From positions 186,001 through 250,000 of the forward strand of contig NZ_FOJW01000001.1 of the NCBI RefSeq assembly GCF_900112045.1: 64,000 bases of DNA. The letters run 5' to 3'. Shown here in pieces: positions 1-64,000 of the stretch. The stretch comes from Lentibacillus halodurans. Its GTDB lineage: Bacteria; Bacillota; Bacilli; Bacillales; Amphibacillaceae. The first letter of the stretch is position 1. Every line of letters starts with the position of its first letter. Both the position numbers and the translations under genes were made by a program. The notes under the pieces are model-generated. The model saw only the letters and a list, made by a program, of their open reading frames with translations, made no database searches and was not told where the DNA came from.

Positions 1-266
1 TCATTCAACAAATTGGTGTTATTTTTCAATTGATTGAGTCATTGGGAAATAAAGCAAATGTTGATGGCATGTATATGGAAACCATTCTAAAAATCATTGG
101 GATAGCCTACATTGCTGAGCTTGGTGCAAACCTTACCAAGGATGCTGGACTCCAGTCAGTAGCAGCCAAAATTGAACTTGCAGGAAAAATATCCATACTT
201 TTGCTGGCTATTCCCATCATTACGGCGGTTATCGAAGCCATTTTAAGTTTCGTCGATTCTGTTTGA
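1..266 (+). CDS. spoIIIAD: Stage III sporulation protein AD, 3' end only
   Basis: Only the C-terminal ~87 residues lie in the window; the reading frame is open from base 3 and the start is upstream. The visible part is hydrophobic, with two likely membrane segments around the conserved stretch IAELGANLTKDAG. It is a small mother-cell membrane protein of the SpoIIIA-SpoIIQ channel that feeds the forespore. Identification rests on this sequence and on its position directly before spoIIIAE. The stop codon overlaps the region where the next gene begins, as expected for translational coupling in this operon. Confidence 0.9.
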   Translation, partial: IQQIGVIFQLIESLGNKANVDGMYMETILKIIGIAYIAELGANLTKDAGLQSVAAKIELAGKISILLLAIPIITAVIEAILSFVDSV

Positions 267-295
267 CACAGTCCAGGAAAGGAGTAATGCGCCGA

Positions 296-1486
296 GTGAA
301 ACAAAAAAAACGGATAGCCGGAATTGCTTTCATTCTGCTGTTACTCCTTATGGGTCAAATGACTGTTTCGGCTGCAGAAGAAGAGGAAGAACTGAATCCG
401 GAAGATATCGAGGAACAAATACTGAATGATGTTGAGCTTGATGGTGTTCAATCATACTGGAGCAGGCTTGTAAATGATTACGGCGGCTATGTACCGGAAC
501 TTGAAAAAACGAGTATTTATGAATTTATTAAAGATAATGAATCTTTTTCCATTAAAAATACATTATCGGGTCTCGTTGAATATTTACTGCATGAACTGAT
601 TCTGAATGGAAAATTATTAGGCACTTTGCTCATGCTGACCTTATTCTCGATTATTTTGCAAACGATGCATACGGCTTTTGAAAAAAGTGCCATCAGCAAG
701 ATAGCCTATTATGTTGTCTATATTGTACTCATATATCTGGCTCTGAATAGCTTTTATTTGGCGGTTTCCTATGCAAATGATGCCATCGACACAATGAGCA
801 GTTTCATGATTGCTTTATTGCCGCTTATTCTGGGGATTATGGCCACCCTTGGCAATGTTATCACGGTTTCATTCTTTCACCCGATTATTATATTTCTTAT
901 TAACTTGAGTGGCGTGCTTGTCTCTAAATTTATTTTGCCATTATTATTTCTGTCTGCACTATTATTAATTGTCAGCAGCTTAAATGACAATTATAAGGTT
1001 ACGAATCTGGCAAATTTATTCAAACAAGCCGGGATGGGAACGCTGGGTGTTTTTTTAACCATATTTTTAGGTGTCATGTCAGTACAAGGTGCATCAAGTG
1101 CAGTACAGGATGGTGTGGCGATGAAAACAACCAAATTTATTACCGGCAATTTTATCCCGGTAGTCGGAAGGACGTTCACGGATGCGACCGACACGATTTT
1201 AAGCGCATCGTTATTGTTAAAAAATGCTGTTGGAATTGTCGGTGTATTGATTATTATATTGATCGCCATATTTCCGGCTATTAAAGTTTTTGCCATTGCG
1301 CTGATATACAAGCTGGCTGCAGCGATATTACAGCCGGTCGGTGATGGGCCGGTAATCACAACATTAGATACGATCAGTAAATATATCGTATTAATTCTTG
1401 CCTGTCTTTTGGTTGTAACACTCATGTTTTTCCTGTCAATTGTCATTTTAGTCGTTGCAAGTAATATAACCATTCTCCTGCGTTAG
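296..1486 (+). CDS. spoIIIAE: Stage III sporulation protein AE
   Basis: Polytopic membrane protein of the mother-cell side of the SpoIIIA-SpoIIQ channel. The frame is open from a TTG at 263 and has an ATG at 287. I prefer the GTG at 296 because AAAGGAG at 278-284 sits 11 bases before it, giving 396 residues (B. subtilis about 399). The N terminus is KQKKR followed by a hydrophobic segment ending in VSAAEEEE, a classic signal peptide. An acidic external domain follows, then about seven hydrophobic helices from residue ~95 to the end. The gene sits between spoIIIAD and spoIIIAF in the standard order. No promoter is visible inside the operon, so it is presumably driven by the sigma-E promoter upstream of spoIIIAA, outside the window. 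Confidence 0.93.
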   Translation: MKQKKRIAGIAFILLLLLMGQMTVSAAEEEEELNPEDIEEQILNDVELDGVQSYWSRLVNDYGGYVPELEKTSIYEFIKDNESFSIKNTLSGLVEYLLHELILNGKLLGTLLMLTLFSIILQTMHTAFEKSAISKIAYYVVYIVLIYLALNSFYLAVSYANDAIDTMSSFMIALLPLILGIMATLGNVITVSFFHPIIIFLINLSGVLVSKFILPLLFLSALLLIVSSLNDNYKVTNLANLFKQAGMGTLGVFLTIFLGVMSVQGASSAVQDGVAMKTTKFITGNFIPVVGRTFTDATDTILSASLLLKNAVGIVGVLIIILIAIFPAIKVFAIALIYKLAAAILQPVGDGPVITTLDTISKYIVLILACLLVVTLMFFLSIVILVVASNITILLR

Positions 1487-1496
1487 GGGTGGAAAA

Positions 1497-2129
1497 ATGG
1501 ATATACTGATTGACTGGGTCACACAAATCATTATCTTTTTGCTGCTGGCATCTATCGTTGATTTACTAGTTCCTGCAACTTCCATGAAAAAATATGTCAA
1601 ATTGGCAGTTGGCCTGATCTTAATTCTCATTTTTTTAAAACCGGTATTTTATTTATTTGATATGGACGTCAGACAGGCACTGGAGGGCTCGATGGCTCAA
1701 GTTGAAAATGAGCAGAATGAAATTGGTCAGACAGAAAATTTAATGAAAACACAAAAAAATGAAATACAAGCCTCCCAACATGCATATATTTTAGAACAAA
1801 TGGCTGTCCAACTGAAAGATGTGGCAAACAGTTCTTTACAACAGGAATATCAGCAGGAAATAACGCATATTGATTTCCAATTTTCTAACGAGGCTGATCT
1901 TACATATGACAATATGGATGAAAAATTGAATGAAGTCACTGTAACTTTACAGGAATCAGAACCAGGGGAGGGGGGAGTGGATATTGTTGAAGATGTAGTT
2001 ATTAATACAGATGAGCCTTCAGAAAATGAAACAGAATTCGATGTGGAAGGAATTAAACAGCTGCTGCATACCTTGTGGGATGTGGAAAAAGAAAAGATCA
2101 CCATTATTGAGGAGGGAGGGTCATCTTGA
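1497..2129 (+). CDS. spoIIIAF: Stage III sporulation protein AF
   Basis: 210 residues. Two closely spaced hydrophobic segments at residues ~5-60 anchor a soluble, mostly acidic C-terminal domain. In the SpoIIIA family this domain has the ring-building fold also seen in SpoIIIAG and SpoIIIAH. The ATG follows a GGGGTGG ribosome site ten bases after the spoIIIAE stop. The 3' end overlaps the spoIIIAG start by four bases, so translation is coupled. Identity comes from gene order and the N-terminal motif VPATSMKKYVKLAVGLILI. Confidence 0.9.
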   Translation: MDILIDWVTQIIIFLLLASIVDLLVPATSMKKYVKLAVGLILILIFLKPVFYLFDMDVRQALEGSMAQVENEQNEIGQTENLMKTQKNEIQASQHAYILEQMAVQLKDVANSSLQQEYQQEITHIDFQFSNEADLTYDNMDEKLNEVTVTLQESEPGEGGVDIVEDVVINTDEPSENETEFDVEGIKQLLHTLWDVEKEKITIIEEGGSS

Positions 2130-2761
2130 AAAATCAATTAAAAAAAATACTGCGGAACTCAGATTCAACTGATAAGCCGCCGAAAAAAGCAGGCTATATT
2201 ATTGTCATCGGATTAATTGGGTTGCTGTTGATTATCATCGGCAATGTATTTTCATCAACGGAAGAAACGGATGATGATTCATCCATTAATTATGAGCAGG
2301 ACAATACGGAAGAACAAACAGCAGATGAAACATTCTCAGATAAGGCATCCGAAACGTCCGATGTAAATGAAATCGAAACTAGTTATGAAGACGACCTTCA
2401 AGCAATGCTCAACCAGATACAAGGTGTGTCAGAGGCAGAAGTGATGGTGAATCTTGAATCAACCAAAGTGAAAGTGTATGAAAAAAATCTGATAACGGGC
2501 CAACAAATAACAGAAGAATCGGACACAAACGGCGGTACAAGAGATATTGAAGATAGTCAAAAAGAGACACAAGTAGTCTTAGTGAACCAAGGGGACAAAG
2601 AAGTTCCACTGCTTATCCGGACAGAAAAACCGGATGTAAGGGGGGTCTTTGTTGTCGCTAAAGGAGTTGATCATGCAACAGTCGAACAATGGGTGGTAGA
2701 ATCAATTTCCCGTGTGCTTAATGTTCCAACACATAGAGTTTCTGTAATGCCAAAAAATTAG
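2126..2761 (+). CDS. spoIIIAG: Stage III sporulation protein AG
   Basis: 211 residues: a short cytoplasmic start, one membrane helix at ~24-43, a very acidic spacer (residues ~45-90), then the conserved ring-forming domain with MLNQIQGVSEAEVMVNLEST and a C-terminal RVLNVPTHRVSVMPK. In B. subtilis, SpoIIIAG builds a large ring in the intermembrane space between mother cell and forespore. The start is a TTG at 2126, overlapping the spoIIIAF stop, with GAGGGAGGG just upstream. The acid-rich spacer fits a salt-tolerant host. Confidence 0.92.
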   Translation: MKNQLKKILRNSDSTDKPPKKAGYIIVIGLIGLLLIIIGNVFSSTEETDDDSSINYEQDNTEEQTADETFSDKASETSDVNEIETSYEDDLQAMLNQIQGVSEAEVMVNLESTKVKVYEKNLITGQQITEESDTNGGTRDIEDSQKETQVVLVNQGDKEVPLLIRTEKPDVRGVFVVAKGVDHATVEQWVVESISRVLNVPTHRVSVMPKN

Positions 2762-2773
2762 GAGGGTATCATA

Positions 2774-3349
2774 ATGTTAAAAAAACAGACGGTCTGGCTT
2801 TTGACAATGTTAAGTTTGATGATTGTACTGAGTGTTTATTACATGACATCGCCCGGAAATAGTGGTGATCTCGCTTATTTCGATCAAGGAGAAAATGCCT
2901 CCGAGGAAACAACTTCATCTGATGCGTCAGATGAAGAGGGAACTGAAGAAGATACGGATGCAGACGTAGGTGATATTTCCAATTTAGGAGAAGATGAACT
3001 GTTTACCAACATACGGATGGAAATTCAGGATGAGCGGAGTGAGACGAAGGATCGGTTGGACGATGTTGTTGCTTCAAGTACCGCAAGTGTTGAAGAAAAG
3101 AATGAAGCAAGAGAAGAGATGAATCAGCTGGATGAGGTCTCGAGAAAAGAATCTCTTTTGGAAGACTCCATTCTCTCAGCAGCTGATTACAGCGATGTTC
3201 TTGTCCGACATGAGGATGGTAAAGTTCATGTTCACGTTAAGGAAACGGAACAGTTAAGCGATTCAGAAGTCGTTAATATCATGCAAATGGTCCAAGATGA
3301 ATTTGGAGAGATTACAGTGGATGTAATCTATCAGCCAGTGGAGGGCTGA
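2774..3349 (+). CDS. spoIIIAH: Stage III sporulation protein AH
   Basis: 191 residues: one N-terminal membrane helix (residues ~7-26), an acidic linker (Glu/Asp run at ~40-75), and a C-terminal EscJ/FliF-like ring domain. In B. subtilis this domain binds SpoIIQ from the forespore and bridges the two membranes. GGAGGG lies eight bases before the ATG. It is the last gene of the spoIIIA operon and is followed at once by a strong terminator. It is slightly shorter than the B. subtilis protein (about 218 residues). Confidence 0.92.
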   Translation: MLKKQTVWLLTMLSLMIVLSVYYMTSPGNSGDLAYFDQGENASEETTSSDASDEEGTEEDTDADVGDISNLGEDELFTNIRMEIQDERSETKDRLDDVVASSTASVEEKNEAREEMNQLDEVSRKESLLEDSILSAADYSDVLVRHEDGKVHVHVKETEQLSDSEVVNIMQMVQDEFGEITVDVIYQPVEG

Positions 3350-3361
3350 ACAGTTATCATC

Positions 3362-3396
3362 AAAACCGGGTGCACATCACACCCGGTTTTTATTTA
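3362..3396 (+). terminator. Rho-independent terminator of the spoIIIA operon
   Basis: Perfect 11-bp stem AAAACCGGGTG / CACCCGGTTTT with a 7-base loop, followed by TTTATTTA. It begins 12 bases after the spoIIIAH stop. Confidence 0.93.
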
Positions 3397-3488
3397 TATA
3401 TTCGCATAAATGGCAGAAGATTGATATAATGTTTATGCTGAAACGGTTTACATAAAAAAACGGTTTCCAAAACGGCGATGATTTCAGG

Positions 3489-3518
3489 TTGATGTTTTCA
3501 TTAAAATTATCGTAAAAT
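3489..3518 (+). promoter_or_regulatory. Likely sigma-A promoter of accBC-yqhY
   Basis: TTGATG at 3489-3494 and TAAAAT at 3513-3518 are 18 bases apart, so transcription would begin near 3525. A weaker second candidate is TTCGCA (3401) with a perfect TATAAT at 3425-3430. Three AAACGG-type direct repeats lie at about 3439-3475 between the two. Confidence 0.55.
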
Positions 3519-3532
3519 GTTAAATGGAGTTA

Positions 3533-3549
3533 TTAGTACCTGTTATTAA
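3533..3549 (+). promoter_or_regulatory. Putative FapR operator
   Basis: TTAGTACCTGTTATTAA matches the FapR palindrome TTAGTACCTGGTACTAA at 15 of 17 positions, including the whole left arm and centre. It lies immediately downstream of the predicted start point and upstream of accB, a position where bound repressor would block transcription. FapR represses fatty-acid and phospholipid genes and is released by malonyl-CoA, which is the product of the acetyl-CoA carboxylase that these genes help encode. Binding here is inferred. Confidence 0.8.
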
Positions 3550-3576
3550 TCTGTGAGAAATGAAAGGGTGCAGGAC

Positions 3577-4080
3577 ATGTTAAAAGTACAGGAAATACGT
3601 GAATTAATAAAACTCATCGATCAGTCATCAATTGATGAATTTACTTATGAAGCAGACGGAACAAGTGTTACGATGAAAAAATCAAGTGACAATCCGGTTA
3701 CTGCCGAAAATGCTAAGCCGGCCGAGACAATCGAGAGATCGACTGAAACGGTCAAGTCTGCAGAACCGGAAATCCATGCTGAACAAAAAGAAGACAGTAT
3801 TCTAACAGAAAAAACTGCTGCAGACACACAAGCCGATTTTGATCATGAGATCGTTTCCCCGATGGTGGGGACATTTTATGCTAAACCAAACCCGGAAAGT
3901 GATACGTATGTTCAGCAAGGATCAAAGGTTGAGAAAGACACCGTTGTCTGTATTGTAGAAGCAATGAAATTATTTAACGAAATCGAAGCTGAAACAAACG
4001 GAGAAATAACGGAAATCTTGGCAGATGATGGTGAACTGGTGGAATACGGTCAGCCATTATTCAGAGTGAAGACAAAGTAA
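3577..4080 (+). CDS. accB: Biotin carboxyl carrier protein of acetyl-CoA carboxylase
   Basis: 167 residues from the ATG at 3577, chosen because AAGGG lies eight bases upstream and the N terminus [17 protein letters not shown] is the family start. The frame is open further upstream to a GTG at 3553. A Glu/Ala/Thr-rich linker (residues ~35-85) leads to the biotinyl domain, with the biotin attachment motif EAMKLF at Lys131. The protein carries the carboxyl group from AccC to the AccAD carboxyltransferase in malonyl-CoA synthesis. It forms an operon with accC and yqhY. Confidence 0.96.
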
Positions 4081-4093
4081 GGGGATGTCACGG

Positions 4094-5458
4094 GTGATTA
4101 AAAAAGTACTCATTGCGAACAGAGGGGAAATAGCGGTTCGCATCATACGGGCTTGTAAAGAAATGAATATTGCAACTGTTGCTGTTTATTCCGAAGCGGA
4201 TAAGGATGCTCTGCACGTGCAACTGGCTGATGAAGCATACTGCATCGGTCCATCGCTCAGTAAAGATAGCTACTTAAATTTTACGAACATCATGAGTGTC
4301 GCGACACTGACCGAGGTTGATGCGATTCATCCCGGGTACGGATTTCTTGCAGAGAATGCTGATTTCGCCGAGATTTGTAAAGCATGTAACATCACATTTA
4401 TCGGCCCTTCCGCCGAAGCCATTCAAAAGATGGGGATCAAAGATGTAGCTCGGGAAACAATGAAAGCAGCTGATGTACCAATCGTACCGGGATCGGAAGG
4501 AATTGTTGAAAATGAAGAGGAAGCTACCAAAATAGCCGATGAGATAGGCTATCCGGTCATCATCAAAGCAACTGCAGGTGGCGGAGGTAAAGGAATCCGT
4601 GTTGCCAAAACAAAAGAAGACCTGATTAAAGGCGTACGCGTGACACAGGAAGAAGCAGAAAAGTCGTTTGGTAACCCGGGTGTTTATCTGGAGAAATTTA
4701 TTGAGGATTTTCGTCATGTGGAAATCCAGGTGCTGGCTGATCAGCATGGGAATACCCTGCATCTTGGCGAGCGGGACTGTTCGATTCAACGAAGACTCCA
4801 AAAATTAATCGAAGAAACGCCATCACCTGCTTTGACACCCGAGATCCGCATGGAAATGGGAGAAGCTGCTGTGAAGGCTGCTGAAGCTGTTGACTATGTC
4901 GGTGCAGGAACAATTGAATTTATTTTTGACAGAAAAACACAGTCATTTTATTTTATGGAAATGAATACAAGGATTCAGGTAGAGCATCCTGTAACCGAAA
5001 TGGTAACCGGAGTTGACTTAATCAAAGAGCAGATCAAAATAGCCAACCATGAAAAAATATCTTTCCAGCAAGACGATATCGAGTTTGATGGATGGGCTAT
5101 GGAATGCCGGATTAATGCGGAAAGTCCGTTTAAAAATTTCATGCCATCCCCGGGTAAAATAGATTTGTACCTGCCTCCAGGCGGTTTAGGAGTAAGGATC
5201 GATTCAGGAGCTTATCCCGGCTATAGCATTCCGCCATTTTATGATTCCATGGTGGCAAAATTAATTACGTACGGAAAATCAAGGAAAGAAGCCATTGACA
5301 GAATGAAACGATCACTGGATGAGTTCGTTGTTGAAGGTGTTGATACGACCATTCCGTTTCATCGTCAAATCATGGAGCACGCTGTTTTCGTGAATGGTGA
5401 TTTTAACACGAAATTCCTTGAGGAAAATCTGATAACAGAAAAGGATGATGATAGATGA
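4094..5458 (+). CDS. accC: Biotin carboxylase of acetyl-CoA carboxylase
   Basis: ATP-grasp enzyme that carboxylates the biotin on AccB using bicarbonate and ATP. The preferred start is the GTG at 4094, nine bases after AAGGGG; the ATG at 4085 abuts that site. This gives 454 residues. Visible are [20 protein letters not shown] at the N terminus, the glycine-rich ATP loop [28 protein letters not shown], and [15 protein letters not shown] with the catalytic region near residue 290. The stop overlaps the yqhY start (ATGA). Confidence 0.97.
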
Positions 5459-5841
5459 GTGAACAGCCTTTGCTGAATGTAAGTGATGATACAAATCTGG
5501 GAAGCGTAGAGATTGCCCCGGAAGTTATTGAAGTCATAACAGGCATTGCGGCATCTGAAGTGGATGGCGTATCATCCATGCGCGGAAACTTTGCTACAGG
5601 TGTTGTAGAACGATTTGGTAAAAAATCACATGGTAAGGGAGTTAAAGTTGAACTTACTGAAAACGGTATCCTGATCGACTTGTTTGTTGTGCTGAATTTC
5701 GGTGTTTCGATACCTAAGGTGGCGCAGCAGCTACAGGAAAATATCCGTCAAACATTAAAAAATATGACAGCATTGGAAATTGATGAAATCAATATCCACG
5801 TCGTCGGTGTTCATATGGAAGGTACAGAAGAAAACGAGTAA
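5455..5841 (+). CDS. yqhY: Asp23/Gls24 family protein YqhY
   Basis: 128 residues of the Asp23/Gls24 (DUF322) family, with the characteristic [21 protein letters not shown] and NIHVVGVHM. YqhY is conserved next to accBC in Firmicutes. In B. subtilis its loss disturbs acetyl-CoA carboxylase control, so a role in tuning that enzyme is likely, though its biochemistry is unsettled. It overlaps accC by four bases and ends just before a terminator, which closes the fatty-acid unit and separates it from nusB. Confidence 0.9.
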
Positions 5842-5874
5842 GGTCAAAAGAGAACGTCTTTTGACCTTCTTTTG
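5840..5874 (+). terminator. Terminator of accB-accC-yqhY
   Basis: Perfect 11-bp stem AGGTCAAAAGA / TCTTTTGACCT with a 5-base loop and a TCTTTT tail. It overlaps the yqhY stop codon. Confidence 0.9.
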
Positions 5875-5910
5875 TAACGCCAGGAAAGTATATACATGGT
5901 ACCTTATAAA

Positions 5911-5956
5911 AAACTTCGGCATTCGTATGAGACGAGGCGAATGCGGAGTTTTTCTT
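5911..5956 (+). repeat. Second stem-loop, terminator-like palindromic element
   Basis: AACTTCGGCATTCG pairs imperfectly with CGAATGCGGAGTT (one bulge) and is followed by TTTTTCTT. It resembles a weaker stem-loop at 29598-29640 in the same kind of position. It may be a backup terminator or a small dispersed palindrome. Confidence 0.6.
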
Positions 5957-5999
5957 CATTATATGGTTCATTTTCATTGTGGCTTTAGGGTTGCAATCG

Positions 6000-6008
6000 T
6001 GTTATGAT
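6000..6008 (+). promoter_or_regulatory. Extended -10 promoter upstream of nusB
   Basis: TGTTATGAT is an extended -10 element (TGn plus TATGAT). No good -35 box lies at 17 bases. It stands between the two stem-loops and nusB, where a new transcription start is needed for the nusB-to-recN series. Confidence 0.45.
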
Positions 6009-6042
6009 TTGAATGAGATATCAATCAAAGGAGCTATGCATG

Positions 6043-6423
6043 ATGAATCGTCACGCAGCACGAGAAAAAGCATTTCAAATACTGTTTCAGTTGGACATGA
6101 ACGACAAACATCCTGAACAGGCCATGAAGGATCATCCAGAATCTTTAGAGGTCGATTCTTATTTAAAAAGTCTTGTTGAAGGTGTAGCCGAACATAAAAA
6201 TATGATTGATCAAACAATCGCAGAACATATGGAGAAATGGACCATTGACCGGATTGCTTCTGTGGAAAAAACAATCCTGCGCATGGCTGTTTACGAGATT
6301 AGGTATATGGAAGATATACCGGAAAATGTGGCTATCAATGAAGCCGTAGAACTTGCTCATTTATATGGGGATGAAAAATCCGGAAAGTTTGTAAATGGAG
6401 TTCTGGCCAAATTTTTAGCATAG
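6043..6423 (+). CDS. nusB: Transcription antitermination factor NusB
   Basis: All-helical RNA-binding protein that works with NusE/S10 at boxA in rRNA antitermination. The frame opens at 6013, but the family begins MNRHAAREKAFQILFQLDMN, so the ATG at 6043 is used; AAAGGAG at 6027-6033 is nine bases before it. The product is 126 residues. The conserved C-terminal half has IDRIASVEKTILRMAVYEI and NEAVELAHLYGDEKSGKFVNGVL. It heads the conserved nusB-folD-xseA-xseB-ispA series. Confidence 0.95.
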   Translation: MNRHAAREKAFQILFQLDMNDKHPEQAMKDHPESLEVDSYLKSLVEGVAEHKNMIDQTIAEHMEKWTIDRIASVEKTILRMAVYEIRYMEDIPENVAINEAVELAHLYGDEKSGKFVNGVLAKFLA

Positions 6424-6438
6424 AGAGGGGATGAAGCT

Positions 6439-7299
6439 ATGACAGCTGACGTAATTGACGGAAAAGCACTTGCTCATAAACTCAGGGGAGAAATGACAAG
6501 GGAAGTATCGCAATTGAAGGACCAGGCAATCTTTCCACATTTAACAGTCATTATAGTTGGAGATGACCCTGCATCAAAATCATATGTAAACGGAAAAAAG
6601 AAAGCATCAGCTGAAACAGGTATCTCTTCCGATATTATAGAAATGCCATCATCAACTTCAGAGGACAAACTGCTGGAAAAAATTTACGAGTTGAACAGCG
6701 ACAAAACAGTTCATGGCATACTCGTGCAGCTTCCACTTCCGGTACATATTCATGAACAGAGGATTATTGAAGCCATTAATCCTGACAAAGATGTTGATGG
6801 ATTCCACCCGATTAATATTGGTAAAATGATGACAGGCAATGACACGTTTTTGCCTTGTACACCGTATGGGATTATAACGATGCTCCATTCATACGGCATC
6901 CAATTGGAAGGAAAACACGCTGTTGTCATCGGACGGAGTAATATTGTCGGAAAGCCGGTGGGACAACTGCTGCTGAATGAACATGCAACCGTTACGTACT
7001 GCCACTCAAAAACCAGCTATCTGACTAGCTTTACTGCCGACGCCGACATTCTTATTGTTGCTGTCGGAAAACCGAATGTTATTCGATCTGAACATATTAA
7101 GCAAGGTGCAGTAATTATCGACGTTGGCATCAATCGTCTGAACGATGGGACACTAACAGGGGACGTGGACTTTGAATCAGCAGCTGAGAAGGCATCTTAC
7201 ATAACACCTGTTCCAAAAGGGGTAGGACCCATGACAATTACGATGCTGCTCTCAAATACGATTAAAGCTGCTAAAGGACTGTCATACCTTGGAGGATAA
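6439..7299 (+). CDS. folD: Bifunctional methylenetetrahydrofolate dehydrogenase/cyclohydrolase
   Basis: 286 residues. Interconverts 5,10-methylene-, methenyl- and 10-formyl-tetrahydrofolate for purine and formyl-Met synthesis. Family signatures are visible: YVNGKKKASAETGI with the active-site lysine near residue 54, HGILVQLPLP, the Rossmann motif GRSNIVGKPVGQLL, and the C-terminal PKGVGPMTITML. GAGAGGGG precedes the ATG. The 3' end overlaps the xseA start by 11 bases. Confidence 0.97.
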   Translation: MTADVIDGKALAHKLRGEMTREVSQLKDQAIFPHLTVIIVGDDPASKSYVNGKKKASAETGISSDIIEMPSSTSEDKLLEKIYELNSDKTVHGILVQLPLPVHIHEQRIIEAINPDKDVDGFHPINIGKMMTGNDTFLPCTPYGIITMLHSYGIQLEGKHAVVIGRSNIVGKPVGQLLLNEHATVTYCHSKTSYLTSFTADADILIVAVGKPNVIRSEHIKQGAVIIDVGINRLNDGTLTGDVDFESAAEKASYITPVPKGVGPMTITMLLSNTIKAAKGLSYLGG

Positions 7300-8647
7300 A
7301 TATTTAACGGTAACAGCTCTTACCAGATATATAAAACGTAAATTTACAACAGACCCGCATTTAAAGAATATATGGCTGAAAGGGGAAATATCAAACTTTA
7401 AACACCATAGCCGCGGTCATATGTATTTAACGATCAAAGATGATCATACCCGTATTCAGGCGGTTATGTTTGCAAGCAATAACCGCGGACTAAGATTCCG
7501 GCCGGAAAATGGGATGAATGTGCTGATACGTGGAGAAATCGGTGTATTTGAACAATTCGGACAATACCAGCTGTATATTCAACAAATGGAGCCGGATGGA
7601 GTTGGATCACTTTATTTGGCTTTCGAACAATTAAAAGAAAAATTACATAAACAAGGTTATTTTGATAAACAGGCAAAAAGAGAACTGCCTGCGTTTCCTG
7701 AACATATTGGCATTATTACATCACCTACAGGAGCAGCTGTACGTGATATCATTACAACAATTAAACGCAGATATCCAATCGTACAAACAACCATTATACC
7801 TGCCCTTGTACAGGGTGAAAACGCACCACAGTCCATTGCTGAAGCCATTGATCGGGCGAGTCAGCAAATCAATTGTGATGTTTTGATTGTTGGCAGGGGC
7901 GGGGGTTCGATTGAGGAGTTGTGGAGTTTCAATGAGGAGATCGTGGCCGATGCGATTTTTCATGCTGCGATCCCTGTCATTTCGGCAGTCGGACACGAAA
8001 CAGATATTACGATCAGTGATTATGTAGCTGATGTAAGAGCACCGACGCCAACAGGTGCTGCTGAGATTGCAGTTCCATCTCAGCTGGAACTGTTGGATAA
8101 AATAAACAGCATCCAGCGTTCATTAACACGCATTGTCAGTGAACAGATATCAGCATCAAGGCAAACGTTAAATCGAATGAAGCAGTCATACGCATTTCGT
8201 TACCCTGAACAATTGGTCGTGCAAAAAGAACAGGAATTGGATAAAAATGTAGAGCGTCTGGAAAAGGCTTTTAGCCGTGAATGGCGGCGAAAACATGATT
8301 TATTGACACATTTAAATGCTCGGCTGCTCGCTCTTCATCCCAGCAGGCAAATCGACCGTACCAATAAGGAACTGAAACAATTTACAAAACAAATCAATCA
8401 TTTGATGACGAAACAGTTAGAGCAAAAAGAAGCCAGGCTGCAAAATGTCATTGAAAAATTGTCACTGTTGAACCCGCTTGAAACGATGAAGCGCGGTTAT
8501 GCCATTACGTATACGTCATCAGGCCAACTGGTTAAATCTGTTCGGCATGTAGCTGAATCAGACCAAATAGCAGTCAGGTTATCTGATGGAAAATTGCAAT
8601 GCCGGGTATTGGATATAAAGGAGGAAAATAATGGAGCAGGAGAATAA
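7289..8647 (+). CDS. xseA: Exodeoxyribonuclease VII large subunit
   Basis: 452 residues; the start is a TTG at 7289 inside the end of folD, with AAAGGA about 11 bases upstream. An N-terminal OB-fold (residues ~5-110, with [20 protein letters not shown]) binds single-stranded DNA. The central nuclease domain carries [14 protein letters not shown] and [15 protein letters not shown], and a long C-terminal coiled coil (residues ~270-400) binds XseB. The complex degrades single-stranded DNA from both ends. It overlaps xseB by 17 bases, so the subunits are probably made in a coupled way. Confidence 0.96.
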
Positions 8648-8864
8648 CCTTTCGTTTGAAGAGGCTATGCTCGAATTGGAGAAGATTGTGGAAAAACTGG
8701 AAAAAGGAGATGTGCCTTTAGAAAAAGCAATCTCATATTATCAGGAAGGTATGCATCTTTCTAAGGTGTGTAACGATAAATTAACCAATGTTCAGGAAAA
8801 GATGACTAAAATCATGAACGAGCAGGGACAATTTGAAACGTTTGAAATACAGGAGGAAGAATGA
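8631..8864 (+). CDS. xseB: Exodeoxyribonuclease VII small subunit
   Basis: 77 residues with the family core [32 protein letters not shown], a helical hairpin that wraps the XseA coiled coil. It starts within xseA after a strong AAAGGAGGAAAAT site and ends overlapping the ispA start by four bases. Confidence 0.95.
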
Positions 8865-9751
8865 TCGTGCAGCAGGAACTTAACGACTTTATCAATACAA
8901 ATAAAGAGCTGATTCAACATGAACTCCGCCATCATTTGCACCAGCTGGATGTACCTGAACGACTGAAGGCTTCGATGATTTATTCGATACAAGCGGGGGG
9001 GAAACGGCTGAGACCTGTTCTTTTCATGGCAAGTTATAATGCATACAATCATGATTTAAATAAAGCACTCTCACCAGCCGTCGCACTAGAAATGATCCAT
9101 ACGTACTCCCTGATTCATGATGACTTGCCGGCGATGGATGACGATGACCTCCGGCGCGGACAGCCCACAAATCATAAAAAGTATGATGAAGCTACGGCTA
9201 TTTTGGCTGGTGATGCTTTATTGACATTCAGTTTTGAACTCATTATAAATGATCCCCATTTAACAGATCAGCAAAAGATACACCTCGTTCAGCTCCTTTC
9301 AGAGGCAAGCGGTCCTAAAGGGATGGTGGCCGGACAGATACTTGATATAGAAGCCGAGAAAAAAGCTGTTTCACTTGAGGAGCTGGAAACAATCCATACG
9401 CTTAAAACAGGGGAGTTATTCCGTTATGCCATTCGATCAGGAGCTTATCTTGGTGAGGCAACACACGAGCAAATTGTTCATTTAGATGAATTTGCCCATT
9501 ACCTCGGACTCATTTTTCAGGTGCAGGATGATATCCTGGATGTAACCGGTGAACCAGGGAAAACCGGAAAACCTGTCGGCAGTGATGAAGCAAATGAAAA
9601 AAATACATACGTTAAATTATTAGGGCTTGAAGGAGCAATTGAAAAGAAGAAGTATTATGTCAAAAAGGCAAATAAAGCATTGTATGATGCGAATGCCGAA
9701 TCATCCTATCTGATGTCGCTGGCCGATTATTTCAGTAGCCGTGATCATTAA
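8861..9751 (+). CDS. ispA: Farnesyl diphosphate synthase (polyprenyl synthetase)
   Basis: 296 residues. Condenses isopentenyl diphosphate with dimethylallyl and geranyl diphosphate to farnesyl diphosphate, the precursor of undecaprenyl and menaquinone chains. Both aspartate-rich motifs are visible: [15 protein letters not shown] and [13 protein letters not shown], as is GGKRLRPVL for diphosphate binding. GGAGG lies just upstream of the ATG at 8861. In most Bacillaceae dxs follows ispA closely; here the OLE RNA and oapA follow, and dxs is missing. Confidence 0.96.
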
Positions 9752-9854
9752 TCGGCTGTCAACTTCTGGAACCTGCTCAACGCTAGGCTCGCTGTATTCT
9801 GTGCATAACCTTACTGATAAAAATTTCACTTGATTAGTATTTTGTTATACAATA

Positions 9855-9863
9855 TGTTATAAT
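9855..9863 (+). promoter_or_regulatory. Extended -10 promoter for OLE RNA
   Basis: TGTTATAAT is a perfect extended -10 element about 100 bases after ispA; a second -10-like TATACT follows at 9863-9868. No -35 match lies at normal spacing (TTGATT at 9830 is 22 bases away). A start near 9870 would give OLE its own transcript in addition to read-through from the nusB-ispA operon. The same TGTTATAAT occurs upstream of spo0A at 15904-15912. Confidence 0.5.
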
Positions 9864-9874
9864 ATACTCATAAG

Positions 9875-10458
9875 TGGAATGGTGCAGTATTCTAGTCAGC
9901 CCTCCGTTCCTGAAGGCGGGCCTAAAAATCCGCCATAGGGCACATCGATGAAGTTCCTTGTGCCGGCTTGAGGCGCCCAGCCTTGGGTCGGTGCTGGGAG
10001 TTAAGGTTTTCGGGCGATCCGCAAAGGCATGTGGGCGTTGACCCGATTACCGTGGAGGCCCATCTCTGTAGTGTGATCTAAGCTAGATTCCATTATGGAA
10101 TGGGGTATGAACCTGTGGAATAGGGTTAGGGTGACCTTATTTACAGCGTAGCCTGCCTTGAGTGGTGGTGAGGGGATTAGGGTTTTAATCGACGATTCCA
10201 GGTGGCCACTGGATGGTCTATGGTCCCTATGAAATCATCACTGCAAAAGAGGCTAGGGAGCGGTCAAAGGCTGTTGAGGAAAACTCCTAGACTGTTCTAT
10301 GACATTTAAAAGGCATTATAGTGCGGACTAAGTGGCAATCCAGTCCGGCATTCGGCAACGATGTCGAGGCGGATTTAAAGGGGAACCACCTTTATGGCAA
10401 CATAGGGCATCCGCTTGGGAAAACCTACTGGACCTAAGCCGCAGTTTTTACCTTTTAA
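9875..10458 (+). ncRNA. ole: OLE RNA (ornate, large, extremophilic RNA)
   Basis: About 590 bases without a credible reading frame, richer in G than its surroundings and full of short stems. Examples are GGCAC...GTGCC (9937-9964), CCAGC...GCTGG (~9978-9998) and ATTCCATTATGGAAT (~10088-10102). The call rests on three points: the length matches OLE (about 600 nt); it lies directly after ispA in the nusB-folD-xseA-xseB-ispA series, as in Bacillus halodurans; and the next gene encodes an OapA-like membrane protein. In B. halodurans, OLE RNA forms a membrane-bound particle with OapA and other proteins and is needed for tolerance of cold, short-chain alcohols and raised magnesium. Both ends are approximate, the 3' end being placed at GCCGCAGTTTTTACC. 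The exact fold has not been tested here. Confidence 0.9.
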
Positions 10459-10502
10459 ATGACCATTCCTGTCTGTACATAAATGATTAAACAGGGGTAA
10501 AA

Positions 10503-11096
10503 ATGAAGCCGCAAACTAAAAAATCTTTAAAATTCAGTGTTAGTATTGCCGTTATCACGTTTGTGCTAGCGGCTATTTTTTCAGTTGTTTCCGAATCGAT
10601 TCTCAGTAATGTGATCTGGATATTCGGATTATTAATCGTGTTTATCATCGTGTTTGTAGGGGTTATCTTTGATATGATGGGAATAGCTGCCACTTCGGCT
10701 GTTGAAAAGCCATTTCACGCTATGGCAGCGGAAAAGGTTACCGGTGCAAAAGAAGCAGTGAATATTATACGGAATGCTGATAAATTTGCCAGTTTTTGTA
10801 ATGATGTAATTGGGGATATATCCGGTGTGGTCAGTGGTACAGCGTCGGCAACAGTCGTATTGCAAATTGCCGACTTGTTTAATCAGGGTGATGGTTCTTC
10901 ACTTCAGATAGTTCTATCTGTTGTACTGGCGAGCCTTGTTGCGGCATTGACTGTTGGCGGCAAAGCAGTAGGCAAATATGTCGCGATTAACGCATCAACC
11001 GAGCTTATTTTTTTTGCCGGGAAAGTGATCGCCTTTATTGAAAAAAATTTAAAAATTCGCCTCCTTCCTAATGAAAGTAAGGAAGCCAAAAAATAA
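10503..11096 (+). CDS. oapA: OLE-associated membrane protein OapA
   Basis: 197 residues with about four hydrophobic segments (~13-32, 37-60, ~100-130, 133-155) and a basic C-terminal tail. It has no enzyme motif. The conserved polar core is AVEKPFHAMAAEKVTGAKEAV followed by FCNDVIGDISGVVSG, whose two aspartates (101 and 105) lie at a membrane entry. The position directly downstream of OLE RNA matches OapA, which anchors OLE RNA in the membrane as part of a large ribonucleoprotein. AGGGG lies upstream of the ATG. tlyA follows after 50 bases, with no dxs between. Confidence 0.88.
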   Translation: MKPQTKKSLKFSVSIAVITFVLAAIFSVVSESILSNVIWIFGLLIVFIIVFVGVIFDMMGIAATSAVEKPFHAMAAEKVTGAKEAVNIIRNADKFASFCNDVIGDISGVVSGTASATVVLQIADLFNQGDGSSLQIVLSVVLASLVAALTVGGKAVGKYVAINASTELIFFAGKVIAFIEKNLKIRLLPNESKEAKK

Positions 11097-11146
11097 TTTG
11101 CGTTTTTTAACGCAGCAATCAAATTTAAGGACAAAGGGTATCAGTT

Positions 11147-11974
11147 ATGACAAAAAAGCGTTTGGATATTTTGCTGGTGGAACGAAACCTGGCCGACACC
11201 AGGGAGAAAGCAAAACGGATTATTATGGCTGGACTGGTTTTCACAGAGCAGCAACGTCTGGACAAGCCTGGCACGAAAGTTGAAGCGTCCATTCCTTTAA
11301 CTGTTAAAGGGAAATTATTGCCTTATGTCGGACGTGGCGGGTTAAAACTCGAAAAAGCATTAAAGCATTTTTCCATCACGTTAAAAGACAGGATTATGAT
11401 GGATATCGGTTCATCTACCGGGGGTTTTACGGATTGTGCACTACAGCATGGTGCGAAGCTTTGTTATGCCATTGATGTTGGCTACAACCAGCTGGATTGG
11501 AAACTTCGAAATGATGACCGGGTCATTGTAATGGAGCGAACGAATTTCCGCTATGTTACACCGGATATGATCGGGCATGGCCTACCTGATTTTGTGACGA
11601 TTGATGTATCATTTATCTCCCTGAGGTTGATTTTGCCTGTGTTGAGTCAGCTGCTCCAATCGGACAGCGATGTGATCGCCTTAATCAAGCCGCAGTTTGA
11701 AGCCGGACGTGATCAGGTTGGAAATAAAGGAATCGTCCGTGACAAAAGCATACATATTGGTGTCTTGGAGAAAATTGTAATGATTGCCGAAGAGGAAGGG
11801 TATCAGCTGTTTGATTTGACTTATTCGCCAATAACCGGTGGTGACGGCAACATCGAATTTTTAGCTCATTTAGGCTGGAAAAAAGATAAAGCAGGAATTG
11901 GAATGACAAATGTAGAAATAAATAACTTAGTGGAAAACGCACACCATACGTTTCACACAAAAGACATTAAATGA
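11147..11974 (+). CDS. yqxC: TlyA/YqxC family rRNA 2'-O-methyltransferase
   Basis: 275 residues. An N-terminal S4 RNA-binding domain (residues ~4-65: [22 protein letters not shown]) is fused to an FtsJ/RrmJ-type methyltransferase with the SAM loop [17 protein letters not shown] and the later motifs [11 protein letters not shown] and [11 protein letters not shown]. TlyA relatives methylate ribosomal RNA; annotation as a hemolysin is historical. The stop overlaps the region where argR begins. Confidence 0.93.
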
Positions 11975-11997
11975 CGGGTCAGTATTGGAGGCCTCCC

Positions 11998-12447
11998 ATG
12001 AGTAAAATTCAGCGCCATATTAAAATACGCGAACTCATAACGAATAACGAAGTAGAAACGCAGGACGAGCTTGTCGATGAGTTGAAATCGCTCGGCTATA
12101 ATGTGACTCAGGCTACCGTTTCCCGTGATATTAAAGATTTGCATCTCGTTAAAGTACCCACATCCAACGGCCGTTATAAATATAGTTTGCCTGCGGATCA
12201 GCGTTTTAATCCGTTAGATAAATTAAAGCGCTTAATCAGGGATGCATTTGTGAAAATTGAGCATACGAGCCATTTCATTGTTTTAAAAACGTTGCCTGGC
12301 AACGCACATGCTATCGGTGTACTGATTGATAATCTGGATTGGAATGAAATTATGGGCACCATTTGCGGTGATGATACTTGCCTGATTATTTGCAGAACGG
12401 AGGATGACTCAGCTGCCATTCAGCAGCGTTTTTTAAGTATGCTTTGA
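11998..12447 (+). CDS. argR: Arginine repressor ArgR/AhrC
   Basis: 149 residues from the ATG at 11998; the frame is open from 11971, but TGGAGG at 11986-11991 favours the later start, which matches the family N terminus. A winged-helix DNA-binding domain (residues ~1-70, [17 protein letters not shown]) is joined to a C-terminal oligomerisation and arginine-binding domain with [15 protein letters not shown] and [12 protein letters not shown]. It represses arginine synthesis and activates its breakdown when arginine is bound. No ARG box is obvious within its own operon. Confidence 0.96.
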
Positions 12448-12463
12448 TGATGGGGTGACATAT

Positions 12464-14173
12464 GTGCTGACAGAATTATCAATTCAGGATTTTGCGATTA
12501 TAGATAAAATATCCATCACATTTAATGAGGGTCTGACAGTGATGACCGGTGAAACGGGAGCGGGAAAATCGATTATCATCGATGCCGTTCAATTACTGGC
12601 TGGCGGCCGCGGATCTGTTGAATATGTACGTCATGGAACAAAGAAAGCGGAAATTGAGGGTCTCTTTATCCTGGATTCGGACACTCATCACATATATGAG
12701 ACCGCAAAACATTATGGAATAGACATCCAGGATGGAATGGTTGTTTTACACCGGACGATGACGTCGGGTGGAAAAAGCATTTGCAGGGTTAATGGCAAAT
12801 TGGTTACGCTTGCCATCTTAAAAGAGTTTGGCAAGCATTTAATTGATATACACAGCCAGCATGAGACCCAGTCATTATTGGATGCCGATAATCACATTCA
12901 ATTGCTGGACTTATATGATGAAAAGCAAATAACAAAAGCAAAAAATGAATACATGCGGTTATTTGAAAAACTTTCAAGGCTGCAAAAACGGCACAAAGAA
13001 TTAAGTGAAAATGAACAGGAAATATCTCAGCGGTTCGACTTGCTGAAATTCCAGAAGAATGAAATCGAACAAGCTAACCTTGTTCCGGATGAAGATGAAC
13101 ATCTGGAAGAGGAACGCAGTCAGCTTGCTAATTTTGAACGCATTTATAGTGGATTGCAGGACGCCTACAATGCGCTTTACGGTGAACAAAAGGGATTGGA
13201 TTGGCTAAATATGGCCAACCACGCACTTCAAAACAACAGTGATTACGATACGTTCATTGCGGAAAAAGCTGAAGAAATGTCCAATCATTATTTTTTGATT
13301 GAAGAATTAATGTATGCGCTGCGAAATTATACGGAAACGCTGCAATACGATCCGCAGCGACTCAATGAAATTGAATCCAGATTGAATGAAATCAGCCGAT
13401 TGAAGAAAAAGTATGGTGCAACAGTCAATGATATTTTGGAGTATCTTGGAAAAATTGAAGAAGAATTAGAAGAAATCACGAATAAGGATTCGCACTTGTC
13501 CAAGCTGGAACAACAAATCGACGAAATGTATCATGATGCTTTTTTGGAGGCAAAGCAACTGCATGACTTACGCAAAAAAGCTGCACAATCTTTGAGTGAA
13601 GATATTCATAAAGAATTAAAAGACCTATATCTTGAAAAAGCCTCCTTTTCGGTTTCATTTGATTCGAAAGAAAAAGCAGGGGAACATATAAAACTGCACC
13701 GGAATGGATTGGATTCTATACATTTTCAAATATCAACCAATCCGGGCGAACCGTTAAAACAATTGCATAAAATTGCCTCAGGTGGTGAGCTGTCACGCAT
13801 TATGCTTGCTTTAAAACGAATATTCGCCAAACACCAAGGGATAACCAGTGTCATATTTGATGAAGTGGATACCGGTGTTAGTGGCAGAATTGCTCAGGCG
13901 ATAGCGGAAAAAATTCAGCAAATTTCCAGCCAGTCACAAGTATTATGTATTACGCATCTGCCGCAAGTTGCTGCTATGTCAGATACACACAAGCGAATCC
14001 AAAAACATGAAAAAAACAACCGTACCTCAACAATTGTTGAGGAGCTGTCCAAAGATGAAAAAATCAACGAATTGGGACGTATGATAACAGGCAGCACATT
14101 AACCGACACCGCAAAAAATCATGCAACGGAACTGCTTGAATCAGCCTCAAAATCCAAAAAACATATTGGATAA
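12464..14173 (+). CDS. recN: DNA repair ATPase RecN
   Basis: 569 residues from the GTG at 12464, chosen because GGGG at 12452-12455 is eight bases upstream and the family starts with LTELSIQDFAII. SMC-like organisation: Walker A GETGAGKS (~30-37), a long coiled coil (~150-380), the ABC signature ASGGELSRIMLALK, and Walker B SVIFDEVDTGVSG near residue 475. It gathers DNA ends during double-strand-break repair. It is the last gene before a terminator. Confidence 0.96.
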   Translation: MLTELSIQDFAIIDKISITFNEGLTVMTGETGAGKSIIIDAVQLLAGGRGSVEYVRHGTKKAEIEGLFILDSDTHHIYETAKHYGIDIQDGMVVLHRTMTSGGKSICRVNGKLVTLAILKEFGKHLIDIHSQHETQSLLDADNHIQLLDLYDEKQITKAKNEYMRLFEKLSRLQKRHKELSENEQEISQRFDLLKFQKNEIEQANLVPDEDEHLEEERSQLANFERIYSGLQDAYNALYGEQKGLDWLNMANHALQNNSDYDTFIAEKAEEMSNHYFLIEELMYALRNYTETLQYDPQRLNEIESRLNEISRLKKKYGATVNDILEYLGKIEEELEEITNKDSHLSKLEQQIDEMYHDAFLEAKQLHDLRKKAAQSLSEDIHKELKDLYLEKASFSVSFDSKEKAGEHIKLHRNGLDSIHFQISTNPGEPLKQLHKIASGGELSRIMLALKRIFAKHQGITSVIFDEVDTGVSGRIAQAIAEKIQQISSQSQVLCITHLPQVAAMSDTHKRIQKHEKNNRTSTIVEELSKDEKINELGRMITGSTLTDTAKNHATELLESASKSKKHIG

Positions 14174-14180
14174 ATGACGA

Positions 14181-14215
14181 AAAAAAGCCAGAATTTATAC
14201 TATCTGGCTTTTTGG
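14181..14215 (+). terminator. Terminator after recN
   Basis: Perfect 11-bp stem AAAAAGCCAGA / TCTGGCTTTTT with a 10-base loop, starting eight bases after the recN stop. Confidence 0.93.
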
Positions 14216-14429
14216 GTACTTCATAAAGCATAAGTTACGTTTGATCTTCAACATAAAATCATATCGTTCTTCACGATAGACCATATTTTACACCTCAGGT
14301 TATATAACAGGAAATGTTACACATCTTTTCTTGAATTTCACCAGTTTAAAACAAGTTCCGTTCGGTCAAATTAGAAATACAGAGAAAAAAATTAATTGGT
14401 ATGGGGTTAGGATGAGGAGAGTGAATTGG

Positions 14430-15719
14430 GTGAAATATCAGCGAAAAATTCGGCTATTAACAGGTATCCTGCTTCTGATAACCATTTTGGCAGTACCTTT
14501 TATGACACCGGTAAACCATTATCTTTCCATTCCTAATCAGGTTGTGGCTTTTGATAATGTTTCATCACCTATAAATATGCCGGCACTTGGCGAACATGTG
14601 ACGGTCGATTCCTCAGGAGACAGTCTTCAGGCGATTGATTCCACAGAATTCCATGCGAAAGAACCCGGGAATAGTGAGCTGATTTACCAGGCCGCGGGGA
14701 TGCCAATCAAAAAAGTTGATGTTTCAGTACTGGAGGATATCGAAGTCATTCCAGGCGGGCAGTCAATCGGTGTGCAGCTTCATACACTCGGCGTACTCGT
14801 TGTAGGTCACCATCAAATTAAGGGTGAAAGTGGAACAGTATCCCCGGGTGAGGATGCAAACATTCAGGTTGGTGATGTCATTTTAGAAATAAACGGAGAA
14901 GAAGTTAAAGAAATGGAAGATGTAAAGCCATTTGTAGAAGAAGCTGGAAAAGAGGATAAAAAGCTGAATGTAACGTTAAAACGGGACAGTGAAACCATTG
15001 AAACAACATTGGATCCAGTAAAAGACGAAAAAGAGGATGAATATCGGATTGGATTATATATTCGGGATTCGGCGGCAGGGATTGGTACCATGACGTTTTA
15101 TGACCCCGAAACGAAAAACTACGGTGCACTCGGTCACGTTATTTCTGATATGGATACACAAAAACCGATTGAAATCCATAACGGATCAATTGTCCGTTCA
15201 AACGTAACGTCGATTGAAAAAGGCAATCACGGTACACCGGGAGAAAAACAAGCGAAGTTTTCCATGCAGGACGAAAAGATTGGCAGCATTACCAAAAACA
15301 GTCCTTTTGGTATTTTTGGCCAATTAAATAAACCAATATCTAATGGCAAATATGACGAACCGATGCCAATAGCCTTGTCACATGAAGTAAAAGAGGGACC
15401 GGCAAAAATTTTAACAGTCCTTGAAGGCGAGGAAGTCAAAGAATTTGATGTGAAGGTCGTAAGCAGTGTACCACAGAAGTTTCCTGCCAAAAAAGGGATG
15501 GTTATACAAATTAACGACGATGAACTACTGAATGAAACAGGCGGAATCGTACAGGGAATGAGCGGCAGCCCAATTATTCAGGACGGAAAAGTCATTGGCG
15601 CTGTTACACATGTTTTTGTAAATGATCCGACGAGCGGTTATGGTGTCCATATTGAGTGGATGCTTCAGGAAGCTGGTATAGAGGTGAAAGAGGAAGCTGA
15701 ACAGGAAGAAGCAAGTTGA
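14430..15719 (+). CDS. spoIVB: SpoIVB serine peptidase (sigma-K checkpoint)
   Basis: 429 residues from the GTG at 14430 (AGGAG at 14415-14419 is ten bases upstream), matching the B. subtilis length of about 426; in-frame starts also exist at 14412 and 14421. One N-terminal membrane helix precedes a PDZ domain (~95-195) and the S55 peptidase domain with [16 protein letters not shown] (His) and the nucleophile in [23 protein letters not shown]. SpoIVB is secreted from the forespore and cleaves SpoIVFA, which releases pro-sigma-K processing. It stands alone between two terminators, and I found no convincing sigma-G promoter in the 215 bases upstream. Confidence 0.95.
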
Positions 15720-15779
15720 TCAATGGACAGTTGATCCCGATTCAGGGCTGAAGTAAATACAATCAATGGATGAGAATCC

Positions 15780-15826
15780 AAATGACTTGTTATAGGTAAA
15801 ACACCTGTAGCAAGTCATTTTTTATA
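15780..15826 (+). terminator. Terminator after spoIVB
   Basis: 9-bp stem AATGACTTG / CAAGTCATT, extended inward by AGGT / ACCT, followed by TTTTTAT. Confidence 0.85.
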
Positions 15827-15903
15827 CAGCATTTATTGCACACCGTCCGTAAATTCCCAACCACAAGAACATAAATCAAAAAACAGATCTGCGTTTCACT
15901 TTA

Positions 15904-16071
15904 TGTTATAATTGATTAAATTATAAAGATTTTTCGACAAATACAGGCAGTTTGTGTCATATTTTATCGAATCGAATCGATATTCGAAGTAAATTGAAGT
16001 AAAAAAAAGCATATAGAAAAAATTTTAATGTTTTTTAAATAAAAAAAGGATATTTGGAACTTGTGTCGAAT
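15904..16071 (+). promoter_or_regulatory. spo0A control region: vegetative and sigma-H promoters with 0A boxes
   Basis: An extended -10 TGTTATAAT at 15904-15912 could be the vegetative promoter. A sigma-H-like promoter lies downstream: AGGATATTT at 16047-16055 and GAAT at 16068-16071. A perfect 0A box TGTCGAA at 16064-16070 overlaps its -10 region, and another in reverse orientation, TTCGACA, is at 15933-15939. TCGAATCGAATCGA direct repeats are at ~15967-15980. This arrangement mirrors B. subtilis spo0A, which is self-regulated during the switch from the vegetative to the sporulation promoter. Together with the spoIVB terminator it fills the 393-base gap before spo0A. Confidence 0.65.
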
Positions 16072-16112
16072 ATATTACGTGGAGAAAGCTCGAATCAAAG
16101 GAGGAAATTAAT

Positions 16113-16895
16113 GTGGAAAAAATTTCAGTTTGTTTGGTGGACGACAATCGGGAACTTGTTGAATTAATGGAAGAATATTTTGAAGGCCAGCAGGATATTG
16201 AGGTTATGGGGATTGCCTATAATGGGCGTGAATGTCTGGAAATGCTGGAAGAAACGGATCCTGATGTACTTGTTTTAGACATTATTATGCCGCATATTGA
16301 CGGCCTGGGTGTATTAAATACAATTCGCGAGTCAGAACGGGAGCATGATCCAAATGTCATCATGCTTACTGCTTTCGGTCAGGAAGAGGTCATGAAAAAA
16401 GCGGTTGATTTAGGGGCCTCATATTTTATTTTGAAACCATTTGAACTGGATAATTTAGCTGAACAGATCCGTCAGGTTCAAGGAACAAAATCCATTAAAC
16501 AGACAGCACCGAAAAAAGTAAATGGCAAAGAACGCAGGAAAAAGGATCTGGAAGCGAATATAACGAATATTATTCATGAAATTGGCGTACCTGCACATAT
16601 TAAGGGATACATGTATTTAAGAGAAGCCATTACGATGGTTTATAATGACATAGAACTTCTTGGATCAATAACCAAAGTACTCTATCCGGATATTGCCAAA
16701 AAATACAATACAACCGCATCCCGAGTAGAGCGGGCCATCAGGCACGCAATCGAAGTTGCATGGAGCCGCGGTAATGTTGAATCCATTTCGGCGTTATTCG
16801 GGTATACGGTCAATATTTCCAAAGCCAAACCGACTAACAGTGAATTCATCGCAATGGTTGCTGATCGTCTGCGGTTGGAGCATAAGGCAAGCTAA
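16113..16895 (+). CDS. spo0A: Master sporulation response regulator Spo0A
   Basis: 260 residues from a GTG with AAAGGAGG eight bases upstream. The receiver domain (residues ~4-125) has [11 protein letters not shown], the phospho-acceptor aspartate in [15 protein letters not shown], and TAFGQEE. The C-terminal DNA-binding domain (~145-260) shows [21 protein letters not shown] and [21 protein letters not shown]. It accepts phosphate from the Spo0F/Spo0B relay and binds 0A boxes; such boxes are visible upstream of this gene and near spoIIAA in the same window. Confidence 0.98.
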
Positions 16896-16900
16896 AAAGG

Positions 16901-16941
16901 AAAAGCTGTATGCAATCAATTGATCGCATACAGCTTTTTTA
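16901..16941. terminator. Bidirectional terminator between spo0A and aspartokinase
   Basis: Perfect 13-bp stem AAAAGCTGTATGC / GCATACAGCTTTT with the further palindrome ATCAATTGAT inside the loop and a T run on both strands. It ends spo0A on + and the aspartokinase on -. Confidence 0.92.
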
Positions 16942-18285
16942 TTGAAAAAACTTGTTATAAAGCGATTTTACAGCTAAGTCCAGTTTATCTTTCCGTATAC
17001 CGAACATGACCGATACTTCGGATGATCCCTGGTTGATCATTTCAATGCTGATATTGGCTTCAGCAAATGCTGCCGTCGATTTTTCGGCAATGCCGACGGC
17101 ACTCATCATACCTTCACCGACAACCATAATCATAGCGAAACCGTAATCAATTGAAATGGTTTCCGGATTCAATTCATTTTTAATACGATTAATAACATTG
17201 AGTTCTTTCTCGGCAGTCAGCTGATTATCACGGATGATAACGGACATATTATCAATTCCTGAAGGGGCATGTTCAAAGGAAATGGATTCTTCTTCCAGGA
17301 TTTGCAATAATTTGCGTCCGAAACCCATTTCCCGGTTCATTAAGTATTTACTTACATATAAATTTGAGAACCCTGTATCAGCAGCAATGCCGACTACACA
17401 CCTTGACTCTGGGTCTTTGTCTGAAACAATCATCGTACCCGGGCTGCCCGGATTATTCGTATTTTTAATGCATACAGGTATTTCTGCTTGAAATGCTGGC
17501 ATGAGTGCTTCATCGTGAAATACACCGAATCCGGAATAAGACAATTCACGCATTTCTTTATATGTCAGCTTGGTTACTTTTTCAGGGTTATTGACAACCC
17601 TTGGATCAACGACATAGACGGAGTCAACATCCGTAAAATTCTCATATAAATCTGCCTCTACTCCTGCAGCAACGATGGATCCGGTAATATCTGATCCACC
17701 CCTAGGAAAGGTCATTAGCCGGTCATCATTTGTGAAGCCAAAGAAGCCGGGGATAACCATGATTCCATCTCGTTTGCGCATATCATATAATTTTGTATAG
17801 CTTTCCGGCAGCACCTGAGCATTCCCAGGGTCATTGCTGACAATAATCCCTGCTTCTTTCGGATTAACATAATGTGCATTTAATCCTTGGGTTTTCAAAT
17901 ACTCACTGACGATTTTAGCACAACTGTCTTCACCAATTGATTTCAATCGATCCGTTTTCATTTGATCAGAAGTATCGCTGTTCAGGACATTTTGTATGGA
18001 TTGTTCAATATCAGCCAGGATCGTTTGAGGAATTTGAAGCTCATTTACGATCTCGGAAAAACGGTCCATAATATTGGCTAATTCATGATTGAAAGGTTCA
18101 TTTTGAATGCCAAGCATACCCAATCCAATTAAAAGATCCGTCATTTTGGAATCGTCCGGGAACCGTTTTCCGGGAGCTGAAACAACTATAAATTTACGTT
18201 CTGCATCATCGGCAATAATTGATCCGACTTTCTCAATCTGTTCGCCGTTTGCTACAGAACTTCCCCCAAATTTTGCTACTTTCAT
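16939..18285 (-). CDS. Aspartate kinase, monofunctional class III type
   Basis: 448 residues from the ATG at 18285 (GGAGAGGTG upstream); the family begins MKVAKFGGSSVANGEQ. It phosphorylates aspartate, the first step to lysine, threonine, methionine and diaminopimelate. The kinase domain covers residues ~1-290 (FPRGGSDITGSIVA, NFTDVDSVYVVDPRVV), and two C-terminal ACT domains (~300-448) bind effectors. It resembles B. subtilis YclM (ThrD). It lies 42 bases downstream of yqzF on the same strand, without room for its own lysine riboswitch or T-box. In B. subtilis this gene is not next to spo0A. Confidence 0.93.
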   Translation of the reverse strand: MKVAKFGGSSVANGEQIEKVGSIIADDAERKFIVVSAPGKRFPDDSKMTDLLIGLGMLGIQNEPFNHELANIMDRFSEIVNELQIPQTILADIEQSIQNVLNSDTSDQMKTDRLKSIGEDSCAKIVSEYLKTQGLNAHYVNPKEAGIIVSNDPGNAQVLPESYTKLYDMRKRDGIMVIPGFFGFTNDDRLMTFPRGGSDITGSIVAAGVEADLYENFTDVDSVYVVDPRVVNNPEKVTKLTYKEMRELSYSGFGVFHDEALMPAFQAEIPVCIKNTNNPGSPGTMIVSDKDPESRCVVGIAADTGFSNLYVSKYLMNREMGFGRKLLQILEEESISFEHAPSGIDNMSVIIRDNQLTAEKELNVINRIKNELNPETISIDYGFAMIMVVGEGMMSAVGIAEKSTAAFAEANISIEMINQGSSEVSVMFGIRKDKLDLAVKSLYNKFFQ

Positions 18286-18327
18286 GCTACACCTCTCCAT
18301 AGATCAATATTAATATGATGATTTGTA

Positions 18328-18555
18328 TTAGTTATCTTCGCGTTGTTTTTTCTTTTTTTTATCCCGATAAACAATAAAACCGCCGATAAATGCAACCCCA
18401 CCCAAAAAAAACAGAAAACCTGCAAAAAATTGGATGCCTATGTGGAAAAAAATCGGGTGAAAATCGTTGAATAGCGTGTCGCGCATTAATTTTATGCCGT
18501 AAGCGGAAATAAGTCCGGGAATAAGCAACATCAGTACCGCAATGATACGAATCAT
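18328..18555 (-). CDS. yqzF: DUF2627 small membrane protein YqzF
   Basis: 75 residues with two membrane helices (~3-22 and ~38-62) and a charged C-terminal tail of Lys/Arg. Family features are the N-terminal MIRIIAVLMLLIPG and GIKLMRDTLF. The ATG at 18555 follows GAGGGGAAG; a TTG at 18588 is a longer alternative. Function unknown. It is conserved next to bkdR in Bacillus. A minus-strand extended -10, TGCTATACT (18656-18648), lies about 95 bases upstream. Confidence 0.8.
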   Translation of the reverse strand: MIRIIAVLMLLIPGLISAYGIKLMRDTLFNDFHPIFFHIGIQFFAGFLFFLGGVAFIGGFIVYRDKKKKKQREDN

Positions 18556-18749
18556 GATTCTATACTTCCCCTCTATGAGGCCGTTCAAAAAGTCCGGTTA
18601 AAACCCTCCTTTTTAAACACGCATGATATGTAAAACAGACTTCTCTAAGTATAGCAAAATTCACGGAAAATATGAACACACTGCCGAAATTTAGTGCCGA
18701 GTATCGTGATATATTTGCTTAAAAATGCATAATCACGTATGCTTGAATC

Positions 18750-18764
18750 ATGCAATTTATTGCA
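18750..18764. promoter_or_regulatory. ATGCA-N6-TGCA motif upstream of bkdR, candidate BkdR site
   Basis: ATGCA ATTTAT TGCA lies 15 bases before the bkdR start codon. The same ATGCA-N6-TGCA layout occurs at 20853-20867, upstream of the sigma-54 promoter that BkdR should activate. A shared operator that also allows self-regulation is inferred. Confidence 0.4.
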
Positions 18765-18779
18765 AAATGGGGGGGTCCT

Positions 18780-20852
18780 ATGAAACGTGTACTGATTGTC
18801 GGAGCAGGAAAAGGCGGAAGTGCATTGCTGGAAATTTTATATAACACGAAGAAAATGAATATTGTCGGCATTACGGATATTAATCCGGATGCGAAAGGCT
18901 TGAAAATTGCAGCAGAATATGGAATTCCCGCAGGCACGAACTTTGATAAATGGATCAATAAAGATATCGATATCATTGTAGAGGCCACTGGTGATGAACA
19001 TGTACTCGACCAACTGGTTGAAAAACGAAACAGAAAAACAGTTATTATCCCGGGCAGTGTTGCCTACATTATCACCGAGTTGATGGCAGAAAAGGAATCA
19101 TTGCTGGAGCGGCTGAAATTGCAGACCAATAATCAGGAATTAATTCTCAATAATATCCATGATGGAATGATTGTTGTGAACAATCAGGAGGTTGTCCAAT
19201 TCGTCAACAAAAGTGCGGAACGGATTGTAGGGATACCAAAAGAACGATTTATTGGTCAGGATATAAAGGGAATTATTGCTGATACGAGACTCCCTCATAT
19301 TTTGCGCAGCCGTAGGAAAGAAGTCAATCAAAGACTTCTTCTGGAAAATGGGAAAAAGGTTATCTCAACCAGAATTCCGATTATAAATGCTGAAGAACAG
19401 ATGCTTGGTGCATTTGCGGTTTTTAAAGATATAACCGAGGTCATGAATCTCGCGGAAGAAAATACGGATCTCAAAGAAATCAAAACACTGCTTGAAGCGA
19501 TTATCCAGTCCTCAGATGAGGCTATATCTGTCGTTGATGAGCATGGAACCGGGATCATGATCAATCCCGCTTATACACGCATCACGGGGCTCAGAGAGGC
19601 TGATATCCTCGGTAAACCTGCCAATGTAGATATATCAGAGGGCGAAAGTATGCATATGAAGGTGCTGCAGACACGACGGGCGGTGCGGAGAGTCCGTATG
19701 AAAGTGGGACCTGCCAAAAAAGAGGTGCTCGTTAATGTTGCGCCCGTTATCGTTGACGGAAAAATAAAAGGCAGTGTAGGAGTTCTGCATGATGTTTCCG
19801 AGATTCAGACCCTGACAAGTGAACTGAAACGTGCCAGGCAGATCATCCGCAATCTAGAAGCGAAATATACATTTGATGATATCATTGGCTCCTCTGCAGA
19901 GATGCAAATAGCTCTTGAACAAGCTAAAGTGGGAGCTAAAACACCAGCAACCGTTCTTCTGCGCGGAGAATCCGGTACAGGAAAAGAACTGTTTGCACAT
20001 GCTATACATAATGAAAGTGACCGCAAACATTATAAATTTATCCGGGTGAACTGTGCAGCAATTGCAGAAAACATTTTGGAAAGTGAACTGTTTGGTTATG
20101 AGGAAGGAGCCTTCACAGGGGCAAAACAAGGAGGCAAAAAGGGGTTATTTGAAGAGGCAAATATGGGCAGTATATTTCTGGATGAAATTGGTGAACTATC
20201 CCTTCACATGCAGGCAAAACTCCTTCGTGTGCTGCAGGAGGGTGAAATTATCCGGGTTGGCGGAACCACGCCTGCAGCCATAGATGTCCGAGTCATTACG
20301 GCAACGAATGTTAATCTCGAGAAAGCGATTATGCACAAAACATTCCGGGAAGATTTATACTATCGTTTAAACCGGCTGCCGATTTATATTCCATCGCTTA
20401 AAGAACGTATAGAAGATTTACCGGAACTTATTGATTATCTTATACAAAAGATTAATCAGGATTATGGAAGAAATATGAAAGCAATTAATGAAGAGGCAAT
20501 TGCTTATTTAAAACAATACCATTGGCCTGGAAACGTCCGTGAGCTAGAAAATATTATTGGAAGGGCTATGATCTATATGGATATGAACGAAGAAGTGATT
20601 CGAAAAGAACATATTCCAAACTTAACTACATTAATGGAGTCTTCCCAGCCGTTGGGAGAGGGCACCAGAGCAAATGACACATTGCAACACGCTATGGAAC
20701 AGTATGAGAAACAATATATCACGAAAGTTTTACAAGAACATGATTACAATAAAACCCGAACCGCCAGAGCTTTAAAAATATCGATACGAAATCTCTATTA
20801 CAAACTTGAAAAACATCGCATTGAAAAAGATGGCATGCAATATTTTTCATAA
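18780..20852 (+). CDS. bkdR: Sigma-54-dependent activator BkdR
   Basis: 690 residues from the ATG at 18780 after a G-rich site. The N terminus is an NAD(P)-binding-like fold ([18 protein letters not shown], ~1-105), followed by two PAS domains (~115-225 and ~240-345). The AAA+ domain (~365-605) has Walker A GESGTGKE and the sigma-54 contact loop GAFTGA. A Fis-type helix-turn-helix closes the protein ([20 protein letters not shown]). In B. subtilis BkdR senses branched-chain metabolites and activates the bkd operon, which begins 103 bases downstream here behind a -24/-12 promoter. Confidence 0.96.
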
Positions 20853-20867
20853 ATGCATTTTTTTGCA
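20853..20867. promoter_or_regulatory. Candidate BkdR enhancer site upstream of ptb
   Basis: ATGCA TTTTTT TGCA (followed by T, so the dyad is ATGCA-N6-TGCAT) lies about 55 bases upstream of the -24 element, a fitting place for an activator of sigma-54 polymerase. It matches the site before bkdR. Confidence 0.45.
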
Positions 20868-20883
20868 TAGTCCGGCAGACGCA

Positions 20884-20900
20884 TATAAAGCGCTTTCAAT
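20884..20900. promoter_or_regulatory. cre-like site (possible CcpA binding)
   Basis: The core AAAGCGCTTT (20887-20896) is a perfect palindrome. Read on the minus strand, TTGAAAGCGCTTTAT fits the catabolite-responsive element WTGNAANCGNWNNCA except at the last two positions. It sits between the presumed enhancer and the sigma-54 promoter, where CcpA could block the operon during growth on sugar. Confidence 0.4.
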
Positions 20901-20910
20901 GATAAAGTGA

Positions 20911-20927
20911 TTGGCACGATTTTTGCA
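20911..20927 (+). promoter_or_regulatory. Sigma-54 (SigL) -24/-12 promoter of the bkd operon
   Basis: TTGGCACGATTTTTGCA matches the sigma-54 consensus TGGCAC-N5-TTGCA exactly. GG is at 20913-20914 and GC at 20925-20926, with correct spacing. The ptb start codon is 29 bases after it. Confidence 0.93.
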
Positions 20928-20955
20928 AGTATAACGTGGGGGTGGAAGTGATCTG

Positions 20956-21858
20956 ATGCAACATTTAAGTGAGCTGATGGAACAGGCAAAATCTGAAGAA
21001 AAACAGATTGTTGCTGTGGCCAATGCTGCGGATAAAGAGGTGTTGTCAGCAGTCAAAAAAGCTATTGAAGAAAAGTTGTGCTCGTTTTTATTATTCGCAG
21101 CTGAGGATGGTGTGCGGAAACATGCTGCAGAAATTGATCTTGACTTGTCAACAGAAGCGGCAGCAATTGTTCATACGGAGCACAATCCTCAAACAGCAGC
21201 CGTTAAAGCTGTTCACGATCACAAAGCAGATATTTTGATGAAGGGAAATATATCAACAAAAAAATTACTGAAGGCAGTGCTTGATAAAGAAACCGGATTA
21301 AGAACCGGAAACAACTTATCACATGTTGCATTATTTGAAATTCCCAATCAGGACCGGCTACTCTTTTTAACGGATGCTGCGATGAACATTGCACCTGACT
21401 TGGACGGAAAAACGAATATGATTAAAAATGCAGTGCAAGTTGCACATGGCATTGGTTTACAAAAACCAAATGTGGCTGTGCTTGCTGCTGTAGAAGTTAT
21501 TAATGATGAGATGCTGGCAACCATTGATGCAGCAGCACTTACTCAGATGCAAAAGCGCCAGCAAATCAGAGGTTGTACAGTTGATGGGCCCTTGGCTCTG
21601 GATAACGCCATATCTGCAGATGCTGCCCGTCAGAAAGGAATTGACTCCGAGGTGGCGGGAAATGCGGATATACTTATGGTGCCGACAATTGAGACAGGCA
21701 ATATGCTATATAAATCTTTCATGTACTTTGCGGGTGCAAAAGTGGCAAGTGTCATTAGCGGCGCGAGCGCACCGATCGTTCTGACTTCGCGAGCCGATTC
21801 CAGTGAAAGTAAATTGTATTCCTTATCACTGGCTTTGGCATCGGCAAAAACTTTTTGA
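20956..21858 (+). CDS. ptb: Phosphate butyryltransferase
   Basis: 300 residues. Exchanges the CoA of branched-chain acyl-CoA (isobutyryl, isovaleryl, 2-methylbutyryl) for phosphate, feeding butyrate kinase. Family features include ILMKGNISTKKLLKAVLD, LTDAAMNIAPDL and ADILMVPTIETGNMLYKSF. It is the first gene of the bkd operon; the order ptb-bcd-buk-lpdV-bkdAA-bkdAB-bkdB equals that of B. subtilis. Confidence 0.95.
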   Translation: MQHLSELMEQAKSEEKQIVAVANAADKEVLSAVKKAIEEKLCSFLLFAAEDGVRKHAAEIDLDLSTEAAAIVHTEHNPQTAAVKAVHDHKADILMKGNISTKKLLKAVLDKETGLRTGNNLSHVALFEIPNQDRLLFLTDAAMNIAPDLDGKTNMIKNAVQVAHGIGLQKPNVAVLAAVEVINDEMLATIDAAALTQMQKRQQIRGCTVDGPLALDNAISADAARQKGIDSEVAGNADILMVPTIETGNMLYKSFMYFAGAKVASVISGASAPIVLTSRADSSESKLYSLSLALASAKTF

Positions 21859-21921
21859 ACTTACTGGAAGCTGCACACATACTGCAGCGAACTTTATTGA
21901 TTGATTAAGGGGGACATCATA

Positions 21922-23016
21922 GTGGAAATTTTTAAGTATATGGAGAGTTATGATTATGAACAGCTGGTATTTTGCCAGGATGAAAATTCCGGATTGAAGG
22001 CAATTATTGCTATACATGATACAACACTTGGACCGGCACTTGGCGGAACAAGAATGTGGACATATAATTCCGAAGCGGATGCAATTGAGGATGTACTGCG
22101 GCTGGCGAAAGGTATGACGTACAAAAATGCGGCTGCAGGCCTGAATCTTGGCGGAGGTAAAACAGTCATTATCGGGGACCCGAAAAAAGATAAAAGTCCC
22201 GAAATGTTCCGCGCCTTTGGACGGTATATTCAAAGCCTGAACGGACGGTATATCACGGCAGAGGATGTAGGGACAACCGTTCAGGATATGGATTTAATCC
22301 ATATGGAAACAGACTTTGTTACAGGGGTGTCACCTGAATCAGGATCATCAGGAAATCCATCACCTGTTACAGCTTATGGTGTTTATAAAGGGATGAAGGC
22401 GGCGGCGATGGAAGCGTATGGTGATGCCTCACTGGAAGGAAAAACCGTTGCAGTTCAAGGGATTGGAAATGTGGCCTTTGCATTGTGTGAGTATTTACAT
22501 GAAGAAGGTGCCCATTTAATCGTCACCGATATTCATGAGGAGGCTGTGAAACATGCAGTGGATACTTTCGGCGCCAAAGCTGTAGATCCAGATGATATTT
22601 ACAGTGCCGATTGTGATATTTATGCACCATGTGCGCTTGGAGCAACCATAAATGATGAAACCATTCCGCAATTAAAAGCAAAAGTAATAGCCGGTTCCGC
22701 GAATAACCAGCTTAAAACAACAGACCACGGGGATATGATTCATGAAATGGGGATTGTTTATGCACCTGATTACGTTATCAATTCCGGTGGTGTGATTAAT
22801 GTAGCCGATGAATTGAATGGCTATAATCAAACAAGAGCCATGAAAAAAGTGGAAACAATATATGATAATTTAATGCAAGTATTTGAAATCTCAAAACGGG
22901 ATCAAATACCAACTTACGCCGCTGCTGACCGTTTGGCAGAGGAGCGGATCCAATCGTTACGGGCATCACGCAGTCCATTTTTATTGAATGGTCACCACAT
23001 ACTAAGCAGGCGATAA
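21922..23016 (+). CDS. bcd: Leucine dehydrogenase (branched-chain amino acid dehydrogenase)
   Basis: 364 residues from the GTG at 21922 (AAGGGGG eight bases upstream), the usual family length. NAD-dependent deamination of leucine, isoleucine and valine to 2-oxo acids, the substrates of the Bkd complex. The catalytic lysine region [15 protein letters not shown] and the Rossmann motif [15 protein letters not shown] are visible. It lies 63 bases after ptb. Confidence 0.96.
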
Positions 23017-23044
23017 CACGTATGGGAGTTGGAGGTAAATTGCT

Positions 23045-24130
23045 TTGTCACAGAAGCCATTAAGGGTTTTAGTCATTAACCCGGGTTCAACATCAACGAA
23101 AATCGGTGTTTTTGACAATGAGCACTGTATTTTTGAAAAAACGATACGTCACAGCATGGAAGAACTGTCTCAATATCAGCACATTATTGATCAATATGCG
23201 TTTCGCAAACGTGCGTTACTGGAACAGCTGGATTATGAAGGTATCAATATTTCCAAATTGAATGCTGTTTGTGCCCGCGGGGGCCTTCTGCGCCCGATTG
23301 AAGGCGGGACGTATCAAGTCAATGAATCAATGCTGCAGGATTTGAAGTTGGGCTACAACGGAGAACACGCTTCGAATTTAGGTGGGATTATCGCGTATGA
23401 GATAGCTAATGGGTTAAACATTCCGTCTTTTATTGTGGATCCGGTCGTAGTGGATGAGCTCAGTGAAATCGCCAGGGTGTCCGGGGTTCCGGAAATCCCG
23501 AGGAAAAGTATTTTTCATGCATTAAATCAAAAAGCTGCAGCCAGGAAAGCGGCGAAGGAAATCAGAAAAGATTATATCAATCTGAATTTAATTGTCACAC
23601 ACATGGGCGGTGGTATTACAATTGGGGCACATAAAAATGGGAAAGTGATCGATGTCAACAACGGTCTGCATGGAGATGGACCATTTTCCCCGGAACGGGC
23701 TGGTACCACTCCTGTTGGTGATTTGGTTTCCATGTGTTTCTCAGGACAATATTACCGGGATGAATTGATGAAAAAGCTTGTTGGGCAGGGTGGTCTGATG
23801 GCTTATCTCAATACAAATGACGCCGTTGAGGTAGAACAACGGATTAACAGTGGTGATCACTATGCAGCCCATATTTATGATGCCATGGCCTATCAAATTG
23901 CCAAAGAAATCGGATCAATGAGTGCCGTGCTTGAAGGGGATGTGGATACGATCGTTCTTACCGGTGGATTGGCTTATGGAAAAAGGTTTACAGATCTGAT
24001 CACGGATCGGGTCGGATGGATTGCTGACACGATTATTTACCCTGGTGAGGATGAATTACAGGCACTGAACGAAGGTGCATTGCGTGTGCTGCGGGGAGAA
24101 GAATCAGCAAGAGAATACCTTGCTAACTAA
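23045..24130 (+). CDS. buk: Butyrate kinase
   Basis: 361 residues, TTG start with GGAGG nine bases upstream. Acetate/sugar-kinase fold with [15 protein letters not shown] at the N terminus, [14 protein letters not shown] and [12 protein letters not shown]. Converts branched-chain acyl phosphates to the free acids with formation of ATP. It closes the salvage branch begun by Ptb. Confidence 0.95.
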
Positions 24131-24151
24131 AATAGAGAGGAGCGTGCAATA

Positions 24152-25573
24152 ATGGCGAAAGAATATGATTTAGTCGTTCTCGGAGGAGGGACAGGCGGAT
24201 ATGTGGCAGCAATCCGTGCGTCACAGCTTGATATGCAGGTTGCCGTCGTTGAAAAAGGTGAGCTTGGCGGAACGTGCTTGCATCGGGGCTGTATACCATC
24301 CAAATCTCTGCTCCGGAGTGCCGAAGTTTTTAAACAGACAAAAGAAGCCAGTGAATATGGGATAGACACGACCGGTATAACGTTAAATTTTCCAAAAGTG
24401 CAAGAGCGGAAAAACCGTATTGTCCAAACACTCCACCAAGGTGTACAGGGGCTGATGAAAAAAGGTAAAATTGATGTATATGAAGGTTTTGGCCGCATAC
24501 TGGGACCTAGTATTTTCTCCCCAATGCCTGGAACAGTGTCTATTGAATATGAAAATGGTGATGAGAACACGATGCTTGTTCCCAAAAATGTATTGATCGC
24601 CACTGGCTCCAAACCAAAGACACTGCCAGACCTTGAAATTGATGGGGAATTTGTGATGAGTTCTGATGAAGCTTTAAATATGGAAGGATTGCCATCGTCC
24701 ATGATCATTGTGGGCGGAGGTGTCGTCGGTATCGAATGGGCATCGATGCTTGCTGATTTCGGTGTTGACGTGACCGTTGTCGAATATCTTGATCAAATTT
24801 TACCAACGGAAGATGAGGCTGTCGCCAAGGAAGTTGAATCGTTATTGGAGAAAAAGGGCATTCATTTTGTCAAAGGAGCAAGCGTACTCCCCGGGACACT
24901 GCAAAGAGAAAATGGTGTGACGATAGAGGCTGAAATAGACGGCTCAAATGAAACGTTTGCAGCTGACAAAATGCTCGTTTCTGTCGGGCGTGAAGCAAAT
25001 ACATCCAATATCGGGCTGCATAATACAGATATAGTCGTTGACAGTGGTTTTATTCACACAAATGAATTTTACCGGACGAAGGAATCACACATCTATGCGA
25101 TCGGGGATGTCATTGGCGGCATGCAGCTTGCCCATGTTGCTTCACATGAAGGGATTGTGGCTGTAGAACATATGGCGGATCAAAACCCGCTTCCACTTGA
25201 ATATGACAAAATTCCATCGTGTATATATGCCAATCCGGAAGTTGCCAGTGTCGGATTGACCGAAAAACAGGCAACCGAACAAGGATTTGATGTCAAAACC
25301 GGGAAATTTCCATTCAAAGCTGTTGGTAAAGCGCTGGTTCATGGAGAATCGGATGGGTTTGTCAAAGTCATAGCCGATCGAAACACCGAAGATTTGCTTG
25401 GTGTGCATATGATTGGACCGCATGTCACCGATATGATATCTGAAGCTGGTCTTGCTAAGGTGCTGGACGCAACACCATGGGAAGTTTCACAAAGTATTCA
25501 TCCGCATCCGTCACTTTCTGAAGTGATGGGTGAAGCAGCAATGGCTGTAGAAGGAAAACAGATTCACGGATAA
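24152..25573 (+). CDS. lpdV: Dihydrolipoamide dehydrogenase, E3 of the branched-chain complex
   Basis: 473 residues. FAD-binding GGGTGGYVAAIRA, redox-active disulfide GGTCLHRGCIPSK, NAD-binding VGGGVVGIEWASML, and the C-terminal dimer/catalytic motif HPHPSLSEVMGEA with the active-site His. Reoxidises the lipoyl groups of BkdB. GAGAGGAGCG precedes the ATG. Confidence 0.96.
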   Translation: MAKEYDLVVLGGGTGGYVAAIRASQLDMQVAVVEKGELGGTCLHRGCIPSKSLLRSAEVFKQTKEASEYGIDTTGITLNFPKVQERKNRIVQTLHQGVQGLMKKGKIDVYEGFGRILGPSIFSPMPGTVSIEYENGDENTMLVPKNVLIATGSKPKTLPDLEIDGEFVMSSDEALNMEGLPSSMIIVGGGVVGIEWASMLADFGVDVTVVEYLDQILPTEDEAVAKEVESLLEKKGIHFVKGASVLPGTLQRENGVTIEAEIDGSNETFAADKMLVSVGREANTSNIGLHNTDIVVDSGFIHTNEFYRTKESHIYAIGDVIGGMQLAHVASHEGIVAVEHMADQNPLPLEYDKIPSCIYANPEVASVGLTEKQATEQGFDVKTGKFPFKAVGKALVHGESDGFVKVIADRNTEDLLGVHMIGPHVTDMISEAGLAKVLDATPWEVSQSIHPHPSLSEVMGEAAMAVEGKQIHG

Positions 25574-25589
25574 TTAATGGGGAGGGAGT

Positions 25590-26585
25590 ATGATGGCAAC
25601 AAATCGCCATAATTCATTAGGTTTAACGGACGAACAAGCAGTGGATATATACAGACACATGCTTTTGGCGCGCAAAATTGACGAGCGGATGTGGCTGTTG
25701 AATCGCGCCGGAAAAATTCCGTTTGTTATTTCGTGTCAGGGACAGGAAGCCTCACAAGTAGGCGCTTCATTCGCCCTGGATCGAAGCAAAGATTATGTCG
25801 CACCGTATTATCGGGATATGGGTGTCGTTCTTTCATTCGGCATGACGGCAAAAGAATTGATGCTTTCGGCGTTTGCTAAAGCGGAAGACCCTAATTCAGG
25901 AGGGCGGCAAATGCCAAGTCATTTCGGTCAGAAGAAAAACCGAATTTTAAGCCAGTCCTCACCGGTAACAACCCAGCTTCCGCATGCAGTTGGGGTAGCC
26001 CTGGCTGCCAAAATGGAAAAGAAAGATTTTGCATCGTTCGTTTCGCTCGGTGAAGGTTCATCAAATCAAGGTGATTTTCATGAGGGGCTGAATTTCGCCG
26101 GTGTCCATCATTTACCTGTCATCACAATGGTCGAAAACAATAAATATGCGATTTCGGTTCCGCTGGATAAACAAATTGCCAGCGACAATGTCTCCGATCG
26201 TGCACAAAGTTATGGCATGCCGGGGGTAACCGTTGATGGCAACGATCCGCTGGCAGTATACCAAGAAGTTAAAAAGGCGAGGGAACGTGCCATGAATGGT
26301 GAAGGTCCAACTTTGATAGAGGCAGTATCGTACAGGTTTACGGCACATTCAAGTGATGATGACGATCGTCAATACCGTGAGAGTTCTGAAGTAGAGGAAG
26401 CTAAGAAAAAAGATGCGATTATTTCGTTTGCAGCTTATTTAAAGGAAGCGGGAATTATGACGGACGATGCGGAACAGGAAATCAGCAATGAAATAGACAA
26501 TATGGTTAACGAGGCGACCGATTACGCGGAAAGTGCTCCTTATCCTGAACCGGAATCTGCGCTTCAATACGTATATGAAGAGTAG
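25590..26585 (+). CDS. bkdAA: Branched-chain 2-oxo acid dehydrogenase E1 alpha
   Basis: 331 residues; ATG at 25590 or 25593, both after GGGAGGGAG. Thiamine-diphosphate enzyme that decarboxylates the 2-oxo acids from leucine, isoleucine and valine. Visible are GQEASQVGASFAL, GRQMPSHFG, the ThDP/Mg site SLGEGSSNQGDFHEGLNFA with ENNKYAIS, and the phosphorylation-loop equivalent YRFTAHSSDDD. It works as a heterotetramer with BkdAB. Confidence 0.96.
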   Translation: MMATNRHNSLGLTDEQAVDIYRHMLLARKIDERMWLLNRAGKIPFVISCQGQEASQVGASFALDRSKDYVAPYYRDMGVVLSFGMTAKELMLSAFAKAEDPNSGGRQMPSHFGQKKNRILSQSSPVTTQLPHAVGVALAAKMEKKDFASFVSLGEGSSNQGDFHEGLNFAGVHHLPVITMVENNKYAISVPLDKQIASDNVSDRAQSYGMPGVTVDGNDPLAVYQEVKKARERAMNGEGPTLIEAVSYRFTAHSSDDDDRQYRESSEVEEAKKKDAIISFAAYLKEAGIMTDDAEQEISNEIDNMVNEATDYAESAPYPEPESALQYVYEE

Positions 26586-26597
26586 GGGGGAAATCGA

Positions 26598-27581
26598 ATG
26601 CCAGTAATGTCGTATATTCAGGCAGTGACAGCTGCTTTACAGGAAGAGATGCAGCGTGATGAAAAAGTATTCGTTTTAGGGGAAGATGTTGGCAAAAAAG
26701 GTGGCGTATTCGGTGCCACCAAGGGGTTACATGATGAATTTGGCGAATATCGTGTGCTTGATACCCCTCTTGCGGAATCTGCTATTGCAGGGGTCGGCAT
26801 TGGAGCAGCCATGTATGGTATGCGGCCAGTCGCTGAAATGCAGTTTGCTGATTTTATCATGCCTGCTGTCAACCAGATCATTTCAGAGGCAGCCAAAATG
26901 CGTTATCGCTCCAATAACGACTGGAACGTACCGATGACTATCCGAGCTCCATACGGTGGCGGCGTACACGGGGCGTTATATCATTCACAATCTGTTGAAT
27001 CAGTGTTTGCCAACCAGCCTGGACTGAAGATTGTTATACCATCGACACCATATGACGTAAAAGGTCTTTTGAAAGCTTCCATTCGTGATAATGATCCAGT
27101 GCTGTTTTTTGAGCATAAACGGGCCTATCGCTTGCTGAAAAGTGATGTTCCGGAAGATGATTATGTGCTTCCAATCGGAAAGGCAGATGTGAAACGAGAA
27201 GGTTCTGATGTCACTGTTATCACGTATGGCTTGTCTGTTCATTTTGCGCTTCAGGCAGCTGAAAAATTGGAGGAAGAAGGAATAGACACGCATATTCTTG
27301 ATTTGCGGACTGTATACCCGCTGGATCAGGAAGCGATCATTGAAGCAGCTCAGAAGACCGGAAAAATTCTGCTGATTACCGAAGATAATAAAGAGGGCAG
27401 TATAATTGGAGAAGTGGCAGCTATTATTGCTGAAAATTGCCTGTTTGAACTGGATTCCCCGATCCAGCGTCTTGCTGGTCCTGAGATACCAGCAATGCCA
27501 TTTTCACCAACGATGGAAAAATACTTTATGATTAATCCTGATAAAGTCGAAAATGCTATTCGTGACCTGGCGGAATTTTAA
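26598..27581 (+). CDS. bkdAB: Branched-chain 2-oxo acid dehydrogenase E1 beta
   Basis: 327 residues. Transketolase-like beta subunit with GEDVGKKGGVFGATKGL, TPLAESAIAGVGIGAAMYG, MQFADFIMPAVNQI and RAPYGGGVHGALYHSQS. The C-terminal domain has LDLRTVYPLD. It completes the ThDP site of BkdAA. The start is 12 bases after bkdAA, with a GGGGGG site between. Confidence 0.96.
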   Translation: MPVMSYIQAVTAALQEEMQRDEKVFVLGEDVGKKGGVFGATKGLHDEFGEYRVLDTPLAESAIAGVGIGAAMYGMRPVAEMQFADFIMPAVNQIISEAAKMRYRSNNDWNVPMTIRAPYGGGVHGALYHSQSVESVFANQPGLKIVIPSTPYDVKGLLKASIRDNDPVLFFEHKRAYRLLKSDVPEDDYVLPIGKADVKREGSDVTVITYGLSVHFALQAAEKLEEEGIDTHILDLRTVYPLDQEAIIEAAQKTGKILLITEDNKEGSIIGEVAAIIAENCLFELDSPIQRLAGPEIPAMPFSPTMEKYFMINPDKVENAIRDLAEF

Positions 27582-27615
27582 GATTAAATGAACAACAATT
27601 AAAGGAGGGGGAAAG

Positions 27616-28881
27616 ATGGCAACTGAAAAAATCAACATGCCGCAGCTTGGAGAAAGTGTCACAGAAGGCACGATCAGCTCCTGGCTTGTCGGTGCAGGGG
27701 ACAAAATCAAAAAATATGATCCGATTGCGGAAGTCATGACCGACAAAGTCAATGCCGAGGTTCCGTCTTCGTTTACAGGGGTTATCAAGGAACTTGTAGC
27801 GCAGGAAGGAGATACCATCCAGGTTGGCGATCTCATGTGCTATATCAATATAGAGAACAGTTCATCAGATAGTGAAGGTGAATCCGCGCCATCCGAACAA
27901 ATTGAAGAAAAACAGACTACAGCCAGGAAAGAAGCTGCAGGAGAACAGTCCATGAAAAGACGTTACTCACCCGCTGTATTAAAGCTTGCACAGGAACATG
28001 ACATTGATTTGGAGCAGGTTAACGGCACAGGACAGGGAGGACGGATCACAAGAAAAGATATCGAAACATTAATCGTCTCCGGAGACAAATCGGTTAGAAC
28101 CACCCCGCAAAGTAATATAGAAGCTCCCGGGATTCAACCTTCAACGTCACCGCAGCCTGAGCAGCAAGCATCAGCAAAATCGGGTGGTACTGAAATTCCG
28201 GTTACCGGTGTACGGAAGGCAATTGCACAAAACATGGTGCGGTCGACACAGGAGATACCACATGCGTGGATGGCCGTTGAAGCAGATGTTACGGATTTGG
28301 TCAGTTACCGTAATCAGATTAAGAACGAATTTAAACAACAAGAAGGATACAGTCTTACATTCTTTGCATTTTTTGTGAAATCTGTTGCACAGGCACTGAA
28401 AGAATTCCCGCAATTGAACAGCACATGGGCTGAGGATAAAATTATTCAGCATCAGGACATTAATCTATCCATTGCCGTAGCAAAACACCAGGAGCTTTTT
28501 GTACCGGTTATTAAAAACGCAGATGAAAAAAGTATTAAAGGTATCGCAAGAGAAATTAACGATCTGGCAATGCGGGCACGCAGCGGAAAGTTAACTTCAG
28601 ATGATATGCAGGGGGGAACATTTACGGTTAATAATACCGGATCTTTTGGTTCTGTTCAGTCAATGGGTGTCATCAATCATCCACAGGCTGCCATTTTACA
28701 GGTCGAATCAATTGTAAAACGGCCGGTCATTATTAACGATATGTTTGCTGCCCGTGACATGGTAAACTTATGTTTATCCCTTGACCACAGAGTATTGGAT
28801 GGATTGATTGCCGGACAGTTTTTGGCAAGGGTAAAGGAAATGGTGGAACATACCAATGCAAATACAACCAATATCTATTAA
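27616..28881 (+). CDS. bkdB: Dihydrolipoyl acyltransferase E2 of the branched-chain complex
   Basis: 421 residues. An N-terminal lipoyl domain (~1-78) has the lipoylated lysine in VMTDKVNAEVPS; an acidic linker follows; the E3-binding domain (~118-152) reads RRYSPAVLKLAQEHDIDL with GTGQGGRITRKDI; a Pro/Ser/Gln linker leads to the acyltransferase domain (~190-420) with catalytic SLDHRVLDG. Last gene of the operon. The following 175 bases before brxB have no clear terminator. Confidence 0.96.
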   Translation: MATEKINMPQLGESVTEGTISSWLVGAGDKIKKYDPIAEVMTDKVNAEVPSSFTGVIKELVAQEGDTIQVGDLMCYINIENSSSDSEGESAPSEQIEEKQTTARKEAAGEQSMKRRYSPAVLKLAQEHDIDLEQVNGTGQGGRITRKDIETLIVSGDKSVRTTPQSNIEAPGIQPSTSPQPEQQASAKSGGTEIPVTGVRKAIAQNMVRSTQEIPHAWMAVEADVTDLVSYRNQIKNEFKQQEGYSLTFFAFFVKSVAQALKEFPQLNSTWAEDKIIQHQDINLSIAVAKHQELFVPVIKNADEKSIKGIAREINDLAMRARSGKLTSDDMQGGTFTVNNTGSFGSVQSMGVINHPQAAILQVESIVKRPVIINDMFAARDMVNLCLSLDHRVLDGLIAGQFLARVKEMVEHTNANTTNIY

Positions 28882-29056
28882 AACTCGGACTTAGCCCCTC
28901 CTTAATAGGAGTCATGTTGGGCAGAGGAGAATCAGCTGATTTTTAAAAGGGGTTCATAAGATATCCTGTTTTGGAACAGAAGTTATCTGAATTGAATTCT
29001 CCAAATAAAATTGATAACCTAGTGATAGGCAATGCCAATTTATAATTTAAAAGGGG

Positions 29057-29500
29057 ATGGATGTTCATATGGATTTTAATCTGTTCATGAACGATGTCGT
29101 AAATGCTGCTCGGGAAGACGTACGGGAAGCTGGATATGAAGAGTTAACGACACCTGAGTCTGTTAATGAAGCATTGAACCGTGAAGGCTCCACATTAGTT
29201 ATGATTAACTCGACATGCGGCTGTGCCGGTGGTGTTGCACGTCCCGCTGCAGCTAATGCGATTCATTATGATAAACGGCCTGATCATCTCGTCACAGTAT
29301 TTGCCGGACAAGACCGTGAAGCTACTGAGAAGGCGAGAGAGTACTTTGAAGGCTACCCACCTTCATCACCTTCTTTTGCATTTATGCAGGACGGGAAAAT
29401 CGTTACAATGCTTGAACGCTCTGACATAGAAGGCTACAGTGCAATGGATGTAGTCGACAAGCTGCAAAACGTGTTTGATGAACATTGTAAAGAAATGTAA
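29057..29500 (+). CDS. brxB: Bacilliredoxin BrxB (YqiW/YphP family)
   Basis: 147 residues from the ATG at 29057, or 143 from the ATG at 29069, which is better spaced from AAGGGG at 29051-29056. The CGC motif [21 protein letters not shown] is the bacilliredoxin active site. These proteins remove bacillithiol from mixed disulfides on proteins after oxidative stress. In B. subtilis, yqiW also lies downstream of bkdB. Confidence 0.92.
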
Positions 29501-29518
29501 ACATCATGAGGTTATCAG

Positions 29519-29558
29519 ATGAGGCTGTCTCAAACAAAACGGGTCAGCCTCATTTTGT
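29519..29558 (+). terminator. Terminator after brxB
   Basis: Perfect 9-bp stem ATGAGGCTG / CAGCCTCAT with a TTTTG tail. Confidence 0.85.
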
Positions 29559-29597
29559 TCTAACGTCAGAAAATATAGATGATGGTTTCATACAAGA

Positions 29598-29641
29598 AAA
29601 ACTTCAGTATTCGCTATATTGGTGAAGCTTTGAGTTTTTCT
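29598..29641. repeat. Degenerate stem-loop related to the one at 5911
   Basis: It has AAAACTTCAGTATTCG on the left and AGTTTTTCT on the right, like the element at 5911-5956 (AAACTTCGGCATTCG ... AGTTTTTCT). The central pairing is reduced to CTTCA / TGAAG. Confidence 0.4.
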
Positions 29642-29681
29642 AAAATGCATGAGTCGTATAACTTTCTAAGGAGAATTTGAT

Positions 29682-30665
29682 GTGAAAATTGGTTCCCGTA
29701 CCATTAAGACAGCTATAGGAACACCGATTTCCATTTCAATTGCACAGGTTTTGGGTTTGACGAATTTCGTTTCTGCAGGTATATTAACAATTCTTTGCAT
29801 CCAGCCTTCACGAAAACGATCTGTACTGAGTGCATGGCATCGTTTTTTGGCTTGTGCCGTTGCAGCTATATTCTCAGTCATATTTTTCGAATTGATCGGG
29901 TATCACCCTATTGTTATCGGTTCGATGCTTATTTGTTTCATACCCGTAACGGTGTGGCTGAAGGTTACACCAGGAATTGCTACCAGTTCAGTTATTATTT
30001 TAAATTTATATAGCGCCCATAATATTTCATATTCTTTTATAATAGATCAGTTTTTAATCATTATCATTGGAATCGGAACGGCATTACTCGTCAATTTATA
30101 TATGCCAAGTCTGGACAATCAATTAAAACAAAAACAAGATGAACTGGAAAACCATTTTCAGATCATATTGAATGAAATCGCTTTATACATACGCAATAAA
30201 AATGAAAATTGGGACGGAAAAGAATTAAGTATTTGTGAGGATATATTACAAGATGCCATGAATTTGGTATCATTGGATAAGGAAAACCATTTATTGCGAA
30301 ATAAGCACCCGTATTACGATTATTTCATGATGCGAAATAAACAGCTGGAATTGCTGCAAAAAATGCTTCCATTAGTAAGCAGACTGCCGAACAGGGATTC
30401 AATCTCGCTAAAAATTGCCGATTTTTTTGAGAAACTTGGTGACGCCGTGCATCCGGGCAATACGGCAACTCTTTATTTGGATGAATTAGAGCAGCTGCAG
30501 AAATCATTTGATCAGGAAGAACTGCCAAAAACGAAGGAAGAGTTTGAAACAAGGGCCAATTTATTCCATCTACTGCATGAAATAGAAGATTATCTGTTGT
30601 TGAAGAAAAAGTTTAAAAAAAGTGATGTTACTGGCAAAAAGCGGTTAAAAAAAAGACCGGAATAG
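29682..30665 (+). CDS. yqjA: Aromatic acid exporter/FUSC-like membrane protein YqjA
   Basis: 327 residues, GTG start with AAGGAG upstream. Five or six hydrophobic helices fill residues ~5-150 (IGSRTIKTAIGTPISISIAQ at the start), followed by a cytoplasmic helical C-terminal half. It matches the DUF939/aromatic acid exporter family, distant relatives of FUSC pumps. Substrate not known. In B. subtilis yqjA is next to yqiW, as here. The stop codon lies inside a terminator. Confidence 0.85.
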   Translation: MKIGSRTIKTAIGTPISISIAQVLGLTNFVSAGILTILCIQPSRKRSVLSAWHRFLACAVAAIFSVIFFELIGYHPIVIGSMLICFIPVTVWLKVTPGIATSSVIILNLYSAHNISYSFIIDQFLIIIIGIGTALLVNLYMPSLDNQLKQKQDELENHFQIILNEIALYIRNKNENWDGKELSICEDILQDAMNLVSLDKENHLLRNKHPYYDYFMMRNKQLELLQKMLPLVSRLPNRDSISLKIADFFEKLGDAVHPGNTATLYLDELEQLQKSFDQEELPKTKEEFETRANLFHLLHEIEDYLLLKKKFKKSDVTGKKRLKKRPE

Positions 30666-30684
30666 CGTGAATTCCAGTCTTTTC
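30651..30684. terminator. Bidirectional terminator between yqjA and prli42
   Basis: AAAAGACCGGAAT / ATTCCAGTCTTTT with one internal mismatch pair and a short loop; T-rich on both strands, as needed for converging genes. Confidence 0.75.
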
Positions 30685-30770
30685 AAACTTATTCCAGATA
30701 CTGAAATGGTTTTTTTCACTGGCTTCTCCCCATCTAAGGTTGTGCACCAGCTCTGGTATTGCAGGAGTCT

Positions 30771-30884
30771 TTATATGAACATTGACAGGCCCATCGTTAG
30801 TGTTGAAAGAATCATTGCCAGAATCATAATATATATGATGACTTTTATTCTGCGTTCGCGTTTGGATTTTCTTCTTGAAGCCAA
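30771..30884 (-). CDS. prli42: Stressosome-associated miniprotein Prli42
   Basis: 37 residues read from a TTG at 30884, with a strong GAAGGAGGAA site (30900-30891) six bases before it. The product has a very basic N terminus (MASRRKSKRERRIK) and one membrane helix, VIIYIMILAMILSTLTMGLS, ending in MFI. This is the Prli42 pattern (basic stretch, VxxYxMxxxMxxxT, GxxMF end). In Listeria, Prli42 tethers the stressosome to the membrane. Too short for ordinary gene calling. The stressosome itself is not in the window. Confidence 0.8.
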   Translation of the reverse strand: MASRRKSKRERRIKVIIYIMILAMILSTLTMGLSMFI

Positions 30885-30999
30885 TTTTATTCCTCCTTCA
30901 GTCCTTTTCCTGACTTGTATTTTACCTTTTCTTGCGGAATTGGACAAGTGCGATTAAACGAATCTTTGTCATTAATTGAAAACAGGGGGTTTTGAGTTT

Positions 31000-32652
31000 A
31001 TGAGTGATCATGCATTTCCATCTAACAAGGAAAGTTGGGAGTCAGCTGTTGATAGAACATTAAAGCGGTTCCCGGAACGTAAAGCGTCTTTCACAACGTC
31101 GTCTGATTTGGAAATTGACCGGTTGTATCACCCTGAAGAGAATGAAGCATATGAAGAAAAACTGGGTTATCCGGGTGAATACCCATACACCCGCGGAATT
31201 CAGCCGACCATGTACCGGAGCAGATTATGGACAATGCGGCAGTACGCAGGGTTTGGTTCAGCTTCGGAAACGAATAAACGGTTTCGCTATTTGCTTGAGG
31301 AGGGACAGACGGGTTTATCCGTTGCATTCGATCTTCCGACACAAATCGGCTATGACTCCGATGATATCATGGCAGAAGGTGAAGTCGGCAAAGTTGGGGT
31401 TGCCATCGACTCACTGCACGATATGGAACAACTGCTTGATGAGATCCCGCTTGATAAAGTCAGTACGTCGATGACGATCAACGCTCCGGCATCTGTTTTA
31501 CTCTGTATGTATCTTGCTGTCGGGGAAAAGCAGGGCGTACCATTAGAGGAACTTACGGGTACCATCCAAAACGATATTCTAAAAGAATATATCGCCAGAG
31601 GCACATATATTTATCCACCAAAACCTTCGATGCGCCTAATTACAAATATATTTGAGTATTGTCAGCAGTATGTACCGAAATTCAATACGATCAGCATTTC
31701 AGGATATCATATTCGTGAAGCAGGTTCAACAGCTGTACAGGAAGTGGCGTTTACCCTTGCCAACGGAATGGCATACGTGGATGCTGCACTGGAGGCAGGA
31801 CTTGATATTGATACGTTTGCGCCAAGACTGGCATTTTTCTTTAACGCACATAATCACTTTTTTGAAGAAGTAGCCAAATTCCGGGCAGCAAGACGTATCT
31901 GGGCACGGATCATGAAGGAACATTATCAGGCGAAAAGTGAGAAAAGCTGGAAATTACGGTTTCATACACAAACTGGGGGATCGACTCTGACTGCTCAGCA
32001 GCCTGATAATAACGTTGTCAGAGTTACGATGCAAGCGCTTGCTGCTGTTCTGGGGGGTACCCAAAGTCTGCATACGAATTCCCGGGATGAAGCGTTGTCA
32101 CTGCCGACTGAGGAATCGGCCCGCATTGCTCTCAGGACACAGCAAATTATTGCGAATGAGAGTGGTGTGGCAGACACAGCAGATCCGTTAGGCGGTTCGT
32201 TTTATGTTGAGTCATTAACAGACCGGATTGAGGAAGAAGTGAATAAATATCTGGATCAAATCCATGAGATCGGCGGAGCTGTCAAAGCTGTAGAAGAAGG
32301 ATTTATGCAACGTGAAATCCAGCGAACAGCTTATGAAACCCAAAAGAAAATTGAAAATGAGGAAGAGATCATCGTTGGTTTAAATCAGTATAAACTAGAT
32401 GAGGAGGTTAATCCGGATTTATTGAAAGTGGATGAAGCACTTGAAGCGTCACAAATTAAATCGCTGGAAACGACCCGCAAAGAAAGAGATCAGGATGCAG
32501 TTGATCGTGCATTAAAAGCATTGCGCGAACAAACAAAGGATTCGAGTGTTAACCTAATACCTTATATTTTACAAGCTGTAAAGGTTTATGCCACTGTCGG
32601 TGAAATCTGTCATGTACTTCGTGACGAATTCGGTGAGTATACAGGAATGTAA
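31000..32652 (+). CDS. mutB: Methylmalonyl-CoA mutase, large (substrate-binding) subunit
   Basis: 550 residues from the ATG at 31000 (AGGGGG ten bases upstream); a longer TTG start at 30976 is less likely. The TIM-barrel mutase domain only; the B12-binding domain is in the next gene. Tyr72 in [17 protein letters not shown] and Arg212 in PPKPSMR are the residues that select methylmalonyl-CoA over isobutyryl-CoA (which has Phe and Gln there), and His237 lies in [10 protein letters not shown]. It should interconvert (R)-methylmalonyl-CoA and succinyl-CoA, as the sink for propionyl-CoA made from valine and isoleucine. Confidence 0.9.
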
Positions 32653-32735
32653 AACACAAACGTTCAAAAGGTACTAAACATGTGATGTGTCATTTTACCG
32701 GACTCTTGATCGTCATCTATAAAGGGGGAAGCGAC

Positions 32736-33560
32736 ATGGGGAAAATACGTGTACTAATCGCAAAGCCTGGACTTGATGGGCATGACCGAGGTGCTTTAGT
32801 GATTGCCCAGGCTCTGCGTGATCATGGAATGGAAGTCATTTATACGGGACTCAGGCAATCACCGGTGCAAATAGCACAGGCAGCAATTCAGGAGGATGTG
32901 GATGTAATCGGGTTATCATCGCTCTCAGGTGCACATAAAACATTATTTCCAAAAGTAATTAAGTCCTTGAAAGAACGGAATGCGTCTGATATCCCGGTAG
33001 TCGGCGGCGGCGTTATTCCTGCTGAGGATATACCATATTTGTTGGAAGAAGGTGTGCAAAAAATATTTACAAGCGGTTCGTCAACGGAAGCTCTTGCGGC
33101 ATACATCAAGCAATTGGTACATCCGAAAGAAGAAAAACTGAAACCACCGGAAAAAATAGCCCATATCGGTATAGCCGTCCGCGGGATTGACCAAGTACTC
33201 TCTTTTTATACGGATACCCTTGGACTGGAATTGGAGAGTGTGGAAACAGTTGAGTCAGAAGGAGTGAAAACAGCTTTTCTGAAAATAGGCGAATCCAGGA
33301 TTGAGTTATTGGAACCGCTTGACAGCGATTCACCAATTCAGCACTTTTTGAATAAAAAGGGTGAAGGAATCCATCATATTGCTCTTGAGGAAGACAAGCT
33401 TGATAAACGGCTTCAGCGCATAATATCAGAAGGAATTCCATTAATCAATGAAGAACCCAAACAAGGAGCACATGACAGCCAGATTGCCTTTATCCATCCA
33501 AAGGCTGCGAATGGCGTCCTGTTTGAATTGTGTCAGCATCCGGAGGGAAGTGAACAATAA
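32736..33560 (+). CDS. Fusion: cobalamin-binding mutase subunit plus methylmalonyl-CoA epimerase
   Basis: 274 residues from the ATG at 32736 (AAAGGGGG upstream); the frame is open from 32682. Residues 1-128 are a B12-binding domain with DxHxxG (Asp14, His16, Gly19; [10 protein letters not shown]), the lower-ligand motif of the mutase small subunit. After an 11-residue Lys/Glu/Pro linker, residues 140-274 form a VOC-fold epimerase with candidate metal ligands His143, Glu190/193, His213/214 and Glu264. The epimerase converts (S)- to (R)-methylmalonyl-CoA, the form the mutase uses. In most relatives these are two genes. The stop overlaps the next start. Confidence 0.9.
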
Positions 33561-35107
33561 TGGATATGTTTGATAAAATCAATGAGTTATACGATAAACG
33601 CAGACAGGTTGAGCTTGGCGGCGGTGATGACCGGATTGACAAACAGCATGCCAAAGGAAAACTGACGGCACGTGAACGGATTGATTACTTGCTTGATGAT
33701 GGTTCGTTTGTTGAATTGAACCCGTTCATTGAGCACCGGGAAACTGATTTTGGCATGAACAATACGCATGCTAACGGCGAAGGAGTTGTGACCGGTTATG
33801 GTAAAGTGAATGGACGGGCTGTCTATCTATTTGCCCAGGATTTTACTGTTTACGGCGGTGCCCTTGGTGAAATGCACGGCAAAAAAATTGCTGCTGCAAT
33901 GGATCTGGCAGCCAAAACAGGAACACCATTTGTCGGCCTGAATGATTCAGGCGGTGCCCGGATACAGGAAGGTGTATCTTCACTGGATGGATATGGCCAG
34001 GTATTTTACCGGAATTCAATTTATTCGGGCGTTATTCCGCAAATTTCAGTCATTATGGGCCCGAGTGCAGGTGGGGCGGTTTATTCACCGGCCATTACCG
34101 ATTTCGTCATCATGGTCGAAAAAACATCCCAAATGTTCATCACCGGGCCAAAAGTGATTGAAACCGTAACCGGTGAGCAAATTTCGTCCGAGGAATTAGG
34201 CGGTGCAGATGTACATAATACCAAAAGCGGCAATGCGCATATTAAAGCAGCTAGTGAAGAAGAGGCTCTTGATGCTATCAAAGATCTTGTTGCATACCTG
34301 CCAGCCAATAATCAGGAAAAACCGCCATTGAAGCCGTTTGAACTGAATGATGAAAAACGCCCTGATTTAACGGATATTGTCCCGCTTAATGCGACACGGC
34401 CGTATGACGTCAAACATGTGATTAAGCAAGTGGTTGATCAGGGGAGTTTTTACGAAATACACAAAGACTTTGCCAAAAATATTGTTGTTGGTCTTGCACG
34501 CATCAATGGCCAGACAGTTGGATTTGTCTGTAATCAGCCGAAATATCTTGCCGGCGGTCTTGATATCGATTCAAGTGATAAAGCATCCCGATTTATCCGG
34601 TTTTGCGATTCGTTTAACATCCCGCTGGTCACATTTGAAGATGTCACAGGCTTTTTTCCTGGAGTCAAACAAGAGCATGGCGGGATCATCCGGCACGGAG
34701 CCAAAATACTTTATGCGTATTCGGAGGCAACGGTTCCCAAAATTACGGTCATAACAAGAAAGGCCTATGGGGGGGCATATGTTGCCCTGAACAGTAAATC
34801 AATCGGTGCTGATCTGGTGTATGCCTGGCCAAATGCTGAAATAGCTGTTATGGGGCCTGATGGGGCTGCCAATATTATTTTTGCCAAAGAAATTGCTGAA
34901 AGTGAGAACCCGGAAGCAACCCGCCAGGAAAAAATCAGCACATACCGGGAAAAATTTGCAAATCCCTATGTGGCAGCAGGACTTGGGATGATTGATGACG
35001 TTATTGACCCACGGGAAACGAGAATCAAGCTTGTACACGGGCTGGAAATGCTCTATCACAAAGATGAAAACAGACCAAAGAAAAAGCACGGCAATATACC
35101 ATTATAA
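33560..35107 (+). CDS. yqjD: Acyl-CoA carboxylase carboxyltransferase subunit (propionyl-CoA type)
   Basis: 515 residues. Carboxyltransferase of the PccB/MmdA family: GKLTARERIDYLLDDGSF, the acyl-CoA oxyanion loops LNDSGGARIQEGVSSL and GPSAGGAVYSPA, and the carboxybiotin side FEDVTGFFPGVKQEHGGIIRHGAK with RKAYGGAYVAL. It fits the propionyl-CoA to methylmalonyl-CoA step beside the epimerase and mutase. No dedicated biotin carrier or biotin carboxylase is nearby, so it may borrow AccB/AccC. The start ATG overlaps the previous TAA. Confidence 0.9.
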   Translation: MDMFDKINELYDKRRQVELGGGDDRIDKQHAKGKLTARERIDYLLDDGSFVELNPFIEHRETDFGMNNTHANGEGVVTGYGKVNGRAVYLFAQDFTVYGGALGEMHGKKIAAAMDLAAKTGTPFVGLNDSGGARIQEGVSSLDGYGQVFYRNSIYSGVIPQISVIMGPSAGGAVYSPAITDFVIMVEKTSQMFITGPKVIETVTGEQISSEELGGADVHNTKSGNAHIKAASEEEALDAIKDLVAYLPANNQEKPPLKPFELNDEKRPDLTDIVPLNATRPYDVKHVIKQVVDQGSFYEIHKDFAKNIVVGLARINGQTVGFVCNQPKYLAGGLDIDSSDKASRFIRFCDSFNIPLVTFEDVTGFFPGVKQEHGGIIRHGAKILYAYSEATVPKITVITRKAYGGAYVALNSKSIGADLVYAWPNAEIAVMGPDGAANIIFAKEIAESENPEATRQEKISTYREKFANPYVAAGLGMIDDVIDPRETRIKLVHGLEMLYHKDENRPKKKHGNIPL

Positions 35108-35129
35108 ATGATACCGGAGGATATACACT

Positions 35130-36257
35130 ATGATTTCAATTAATCAAGACAGACTCATTGACGAATTTTTTGAACTGGTTCAAATTGATTCGGAAACTGG
35201 TCATGAAACGAAAATTGCAGAAGTGTTAACGAAAAAATTTAAGGATTTAGGTCTGGATGTCATAGAAGACACAAGTAAGGAAGAAACAGGTCATGGCGCC
35301 GGCAATTTAATTTGTACGTTGCAAGGGAATAAATCATGGGTGGACCCAATTTATTTTACATCCCACATGGATACGGTCGTGCCTGGGAAGGGGATAAAGC
35401 CATCAATCAAAGACGGTTATATCGTTTCCGATGGCACAACGATTTTAGGTGCTGATGATAAAGCGGGGCTGGCAGCCATTTTGGAAACCATTCGCACACT
35501 ACAGGAAAATGGTGTACAGCATGGGGATATTCAATTTGTCATTACCGTCGGGGAGGAATCCGGTCTGGTTGGTGCCAGATCACTGGATGGCTCACTGTTG
35601 AACGCTAAGTATGGTTTTGCGATTGACAGTAATGGAACGGTCGGCGATATCATCACAGCCGCCCCGACACAAGCTAAACTGTTTATGGTTATGAAAGGTA
35701 AAACAGCACATGCCGGCGTTGCGCCTGAAAAAGGCGTTTCAGCTATTAGCCTGGCAGCAAAAGCGATTGCCAAAATGCCACTTGGGCGGATTGATGACGA
35801 GACGACAGCGAATATCGGCCGGTTTGAAGGCGGAAAACAGACAAATATCGTTACGGATCGGGTCGACATATTGGCTGAAGCTCGCTCGCTTGTTCGTGAA
35901 AAATTGGACGAACAGGTTGCCGCAATGAAAGAGGCCTTTGAACGTGTTGCAGAAGAATATGGCGGCAGTGCAGAGGTCGATGTCCGGATCATGTATCCTG
36001 GTTTTAAATTGGATACGGATGATAAAGTCGTGGCGGTTGCTCGAAATGCAGCCAACTCGATTGGACGTGACAGCAGCCTGAAAAAAAGCGGCGGTGGCAG
36101 TGACGCGAATGTCATTTCTGGTCTGGGCATCCCAACTGTTAATCTGGCTGTCGGTTATGAAGAAATCCATACAACTAATGAACGGATTCCGGTTGACGAA
36201 CTGGTGAAAATCGCCGAGCTTGTGACGGCGATTGTGCAGAAAGTTGCTGACAGATAA
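35130..36257 (+). CDS. yqjE: M20-family peptidase, PepT-like (YqjE)
   Basis: 375 residues. Metal-binding motifs FTSHMDTVVPG, GADDKAGLAAILE and VGEESGLVGA, with the dimerisation domain inserted at ~180-290 (GKTAHAGVAPEKGVSAI) and GGGSDANV near the C terminus. A cytosolic di-zinc aminopeptidase, probably a tripeptidase; the precise substrate is not predictable. CGGAGG upstream. Same neighbour as in B. subtilis (yqjD-yqjE). Confidence 0.9.
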   Translation: MISINQDRLIDEFFELVQIDSETGHETKIAEVLTKKFKDLGLDVIEDTSKEETGHGAGNLICTLQGNKSWVDPIYFTSHMDTVVPGKGIKPSIKDGYIVSDGTTILGADDKAGLAAILETIRTLQENGVQHGDIQFVITVGEESGLVGARSLDGSLLNAKYGFAIDSNGTVGDIITAAPTQAKLFMVMKGKTAHAGVAPEKGVSAISLAAKAIAKMPLGRIDDETTANIGRFEGGKQTNIVTDRVDILAEARSLVREKLDEQVAAMKEAFERVAEEYGGSAEVDVRIMYPGFKLDTDDKVVAVARNAANSIGRDSSLKKSGGGSDANVISGLGIPTVNLAVGYEEIHTTNERIPVDELVKIAELVTAIVQKVADR

Positions 36258-36674
36258 GTAAAACCGGATCAGACTACATGCGTGCCTGGAATATGGACTG
36301 ACCGGGCACGTTTATTTTGCCTTACAACATATTTTTGTTTATATCTCTGTATCAAAAGGCTGTATTAGATTTATTAACTTTGGTTTTATCTATTAAAGTG
36401 GCATTATTATTCATTCCTTTACTTTTATTAAGTTCATAAGATTGCCTATCTATGGAAATTAAAGCTTACATGAAGAGTGAAGAGGTTAAAACGAAGCGCA
36501 ATTCTGTAATAACAGGGATTGCGCCTCTCTCCTTGAGAATAGGATTAGATTGTGGAGCGAGTATAAATTACCCAAGGATAAATTTTACCGTTTGTCAAAG
36601 GGACAATAATACAGCAATCAAGAAGAAATACAATGTTCTTATGTGTAATAACATGAGGCTGAGGAGGTTTTGAA
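36258..36674 (+). other. Intergenic stretch with terminator and a palindrome
   Basis: At 36291-36312, GTGCCTGG and CCGGGCAC pair imperfectly and are followed by TTTATTTTG, a probable terminator for yqjE. At 36496-36524, GCGCAATTCTGT and ACAGGGATTGCGC form a strong hairpin with no T run. A 73-codon open frame at 36452-36673 has no ribosome site and no family features. The base composition is more A/T-rich than the neighbours and the next gene is accessory, so this may be a junction of acquired DNA. Confidence 0.5.
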
Positions 36675-37283
36675 ATGAGCAAGGTTATTCTAAATATCTC
36701 GATGTCTCTCGATGGATTTATAGCAGGAACTAATGATAGTCAAAAGCAACCTTTAGGGGATCAAGGCGACATTCTGCATGCCTGGATGTTTTCTGGAGAA
36801 GAAACTAGCCAGACCAATTCTTTTTTTAAACTTTCAAGCATCGACAAGGATGTTTTCGATTCAGCATCTAAAAAAACCGGTGCTATGATTGTTGGGAGAA
36901 GGACTTACGATATCGTGAATGGATGGGGAGGAAGTCACCCATTAGAAAATGTTCCGGTATTTGTACTCACTCAAAGTATCCCAGATACTCCCCCTGAAGG
37001 TACTACACCGTTTACTTTTATTACAGACGGAGTGGAACAGGCGGTTAAACAGGCGAAGGAAGTAGCGGGATCTAAGGATGTAAGTGTAGGAACTGCAAGC
37101 GTCGCGCAACAGTGTATTGAATTGGGTCAGTTAGATGGCCTGGACCTACACATTGCCCCAGTATTGCTAAACAAAGGTGTACGTTTGTTTGATCAAATTG
37201 GAGGGAAGAGTGTAGCGTTGAAATCAACTGAGGTAATCGAAGGAACAGGTGTTATACATGTTAAATACGATGTTTTGAGATGA
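36675..37283 (+). CDS. Dihydrofolate reductase-like protein (RibD C-terminal domain family)
   Basis: 202 residues. N-terminal ILNISMSLDGFIAGTND, then GAMIVGRRTYDIVNGWGG, and VSVGTASVAQQCIELGQLDGLDLHIAPVLLNKG are typical of the RibD_C/YyaP group of NADPH-binding reductase-like proteins. The true substrate is unknown. GAGGAGG precedes the ATG. It is not part of the conserved yqj gene order and has A/T-rich flanks on both sides, so it looks acquired. Confidence 0.85.
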   Translation: MSKVILNISMSLDGFIAGTNDSQKQPLGDQGDILHAWMFSGEETSQTNSFFKLSSIDKDVFDSASKKTGAMIVGRRTYDIVNGWGGSHPLENVPVFVLTQSIPDTPPEGTTPFTFITDGVEQAVKQAKEVAGSKDVSVGTASVAQQCIELGQLDGLDLHIAPVLLNKGVRLFDQIGGKSVALKSTEVIEGTGVIHVKYDVLR

Positions 37284-37591
37284 TCTTACCGGCTAAAGCT
37301 TGATTCTATCTTTAACCGTTAAAGATATACGGTATCAATTATTCTCTCATTACTAATGTGATTTTTACTTTGTTTAAGAATCGGACTTGATTGTTGAATA
37401 ACGGCAAACAACTCTATTATCTTAAATTCCAGTGTGATAATTTGGATGAAAATGTAAAATAAAGAACTTTTTTAAAAAAGCCGCATTTCTCAAAGGAAGA
37501 ATGCGGCATCACGACGTCAGACTTATTTTCACTTAACAATTTAACCGATATGATATAATTAATCCAAATACGTTTAAAAGGATGTCTCACG
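37284..37591 (+). other. Intergenic stretch upstream of polY1
   Basis: A hairpin GCCGCATT (37480-37487) / AATGCGGC (37500-37507) has a T6 run only when read on the minus strand, so it is a minus-strand terminator without an obvious gene to serve. An extended -10, TGATATAAT (37551-37559), with a distant TTAACA, is the likely polY1 promoter. Confidence 0.5.
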
Positions 37592-38839
37592 ATGTCGCAA
37601 TGGTACCCTAAAAAAGGCAGGGTCATCTTTCATGTGGATATGAATTCATTTTATGCTTCCGTTGAAATGGCCTATGATCCAAAACTGAAAGGCAAACCGC
37701 TCGCGATTGCAGGCAATCCGGAAGAACGCAAAGGGATTGTTGTCACAAGCAGTTATGAAGCCAGAGCTAAAGGCGTCAAGACAACGATGCAGCTATGGGA
37801 AGCGAGAAAGCTGTGTCCGGAGTTAATCGTTCTGCGTCCCAATTTTGACCGCTACCGGACTGCATCGAAAGAAATGTTCCAAATGCTTGCGGATATAACA
37901 CCCTATGTCCAGCCTGTTTCCATTGATGAAGGGTATATGGATGTAACCGGCACCGAAAAACACGGCAGTCCGATTGAAATTGCGCAAAATCTGCAGCAAA
38001 AAATCAGCGATGAACTGGATCTTCCTTGCAGTATCGGTATTGCTCCCAATAAGTTTTTGGCGAAAATGGCTTCAGACATGAAAAAGCCGATGGGCATTAC
38101 GATTCTACGCAAACGGGATATCAGTGAGAAGCTCTGGCCGCTGAAGATTGAGGAAATGTATGGTGTCGGAAATAAAACAGCGGAAAAACTGCGCAGCATC
38201 GATGTTAACACAATTGGTGATCTCGCAAATGGTGATGCCTATCAGCTGAAACAGATATTTGGCATTAACGGGGAACGACTGCAGAATAGAGCGAATGGGG
38301 TAGATATGCGACCAGTTGATCCTGATGCGGTACATGAGTTTAAGAGCATCGGCAGTTCTCAAACACTGGCTGAAGATACAACTGATGAAGCAGAAATCCG
38401 CAAACTGATACATCAGCTTGCCGAAAATGTGGAACGGCGCATGAAACGGAAACAGGCAGTTGGGCAAAGTGTGCAAATCATGATCAGGTATCATGACCGC
38501 AAAACGATTACTCGAAGCAGGAAACTGTCTCATTTTATTGAACAAAAAGCGGACATCCTGTACTTTGCCAATGAATTGTTCCGAAAACACTGGAATCTGG
38601 AGCCCATCCGGTTACTGGGGATTACGGTCCAGGATGTTGATAAAAAACGAAACATGGCTAAACAATTGGACTTGTTCACCTATGAGAAAGAAGCCGGGAA
38701 AGAAAAATTGTACGAGGCGATTGATGAACTGTCACAGAAGTACGGAAAAAACCCTTTTAAACAACTACGGAATGACGATAGGGAAGAACAGCCGCGGACA
38801 AGCTTCCAAAAAGACTTTCTGGATGATTTTAAAAAATAA
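37592..38839 (+). CDS. dinB: DNA polymerase IV (Y-family, DinB/PolY1)
   Basis: 415 residues. Translesion polymerase with HVDMNSFYASVE (first metal aspartate), SSYEARAKGVKTTM, the catalytic SIDEGYMDVTG, and the helix-hairpin-helix region MYGVGNKTAEKLRSI. The little-finger domain covers ~240-345. The C-terminal QLDLF is a sliding-clamp binding motif. It matches B. subtilis YqjH. No SOS box is seen upstream, unlike polY2 in the same window. Confidence 0.95.
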   Translation: MSQWYPKKGRVIFHVDMNSFYASVEMAYDPKLKGKPLAIAGNPEERKGIVVTSSYEARAKGVKTTMQLWEARKLCPELIVLRPNFDRYRTASKEMFQMLADITPYVQPVSIDEGYMDVTGTEKHGSPIEIAQNLQQKISDELDLPCSIGIAPNKFLAKMASDMKKPMGITILRKRDISEKLWPLKIEEMYGVGNKTAEKLRSIDVNTIGDLANGDAYQLKQIFGINGERLQNRANGVDMRPVDPDAVHEFKSIGSSQTLAEDTTDEAEIRKLIHQLAENVERRMKRKQAVGQSVQIMIRYHDRKTITRSRKLSHFIEQKADILYFANELFRKHWNLEPIRLLGITVQDVDKKRNMAKQLDLFTYEKEAGKEKLYEAIDELSQKYGKNPFKQLRNDDREEQPRTSFQKDFLDDFKK

Positions 38840-38872
38840 GCGCCTCTGCAGTCGAAACGCAGGAGCGCTTAC
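38837..38872. terminator. Bidirectional terminator between polY1 and the ALDH pseudogene
   Basis: AAGCGC..CTGC pairs with GCAG..GCGCTT, with two central mismatches and a loop of about nine bases. It stands between converging genes. Confidence 0.7.
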
Positions 38873-38876
38873 ATTA

Positions 38877-40250
38877 TTACATCAAACGTTTGACGACAGC
38901 TTTGGCAAGTTTGCTACCGGGATACCTGAATGGAATATCGAATTTGGTTGTTTGTTTTAAAATGCTTTTCCGGTGCGAAAATGTTTCAAAGCTATACTTG
39001 CCGTGATAGGCGCCCGTGCCACTGTTGCCAATACCACCGAATGGTAGATGCGGATTAGCCAGGTGATAAAGTGTATCATTGATGGAGCCGCCGCCAAAGG
39101 ATACATTTGTCATGACTTGCTGCTGCTTTCTCTCATTTTCGCCAAAATAATAAAGTGCGAGCGGCTGTTCCATCTGTTTCATTTCTGAAATGACAGCATA
39201 AAGCGAGCTAAGCGTCATAACAGGTAAAAGCGGCCCGGAAATTTCCTCCTGCATGACAGCATCATCCCAGGTTACTTCATCCAATATGGTCGGTTCAATG
39301 GATAGATTTTCATCATTCCGATTGCCGCCATGAACAACTTCACCATCTGCCAGAAACCTGTTTAGTCTGTCAAAATGTCCCTTGCCGACAATCTTGACGT
39401 AGTCCTCATTCCTAAGCGTTTTTTTGCCATAAAAGGATTTAATATGTTTTTTCATGGCTTTGATCAATTTCGGTTTCACTTTTTAATGCACATAAACATA
39501 ATCCGGCGCAACACACGTTTGACCTGCGTTGGTGAATTTTCCCCAGACAATTCGCTTGGCAGCGAGGTCAAGTTTGGCATCCTGATCAACAATGGCCGGG
39601 CTTTTGCCGCCTAACTCTAGGGTGACCGGGGTCAGGTGCTTGCTTGCTTTTTCCATGATAATTTTGCCGACATTTGTGCTGCCAGTGAAAAAGATGTAGT
39701 CCCACCGCTGTTCCAATAATTGCTGACTTACTTCCTTGGTACCTTCGACAACTGTAAAATGAGATGCGTCAAATGTTGTCCTTATCATGTCTGCTAGTAT
39801 AGCAGATGTAGACTGTGTGAATTCTGACGGCTTCAGCACAACCGTATTTCCGGCTGCAATGGCGCCGATCACCGGTGCGATCGCCAAATGCAGCGGGTAA
39901 TTCCACGGTGCTATAACGAGCGTAATCCCATAAGGTTCTTTTTGGATAAAACTTTTGCTTCCTTTGTGCGTCACCGGAGTTTCCGTCTTTTCCGGTTTCA
40001 TCCAGCTTTTCAGGTGCTTCAGGGCAAAATCAATTTCGGTATGCAAAAATCCTAATTCAGTTGTGAACGCCTCATACTCTGATTTATTCAAATCATTTTT
40101 CAACGCACGATAGATTTCTTTTTCGTATTTGTTCAGCATGTTTTTCAATGATACTAACTGCCGCTTTCGAAACGCATAGTACGGCGTTTCACCGGTGTGG
40201 AAAAACGCACGCTGCCGATTGACAAGTGTTTCCATTTCAGCCTTCCCCAT
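38877..40250 (-). pseudogene. Aldehyde dehydrogenase interrupted by one in-frame stop codon
   Basis: Two open segments, 40250-39483 (255 residues) and 39479-38877 (200 residues), lie in the same frame and are separated only by TAA at 39485-39483. The protein runs ...GQTCVAPDYVYVH-stop-KVKPKLIKAMKKH; relatives have a glutamate there, so one G-to-T change (GAA to TAA) explains it. Full length would be ~456 residues, as in the family. All catalytic residues (Asn in APWNYPLH, Glu in LELGGKSP, Cys in AGQTC) are in the N-terminal part; the C-terminal part has SFGGGSINDTLYHL and LPFGGIGNSGTG. Either a young pseudogene or a sequencing error. A GTG at 39479 could restart translation but would yield no active enzyme. 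Confidence 0.88.
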
Positions 40251-40265
40251 ATATCAAACGCCTCC

Positions 40266-41189
40266 CTATTCGGATTCAATCGTCACCTGATAAAAGTCGT
40301 TTGCCAGTTCTGTATTCGGAAAAATGTCCCGGGCTTCATCAAGCAGCTGCTGATCGTCTCCTTGCTGATAGCGTGATGAAATATGCGTTAAGATGAGTTT
40401 TCCGACACTGGCTTCGTTGGCGAGTGCTGCTGCCTGTTTCGTTGTTGAATGAAAATAGGCATTTGCAAGGTTTGCCTTTTCCTGGCCGAATGTGGCTTCA
40501 TGCACCAGGACATCGGAACCTGCAACAAATGACCGATCGTTATCCGAAGCACGTGTATCGCCCATGATCGTTATGATCCGTCCTTGTTTATCAGGTCCGA
40601 TAAACTGCTCACGGTGAATGATACGGCCGTCATCTGTCCGGACAACATGATTTTCCTTGATTTGCTGGTAAATCGGACCTGGCTCAATTCCGGCATCATT
40701 CAATTTATTAACGAGCAGTTTTCCGGGTTTATCCTTTTCGGTGATACGAAAACCAAAGCTCGGAATCCCGTGATCCAGTCGTTTGCAGGAAACACTGAAC
40801 TGATCATCTTCAAATAACGCACCTTCCGTAAATTCGACAATGGAAAGGGGATAGGCAAGGGTTGTTCCGCTGACGGCCAGGCTTGTTTCAATATAGTCTT
40901 GAATGCCTTCAGGTCCGTAGATGGTTAAAAGCCCCTCACCTCCTTGAAACGATCTGCTGCTCAGCAACCCCGGCAGTCCGAAAATATGATCCCCATGCAT
41001 ATGGGTAATAAAAATTTTCGTGATTTTACGCGGTTTGATGCTCGTGCGTAAAATTTGGTGCTGGGTCGCTTCACCGCAGTCAAACAACCAGATACTGTTT
41101 TGTTCCTGGAGCAGTTTCAAAGCGATCGCGGATACATTCCGTTCTTTGGAGGGGACACCGGAACCGGTCCCGAGAAAGACAAGTTCCAT
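40266..41189 (-). CDS. rnz: Ribonuclease Z
   Basis: 307 residues. Zinc-dependent tRNA 3'-end endonuclease of the metallo-beta-lactamase fold. [21 protein letters not shown] starts the protein; the metal motif is [24 protein letters not shown] and THISSRY follow. It matures tRNA precursors lacking an encoded CCA. It overlaps the namA stop by one base, so the two are probably co-transcribed. Confidence 0.96.
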
Positions 41190-42205
41190 TATCTCCAGCC
41201 CCGTTCATACTGTTTTGGTGCAGGGAGGGAGGCATTTAATTCATCGGCCGCGGCTTTGGCCCAATACGGATTCCGCAGCAGGGCACGTCCGATAAACACA
41301 AGATCGGCGCGGTTATTTTGCAGGATTTCCTCAGCCTGTAGTCCTGTTGTAATCAGGCCGACTGCACCGGTGGCAATCGATGCTTCCTGTTTGATCCTTT
41401 CACAGCGTTTCACCTGATAGCCCGGATATGGCTTAATGGAAGCAGGAACAACCCCGCCTGAGCTGCAATCAATCAGTTCAATGCCTTGTTGTTTCATCTG
41501 TGTGGCAAAATAAATGATGTCGTCTAGTGTATTGCCGCCCTCAGCATATTCATCGGTAGATATGCGGACGAAAAGCGGCCCGTTCCATACAGTCTGGACT
41601 GCTTCGATCACCTGTGACAGAAAACGGTAACGATTCTCCGTACTGCCGCCATATTCATCATCGCGCTTATTTGTCAGCGGTGACAGAAATTGATTGATTA
41701 AATAGCCATGGGCACCGTGAATTTCAATGATGTCGAAATCGGCTTCCTTGGCACGTCTTGCACCTTCTTTGAATGCCTTAATCGCATTATTGATGTCTGC
41801 TGCTGTCATGCCGGTCGGTGTTTTCAACGATTCATTGAACGCAAGTGGTGAAGGTGCATAGATATCTGAATTAAGCTCTGCTTTTCGGCCAGCGTGAGCG
41901 AGTTGAATGCCGGTTTTTGCACCATAACTGTGAAGCTGTTCGTTTAATTGTTTTAAACCTTCAATATGGTTGTCATCCCAGATACCTAAATCTTCATGGG
42001 AAATACGCCCCTCTGGCATGACAGCGGTTGCTTCAGTCATGACAAGACCAGCCTGACCGACCGCACGGGAAATATAATGGGTCATGTGGAATGGCGTGAT
42101 TTTTCCGTCCTGTGCCATACAGGAATACATACACATCGGCGACATAACGATTCGATTTTTAAGCTGAACATTGTCAAATTTGATTGGTGTCAATAATTTC
42201 GTCAT
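41189..42205 (-). CDS. namA: NADPH dehydrogenase, old yellow enzyme family (NamA/YqjM)
   Basis: 338 residues. FMN-containing TIM barrel that reduces activated C=C bonds and nitro compounds. Cysteine near the N terminus in SPMCMYSC, the His pair in [35 protein letters not shown], and the C-terminal ARG-type loop ERGWR that reaches the neighbouring subunit, as in YqjM. The rnz-namA order is conserved in Bacillus. AGGAGG upstream on the minus strand. Confidence 0.95.
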
Positions 42206-42221
42206 TCTGATTCCTCCTGAT

Positions 42222-42977
42222 TTATGTTATAGATTGATCGTTCAATTGATTTCGGCATCGGACTGCCATTTCCGGGACATCGGTGAAAATTCCATTACAT
42301 CCCATCGAAAATGAGCGCAGCATATGTTGGGGCTTATTGACAGTAAACACACGGATTGCTATATTTTCCTGATGACATTGGTCAACAAGCAATTGATTGA
42401 GCAGCCGGTATTTAATGTGTATTGCATTGGCACCCAAATCCTTGGCAGCTGTTACAATATTTTTGTATCGCTTCGATGTTAATAAGGCTACCCCAATAGT
42501 TCGGTTTAAATATTTAAGCCTTCTTACACTGGTTGGATTAAATGTTGATAGTGTAGTACGATGTAATAGATGATAATCTAATATCCGGTCATAAACGATA
42601 TGTTCCAATTGGTTATAATCTATATTATTATTTTTCAGTTCAATATTTAAATATAATGGCTTATCCTGAATCCACTCAAGAAATTCCTCCAATGAAATAA
42701 TTCGGGATCGGGCAAATTCTGGAGAGAACCAGGAACCTGCATTAAGCTCTTGCAATTGGCCGAGCGTGTAATCTTTTATGTAGCCGGCACCATTCGTTGT
42801 CCGATTGATCCGTTCATCATGCATTAACACCGGAATGTGATCTTTTGTCAAATGGACATCCGTTTCGATTCCATCCGCTCCTTGCTCATAAGCGAGATGA
42901 AAGGCGGCCATCGTATTTTCCGGTGCATCTTTGCTGGCACCCCGATGCGCAAATATGTTCGCATGCAATAAACTCAC
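42222..42977 (-). CDS. Glycerophosphodiester phosphodiesterase
   Basis: 251 residues. GDPD TIM barrel with [18 protein letters not shown], the metal motif [18 protein letters not shown] and NIELKN; C-terminal [11 protein letters not shown]. It hydrolyses glycerophosphodiesters to glycerol-3-phosphate and an alcohol. No signal peptide, so it acts in the cytosol. GAGGTGAG lies upstream of the ATG. It resembles B. subtilis YqiK, although the position differs. Confidence 0.93.
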
Positions 42978-43151
42978 CTCTCGTTTGATTGTGTTTTATT
43001 TTTTGGGAGAAGTCAATGAAAATGAAAAGTTCTACTTACATGTTAACAAAGGTGCGTTAATCATGATCACATTTTTAAATTATTTTGATTAGATGACCAA
43101 ATGGTACTGTCTTATCACGCTGGAGCACAGATCGGGTCTGATAACTTGAAA

Positions 43152-43552
43152 AAGAAAGTTGTTATAGCCGGTTGAACAGGTTTTATCAGAAAGTATTTTA
43201 AGGATCGATTCAATGATCTCGGTTATAAGGAACACAAAAATTTAGCTGGATCCATATTGAAGATTTATTTCAAATTGTGCTTTGCTTAAAAGACAGAGAT
43301 GATCTTGGTGGTGTATTTAATTGTTCGGCGCCCAACCCCGTGAGTAACCAGGTGCTAATGAAATTATTGCGGACTGAAAAGAATATACCGTTTGGTTTAC
43401 CTTCACCGGAATGGTTGCTGGAAATAGGAGCGATGATCATCAGGACGGAAACGAAATTGGTGCTGAAAAGCCGCTGGATTATTCCGGATAGACTGGAAAA
43501 AGAGAGTTACACGTTTACCTTTAACACCTTCAACAGACTTTGCAAGATATAA
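43152..43552 (+). pseudogene. Remnant of a TIGR01777-type sugar-nucleotide epimerase (YfhF-like)
   Basis: The first ~30 residues survive at 43152-43245 as KKVVIAG-stop-TGFIRKYFKDRFNDLGYKEHKN: the Rossmann start GGTGFIG has a TGA replacing a glycine codon. A junction near 43245 then joins, in another frame, WIHIEDLFQIVLCLKDRDDLGGVFNCSAPNPVSNQ and IPFGLPSPEWLLEIGAMIIRTETKLVLKSRW, the family C terminus. Roughly 150 central residues are missing. Open segment 43277-43552 is therefore not a functional gene. Confidence 0.8.
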
Positions 43553-43613
43553 TACAATAAATAGTTGTTTAAATAGAATGATAATAGATTCATAATGTTA
43601 AAAGGAGGATCCT

Positions 43614-45239
43614 ATGAAAACCTGGCAGACGAAAGAGCAATTAATTGATTTATTATCCTCGCTTGTCAACCACCAGAGTATCACCGGGAGCAATGCCGAA
43701 ATTGCGCTGGCAGAGTATTTGCAGCATTTACTGGCACAAAAACCTTACTTTCAGGAAAACCCGGATCATTTGCAATTGCATCCGCTTGAAGATGGACGCA
43801 GGCTTCTGACTGCATTGGTGAAAGGAAATGATTCGTCGGAAACAGTTGTCCTGCTGAGCCATTTTGATGTGGTTGGCGTGGAAGATTACGGTTCACTAAA
43901 AAATCTCGCTTTCTATCCCGAAGCATTAACAAAGGAAATGAATGACATAAAAGAACGGCTGCCGGAAGCAGTAAAAGCTGATTTATCATCAGGCGAATGG
44001 CTGTTTGGGCGCGGTACGATGGATATGAAGGCTGGTCTTTCGCTGCATTTGTCCATGCTCGAAAAAGCAATGGATGGTGAGTTCAACGGGAACATCCTGC
44101 TGTTATCCGTGCCTGATGAAGAAGTGAATTCGCAAGGGATGATGACAGCACTGCCCGTTTTGGAGCAATTGAAAAAAGAGAAGAACTTGACTTACAATGC
44201 CTGTTTGAACGGAGAGCCGATGTTCAGCAAGTATCCGGGCGACAGCCATTATTATGTATATACCGGTTCAATTGGAAAAGTTTTGCCCGGTTTTTATTGC
44301 TATGGCAAGGAATCACATGTCGGGGAGCCATTTGCCGGTATTAATCCGAACTTAATGACGAGTTTCTTGTCACAGCAGCTTGAGTTGAATGAAGCGTTCA
44401 TTGAAAAAGTAGATGATGAAGTGACACCACCGCCAGTCAGTTTGATGCAGCGTGATTTAAAGGAAGAATATTCTGTGCAGACACCAAATGCAGCCATTGC
44501 GATGTACAATGTGTTGTATTTGAAGCAGACCTTTCGCGAAATAAATGAAAAACTGCTGGCAGGCGCTCATACAGCAGCACGGAATATCGAAAACTATGTA
44601 CAGCAAAAATCTGACCATTTTGCCAGTGTCGCTGAGGATTTTACGATGCCCGAATTCCGTGTCAATGTCATGATGTATGAGGATTTGTATGCCGAAGCGG
44701 TCAAACGCTATGGGGAAGAAGAAGTATCACGACGGCAAAACCTGCTCGTCAGCCAGCGTGATCAGGGGGACCGTGATTTTTCGACCATATTGGTTCAGGA
44801 ATTGGCTGCCATGTGCAAGGAATTGGCGCCGATGATTGTCCTTTTTTACAGTCCGCCGTTTTATCCGGCCGTTTCATCGTTTGACGATCCGTACATTAAA
44901 GGGGTCATGGATCATGCAAAAGCATTTACACAGTCCAAGTATGATCTGGATTTAACAATAGCCGAATTTTTCACAGGACTTTCTGACTTAAGCTTTGTCG
45001 GTCCTGTTTCGTCCAAAAGTAAATTGCAGCAGCTAACGACCAATATGCCGTTGCAGAATAATGGGTTCTCGTTCCCGGAAGATGTAATGGAGCAGTTAAC
45101 CATGCCGGTGTTAAACATCGGACCTTTAGGAAAAGATCCGCATCAATGGACAGAACGACTGGAGTTAACTTATAGCTTTGATTATTTGCCGTCGATACTG
45201 ACTGAAGCGATTCATCATCTTTTGAGCAAGAATAGCTGA
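43614..45239 (+). CDS. RocB-like M20 peptidase
   Basis: 541 residues after AAAGGAGG. Metal motifs VVLLSHFDVVGVEDYG, FGRGTMDMKAGLSLHL and LLLSVPDEEVNS place it in the M20 family. The length and the DFSTILVQELAAMCKELAPMIVLFYSPPFYP region match arginine-utilisation protein RocB. RocB function is not defined biochemically. No arginine-catabolism genes are nearby. Confidence 0.87.
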   Translation: MKTWQTKEQLIDLLSSLVNHQSITGSNAEIALAEYLQHLLAQKPYFQENPDHLQLHPLEDGRRLLTALVKGNDSSETVVLLSHFDVVGVEDYGSLKNLAFYPEALTKEMNDIKERLPEAVKADLSSGEWLFGRGTMDMKAGLSLHLSMLEKAMDGEFNGNILLLSVPDEEVNSQGMMTALPVLEQLKKEKNLTYNACLNGEPMFSKYPGDSHYYVYTGSIGKVLPGFYCYGKESHVGEPFAGINPNLMTSFLSQQLELNEAFIEKVDDEVTPPPVSLMQRDLKEEYSVQTPNAAIAMYNVLYLKQTFREINEKLLAGAHTAARNIENYVQQKSDHFASVAEDFTMPEFRVNVMMYEDLYAEAVKRYGEEEVSRRQNLLVSQRDQGDRDFSTILVQELAAMCKELAPMIVLFYSPPFYPAVSSFDDPYIKGVMDHAKAFTQSKYDLDLTIAEFFTGLSDLSFVGPVSSKSKLQQLTTNMPLQNNGFSFPEDVMEQLTMPVLNIGPLGKDPHQWTERLELTYSFDYLPSILTEAIHHLLSKNS

Positions 45240-45312
45240 CTTTTTTATGCGAAGGGTATATAATAGCAGTCATAAACTGAATCGTTATTCATTTTTGGAG
45301 GCTATTAAAATC

Positions 45313-46278
45313 ATGAAAGTACTGGACAAAACAATCAGTCAGTTAACCGTACCAACACCATTTCCGGTCGGTGATACACACGTCTATCTGCTCAAAGGGG
45401 ATACACTGTCACTGATTGATGCCGGTGTCAAAACAAAAGAAGCATGGGAGGCACTGAAAACCCAGTTGACTGAATTGGGTTATACGCCTCATGATATTGA
45501 ACAGATTATTTTAACCCATCATCACCCGGATCATATTGGCTTAATTGAAGCGTTTCCCCGTGCTGAAACAATCGCAGCCCATCAAAATGTTGATTTATGG
45601 CTAACCCGTGATGAAGCTTTTTTTGCTCAATATGAACAGTTTTTTCAGCAATTTTTTGCTGTTTGCGGCGTACCGGAAGGATTAATGCCAAGCCCCGGTG
45701 AACTGCGTGGGACACTGCAATTTGCTGGGAAAGGACGATTGACAGACACATTGGATGAAGGGGATACGCTGCCTGGTCATGACGATTGGCATGTTATCGA
45801 AACAAAAGGTCATGCACAGAGCCATTTGTCGTTTCTTCGCACAAGTGATGGGGTATTTATCGGGGGAGACCACTTGCTGCATCATATTTCACCCAATCCA
45901 TTACTGGAATCACCGGGAGAAAACGACAAGGATCGTCCGAAACCGATGCTGCAATACCGGGCTAACTTGATCAAATGTCAGTCGTTGGGTATTGATATGG
46001 TGTATCCCGGACATGGCGACATTTTTTCGGACGTGAATGATGTCATTCCCGTACGCCTGCAAAAACAGGAACAGCGAGCGAATAAAGTGTATCAGCTGTT
46101 GCTGGAAAATGCTCAAACACCATATGAACTTTGTGAGCAGATCTTTCCGAAACAATACGAAAAGCAATTAAGTTTAACGATGTCTGAAACGATCGGGCAG
46201 CTCGATTATCTTGAAGATGAAGGACTTGTTACAAAGATGCTGGAAGACGATATTTACGTGTATGGTACTGCAAAATAA
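45313..46278 (+). CDS. yqjP: Metallo-beta-lactamase fold hydrolase (YqjP)
   Basis: 321 residues from the ATG at 45313 (GGAGG 11 bases upstream); the open frame begins at 45247. The metal motif ILTHHHPDHIGLIEAF, then HVIETKGHAQSHLSFL, IGGDHLL, and VYPGHGDIF give a complete dinuclear site. A helical C-terminal domain (~235-321) resembles that of human LACTB2-type proteins. Substrate unknown. Confidence 0.88.
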   Translation: MKVLDKTISQLTVPTPFPVGDTHVYLLKGDTLSLIDAGVKTKEAWEALKTQLTELGYTPHDIEQIILTHHHPDHIGLIEAFPRAETIAAHQNVDLWLTRDEAFFAQYEQFFQQFFAVCGVPEGLMPSPGELRGTLQFAGKGRLTDTLDEGDTLPGHDDWHVIETKGHAQSHLSFLRTSDGVFIGGDHLLHHISPNPLLESPGENDKDRPKPMLQYRANLIKCQSLGIDMVYPGHGDIFSDVNDVIPVRLQKQEQRANKVYQLLLENAQTPYELCEQIFPKQYEKQLSLTMSETIGQLDYLEDEGLVTKMLEDDIYVYGTAK

Positions 46279-46354
46279 CCATTGAATTTGAAATTGGCGC
46301 CATTTGCCGGGTTCTTTCCTGCTCCGGCATCCGACTTTCAGCCTCTGAACGCCG

Positions 46355-47605
46355 TTATGCCTGGTGCCCGCCGATTTTGCTGCTCCGTCCGATGGTGATC
46401 CCCGCCTCGGTATAGCTGGATGCCCGGAGTATAGCAGTCGATCCGTATTTATCACGGATGGCATCCATGACATAGCCAATGTCTTTTTTCTTCGGCCTGT
46501 CATCAAAAAGGTCCAATTGCGTTTCACCGTCTTCGTACAGGTTATCAAGGGTTACATAGACATGCCGGATGTTGCTGGTGCCATCATAAAATTCGTGGAA
46601 CAGCTGCATACAGACATCGTACACATCCATGGTGATGTTGGTCGGAAGCGAAACAGATCGTGACCGACTGAAACCGCCACTTGTCTCTTTGGCATATGAA
46701 ATGCCAAGGTGGATGGTTTTGCCGGCCTGATTGGCATTTCTCGCCCGCCGGCAGGCCTCTTCACATAAATCAAGAATGCAAATGGCGACCTCATCCCCGG
46801 AGTAATCACGCAATAACGAGATGCCATGACCGAAGCCTTTTTGCTCGGTTTTGGTGAAGTTGCCGAAAACAGGACTTAAATCAATTCCCCAAGCATGCCA
46901 GTAAAGCTGTTCGCCTATGATGCCGAACCGTTTGGTCAGCTGTTTCAGAGGAAAATTGGCCAGCTGTCGGAGCTTTACAATGCCCATCCGGTTTAAATTG
47001 CGCTGCATCCGTCGGCCGATTCCCCAAACGTCCTGTACCGGGAACGGCCACAATTTTTCCTGAACGTCTTCATATGTGCATTCCGCAATACCTTGTTTTT
47101 TAGCGTGCAAATCCATGATCACTTTGGCAAGGAACTTATTATCGCCTATTCCAATGGAGCATGTAATCCCGAAGCTTTCCAAAATATCCCGTTTGATGGC
47201 TTTCGCAACCTGCCACCGGTCACCGAACAATTTTTCCAGCCCGTTTACTGTCACCCAGACTTCATCAACCGAATACTGGTGAATCGCTTCTTTTGGGACA
47301 TATTGGTTAATCAATTTGGTAATTTCCATCGATACCTGTAGATAATCAGCCATGTGTGCCGGTGCAATGATGATATCCGGATCTTTGGGAAGTTCGAAAA
47401 ACCGACTGACATTGCTGATGCCATGCTTTTTCTTCAGTACCGGGGAGGCAGCCAGGACGATGCTTCCCGGCCTGTTGACATCTCCAACGACGGCCAGCTG
47501 GACGGTCATCGGATCAAGTCCGCGTTTGACTGCTTCAACACTGGCATAAAAGGAACGCATATCAATACAAAGAACATCATTCCGCGGATAATTGGAATAA
47601 TCCAA
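46355..47605 (-). CDS. polY2: Y-family DNA polymerase (PolY2/YqjW, UvrX-like)
   Basis: 416 residues; TTG start at 47605 after GGGGTGAG. Translesion polymerase with CIDMRSFYASVEAVKRG, QYSVDEVWVTVNG and IGIGDNKFLAKVIMDLHAKK; QLDLF near residue 370 is a clamp-binding motif. It differs from PolY1 in this window and matches the SOS-induced YqjW group. The promoter carries a LexA-type box. No accessory yqzH-like gene follows. Confidence 0.93.
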   Translation of the reverse strand: MDYSNYPRNDVLCIDMRSFYASVEAVKRGLDPMTVQLAVVGDVNRPGSIVLAASPVLKKKHGISNVSRFFELPKDPDIIIAPAHMADYLQVSMEITKLINQYVPKEAIHQYSVDEVWVTVNGLEKLFGDRWQVAKAIKRDILESFGITCSIGIGDNKFLAKVIMDLHAKKQGIAECTYEDVQEKLWPFPVQDVWGIGRRMQRNLNRMGIVKLRQLANFPLKQLTKRFGIIGEQLYWHAWGIDLSPVFGNFTKTEQKGFGHGISLLRDYSGDEVAICILDLCEEACRRARNANQAGKTIHLGISYAKETSGGFSRSRSVSLPTNITMDVYDVCMQLFHEFYDGTSNIRHVYVTLDNLYEDGETQLDLFDDRPKKKDIGYVMDAIRDKYGSTAILRASSYTEAGITIGRSSKIGGHQA

Positions 47606-47625
47606 TGTTTACTCACCCCATTAAA

Positions 47626-47639
47626 GGAACGTTTGTTCT
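47626..47639. promoter_or_regulatory. SOS (LexA/DinR) box of polY2
   Basis: GGAACGTTTGTTCT contains GAAC-N4-GTTC, the core of the Gram-positive SOS box CGAACNNNNGTTCG. It lies directly downstream of the -10 box of the minus-strand promoter. Confidence 0.8.
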
Positions 47640-47642
47640 GTT

Positions 47643-47672
47643 ATTATATGCTTCCTGGTGAGATATTATCAA
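47643..47672 (-). promoter_or_regulatory. Sigma-A promoter of polY2
   Basis: Minus-strand TTGATA (47672-47667) and TATAAT (47648-47643) are 18 bases apart. The SOS box follows at once, so LexA would cover the start point. Confidence 0.75.
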
Positions 47673-47699
47673 TGGAAATTCATGTCATTGTTTGGAAGG

Positions 47700-48436
47700 G
47701 ATCATCTTTCACTGCTATAATCGTATCCGGACGCCAAAAAAGAGGTTGAGACACATTAAAACGTTCCACGCTAAAGACGAGTGTTTACAGGGCAGGAAGT
47801 GCAGCATTTTACTTTTTAACAGTCACATTCCTTATTGATCGTTGATACCAATTGCGAACGCGTGACAATTTGTCTTGGTGCAGCCTTCCTCCAACCTGAT
47901 TTTAGTTGCGTGCGATCATTCACTTCGGCAGCATACTGCGCTTTCCATAGGCGTCTCCGTATGCTGCCTCCGCTCATGTTGGGGTGCTGATTGTTGGAAG
48001 AAAAGAACTTATAGAACGATATTCATTGAACTTGGTGTCACCTGATGAGAACACGATTCTAAGCTGTGGAAAAATGCGACACGCCTGAGGGAACAGCGCG
48101 AACCGAAGATCAACTTTGCCAAGTGTGTTTCTTGCCAAAGTTAGCTGAGGCCGTGCCCCCGGAAAGGGCGTATTTTTCCTCGGCGACCATCATGCACTCA
48201 CCAACAAAAGCATGGAAGCAAGCAAAACTAAGACCAAGTTACTTCTCCGTTTATCGATCATGCGCAACAAATTTTCAAACATACCTCAAAAGATACATCC
48301 GAACTGTTCCAATCATAGTGGAATCATCGTTCGGATGTATCTTTGGCTTATATCCTTTTGTCTCAGCCTTGTATATTAAGTACATGAGGTTCGCTGCCTC
48401 CTATGCTTTTTTAGTATAGTAATTTATACTAAAAGC
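47700..48436. repeat. Repeat-rich non-coding stretch between polY2 and the IS110 remnant
   Basis: No credible gene; the open frame 48066-48419 looks like translated repeat DNA. Contents: CAGCATAC ... GTATGCTG inverted repeat with GCGCTTTCC between (47929-47967), related to the repeats at 50548 and 55219; a perfect 16-bp inverted repeat at 48289-48344; and GCTTTT-AGTATA / TATACTAAAAGC at 48405-48436, just before the IS. TACAGGGCA-GGA-GTGC occurs near 47787 and again near 48566. Confidence 0.6.
48289..48344. repeat. Long hairpin with 16-bp perfect stem
   Basis: AAAGATACATCCGAAC (48289-48304) and GTTCGGATGTATCTTT (48329-48344) pair perfectly. The 24-base loop contains a further 5-bp stem TTCCA / TGGAA. 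No strong T run follows on either strand. Confidence 0.85.
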
Positions 48437-48628
48437 AACGCTGTGGATTAGTACCCCTAGCCTACAGTACTTTTTTAGTAACTGGTTTTTAGAGAATCTA
48501 ACCACAGCTCTTTGTTTATCTGTTAATTAGTTAGATAACGCGAGACGTTTGATTTCACACAAGGATACAGGGCAAGGAGTGCGTGGCTTGAAAGCACAGC
48601 GTAATAATTAATTTGAAAGGAGTAACCA

Positions 48629-49288
48629 ATGATCTATGTGGGTGTTGATGTAGCCAAGTATAAGCATCAGGTCGCAATTGTTGCCTGGGAGAATTGCGCA
48701 GGCTCATGGAAAAACACTTTCAAGATTTCTGGGAGTAAACAACAGTCGACTTCAACCCCAAATGCTTAAACAACTAGCGAAAGAAAGTATTGGCTACTAT
48801 TCTGAAATCACAGCGTTCGAATTAGTGCAAACCATCGAACAAATCTATTTGTATGATAGGCAAATAAAAAAGCCGATAAGAGGATTCAAGGAATGATGGA
48901 TACACTCGATTCACCAATCGTAACCATTCCCGGAATTTCTTATCGACTCGGCAATATAATCATAGCAGAAATAGGCAATATTCACAATTTCAATAAACCA
49001 AGTCAGTTATTGGTCTTTGCAGGCATGGAACCCTCCATTCATCAGTCTGGTAAATATGAAGGATCTGGAAAAATGGTAAAACGCGGATCACCGCATCTTC
49101 GTTGGGCGATGTATCATGCATCGCGGTTAATTGCCATTTATTCACCAACGTTCAAGACATATTATGAGAAAAAACTAGCTGAGGGTAAGCACTATAACGT
49201 GGTACTCAGCCATGTATCGAAGAAGTTGATAAGAGTGATATTCCAATTGCTGCGAACGGGTGAACCTTATAAAGAAATTATTCATTAA
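48629..49288 (+). pseudogene. IS110-family transposase, internally deleted and frameshifted
   Basis: The N terminus MIYVGVDVAKYKHQVAIV, with the first catalytic aspartate of the DEDD RuvC-like domain, is read from 48629 after GAAAGGAG. Near 48680 a deletion and frame change lead into PGRIAQAHGKTLSRFLGVNNSRLQPQML, and a second shift in an A-run near 48868 leads into the transposase_20 domain IPGISYRLGNIIIAEIG ... FAGMEPSIHQSGK (catalytic-serine region) ... RGSPHLRWAMYHASRL, ending at 49288. About a third of a normal ~400-residue protein is missing, so it is inactive. Confidence 0.87.
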
Positions 49289-49321
49289 TACAATAAACCC
49301 AAATGTTTCCACTATGAAGTA

Positions 49322-49361
49322 TAGCTTGATGATTAAGTTAAATATTAATAAATCATCAAGC
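49322..49361. terminator. Stem-loop after the transposase remnant
   Basis: Perfect 12-bp stem AGCTTGATGATT / AATCATCAAGCT with a 16-base A/T-rich loop, then TTATTTG. Possibly the IS terminator. Confidence 0.55.
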
Positions 49362-49469
49362 TTATTTGTCATGCCAAAAATCTTGACTGAAAAAAATCAA
49401 ATTCATTATTGACTTTATCTAGTTAGTCTCTCTTTTAAATTAACTTTCGATTGTAGCTGCAACAGGGGA

Positions 49470-50384
49470 CTACCGGTGTTTGGTGTATTGAATGGCTTTT
49501 GTGATTTCCTGTATTTTTCTGTATGTTTCATCTGTTAACACCATGTGTGCAGAAGAGGTATTTTCCTCAACTTGCCCGACCGAGCTTGCACCAAATACAG
49601 CACTTGCAATGGCGGGATGCTTCAAAACATAGTTTAATGCAAGAGTATTCAGCGAGCGATTGCCACTTATTTGTTCAATTTGATGATGAATGGTTTTCAA
49701 TTCATCATACGAATAATCCATAAAGCCATCTTTGCCTTTTTTCTCAATTTGCTCATGAGCTTGATTGCTGAAAATTCCTTTTGCTAATGGACCCCTGGCC
49801 AGGACACTGATATTGTTTTCATGGAGAAGATCCAATATGTTTTCTTCCGGACGGCGGTCAAGCATATTATACTGCATCATCACCGCATCAATGTTTGAAC
49901 GCTGCACATATTCACGGATGACGTTTGGGCGGATGGATGAGATGCCATATGCACGGATGAGTCCTTCCTGTTTCAGGTTTTCCAATGCTTCAATTGATTC
50001 ATCGATCGGATCGTCAATTGTGCCGCCGTGCAGCATGTAAAAGTCGATATAATCAGTACCTAGCCGGTGAAGGCTATCTTTAACCCCCTGTTCAATATGC
50101 TCTCTGGATGGATCCCAGAACCAGTCCTGCTTTTCTTTATTAAAGTGATTGCCGACCTTTGTCGTTAAAATAACCTGACTCCGTTTGCCTTTAATCGCTT
50201 CACCAACGATTTTTTCATTTTGTCCAAAATCGTACAGGTCTGCCGTATCTAGATGATTGACGCCGGCATTAAGTGCACGGTCAATAATCTCGTTTGCTTT
50301 TTGGCTGTCAGTTCCTAGCGACATACAGCCGAGCGTCAGTTCAGAAACATATAAATCCGATTGTCCCAGCTGGTTCTTTTTCAT
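49470..50384 (-). CDS. yqkF: Aldo/keto reductase (YqkF)
   Basis: 304 residues from the ATG at 50384, preceded by TTGGAGTG; the longer open frame to 50648 is not supported. NADPH-dependent reductase with the catalytic tetrad in HLDTADLYDFGQNE (Asp, Tyr), TTKVG (Lys) and FYMLHGG (His). The C-terminal NADPH site has VLKHPAIASAVFGASSVGQ. Physiological substrate unknown. In B. subtilis yqkF is also next to nudF. Confidence 0.9.
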   Translation of the reverse strand: MKKNQLGQSDLYVSELTLGCMSLGTDSQKANEIIDRALNAGVNHLDTADLYDFGQNEKIVGEAIKGKRSQVILTTKVGNHFNKEKQDWFWDPSREHIEQGVKDSLHRLGTDYIDFYMLHGGTIDDPIDESIEALENLKQEGLIRAYGISSIRPNVIREYVQRSNIDAVMMQYNMLDRRPEENILDLLHENNISVLARGPLAKGIFSNQAHEQIEKKGKDGFMDYSYDELKTIHHQIEQISGNRSLNTLALNYVLKHPAIASAVFGASSVGQVEENTSSAHMVLTDETYRKIQEITKAIQYTKHR

Positions 50385-50547
50385 CGTATCACTCCAATAT
50401 AGTATTTGTAACTTCATTGTAAAAGCGTAATAGTACCAAATACAATTATTTAACGTATGTGCTAAAATAGAAAACAGTATTTTTACAGGACTGTTTTTTA
50501 AAAGGTTGTTGCTTTTCCCATAGGCGTACCTCATGAATCGCAGTTGA

Positions 50548-50643
50548 CACACACGCAGACTCCTGCGGGAAAGCGAGCCTAAGAACCCCCGCACGAGGGA
50601 ACGAGCGAGGCGGCTCGTGGGGAAGCCCGTGGAAAGCGAAGAC
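50548..50643. repeat. Bacillaceae-type intergenic repeat, copy 1
   Basis: Begins ACACGCAGACTCCTGCGGG, contains AAAGCGAG, CTAAGAAC and the hairpin CCCCGCACGAG / CTCGTGGGG, and ends GTGGAAAGCGAAG. A reverse-oriented relative at 55219-55372 shares ACACGCAGACT, CTAAGAAC and GGAAAGCGA in the same order. Confidence 0.75.
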
Positions 50644-50683
50644 AACAAAACGATACGAAACTTTTACAAAAGGGATGTAATCC

Positions 50684-51229
50684 ATGAAAAAATTTGAAGA
50701 AAAAACGATCCGAACCGAAACCATATATGACGGCAAAGTCGTGAAACTGCAGGTGGATGATGTCACATTGCCGGACGGGAAAACGTCTAAACGGGAACTG
50801 ATCAAACATGCAGGTGCAGTAGGCATCATTCCGATTACAAAAGATCATAAAATTGTTTTTGTCGAGCAATACAGGAAACCGCTGGAAAAATCACTAGTGG
50901 AAATTCCGGCTGGGAAACTGGAAGAAGGGGAAGATCCGTTAGTGACGGCACTGCGTGAATTAGAGGAAGAGACCGGCTATACGGCAAGCTCACCGAAGTT
51001 CATTACGTCATTTTATACATCACCAGGTTTTGCTGATGAAATCATGTATCTGTATATGGCCAAAGATCTGGAACCAATTGAGCATCCTGCTGCCGGTGAT
51101 GATGACGAGTTTATCGAATTGATTGAATTGACACTTGATGAGGCAAAGCAATACGTGAAAGACAAAAAGATCCACGATGCGAAAACCAACTACGCTATAT
51201 TGTATTTACAGACACTTGAAAGGATGTAA
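50684..51229 (+). CDS. nudF: ADP-ribose pyrophosphatase (Nudix hydrolase)
   Basis: 181 residues. The Nudix box GKLEEGEDPLVTALRELEEETGY is complete (residues ~86-108). VEQYRKPLEKSLVEIPAGKLE and the later aspartate-rich GDDDEFIEL match NudF, which hydrolyses ADP-ribose to AMP and ribose-5-phosphate. Directly followed by yqxK after three bases, suggesting an operon. Confidence 0.94.
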   Translation: MKKFEEKTIRTETIYDGKVVKLQVDDVTLPDGKTSKRELIKHAGAVGIIPITKDHKIVFVEQYRKPLEKSLVEIPAGKLEEGEDPLVTALRELEEETGYTASSPKFITSFYTSPGFADEIMYLYMAKDLEPIEHPAAGDDDEFIELIELTLDEAKQYVKDKKIHDAKTNYAILYLQTLERM

Positions 51230-51232
51230 CCG

Positions 51233-52405
51233 ATGCTGCATTCGTTTTTTGCTGATATGCATATTCACATTGGCCGGGATATGTACAACCATCCGGTCAA
51301 AATTACCGGAGCCAAAACATTAACTCTGACAAACGTTCTAAAGGAAGCAAGCCGCAATAAAGGAATCCATATGGTCGGGGTAATCGACAGTCATGCGCCC
51401 GCTGTGCAGCAGGAGATAAAGGGCCTTATGAAAGCAGGTCATGCTCATGAGCTGGATAACGGGGGCATCCGTTTTGAAAATGTCACCCTGATACTCGGGT
51501 CGGAAATCGAAGTTTATGATAAAAATTGCCAGGGTCCCATTCATGTCCTGTGCTTCTTCCCAACCATGGATAACATAGCAAGTTTCTCGGACTGGCTGAT
51601 AACGAAAATGAAAAATATTACATTAAGTTCCCAGCGTTACTACGGTACGGCAAAAGAGCTGCAGTATAAAGTTAAAGAGCTTTCAGGCATATTTATTCCG
51701 GCTCATGTGTTCACCCCCTTTAAAAGCATGTATGGAAAAGGCGTACATCAATCATTAAGCGAAGTATTTGATCCGGATTTAATCGACGGGATAGAACTGG
51801 GGCTCAGCTCGGATACAGCCATGGCTGATCAGATCAGCGAATTGCATGATTTTACATTTTTGTCCAACTCCGACGCCCACTCATTGCCTAAAATCGCCAG
51901 GGAATACCAGGAGATCATGCTGGAAGAGCCTTCGTTCAAAGAATTTAACTGGGCATTGCACAATGTAAATGACCGGCAGGTAAAACGAAACTTTGGGATG
52001 AATCCATATCTCGGCAAATATTATACGACCGTCTGCAGTCAGTGCCTTGAGCCGTTATCTGTTGATGCGGCCAAATGCTATAAATGTGGATCAACGAAAA
52101 TTGTCAAAGGTGTGTATGATCGGATTCAAGAGTTAAAAAGTGATGATCGAGACAAAAGGGATCGCCCGCATTATTTATATCAGGTTCCATTAGAGTATTT
52201 GCCGGCACTCGGTCCAAAGACATTCGCTAAGCTGCTGGAGCACTTTCAGACGGAAATGAATGTGATTCATCATGCGACGTTTGCTGAGCTGAAAAAGATT
52301 ATACCTGAAAAACTAGCAACATCCATCATCAAAATGAGAGAAGGTAAATTGTCCATTAAAGCCGGAGGTGGCGGAAAATACGGAAGTATCACGACGTCTT
52401 TATAA
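51233..52405 (+). CDS. yqxK: Endonuclease Q-like protein (YqxK, PHP domain)
   Basis: 390 residues. N-terminal PHP-type metal-binding domain with ADMHIHIGRDMYNHPVKITGA, LGSEIEVYDK, FIPAHVFTPFKSMYG and SNSDAHSLPKIAREY. A zinc ribbon follows (CSQCLEP ... CYKCGS, residues ~268-286), then a C-terminal helix-hairpin-helix region (LPALGPKTFAKLL). EndoQ enzymes cut DNA 5' of deaminated bases (uracil, hypoxanthine, xanthine) and abasic sites. Activity here is inferred from the family. Confidence 0.9.
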   Translation: MLHSFFADMHIHIGRDMYNHPVKITGAKTLTLTNVLKEASRNKGIHMVGVIDSHAPAVQQEIKGLMKAGHAHELDNGGIRFENVTLILGSEIEVYDKNCQGPIHVLCFFPTMDNIASFSDWLITKMKNITLSSQRYYGTAKELQYKVKELSGIFIPAHVFTPFKSMYGKGVHQSLSEVFDPDLIDGIELGLSSDTAMADQISELHDFTFLSNSDAHSLPKIAREYQEIMLEEPSFKEFNWALHNVNDRQVKRNFGMNPYLGKYYTTVCSQCLEPLSVDAAKCYKCGSTKIVKGVYDRIQELKSDDRDKRDRPHYLYQVPLEYLPALGPKTFAKLLEHFQTEMNVIHHATFAELKKIIPEKLATSIIKMREGKLSIKAGGGGKYGSITTSL

Positions 52406-52519
52406 ACCATTAAAAAATAATTTGGTATGTTTGCATGGAATTCTTCATAGCTTTTACTAGAGGCTGTTCAACAGGAAAACAGATGCTGGAACAGATATTA
52501 CGAGTAATGGAGGATTCCG

Positions 52520-53161
52520 ATGTATAATAAACGCACACTATTAATCGACCATGTAAAAGAACACGCTACCATTTATATTTTTATGATGATCCTGTTTTTG
52601 ACTGGTGTAATATTTGGTGCCATCATCGTTAACAGTATGGATTTTGTTCAGAAGCAGGACCTATTCTTTTACCTTGAACGCTTTTTCGGTGATATAGCTG
52701 ATGAAGAACAACTTAACAGCAATGAAATACTGAAAAGCAGTTTTTTTTATCATGTGAAGTATCTTTTTATGCTGTTTGTTTTAGGATTATCTGTTATCGG
52801 GCTCCCTGTTGTATGGATTTTACTATTTTTAAAAGGTCTGGTTGTTGGCTTTTCTGTCGGTTTTATCGTTAATCAGCTCGGACTGGATGGACTTTTTTTG
52901 GCTTCACTTTCAATAGCGCCTCAGAATTTATTGGTTATTCCGATTTATATCATTGCAGGCAGTCTGTCCATGCTTTTCTCCCTGACATTATTAAGAAAGC
53001 TTTTTTCACGCAGAATTTCCCAGCCTATCCTTCAGCCTTTTGGAAAATATGCGGCGGTGTTCGCTTCATTAATGGTACTTTCCCTGGCTGCAGCTGCATT
53101 GGAGGCTTATATGGCAAATGAAGCAATGGAAATGTTAATTAAATCCCTTTATAATAACTAA
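52520..53161 (+). CDS. spoIIM: Stage II sporulation protein M
   Basis: 213 residues, five or six membrane helices. N-terminal HVKEHATIYIFMMILFLTGVIFGAIIVNSM and GLPVVWILLFLKGLVVGFSVGFIVNQLG are family features. With SpoIID and SpoIIP it forms the peptidoglycan-hydrolysing machine that drives engulfment of the forespore. GGAGG lies upstream of the ATG at 52520. I found no clear sigma-E promoter in the 115 bases before it. Confidence 0.94.
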   Translation: MYNKRTLLIDHVKEHATIYIFMMILFLTGVIFGAIIVNSMDFVQKQDLFFYLERFFGDIADEEQLNSNEILKSSFFYHVKYLFMLFVLGLSVIGLPVVWILLFLKGLVVGFSVGFIVNQLGLDGLFLASLSIAPQNLLVIPIYIIAGSLSMLFSLTLLRKLFSRRISQPILQPFGKYAAVFASLMVLSLAAAALEAYMANEAMEMLIKSLYNN

Positions 53162-53172
53162 CTGATATTATA

Positions 53173-53210
53173 TAATAATAATTATAAATAACAAATTATA
53201 ATTATTATAC
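53173..53210. promoter_or_regulatory. Two Per/Fur-type 7-1-7 boxes upstream of fur
   Basis: TAATAATAATTATAA (53173-53187) and TTATAATTATTATAC (53196-53210) each match the Per box TTATAATNATTATAA at all but one position. Together they also form a large dyad. The second ends one base before the -35 box. In B. subtilis, fur is repressed by PerR through such a site. Confidence 0.78.
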
Positions 53211-53211
53211 T

Positions 53212-53240
53212 TTGACACGTTTCACCTGTGCGCATATAAT
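53212..53240 (+). promoter_or_regulatory. Consensus sigma-A promoter of fur
   Basis: TTGACA (53212-53217) and TATAAT (53235-53240) are both perfect and are separated by the optimal 17 bases. Confidence 0.92.
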
Positions 53241-53271
53241 GAAGTTGGGGATAATAGGGAGGAGAGTTGCC

Positions 53272-53736
53272 ATGGAACACCGAATTGAACAGATAAAAAA
53301 GCAGCTTCATGCACAAAGTTATAAACTTACGCCGCAACGAGAAGCCACAGTCAGAGTGTTGCTCGAACGCGAAGAAGATCACCTGAGTGCGGAGGATGTA
53401 TATCTGCTGGTAAAAGAAAAAGCACCTGAAATTGGGTTGGCAACTGTTTATCGAACACTGGAATTGTTATCGGAATTGAAAATTGTTGATAAAATTAATT
53501 TTGGTGATGGTGTTTCCCGCTATGATCTTCGCAAAGAGGGTGCAGAGCATTTTCATCATCATCTCGTCTGTACCGAATGTGGTTCCGTTGAGGAAATCAT
53601 TGAGGATCTTCTGGGAGATGTTGAAAAAATAGTCGAAAAAAATTGGGGCTTTCAAGTAAAAGACCATCGATTGACTTTCCACGGGATTTGCAAGCAATGT
53701 CAGGAAGCAGCCGTTCAATCGACAACGACAAGTTAA
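53272..53736 (+). CDS. fur: Ferric uptake regulator Fur
   Basis: 154 residues from the ATG at 53272 (GGAGGAGAG upstream); the longer frame from 53212 would include the promoter. Winged helix with LTPQREATVRVLLERE and GLATVYRTLELLSEL, the metal-sensing HFHHHLVCTECGSVEEI and a C-terminal CKQC forming a structural zinc site. It matches B. subtilis Fur (YqkL) better than PerR because of the HHHLVC region and the KINFGDGVSRYDL segment. It represses iron uptake genes. Confidence 0.93.
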   Translation: MEHRIEQIKKQLHAQSYKLTPQREATVRVLLEREEDHLSAEDVYLLVKEKAPEIGLATVYRTLELLSELKIVDKINFGDGVSRYDLRKEGAEHFHHHLVCTECGSVEEIIEDLLGDVEKIVEKNWGFQVKDHRLTFHGICKQCQEAAVQSTTTS

Positions 53737-53755
53737 TGGAAACAATCAACCACAC

Positions 53756-53786
53756 ACCTTTTTCTTCACGAGAAAAAGGTTTTTTG
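53756..53786 (+). terminator. Terminator after fur
   Basis: Perfect 10-bp stem ACCTTTTTCT / AGAAAAAGGT, 5-base loop, T6 tail. The remaining bases to yqzK at 54059 contain no gene that I can see. Confidence 0.9.
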
Positions 53787-54058
53787 TTTCAACATAAGCC
53801 ATGTCCTGTTCGTCCGATAAGTTCTTTAGACAATCAGCAGGAAACAAGATATCCCTGAATTGAAGTTTCACAGATAGTTCTCATTTACATTTTACTTAAA
53901 ATAGGTTATTTTGGTGAAAGCAGGACAATTCATGCCAGTTTCCCGGTATCATGTATATTGTCGCCCTTTTTTGGCATATCTTTACTAATAATGAGTGTTC
54001 AAAGATAGAATGTTTTTGAACTTCCTCCAGCGGATATGTAAAAGAGGTGACAAAACAT

Positions 54059-54268
54059 ATGAAACAACTGATATGGGATACTTTGAAAGTATTTATTATT
54101 TTCATAGCTTGTACATGCTTATTTTATATTGGCTTAAGGTACATGCATACCGAATACGAACAATTTCACCGGTACGACCCGCCGGAAGGACCATCTGTCA
54201 AAGTTTTTGAGACGGATGATGATAGTTTCATTGACCGGCTGAACTTATTCTTTCGTTTAGGGGAGTAA
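54059..54268 (+). CDS. yqzK: YqzK family small membrane protein (DUF4227)
   Basis: 69 residues from the ATG at 54059; AAAGAGGTG lies nine bases upstream. One N-terminal membrane helix (VFIIFIACTCLFYIGLRYM) and a short outside/cytosolic tail with YDPPEGPSVKVFE. Conserved between fur and xerD in Bacillus; function unknown. xerD starts five bases after its stop. Confidence 0.88.
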   Translation: MKQLIWDTLKVFIIFIACTCLFYIGLRYMHTEYEQFHRYDPPEGPSVKVFETDDDSFIDRLNLFFRLGE

Positions 54269-54273
54269 TAACT

Positions 54274-55170
54274 ATGCTCAAGCCTGCTTTTGATGATTTT
54301 TTCCATTATTTATTGGTGGAACGGGGTGTATCTGATAATACATTAAAATCTTATCAGCGGGATTTGAAAAACTATATGCAATATATTGAAAAAGTGAGCC
54401 TGAAATCTGGATGGAATGAAATCGGACGGCCCGACATTATGGGCTTTTTGCACAAACTGAAGGAAGATGGCAAATCCCCTGCCACCCTTGCACGAACGAT
54501 TTCATCAATCCGGTCATTTCATCATTTTCTCATCCGGGAACAGCTGGTGGATCATGATGCAAGTATACATATCGAAACACCGAAAAAAGAACGGAAATTA
54601 CCTGCTGCATTATCATCACAGGATGTGGATGCTTTATTAAAAATCGACGGGAACACGCCATTAATCATTCGTAATAAGGCGATGCTTGAATTAATGTATG
54701 CCACGGGATTGCGCGTTACGGAATTAGTGTCCTTAAAAGTGAGCGATCTTCATTTAACAATGGGGTTTGTGCGTTGTGTGGGAAAAGGGTCAAAAGAAAG
54801 GATTGTCCCACTTGGTGATGTGGCCAAAAAGACTGTGGATAATTATTTGCAGAATGCCAGAGAGGGCCTTGTTAAACGGCGGCGCCAGGATCAAAATGCA
54901 CTGTTTGTGAACCAGCACGGCAGACCGTTATCCCGGCAAGGCTTTTGGAAAATATTAAAAGGGATTGCACGGGATGCCGGCATTCAGAAACAAATTACGC
55001 CACATACGTTAAGGCATTCATTTGCAACACATTTATTGGAAAATGGTGCGGATTTGCGATCTGTTCAGGAAATGCTCGGTCATGCCGACATATCGACAAC
55101 ACAAATATATACACATATTACAAAAACCAGATTAAAAGATATCTACCAGTCGTATCATCCACGGGCTTAA
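54274..55170 (+). CDS. xerD: Site-specific tyrosine recombinase XerD
   Basis: 298 residues. N-terminal SAM-like domain (FHYLLVERGVSDNTLKSYQRDL) and a catalytic domain with Arg in YATGLRVTELVSL, Lys in VGKGSKERIVPL, HTLRHSFATHLLENG, LGHADISTT and the nucleophile in QIYTHI. With a partner recombinase it resolves chromosome dimers at dif. Position after fur/yqzK matches B. subtilis ripX/xerD. Confidence 0.96.
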   Translation: MLKPAFDDFFHYLLVERGVSDNTLKSYQRDLKNYMQYIEKVSLKSGWNEIGRPDIMGFLHKLKEDGKSPATLARTISSIRSFHHFLIREQLVDHDASIHIETPKKERKLPAALSSQDVDALLKIDGNTPLIIRNKAMLELMYATGLRVTELVSLKVSDLHLTMGFVRCVGKGSKERIVPLGDVAKKTVDNYLQNAREGLVKRRRQDQNALFVNQHGRPLSRQGFWKILKGIARDAGIQKQITPHTLRHSFATHLLENGADLRSVQEMLGHADISTTQIYTHITKTRLKDIYQSYHPRA

Positions 55171-55610
55171 TTAAAAGGCTTTTTCGCAAAGAATGTTGTT
55201 ATGCAACCGCAGCCTGAATACACGTGCTCGTCGCTTTCCGCGGGTGACCCGTGAGTTCGGGCCAATATGATGCTGGTCATGAGAGGCGCCAGCACACGAC
55301 GTGTTGTTCTTAGCTTAATATACGCCTGCGGGGTCGCACCTTCGCCACTGTCTCGCTGAAGTCTGCGTGTGTTCAGAATGCGCAGAGCTTATAATGTATT
55401 TTTCCATCTTTTTTTCAAAAGCAACATATTTTTAGAAGAGAGCCATTTTAACATTATGACCACTTTTCTGAGTTCAGGGGCTTTCAGCAGGACTGAAGAG
55501 CATGCAACCATTAAGGTTTCGTGTCATTGTAGTTGTCAGACATCCTACAACGGTAATGATATAACATATTATGAGAGAAACAGGGAAAAACAATTACGGG
55601 AGGTATCATC
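55171..55610. other. Intergenic region before deoB with a repeat and a dyad
   Basis: Holds repeat copy 2 (55219-55372) and TTGTAG-N12-CTACAA at 55527-55550, about 60 bases before deoB and a possible operator. The downstream A/T-rich TGATATAAC (~55558) may be an extended -10. An 89-codon open frame here has no ribosome site and overlaps the repeat and deoB, so I do not treat it as a gene. Confidence 0.5.
55219..55372. repeat. Bacillaceae-type intergenic repeat, copy 2 (reverse)
   Basis: On the minus strand it reads ACACGCAGACTTCAGCGAG ... CCCCGCAGGCG ... CTAAGAAC ... GCGGAAAGCGACGAG, parallel to copy 1 at 50548. It contains the hairpin TGCTGG / CCAGCA. It separates xerD from the deoB operon. 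Confidence 0.7.
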
Positions 55611-56789
55611 ATGCAGGAATTTAAACGTATATTTCTGATTGTTATGGATTCAGTCGGGATTGGAGAGGCACCGGATGCGAAAGCGTTTAACGATGAAGGT
55701 GCTGATACATTAGGGCATATTGCAGAACGTATGGATGGTCTGAATATGCCGAATATGGCCGAACTGGGCTTAAGTAATATCAGAGAAATAAAAGGGATTG
55801 AAAAAGCAGCATCACCAATGGCACATTACACAAAAATGCAAGAGGCTTCCAACGGCAAAGATACGATGACCGGCCATTGGGAAATTATGGGCTTAAATAT
55901 TCAGCAGCCATTCCGGACATTTCCGGACGGTTTTCCGGATGAATTGGTCAACGATTTAGAAGCCAAAACAGGCAGAAAAGTCATCGGCAATAAACCGGCA
56001 TCAGGCACTGCAATCATCGAAGAATTAGGCAAAGAACATATGGATACCGGTGCACTGATTGTTTATACATCTGCAGATTCGGTTTTGCAGATTGCAGCGC
56101 ATGAAGAAGTGGTTCCATTAGAGGAATTATACAATATTTGCGAGATTGCCCGTGAACTGACATTGGATGAAAGATATATGGTCGGCCGGGTGATAGCGCG
56201 CCCATTCATTGGTGAACCTGATGCTTTTCAGCGTACAGCCAATCGTCATGACTATGCACTGAAACCATTTGGACGGACAGTAATGAATGAACTGGAAGAT
56301 ACCGATTATGATGTCATGGCACTGGGTAAAATTTCTGATATTTACGATGGTGAAGGGGTTACTGAAGCGATTCGTACCGCTGATAATGAAGATGGTATGA
56401 CGAAATTGATTGATTCGATGGCAAAAGACTTTACGGGATTAAACTTTTTGAATTTGGTTGATTTCGATGCCAAGTACGGACACAGACGCGACCCGAAAGG
56501 ATATGGCAAAGCGCTGGAGGCATTCGATGCGCGACTGCCGGAAGTCATGAACCGTTTGAATAAAGATGATTTACTGATTATTACGGCGGATCACGGGAAT
56601 GACCCTGTCCATCACGGAACCGATCACACACGGGAATACGTTCCGCTGCTTATCTATCATACAAGTATGGACGAGGGCAAAGAGCTTCCATTAAGAGAAA
56701 CATTTGCTGATATTGGTGCTACTGTCGCTGAAAACTTTCAAATTGAAATGCCGGAAAACGGCAAAAGCTTTTTAAATGATATCAAGTAG
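55611..56789 (+). CDS. deoB: Phosphopentomutase
   Basis: 392 residues. Alkaline-phosphatase-like fold with [27 protein letters not shown] (catalytic Thr), [13 protein letters not shown] and [20 protein letters not shown] for the two manganese ions. Converts (deoxy)ribose-1-phosphate to the 5-phosphate, the product of the two phosphorylases that follow. GGGAGG precedes the ATG. First gene of deoB-pupG-pdp. Confidence 0.96.
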
Positions 56790-56803
56790 AAGGAGGCATC
56801 GTG

Positions 56804-57631
56804 ATGGAGCAGTCTATGATCAAAGAAGCAACTGCATATATTAATGACAACTTAACGGAAGCACCCGAAATCGGACTGATTTTGGGATCCGGTCTTGGTG
56901 TTTTGGCAGAGAAAATCGAAAATCCGGTTACTTTTCCTTATAAAGATATACCCCATTTTCCGGAATCAACAGTGTCCGGGCATAAGGGACAGCTTGTTAC
57001 AGGTGAACTGGAGGGGAAGCAGGTGATTGCGATGCAAGGACGTTTTCACTACTATGAAGGCTATTCCATGCAGCAAGTTACCTTTCCCGTCCGTGTCATG
57101 AAGGAATTGGGCATTCATTCAATCATGATTACCAACGCCGCTGGCGGCATCAACAAATTGTTTAAGCCCGGTGATTTAATGCTGATTACAGACCATATCA
57201 ATAACATGGGGGATAATCCGCTGCTCGGACCTAATGACGAAACACTGGGTGAACGCTTCCCGGACATGTCACAGGTATATGATGAAGCCTATTTGCGTCA
57301 TGCGAATGATTGTGCAGCAAGGTTAGGACTGAATGTTCAGGAAGGTGTTTATGTAGGGAATACAGGTCCGGCATATGAGACTCCGGCGGAAATCAACATG
57401 CTGCGGACATTCGGCGGTGACGCTGTCGGCATGTCGACTGTCCCTGAAGTGATTGCTGCAGAGCATGCAGGACTGCGTGTGTTAGGTATTTCCTGTATTT
57501 CCAATATGGCTGCTGGCATTCTTGATCAGCCGCTGACACATCATGAAGTAATCGAGACAACCGAACAAGTACGTGAAGATTTTCTCCGGTTTGTCAAAGA
57601 AATCATCCGTACACTACCAAATAATAGATAA
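56804..57631 (+). CDS. pupG: Purine nucleoside phosphorylase
   Basis: 275 residues from the ATG at 56804; AAGGAGG lies seven bases upstream. Trimeric PNP type: GLILGSGLGVLAEKIE, SGHKGQLVTGEL, GRFHYYEGYSMQQVTFPVRV, ITNAAGGINK and VGMSTVPEVIAAEHAGLRVLGIS. Splits guanosine and inosine (deoxy forms too) with phosphate. Lies between deoB and pdp in the nucleoside salvage operon. Confidence 0.95.
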   Translation: MEQSMIKEATAYINDNLTEAPEIGLILGSGLGVLAEKIENPVTFPYKDIPHFPESTVSGHKGQLVTGELEGKQVIAMQGRFHYYEGYSMQQVTFPVRVMKELGIHSIMITNAAGGINKLFKPGDLMLITDHINNMGDNPLLGPNDETLGERFPDMSQVYDEAYLRHANDCAARLGLNVQEGVYVGNTGPAYETPAEINMLRTFGGDAVGMSTVPEVIAAEHAGLRVLGISCISNMAAGILDQPLTHHEVIETTEQVREDFLRFVKEIIRTLPNNR

Positions 57632-57643
57632 AGGTGATTATAT

Positions 57644-58948
57644 ATGCGAATGTATGACATCATTGAAAAAAAACGTGACGGCGAAAATCTCTCAAAAGAA
57701 GAAATCCGTTTTTTTATCGATGGTTACACAAATGGAGATATTCCGGACTATCAGGTCAGTGCTTTTTTAATGTCCGTTTTTTTCCGGGATATGAGTGAAG
57801 CGGAACGAGCAGAATTGACAACTGCAATGGTTGAGTCCGGTGACCAGGTTGATCTTTCTGCCATTTCCGGGATAAAGGTTGATAAACATTCGACAGGCGG
57901 GGTCGGTGATACGACTACATTGATCCTTGCCCCACTGGTCGCTTCACTTGATGTTCCGGTAGCAAAAATGAGCGGGCGCGGATTGGGGCACACCGGCGGT
58001 ACAATTGACAAACTGGAATCAGTACCGGGATTCCATGTGGAGATATCCAGTGAGGAATTTGTTGACCTTGTCAATCAAAACAAAGTTGCTGTCGTTGGCC
58101 AGACAGGCAATCTGACACCAGCTGATAAGAAGTTGTACAGCCTTCGGGATGTAACGGCAACGGTCAATTCAATCCCGCTGATTGCCAGTTCGATTATGAG
58201 TAAAAAAATAGCCTCCGGTGCGGATGCGATTGTTCTGGATGTTAAGACCGGTGCAGGAGCTTTTATGAAAGAGCTTGGTGATGCAAAAGAATTAGCTGAA
58301 GCGATGGTATCAATCGGCAACCGTGTCGGCAGAAATACAATGGCCGTCATCTCTGACATGAGTCAGCCGCTGGGAAATGCCATTGGCAATGCCCTGGAGG
58401 TCAGAGAGGCAATTGAAACATTGCAGGGGAATGGACCGCAAGATTTAACGGATCTATGTCTTGAACTTGGCAGTCAAATGGTCTTACTGGCAAACAAAGT
58501 GGATACATTGGATGAAGCAAGAGATCGGCTTGCCGAGAACCTGAACAATGGCAAGGCATTGGAACAATTTAAAGCATTTATTGCGTCACAGGGTGGTGAT
58601 TCAACGGTTGCTGATCATCCGGATTTATTGCCGCAAGCATCTTATACGTTTGATTTGCCCGCTGAAAAATCCGGAACTGTTTCAGAAATCATTGCCGATA
58701 ATATTGGAACAGCCGCCATGATGCTTGGTGCGGGAAGGGCTACAAAGGAATCTGAAATTGATCTGTCTGTCGGTATCGTACTCCGTAAAAAAATCGGAGA
58801 CCCCGTCCAAAAGGGCGAGTCACTGCTGACTATTCATGCAAATACGTCTGCGGTGGATAACGTAAAAGACAAATTATATGCAAGCATTTCGATAGCAGAC
58901 GAAGCTGTTGAAGCACTTCCACTCATATATGACAACATTACAGTGTAA
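57644..58948 (+). CDS. pdp: Pyrimidine-nucleoside phosphorylase
   Basis: 434 residues. [17 protein letters not shown] at the N terminus, phosphate-binding [13 protein letters not shown], signature [22 protein letters not shown] and [12 protein letters not shown]. Cleaves uridine, deoxyuridine and thymidine. End of the nucleoside operon; a terminator follows. Confidence 0.96.
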
Positions 58949-58964
58949 TCCATTTACGATTCGG

Positions 58965-58994
58965 ACGCATGCTGATTTCAGTATGCGTTTTTTG
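58965..58994 (+). terminator. Terminator after pdp
   Basis: ACGCATGCTG / CAGTATGCGT with one mismatch pair and a tiny loop, then TTTTTTG. Confidence 0.85.
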
Positions 58995-59023
58995 TATAAG
59001 AACACATTCAAATGGCAATCCTA
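58993..59023 (+). promoter_or_regulatory. Sigma-F-type promoter of dacF
   Basis: TGTATA (58993-58998), 15 bases, then GGCAATCCTA (59014-59023), which fits the forespore consensus GYATA-N15-GGNRANAMTR with one mismatch. In B. subtilis dacF is transcribed by sigma-F. Confidence 0.55.
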
Positions 59024-59052
59024 AAACTATATTGAATGTTGGAGGTTGAACA

Positions 59053-60228
59053 ATGAAAAAGTTTGTTTTATTGACTAGCATTATATTTTCAATTCTACTT
59101 GCGCCATTTAGTGTGTTCGGTGAGGAGAATGCTGAGGAGGATGCGGATCAGGAACTGAATTTGGCTCCTGATACTCAATCGGCTATCCTGATTGAGCGTG
59201 ATACCGGAAAAATGCTGTTTGATAAAAACGCACAAGAGAAACTGCCGCCTGCGAGTATGACAAAAGTTATGACTCTATTACTGATTATGGAGGCACTTGA
59301 CGAGGGGAAAATTGAAAAGGATGAAACAATTCGTATCAGTGAGCGTGCTGCATCCATGGGAGGTTCCCAGATATTTCTCGAAGCTGGTGAAGAAATGAGT
59401 GTCGTTGATCTTCTTAAGGGTGTTGCCATTGCTTCCGGAAATGATGCAAGTGTTGCGTTGGCGGAGCGAATTGCTGGAAGTGAAAAAGCGTTTGTGGAAC
59501 AAATGAATAAAAAAGCAGAATCCTTAGGACTGGAAAACACAAAATTTCAGAATTCCACCGGATTACCGGCTGAAAATCATTACAGTACCGCCCATGATAT
59601 GGCGATTATGGCGAAAGAATTATTAAAATATGAATCGGTAACCGAATATACATCCATTTACGAAGATTACTTGCGAAAAGATGAAGAAAACGAATTTTGG
59701 CTTGTGAATACGAATAAGCTGGTTAAATTTTATCCGGGAGTTGACGGTTTAAAGACCGGCTATACAAATGAGGCCAAATATTGTTTAACGGCTACGGCAG
59801 AAAAAAATGATATGCGTGTGATTGCGGTTGTGATGGGTGCGGATACGACAAAAGAACGCAATGCGAACATTACCGGAATGCTTGATTATGCCTTCAATCA
59901 TTTTGAAACGAAAAATTTATACGAAAAGGGTGAGACCATTACCACATTGGAATTATTGAAAGCAGAGGAAGAGTCCGTAAATGTGGTAACATCTGAATCA
60001 GTCAGTACGATTTACCGGAAAGGCGAAGAGGATAAGGATGTAACCGCGTCGGCCAACCTGACATCTGATCTGGAGCTGCCCATCAATAAAGGAGATCAGG
60101 TTGGTGAATTAATTATCAAAAATAATGATGAAATATTGTCGAAAACACCAATTATTGTTGATCATGATATCCAGAAAGCATCATATTTAACATTATTAAG
60201 ACGGTCGGTGCAAAATATGGTGAAATAG
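59053..60228 (+). CDS. dacF: Sporulation D-alanyl-D-alanine carboxypeptidase DacF
   Basis: 391 residues. Signal peptide (KKFVLLTSIIFSILLAPFSVFG), an acidic stretch, then a class A low-molecular-weight PBP domain with active-site SxxK in PASMTKVMT, SGN in IASGNDAS and KTG in DGLKTGYT. A C-terminal beta domain and a final amphipathic helix (LTLLRRSVQNMVK) anchor it to the membrane. It trims cortex peptidoglycan side chains and so sets cross-linking. It lies directly before spoIIAA as in B. subtilis. Confidence 0.95.
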   Translation: MKKFVLLTSIIFSILLAPFSVFGEENAEEDADQELNLAPDTQSAILIERDTGKMLFDKNAQEKLPPASMTKVMTLLLIMEALDEGKIEKDETIRISERAASMGGSQIFLEAGEEMSVVDLLKGVAIASGNDASVALAERIAGSEKAFVEQMNKKAESLGLENTKFQNSTGLPAENHYSTAHDMAIMAKELLKYESVTEYTSIYEDYLRKDEENEFWLVNTNKLVKFYPGVDGLKTGYTNEAKYCLTATAEKNDMRVIAVVMGADTTKERNANITGMLDYAFNHFETKNLYEKGETITTLELLKAEEESVNVVTSESVSTIYRKGEEDKDVTASANLTSDLELPINKGDQVGELIIKNNDEILSKTPIIVDHDIQKASYLTLLRRSVQNMVK

Positions 60229-60255
60229 AAGGAATTCAGACGAGTTTCTTCTTCT

Positions 60256-60294
60256 TTTGTCGGGAAGCAGGAATTGATCATTTGTATAGCGAAT
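60256..60294 (+). promoter_or_regulatory. Sigma-H promoter and 0A-like box of spoIIA
   Basis: AGGAATT (60269-60275) and GAAT (60291-60294) are 15 bases apart, close to the sigma-H pattern. TTGTCGG (60258-60264), resembling the 0A box TGTCGAA, lies just upstream. In B. subtilis the spoIIA operon is read by sigma-H polymerase activated by Spo0A~P. Confidence 0.6.
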
Positions 60295-60335
60295 GAATAC
60301 GTCAGAACGAAAGAAAATGTGGGGAGGAAAAAGGC

Positions 60336-60689
60336 ATGAGTCTGTCTACTGCGTTTGAAGTCAAACAAGATGTCCTTGTCGTTAGAATGTCCGGCGAATT
60401 GGACCACCATGAAGCAGAAATTTTGCGGAACGAGTGGAAAGAAATGATGTATACAAACGCCATAAAACATGTCGTTTTGAATCTTGAATCTGTATCTTTC
60501 ATGGACAGTTCAGGACTGGGAGTTGTTTTAGGAAGATACAAGGAAGTACTGCAACTGGGAGGGGAGATGGTTGTATGTTCCGTATCAGCACCAGTCCACA
60601 GATTATTTGAAATGTCCGGTATGTTTAAAATTGTAAGGTTAGAGGAGAACGAAGAACATGCGTTATTTACGTTGGGGGTGGCGTCATGA
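60336..60689 (+). CDS. spoIIAA: Anti-anti-sigma factor SpoIIAA
   Basis: 117 residues, STAS domain. The phospho-acceptor serine is in [17 protein letters not shown] (about residue 58). Unphosphorylated SpoIIAA pulls SpoIIAB off sigma-F in the forespore after SpoIIE removes the phosphate. GGGGAGG precedes the ATG. It overlaps spoIIAB by four bases. Confidence 0.97.
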
Positions 60690-61123
60690 ATAATGAAATG
60701 TATGTTGAGTTTGCCAGTGTAAGCGAAAATGAATCGTTTGCCAGGGTGACTGTTGCTTCGTTTGTGGCACAGCTGGATCCAACGATGGACGAACTGACTG
60801 AAATTAAAACAGTCGTATCGGAAGCGGTCACGAACGCGATCATTCATGGTTATAATAATGAACCCGGTCATCACGTTTCCATATCCTGCATACTGCATGA
60901 AGATGAGGTAGAATTAACCATTAAGGACAGCGGTATTGGTATCGGTGATGTGGATGAAGCAAGACAGCCGCTTTATACATCAAAGCCAGAATTGGAAAGA
61001 TCCGGAATGGGATTTACGATCATCGAAAACTTCATGGATGCGCTGGAGATCATATCAACGCCCGAAAATGGTACAACCGTTCATATGACAAAACAACTAT
61101 CAAAAAAAACGGTTTCTAAATAG
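60686..61123 (+). CDS. spoIIAB: Anti-sigma F factor and kinase SpoIIAB
   Basis: 145 residues, GHKL ATPase fold: [17 protein letters not shown] (N box), [20 protein letters not shown] (G1) and [15 protein letters not shown] (G2). Holds sigma-F inactive and phosphorylates SpoIIAA. Coupled to spoIIAA by an ATGA overlap. Confidence 0.97.
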
Positions 61124-61131
61124 GGATGCCT

Positions 61132-61887
61132 ATGGACGTAAATGTTAGACATGATAACCGTAAGGAATCGTTAACTGACGAACAGGTAAAGGCATATATC
61201 CATAAAAGCCAGCAAGGTGAAAAACAGGCACGTGATATACTTGTTGAAGGTAATGTCAGACTTGTATGGTCGGTTGTACAACGGTTTATCAATCGCGGAT
61301 ATGATCCGGATGATTTGTTTCAGATCGGCAGTATCGGGCTGATAAAAGCTATTGATAAATTTGATTTATCTTATGATGTCAAATTTTCCACATATGCTGT
61401 ACCAATGATCATCGGTGAAATACAGCGGTTCATCCGGGATGATGGCAGTGTTAAAGTCAGCCGGTCTTTAAAGGAGACGGGAAACAAAATACGCAAGAAA
61501 CGGGATGAATTAACCAAACAGCTTGGCCGGACGCCAACTGTTCTGGAAATCGCCGAAGCATTAAATATTACATCTGAAGAAGTCGTCCATGCAGAGGAGG
61601 CTGCAAAATCACCGCATTCCATCCATGAAACGGTTTTCGAGAATGATGGAGATCCGATCACGTTACTGGACCAGATCGCTGATGACGATACAAAGTGGTT
61701 TGATAAACTGACACTGCAGGAAGCAATAAGAAGATTGAATGAACGGGAACGGCTAATCCTGTATTTACGGTATTATAAAGACCGGACACAATCAGAGGTG
61801 GCTGATAGGCTTGGGATTTCACAAGTACAGGTGTCGAGACTCGAGAAAAAAATATTAAAAGATATGAAAGTGAATATGAACCAATGA
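61132..61887 (+). CDS. sigF: RNA polymerase sigma factor SigF
   Basis: 251 residues from the ATG at 61132 (MDVNV, as in relatives), after AGGGATG; an ATG at 61126 is also in frame. Region 2 reads LVWSVVQRFINRGYDPDDLFQIGSIGLIKAIDKFD and FSTYAVPMIIGEIQRFIRDDG, region 3 KVSRSLKETGNKI, and region 4 RTQSEVADRLGISQVQVSRLEKKIL. First forespore-specific sigma factor; a target promoter is seen before dacF. Confidence 0.97.
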   Translation: MDVNVRHDNRKESLTDEQVKAYIHKSQQGEKQARDILVEGNVRLVWSVVQRFINRGYDPDDLFQIGSIGLIKAIDKFDLSYDVKFSTYAVPMIIGEIQRFIRDDGSVKVSRSLKETGNKIRKKRDELTKQLGRTPTVLEIAEALNITSEEVVHAEEAAKSPHSIHETVFENDGDPITLLDQIADDDTKWFDKLTLQEAIRRLNERERLILYLRYYKDRTQSEVADRLGISQVQVSRLEKKILKDMKVNMNQ

Positions 61888-61927
61888 CAAAAGGCTGTCC
61901 CAAAATCAAATGGGACAGCCTTTTGTA
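61888..61927 (+). terminator. Terminator of the spoIIA operon
   Basis: Perfect 15-bp stem CAAAAGGCTGTCCCA / TGGGACAGCCTTTTG with an 8-base loop. Among the strongest in the window. Confidence 0.93.
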
Positions 61928-62063
61928 ATTCGTTCTATTGACTTTCACGGCATTACAACTTGCCAAAATGATTAGAAATCTGGTGCGTACTATTTCCTGT
62001 GATAATTTCTCCGCTTTCAACAAATACTATCAGATACAACATTGTAAAGAGGATGATCCTCAC

Positions 62064-62681
62064 ATGTCGGAAATCGTATACCTGCGTATGAAAAAGCATG
62101 TCGAACTGACATATCTAAAACAATTGACTCTAAAAGATATAGCAAACGTTTCAACAACCTCACCGTTAAAGACTGAACTTGAACAAACACCGGTCTATCG
62201 CGTTACCAAAAAAGACCAGAACGTGGTAATCGTGGACAGTTTTTTAGTTATCGATCATTTAAACAACGATTACCGTGACCTGGAATTTCAGCTTGTCGGG
62301 CCAACGCATACTGTTATACGGATCCAGCAACATAAAAAATCGCCAAACATTTTGATTGTAGCAATTGTATGGCTGCTGCTTTTTATTGGTACGGCCATGA
62401 CCATTATGAATTTTCATTACGATGTCAGCATGCAGGAAGTGCAGCAAAAACTGCATTATTTGCTGACGGGCGAACAAAACCAGTATCCGTTGTGGATTCA
62501 AATACCGTATTCGTTTGGTCTCGGAATCGGGATGCTGCTATTCTTCAATCACTGGTTCCGGAAACGATTTAATGAAGAACCAAGCCCACTTGAAGTTGAA
62601 ATCTTCAATTACCAGCAAAATCTGGATCAATACTTAAGCTATTACGAGAACAAGCTGAATGATACCAGCCATTTTGATTAG
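62064..62681 (+). CDS. spoVAA: Stage V sporulation protein AA
   Basis: 205 residues from the ATG at 62064; the open frame runs back to 61938 without a better start. An N-terminal soluble domain (IVYLRMKKHVEL, LKDIANVS) precedes two membrane helices (~98-118 and ~150-170). SpoVA proteins form the channel for dipicolinic acid uptake into, and release from, spores. A possible sigma-G -10, AATACTA, lies at 62023-62029, but the -35 is poor. It overlaps spoVAB by 23 bases. Confidence 0.9.
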   Translation: MSEIVYLRMKKHVELTYLKQLTLKDIANVSTTSPLKTELEQTPVYRVTKKDQNVVIVDSFLVIDHLNNDYRDLEFQLVGPTHTVIRIQQHKKSPNILIVAIVWLLLFIGTAMTIMNFHYDVSMQEVQQKLHYLLTGEQNQYPLWIQIPYSFGLGIGMLLFFNHWFRKRFNEEPSPLEVEIFNYQQNLDQYLSYYENKLNDTSHFD

Positions 62682-63087
62682 TCTAGTGGAGATAACGATC
62701 GGATTCGCTGCTGGTATTGCTGTCGGGGGCGGTTTTGTTGCGTTTTTAACGGTGCTGGGAGTTATCCCGAGATTAATCCAACTGAGTAAGACCAATCGGT
62801 TTATACCCATTTATATCGCAAGTATCATTCTCGGTTCTTTATTCGGGATATACTTGTCCTTTGCAGGTATATCGTGGAATCAGTCTTTCATTTTACTCAT
62901 ACTATGGGGAACATTTCACGGGATCTTTAATGGGATGCTGGCAGCTGCTTTGACGGAAGTGCTCAATGTATTTCCCATCCTTTCAAAACGTATCCGATTG
63001 GAAAACAAGCTGCTATGGTTATTAATGGCCATTGTATTTGGCAAAATAGCCGGATCCCTTTTTCAATGGACCATATTTGTAAAATAA
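62659..63087 (+). CDS. spoVAB: Stage V sporulation protein AB
   Basis: 142 residues, four membrane helices. SLVEITIGFAAGIAVGGGFVAFLTVLGVIPRLIQ is the family signature. The start lies inside spoVAA, implying coupled translation. spoVAC should follow; instead the spoVAF frame begins 45 bases later. Confidence 0.92.
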   Translation: MIPAILISLVEITIGFAAGIAVGGGFVAFLTVLGVIPRLIQLSKTNRFIPIYIASIILGSLFGIYLSFAGISWNQSFILLILWGTFHGIFNGMLAAALTEVLNVFPILSKRIRLENKLLWLLMAIVFGKIAGSLFQWTIFVK

Positions 63088-63131
63088 TTTATATCGATAC
63101 GAAATATAGAAAAAGTGGAGAGTTGAAGTAT

Positions 63132-64000
63132 ATGAGTCAAAATCAGAATAAAAGTCCGATTTACGCAAAAATAGAAAAAAATGAGCAATACATGAAGGAT
63201 CATATTGGACTGGGAACATCATTCGATCTCGGATATCGTGAATTAATTGTTTTGAAAACAAAAATTCAGTTATATTACGTTACTGGTCTCTGTGATGGTT
63301 CAGTTGTACAGCAAATCATGCGTCAGCTTATTCAAATCAATGATGACGAAAATAACACGAAAAAGGTACCGGAAATCATTGAAAACCGCATCATTTATCA
63401 GCAGGTTGAACGAACGGAGTCTCTGGATGAGGCCGTTGATCAATTGTTATCCGGTTTAGTTGTTATTTTTGTTGATGGCATCAAATATGCATTTATCGTT
63501 GATGTTCGCCAATATCCGGGACGAACACCGCAAGAACCTGACACAGAGCATGTTGTCAGGGGTTCCAGGGATGGCTATACGGAAAATATTATTGAAAACA
63601 CAGCATTAACAAGAAGAAGAATCCGCGATGCCAGGCTTCGTCACGAAATGTTAAAGGTTGGGGAAAGATCGAAAACGGATATTTGTTTATGCTATATCGA
63701 TGATGTGACGAACCGAGATCTTATTAAGACAGTAAAAGACAAGTTAAACGAAATTGAAATTGATGGCATTACGATGACAGATAAAACATTGGAGGAGTTT
63801 TTTTCCGGACCAAAATGGAAACCATATCCATTAGTCCGCTATACAGAGCGTCCTGATGTTGCTGCTACACATCTGATGGAGGGGCATATCGTTTTAATTG
63901 TAGATACTTCACCAAGTGTGATCATCCTGCCGACGACCTTTTTCCATCATGTACAGCATGCCGAGGAATATCGTGAGACACCGCTGGTCGGCAGTTTTAT
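63132..64000 (+). CDS. spoVAF: Stage V sporulation protein AF, 5' part
   Basis: First 289 residues; the frame is open to the window end. GerA-family fold: N-terminal soluble domain with GTSFDLGYRELIV, YYVTGLCDG, ENTALTRRRIRDARLRHEML, KTDICLCYIDDVTN and RYTERPDVAATHLMEGHIVLIVDTSPSVIILPTTFF, where the membrane part begins. SpoVAF is an inner-spore-membrane protein related to germinant receptor A subunits and assists germination. In B. subtilis it follows spoVAC, spoVAD and spoVAE, which are absent here. Confidence 0.9.
   Translation, partial: MSQNQNKSPIYAKIEKNEQYMKDHIGLGTSFDLGYRELIVLKTKIQLYYVTGLCDGSVVQQIMRQLIQINDDENNTKKVPEIIENRIIYQQVERTESLDEAVDQLLSGLVVIFVDGIKYAFIVDVRQYPGRTPQEPDTEHVVRGSRDGYTENIIENTALTRRRIRDARLRHEMLKVGERSKTDICLCYIDDVTNRDLIKTVKDKLNEIEIDGITMTDKTLEEFFSGPKWKPYPLVRYTERPDVAATHLMEGHIVLIVDTSPSVIILPTTFFHHVQHAEEYRETPLVGSF

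Follow-up and report, generated by a model that had tools for sequence, protein, structure and literature searches.

The ole-oapA locus

The locus lies in a stretch of 64 kb (here called the window), in which a gene for OLE RNA (620 nt, full length; 9863 to 10482, + strand) is followed by the oapA open reading frame (10503 to 11096, +) after a gap of 20 nt; oapA encodes OLE-associated protein A, a CNNM-like membrane protein of 197 aa. The gene order upstream of OLE is nusB-folD-xseA-xseB-ispA, and the order downstream is oapA-tlyA-argR-recN (nusB and recN were named by eye). The upstream neighbour, ispA (8861 to 9751, +), encodes farnesyl diphosphate synthase (NF045485, 399.9 bits). Directly after oapA is a gene for a tlyA-type rRNA methyltransferase (11147 to 11974, +; TIGR00478), which by gap analysis occupies the place where many relatives have dxs. 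A preliminary description had assigned the RNA to the same nusB-folD-xseA-xseB-ispA context as in B. halodurans, and that context is present in the window. The earlier description of the locus holds, except that dxs, which in print is often adjacent to ole/oapA, is missing. Two genes downstream of oapA is argR (11971 to 12447); according to (PMC12265935), ArgR is a partner of OLE on which the data are unpublished.

Among the named loci, the oapA genes closest to that of the window are from Lentibacillus, the top four proteins being 83-87% identical, and a tree built with FastTree from the products of five neighbouring genes groups the window with four Lentibacillus at a local support of 100. 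The locus is a complete ole-oapA locus of a Lentibacillus-like bacterium and adds a new member to a class already known. A literature search confined to the main texts of one library found no Lentibacillus alongside "OLE RNA".

Family assignment of the RNA

A cmscan search of the whole window against the 4227 families of Rfam 15 gives a single gathering-level match, to RF01071 (OLE) at 9863-10482 (+), with 521.6 bits (E 4e-150, cut-off 50) and coverage of model positions 1-616 of 616; it is also the only RF01071 match at E <= 0.001 across the 3.67 Mb genome. This full-length match bears out the proposal of a structured OLE RNA made from the sequence, but the length is 620 nt instead of about 590 nt, and the start proposed at 9855 was 8 nt too early.

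A decayed ole gene, that is, a recognisable RNA that no longer works, has precedents of a kind among relatives: in one (G254, L146:6536-7121) oapA consists of two separate frames although the OLE next to it is full-length, and in two others (G105 and G179) OapA is in two pieces. In the window, however, oapA is intact, the partner genes are present in the genome (see below), 148 of the 155 Rfam pairs read are standard, and the OLE score is well inside the range of 253 to 546 bits covered by 126 matches in the order; decay is therefore very improbable here.

Structure and covariation of OLE RNA

The OLE alignment combined 80 named loci and 30 further ones with the window (111 sequences), and removal of seven duplicates left 104 unique sequences. 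For each helix the share of standard pairs was compared with that in 200 shuffles of the 3' letters, which do not preserve relatedness. The 18 Rfam helices have 58-100% standard pairs, and 17 of them exceed the best of the 200 shuffles, which ignore relatedness; the margin is wide for helix 10367-10374/10409-10416 (99.3% versus 75.8) and minimal for helix 10155-10159/10249-10253 (97.9 versus 97.7), while helix 10019-10023/10030-10034 ties with the shuffles at 100. Compensatory changes among relatives, on which the proposed fold had been made to depend, are plentiful in the 104 sequences.

Two further helices, absent from the Rfam structure, covary in the same sequences and are read as P3 and P3.1, the naming being that of this analysis. 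Their 5' strands lie within 9896 to 9908 (+), and the partner strands of P3.1 and P3 within 10259 to 10274 (+). The P3 candidate (9896-9901/10269-10274) has 71 double-change cells and 83.5% standard pairs, with a shuffle maximum of 78.2; the pair 9896/10274, the outermost one examined, is not formed in the 104 sequences. The P3.1 candidate (9904-9908/10259-10263) likewise has 71 double-change cells, with 95.6% standard pairs and a shuffle maximum of 83.1. At the 5' end, an additional pairing of 9891-9895 with 10287-10291 slightly exceeds its shuffle maximum (99.6% versus 99.0); one of 9878-9883 with 10291-10296 is not above the shuffles (99.0 versus a maximum of 99.7).

The lengths of the P3 and P3.1 strands are fixed (5' strands in 104/104 and 103/104 sequences; 3' strands in 102/104 and 104/104). 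Fixed length was considered as a sign of the proposed membrane-spanning rod and set aside: most other helices are equally fixed, so this length test does not discriminate.

The loops that make intermolecular dimer contacts in cryo-EM structures, namely L4, L5/L6, and L9 (PMC12286853, PMC12265935), are all present in the OLE of the window, the contacts themselves being those described in (PMC12286853). P4 (9915 to 9934, +) carries the A-rich dimer loop L4, with UAAAAAU in 104/104 sequences. The P5-P6 arm (9954 to 10051, +; Rfam structure) corresponds to the OapC k-turn and bS21 region mapped in H. halodurans (PMC9723947, PMC12054373), and its loops L5 (GCCCAG) and L6 (GGCAUG) are each kept in 104/104. 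The self-complementary GGCC kissing loop of P9 (10204 to 10207, +) is kept in 101/104; of the other three rows, two have gaps here and one reads GACC. OapA is described as binding palindromes close to P2 and P4a (PMC12265935); from its sequence, the palindrome AUCGAU at 9944 to 9949 (+) is read as the putative P4a site, a placement made in this analysis.

OapA

The product of 10503-11096 aligns over its full length, DxxxD motif included, with proteins encoded just 3' of OLE, in agreement with its initial identification as OapA. The motif is DVIGD (residues 101-105; codons at 10803 to 10817, +); D101 and D105 are invariant in 39 OapA/OapA2 rows, and DxxxD is present in 80/80 named OapA loci. 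OLE is just upstream of oapA in 80/80 named relatives, all of these loci having been found through OapA, and the distance between the two is 25-123 nt in the 39 genomes checked out of 126 of the order.

The structural model of the protein has five long helices (residues 3-34, 39-65, 92-125, 133-163, and 165-183), and hydropathy windows fall at 7-50, 102, 129-140, and 160-161; four spanning helices, as expected of an OapA of ~21 kDa, would fit this predicted 197-aa model. The predicted fold is a CNNM-like transmembrane fold, with a PF01595 score of 9.9 bits, below the Pfam cut-off of 28.4. An OapA profile found no meaningful match among PDB sequences.

Partner genes, the bS21 site, and a natural OLE variant

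The genes oapB and oapC, for which the preliminary description proposed a search elsewhere in the genome, were both found. The OapB gene is between adk and rpsM, and its product matches PDB 7k9b, "OLE-associated protein B" (E 1e-31); the OapC gene is between rpoC and rpsL, and its product matches YbxF structures (both neighbourhoods were read by eye). The genome also has a bS21 gene and one CNNM gene.

The P6 stem of H. halodurans OLE carries CCUCCU, described as an anti-Shine-Dalgarno mimic (PMC12054373). This motif is found in 4 of the 104 OLE sequences and is absent from the other 100 and from the window; a literal anti-Shine-Dalgarno match in P6 is thus rare. It is not class-defining, so the membership of the window RNA in the OLE class stands. 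Because mutants M1-M3, in which the mimic is altered and the pairing kept, are reported to retain binding (PMC12054373), the conserved G-C pairs, and not mimicry, may be what counts.

A relative of the same order (G120; a single-contig genome estimated to be 83% complete) carries a 489-nt OLE with a score of 253 bits (L145:6144-6632) that, by alignment, lacks the AUCGAU palindrome, P5, P6, P7, and most of P8; the counterpart of window positions ~9943-10099 is replaced by ~47 unrelated nt. The 5' segment, L4, the P9 GGCC loop, and domain 2 are retained, the oapA frame is intact, and OapB and bS21 are also retained. Each of four comparison genomes has two L7Ae-family matches, including one in the rpoC-rpsL interval; G120 has a single match, whose position beside a gene read as nusA points to YlxQ and not OapC, and a search of its rpoC-rpsL interval (L157) found no OapC-like frame. 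OapC and bS21 bind the P5-P6 arm in H. halodurans (PMC9723947, PMC12054373); by that analogy, the oapC gene and the OapC-binding region of the RNA are both missing in this one genome. A single genome makes no trend, and an assembly fault in its RNA is possible, if less likely given that oapC is lost at another locus too. Published OLE variants include some with a short P7-P9 and some without P7 and P8 (PMC11332333). A natural variant of this kind would offer a ready-made test of which RNA parts serve which stress response.

Co-occurrence of OLE and OapA, and a second OapA

OLE and OapA are present in the same 107 of 146 genomes of the family sample and in the same 126 of 199 genomes of the order sample; with seven genomes shared between the samples (by handle), they are found in the same 229 of 338 genomes. 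The order search for OapA used E <= 1e-12, at which weaker OapA-only genomes could be missed, and over 40 genomes the OLE search used stricter filters, which can lose weak matches. Co-occurrence, the dxs table, and the CNNM counts ignore kinship; the dxs count on a tree is the exception. Seven weak OapA-like matches in an OLE-negative genus (g2) were rejected as DUF5058 proteins (one by Pfam, a second visibly the same, and five assumed). In one OLE-negative genome (G013), ispA is followed by dxs ~0.3 kb on, with neither OLE nor oapA found there. CNNM genes number 1.56 per OLE-positive family genome versus 2.49 per OLE-negative one (p 5.6e-8, kinship uncorrected), and 46 of the 107 OLE-positive family genomes have two or more.

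Nine genomes, from families f1, f20, f36, f37, and f46, have an intact second OapA-like frame that is unlinked to OLE, with 42-47% identity to the window OapA and DxxxD kept. These frames lie at L032:7143-7739, L033:7119-7715, L034:7114-7707, L035:7037-7642, L036:7424-8020, L140:6191-6808, L141:6043-6675, L142:6285-6914, and L143:6373-6957; they group as a single clade apart from 23 further OapA rows (support 100/99). Four more genomes (G252, G272, G265, and G033) have a broken or partial second OapA, and all 13 genomes with an intact or broken second copy are OLE-positive. Rfam searches found no OLE beside the second OapA at gathering level in L032-L038, nor in L032, L034, and L036 with the E limit raised to 5; a sequence-profile scan of seven regions upstream of the second OapA gave a best E of 1.3, and in L140-L144, covered by the profile scan alone, it gave no match. 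Where the main texts of the library searched use "paralog" together with OLE RNA and OapA, the word refers to MpfA and YlxQ or belongs to the title of a reference, and does not denote a paralog of OapA. T-box leaders were also observed near the second OapA (L033:5382-6056, L035:1882-2134, L036:6522-6775, and L037:8839-9096), with group II intron matches in L033 and a class I tRNA synthetase gene adjoining the leader in L036.

An intact OapA without OLE in cis in nine genomes, together with the metal-transporter-like predicted fold of the protein, could suggest that OapA works alone as a CNNM-like transporter and that OLE is an mRNA leader or expression device. The strict co-occurrence of OLE and OapA and the restriction of the second OapA to OLE-positive genomes argue against this, as do the similar growth defects reported for single deletions of ole and oapA (PMC10898510), and we regard an OapA that acts alone as quite unlikely.

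dxs and isoprenoid metabolism

As described in (PMC10898510), dxs often adjoins ole and oapA, and this adjacency is one argument for a link of OLE to glyceraldehyde-3-phosphate and carbon metabolism. This adjacency, together with ispA adjacent to OLE in the window, is the basis for the alternative that the OLE-OapA system acts through the neighbouring ispA and dxs and serves mainly to regulate the metabolism of isoprenoids or of glyceraldehyde-3-phosphate. In the window, however, dxs is absent from the slot after oapA (11096-11147), and no dxs was found in the genome at the family cut-off (best 80 bits versus 466); the genome has instead a mevalonate operon (L136:3217-7794) for HMG-CoA reductase, mevalonate kinase, diphosphomevalonate decarboxylase, and phosphomevalonate kinase. 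In the main texts of the library searched, those that have "OLE RNA" with isoprenoid terms make no mention of mevalonate.

Among the 107 OLE-positive family genomes, 65 have mevalonate kinase without dxs, 30 dxs only, and 12 both; the corresponding counts for OLE-negative genomes are 27, 10, and 2. OLE and dxs are not associated (dxs with/without 42/65 in OLE-positive and 12/27 in OLE-negative genomes; Fisher p 0.44), the dxs-positive genomes comprising 53 above the cut-off and G336, in which dxs is in two pieces, with a partial match in G292 left out. Of 81 loci, each of which has OLE, 21 show an empty dxs slot as judged by gap length, and on the tree of these loci the slot requires at least three changes, at least two of which are forced by well-supported branches. 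Among the filled slots, the open reading frame was read in a single one (L047; 630 aa, recognised by eye), and family-level dxs matches lie directly after oapA in further genomes. With dxs missing from 65 of the 107 family genomes that have OLE, a tie between OLE and Dxs becomes less plausible: the dxs neighbourhood does not track OLE in the family, a connection to Dxs chemistry does not apply generally, and the dxs-adjacency argument for OLE function does not hold in general in these genomes. A link through ispA alone may exist, and control of isoprenoid or carbon metabolism as the main role is unlikely, if a shade less so than an OapA that acts alone.

A probable membrane-bound OLE particle

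The reading that we prefer, with a probability of roughly 93%, is that the ole-oapA locus makes a membrane-bound OLE particle as in H. halodurans that adjusts divalent-metal handling. The RNA family and its covariation, the likeness and predicted fold of OapA, the partner genes, and the OLE-OapA co-occurrence were computed here; from these we infer a working particle in a Lentibacillus-like host. The RNA folds into the OLE structure and most likely dimerises through the A-rich L4, L5/L6, and the P9 loop with its GGCC; CNNM-like OapA copies would hold it at the cell membrane, and OapB, OapC, and bS21 would bind it as in H. halodurans. The particle would then most likely adjust membrane handling of divalent metals (Mg2+/Mn2+) and, in this way, how well the cell tolerates cold, alcohol, high Mg2+, and poor carbon sources. 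That the partners bind, that the particle sits at the membrane, and that it serves in stress are proposed by analogy with published H. halodurans work.

A more speculative extension, to which we give a minor share of credence, is a modular particle with an indispensable core of OapA, domain 2, the L4 A-tract, and the P9 kissing loop, in which the P4a-P8 arm is an accessory sensing arm, the dxs link is incidental, and in some species the second OapA joins in trans as a heteromer. If so, the arm, with its OapC k-turn, bS21 site, and one OapA palindrome, would have been lost with oapC in the G120 lineage.

Comparison with known systems

Taken alone, the window locus is well preserved and ordinary for its class; the comparative by-products are testable. 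It shares with the full-length OLE class of Fernando and Breaker (2024), as described in (PMC11332333), a full-length match, the helices of domains 1 and 2, the L4, L5, L6, and L9 dimer loops, and an oapA directly 3', and differs in that no dxs lies downstream. H. halodurans OLE has a CCUCCU anti-Shine-Dalgarno match in P6, whereas P6 of the window does not. With H. halodurans OapA the protein has in common a size of ~200 aa, hydrophobic helices of some length, the DxxxD motif, a predicted fold like that of CNNM, and a gene that comes after ole; the sequence comparison was made with proteins of named relatives in place of H. halodurans OapA itself. From the CNNM/CorB/CorC/MpfA Mg2+ transporters (PF01595), OapA differs in having the DxxxD motif and one more helix at the N-terminus, in lacking CBS or CorC domains, and in scoring below the Pfam cut-off.
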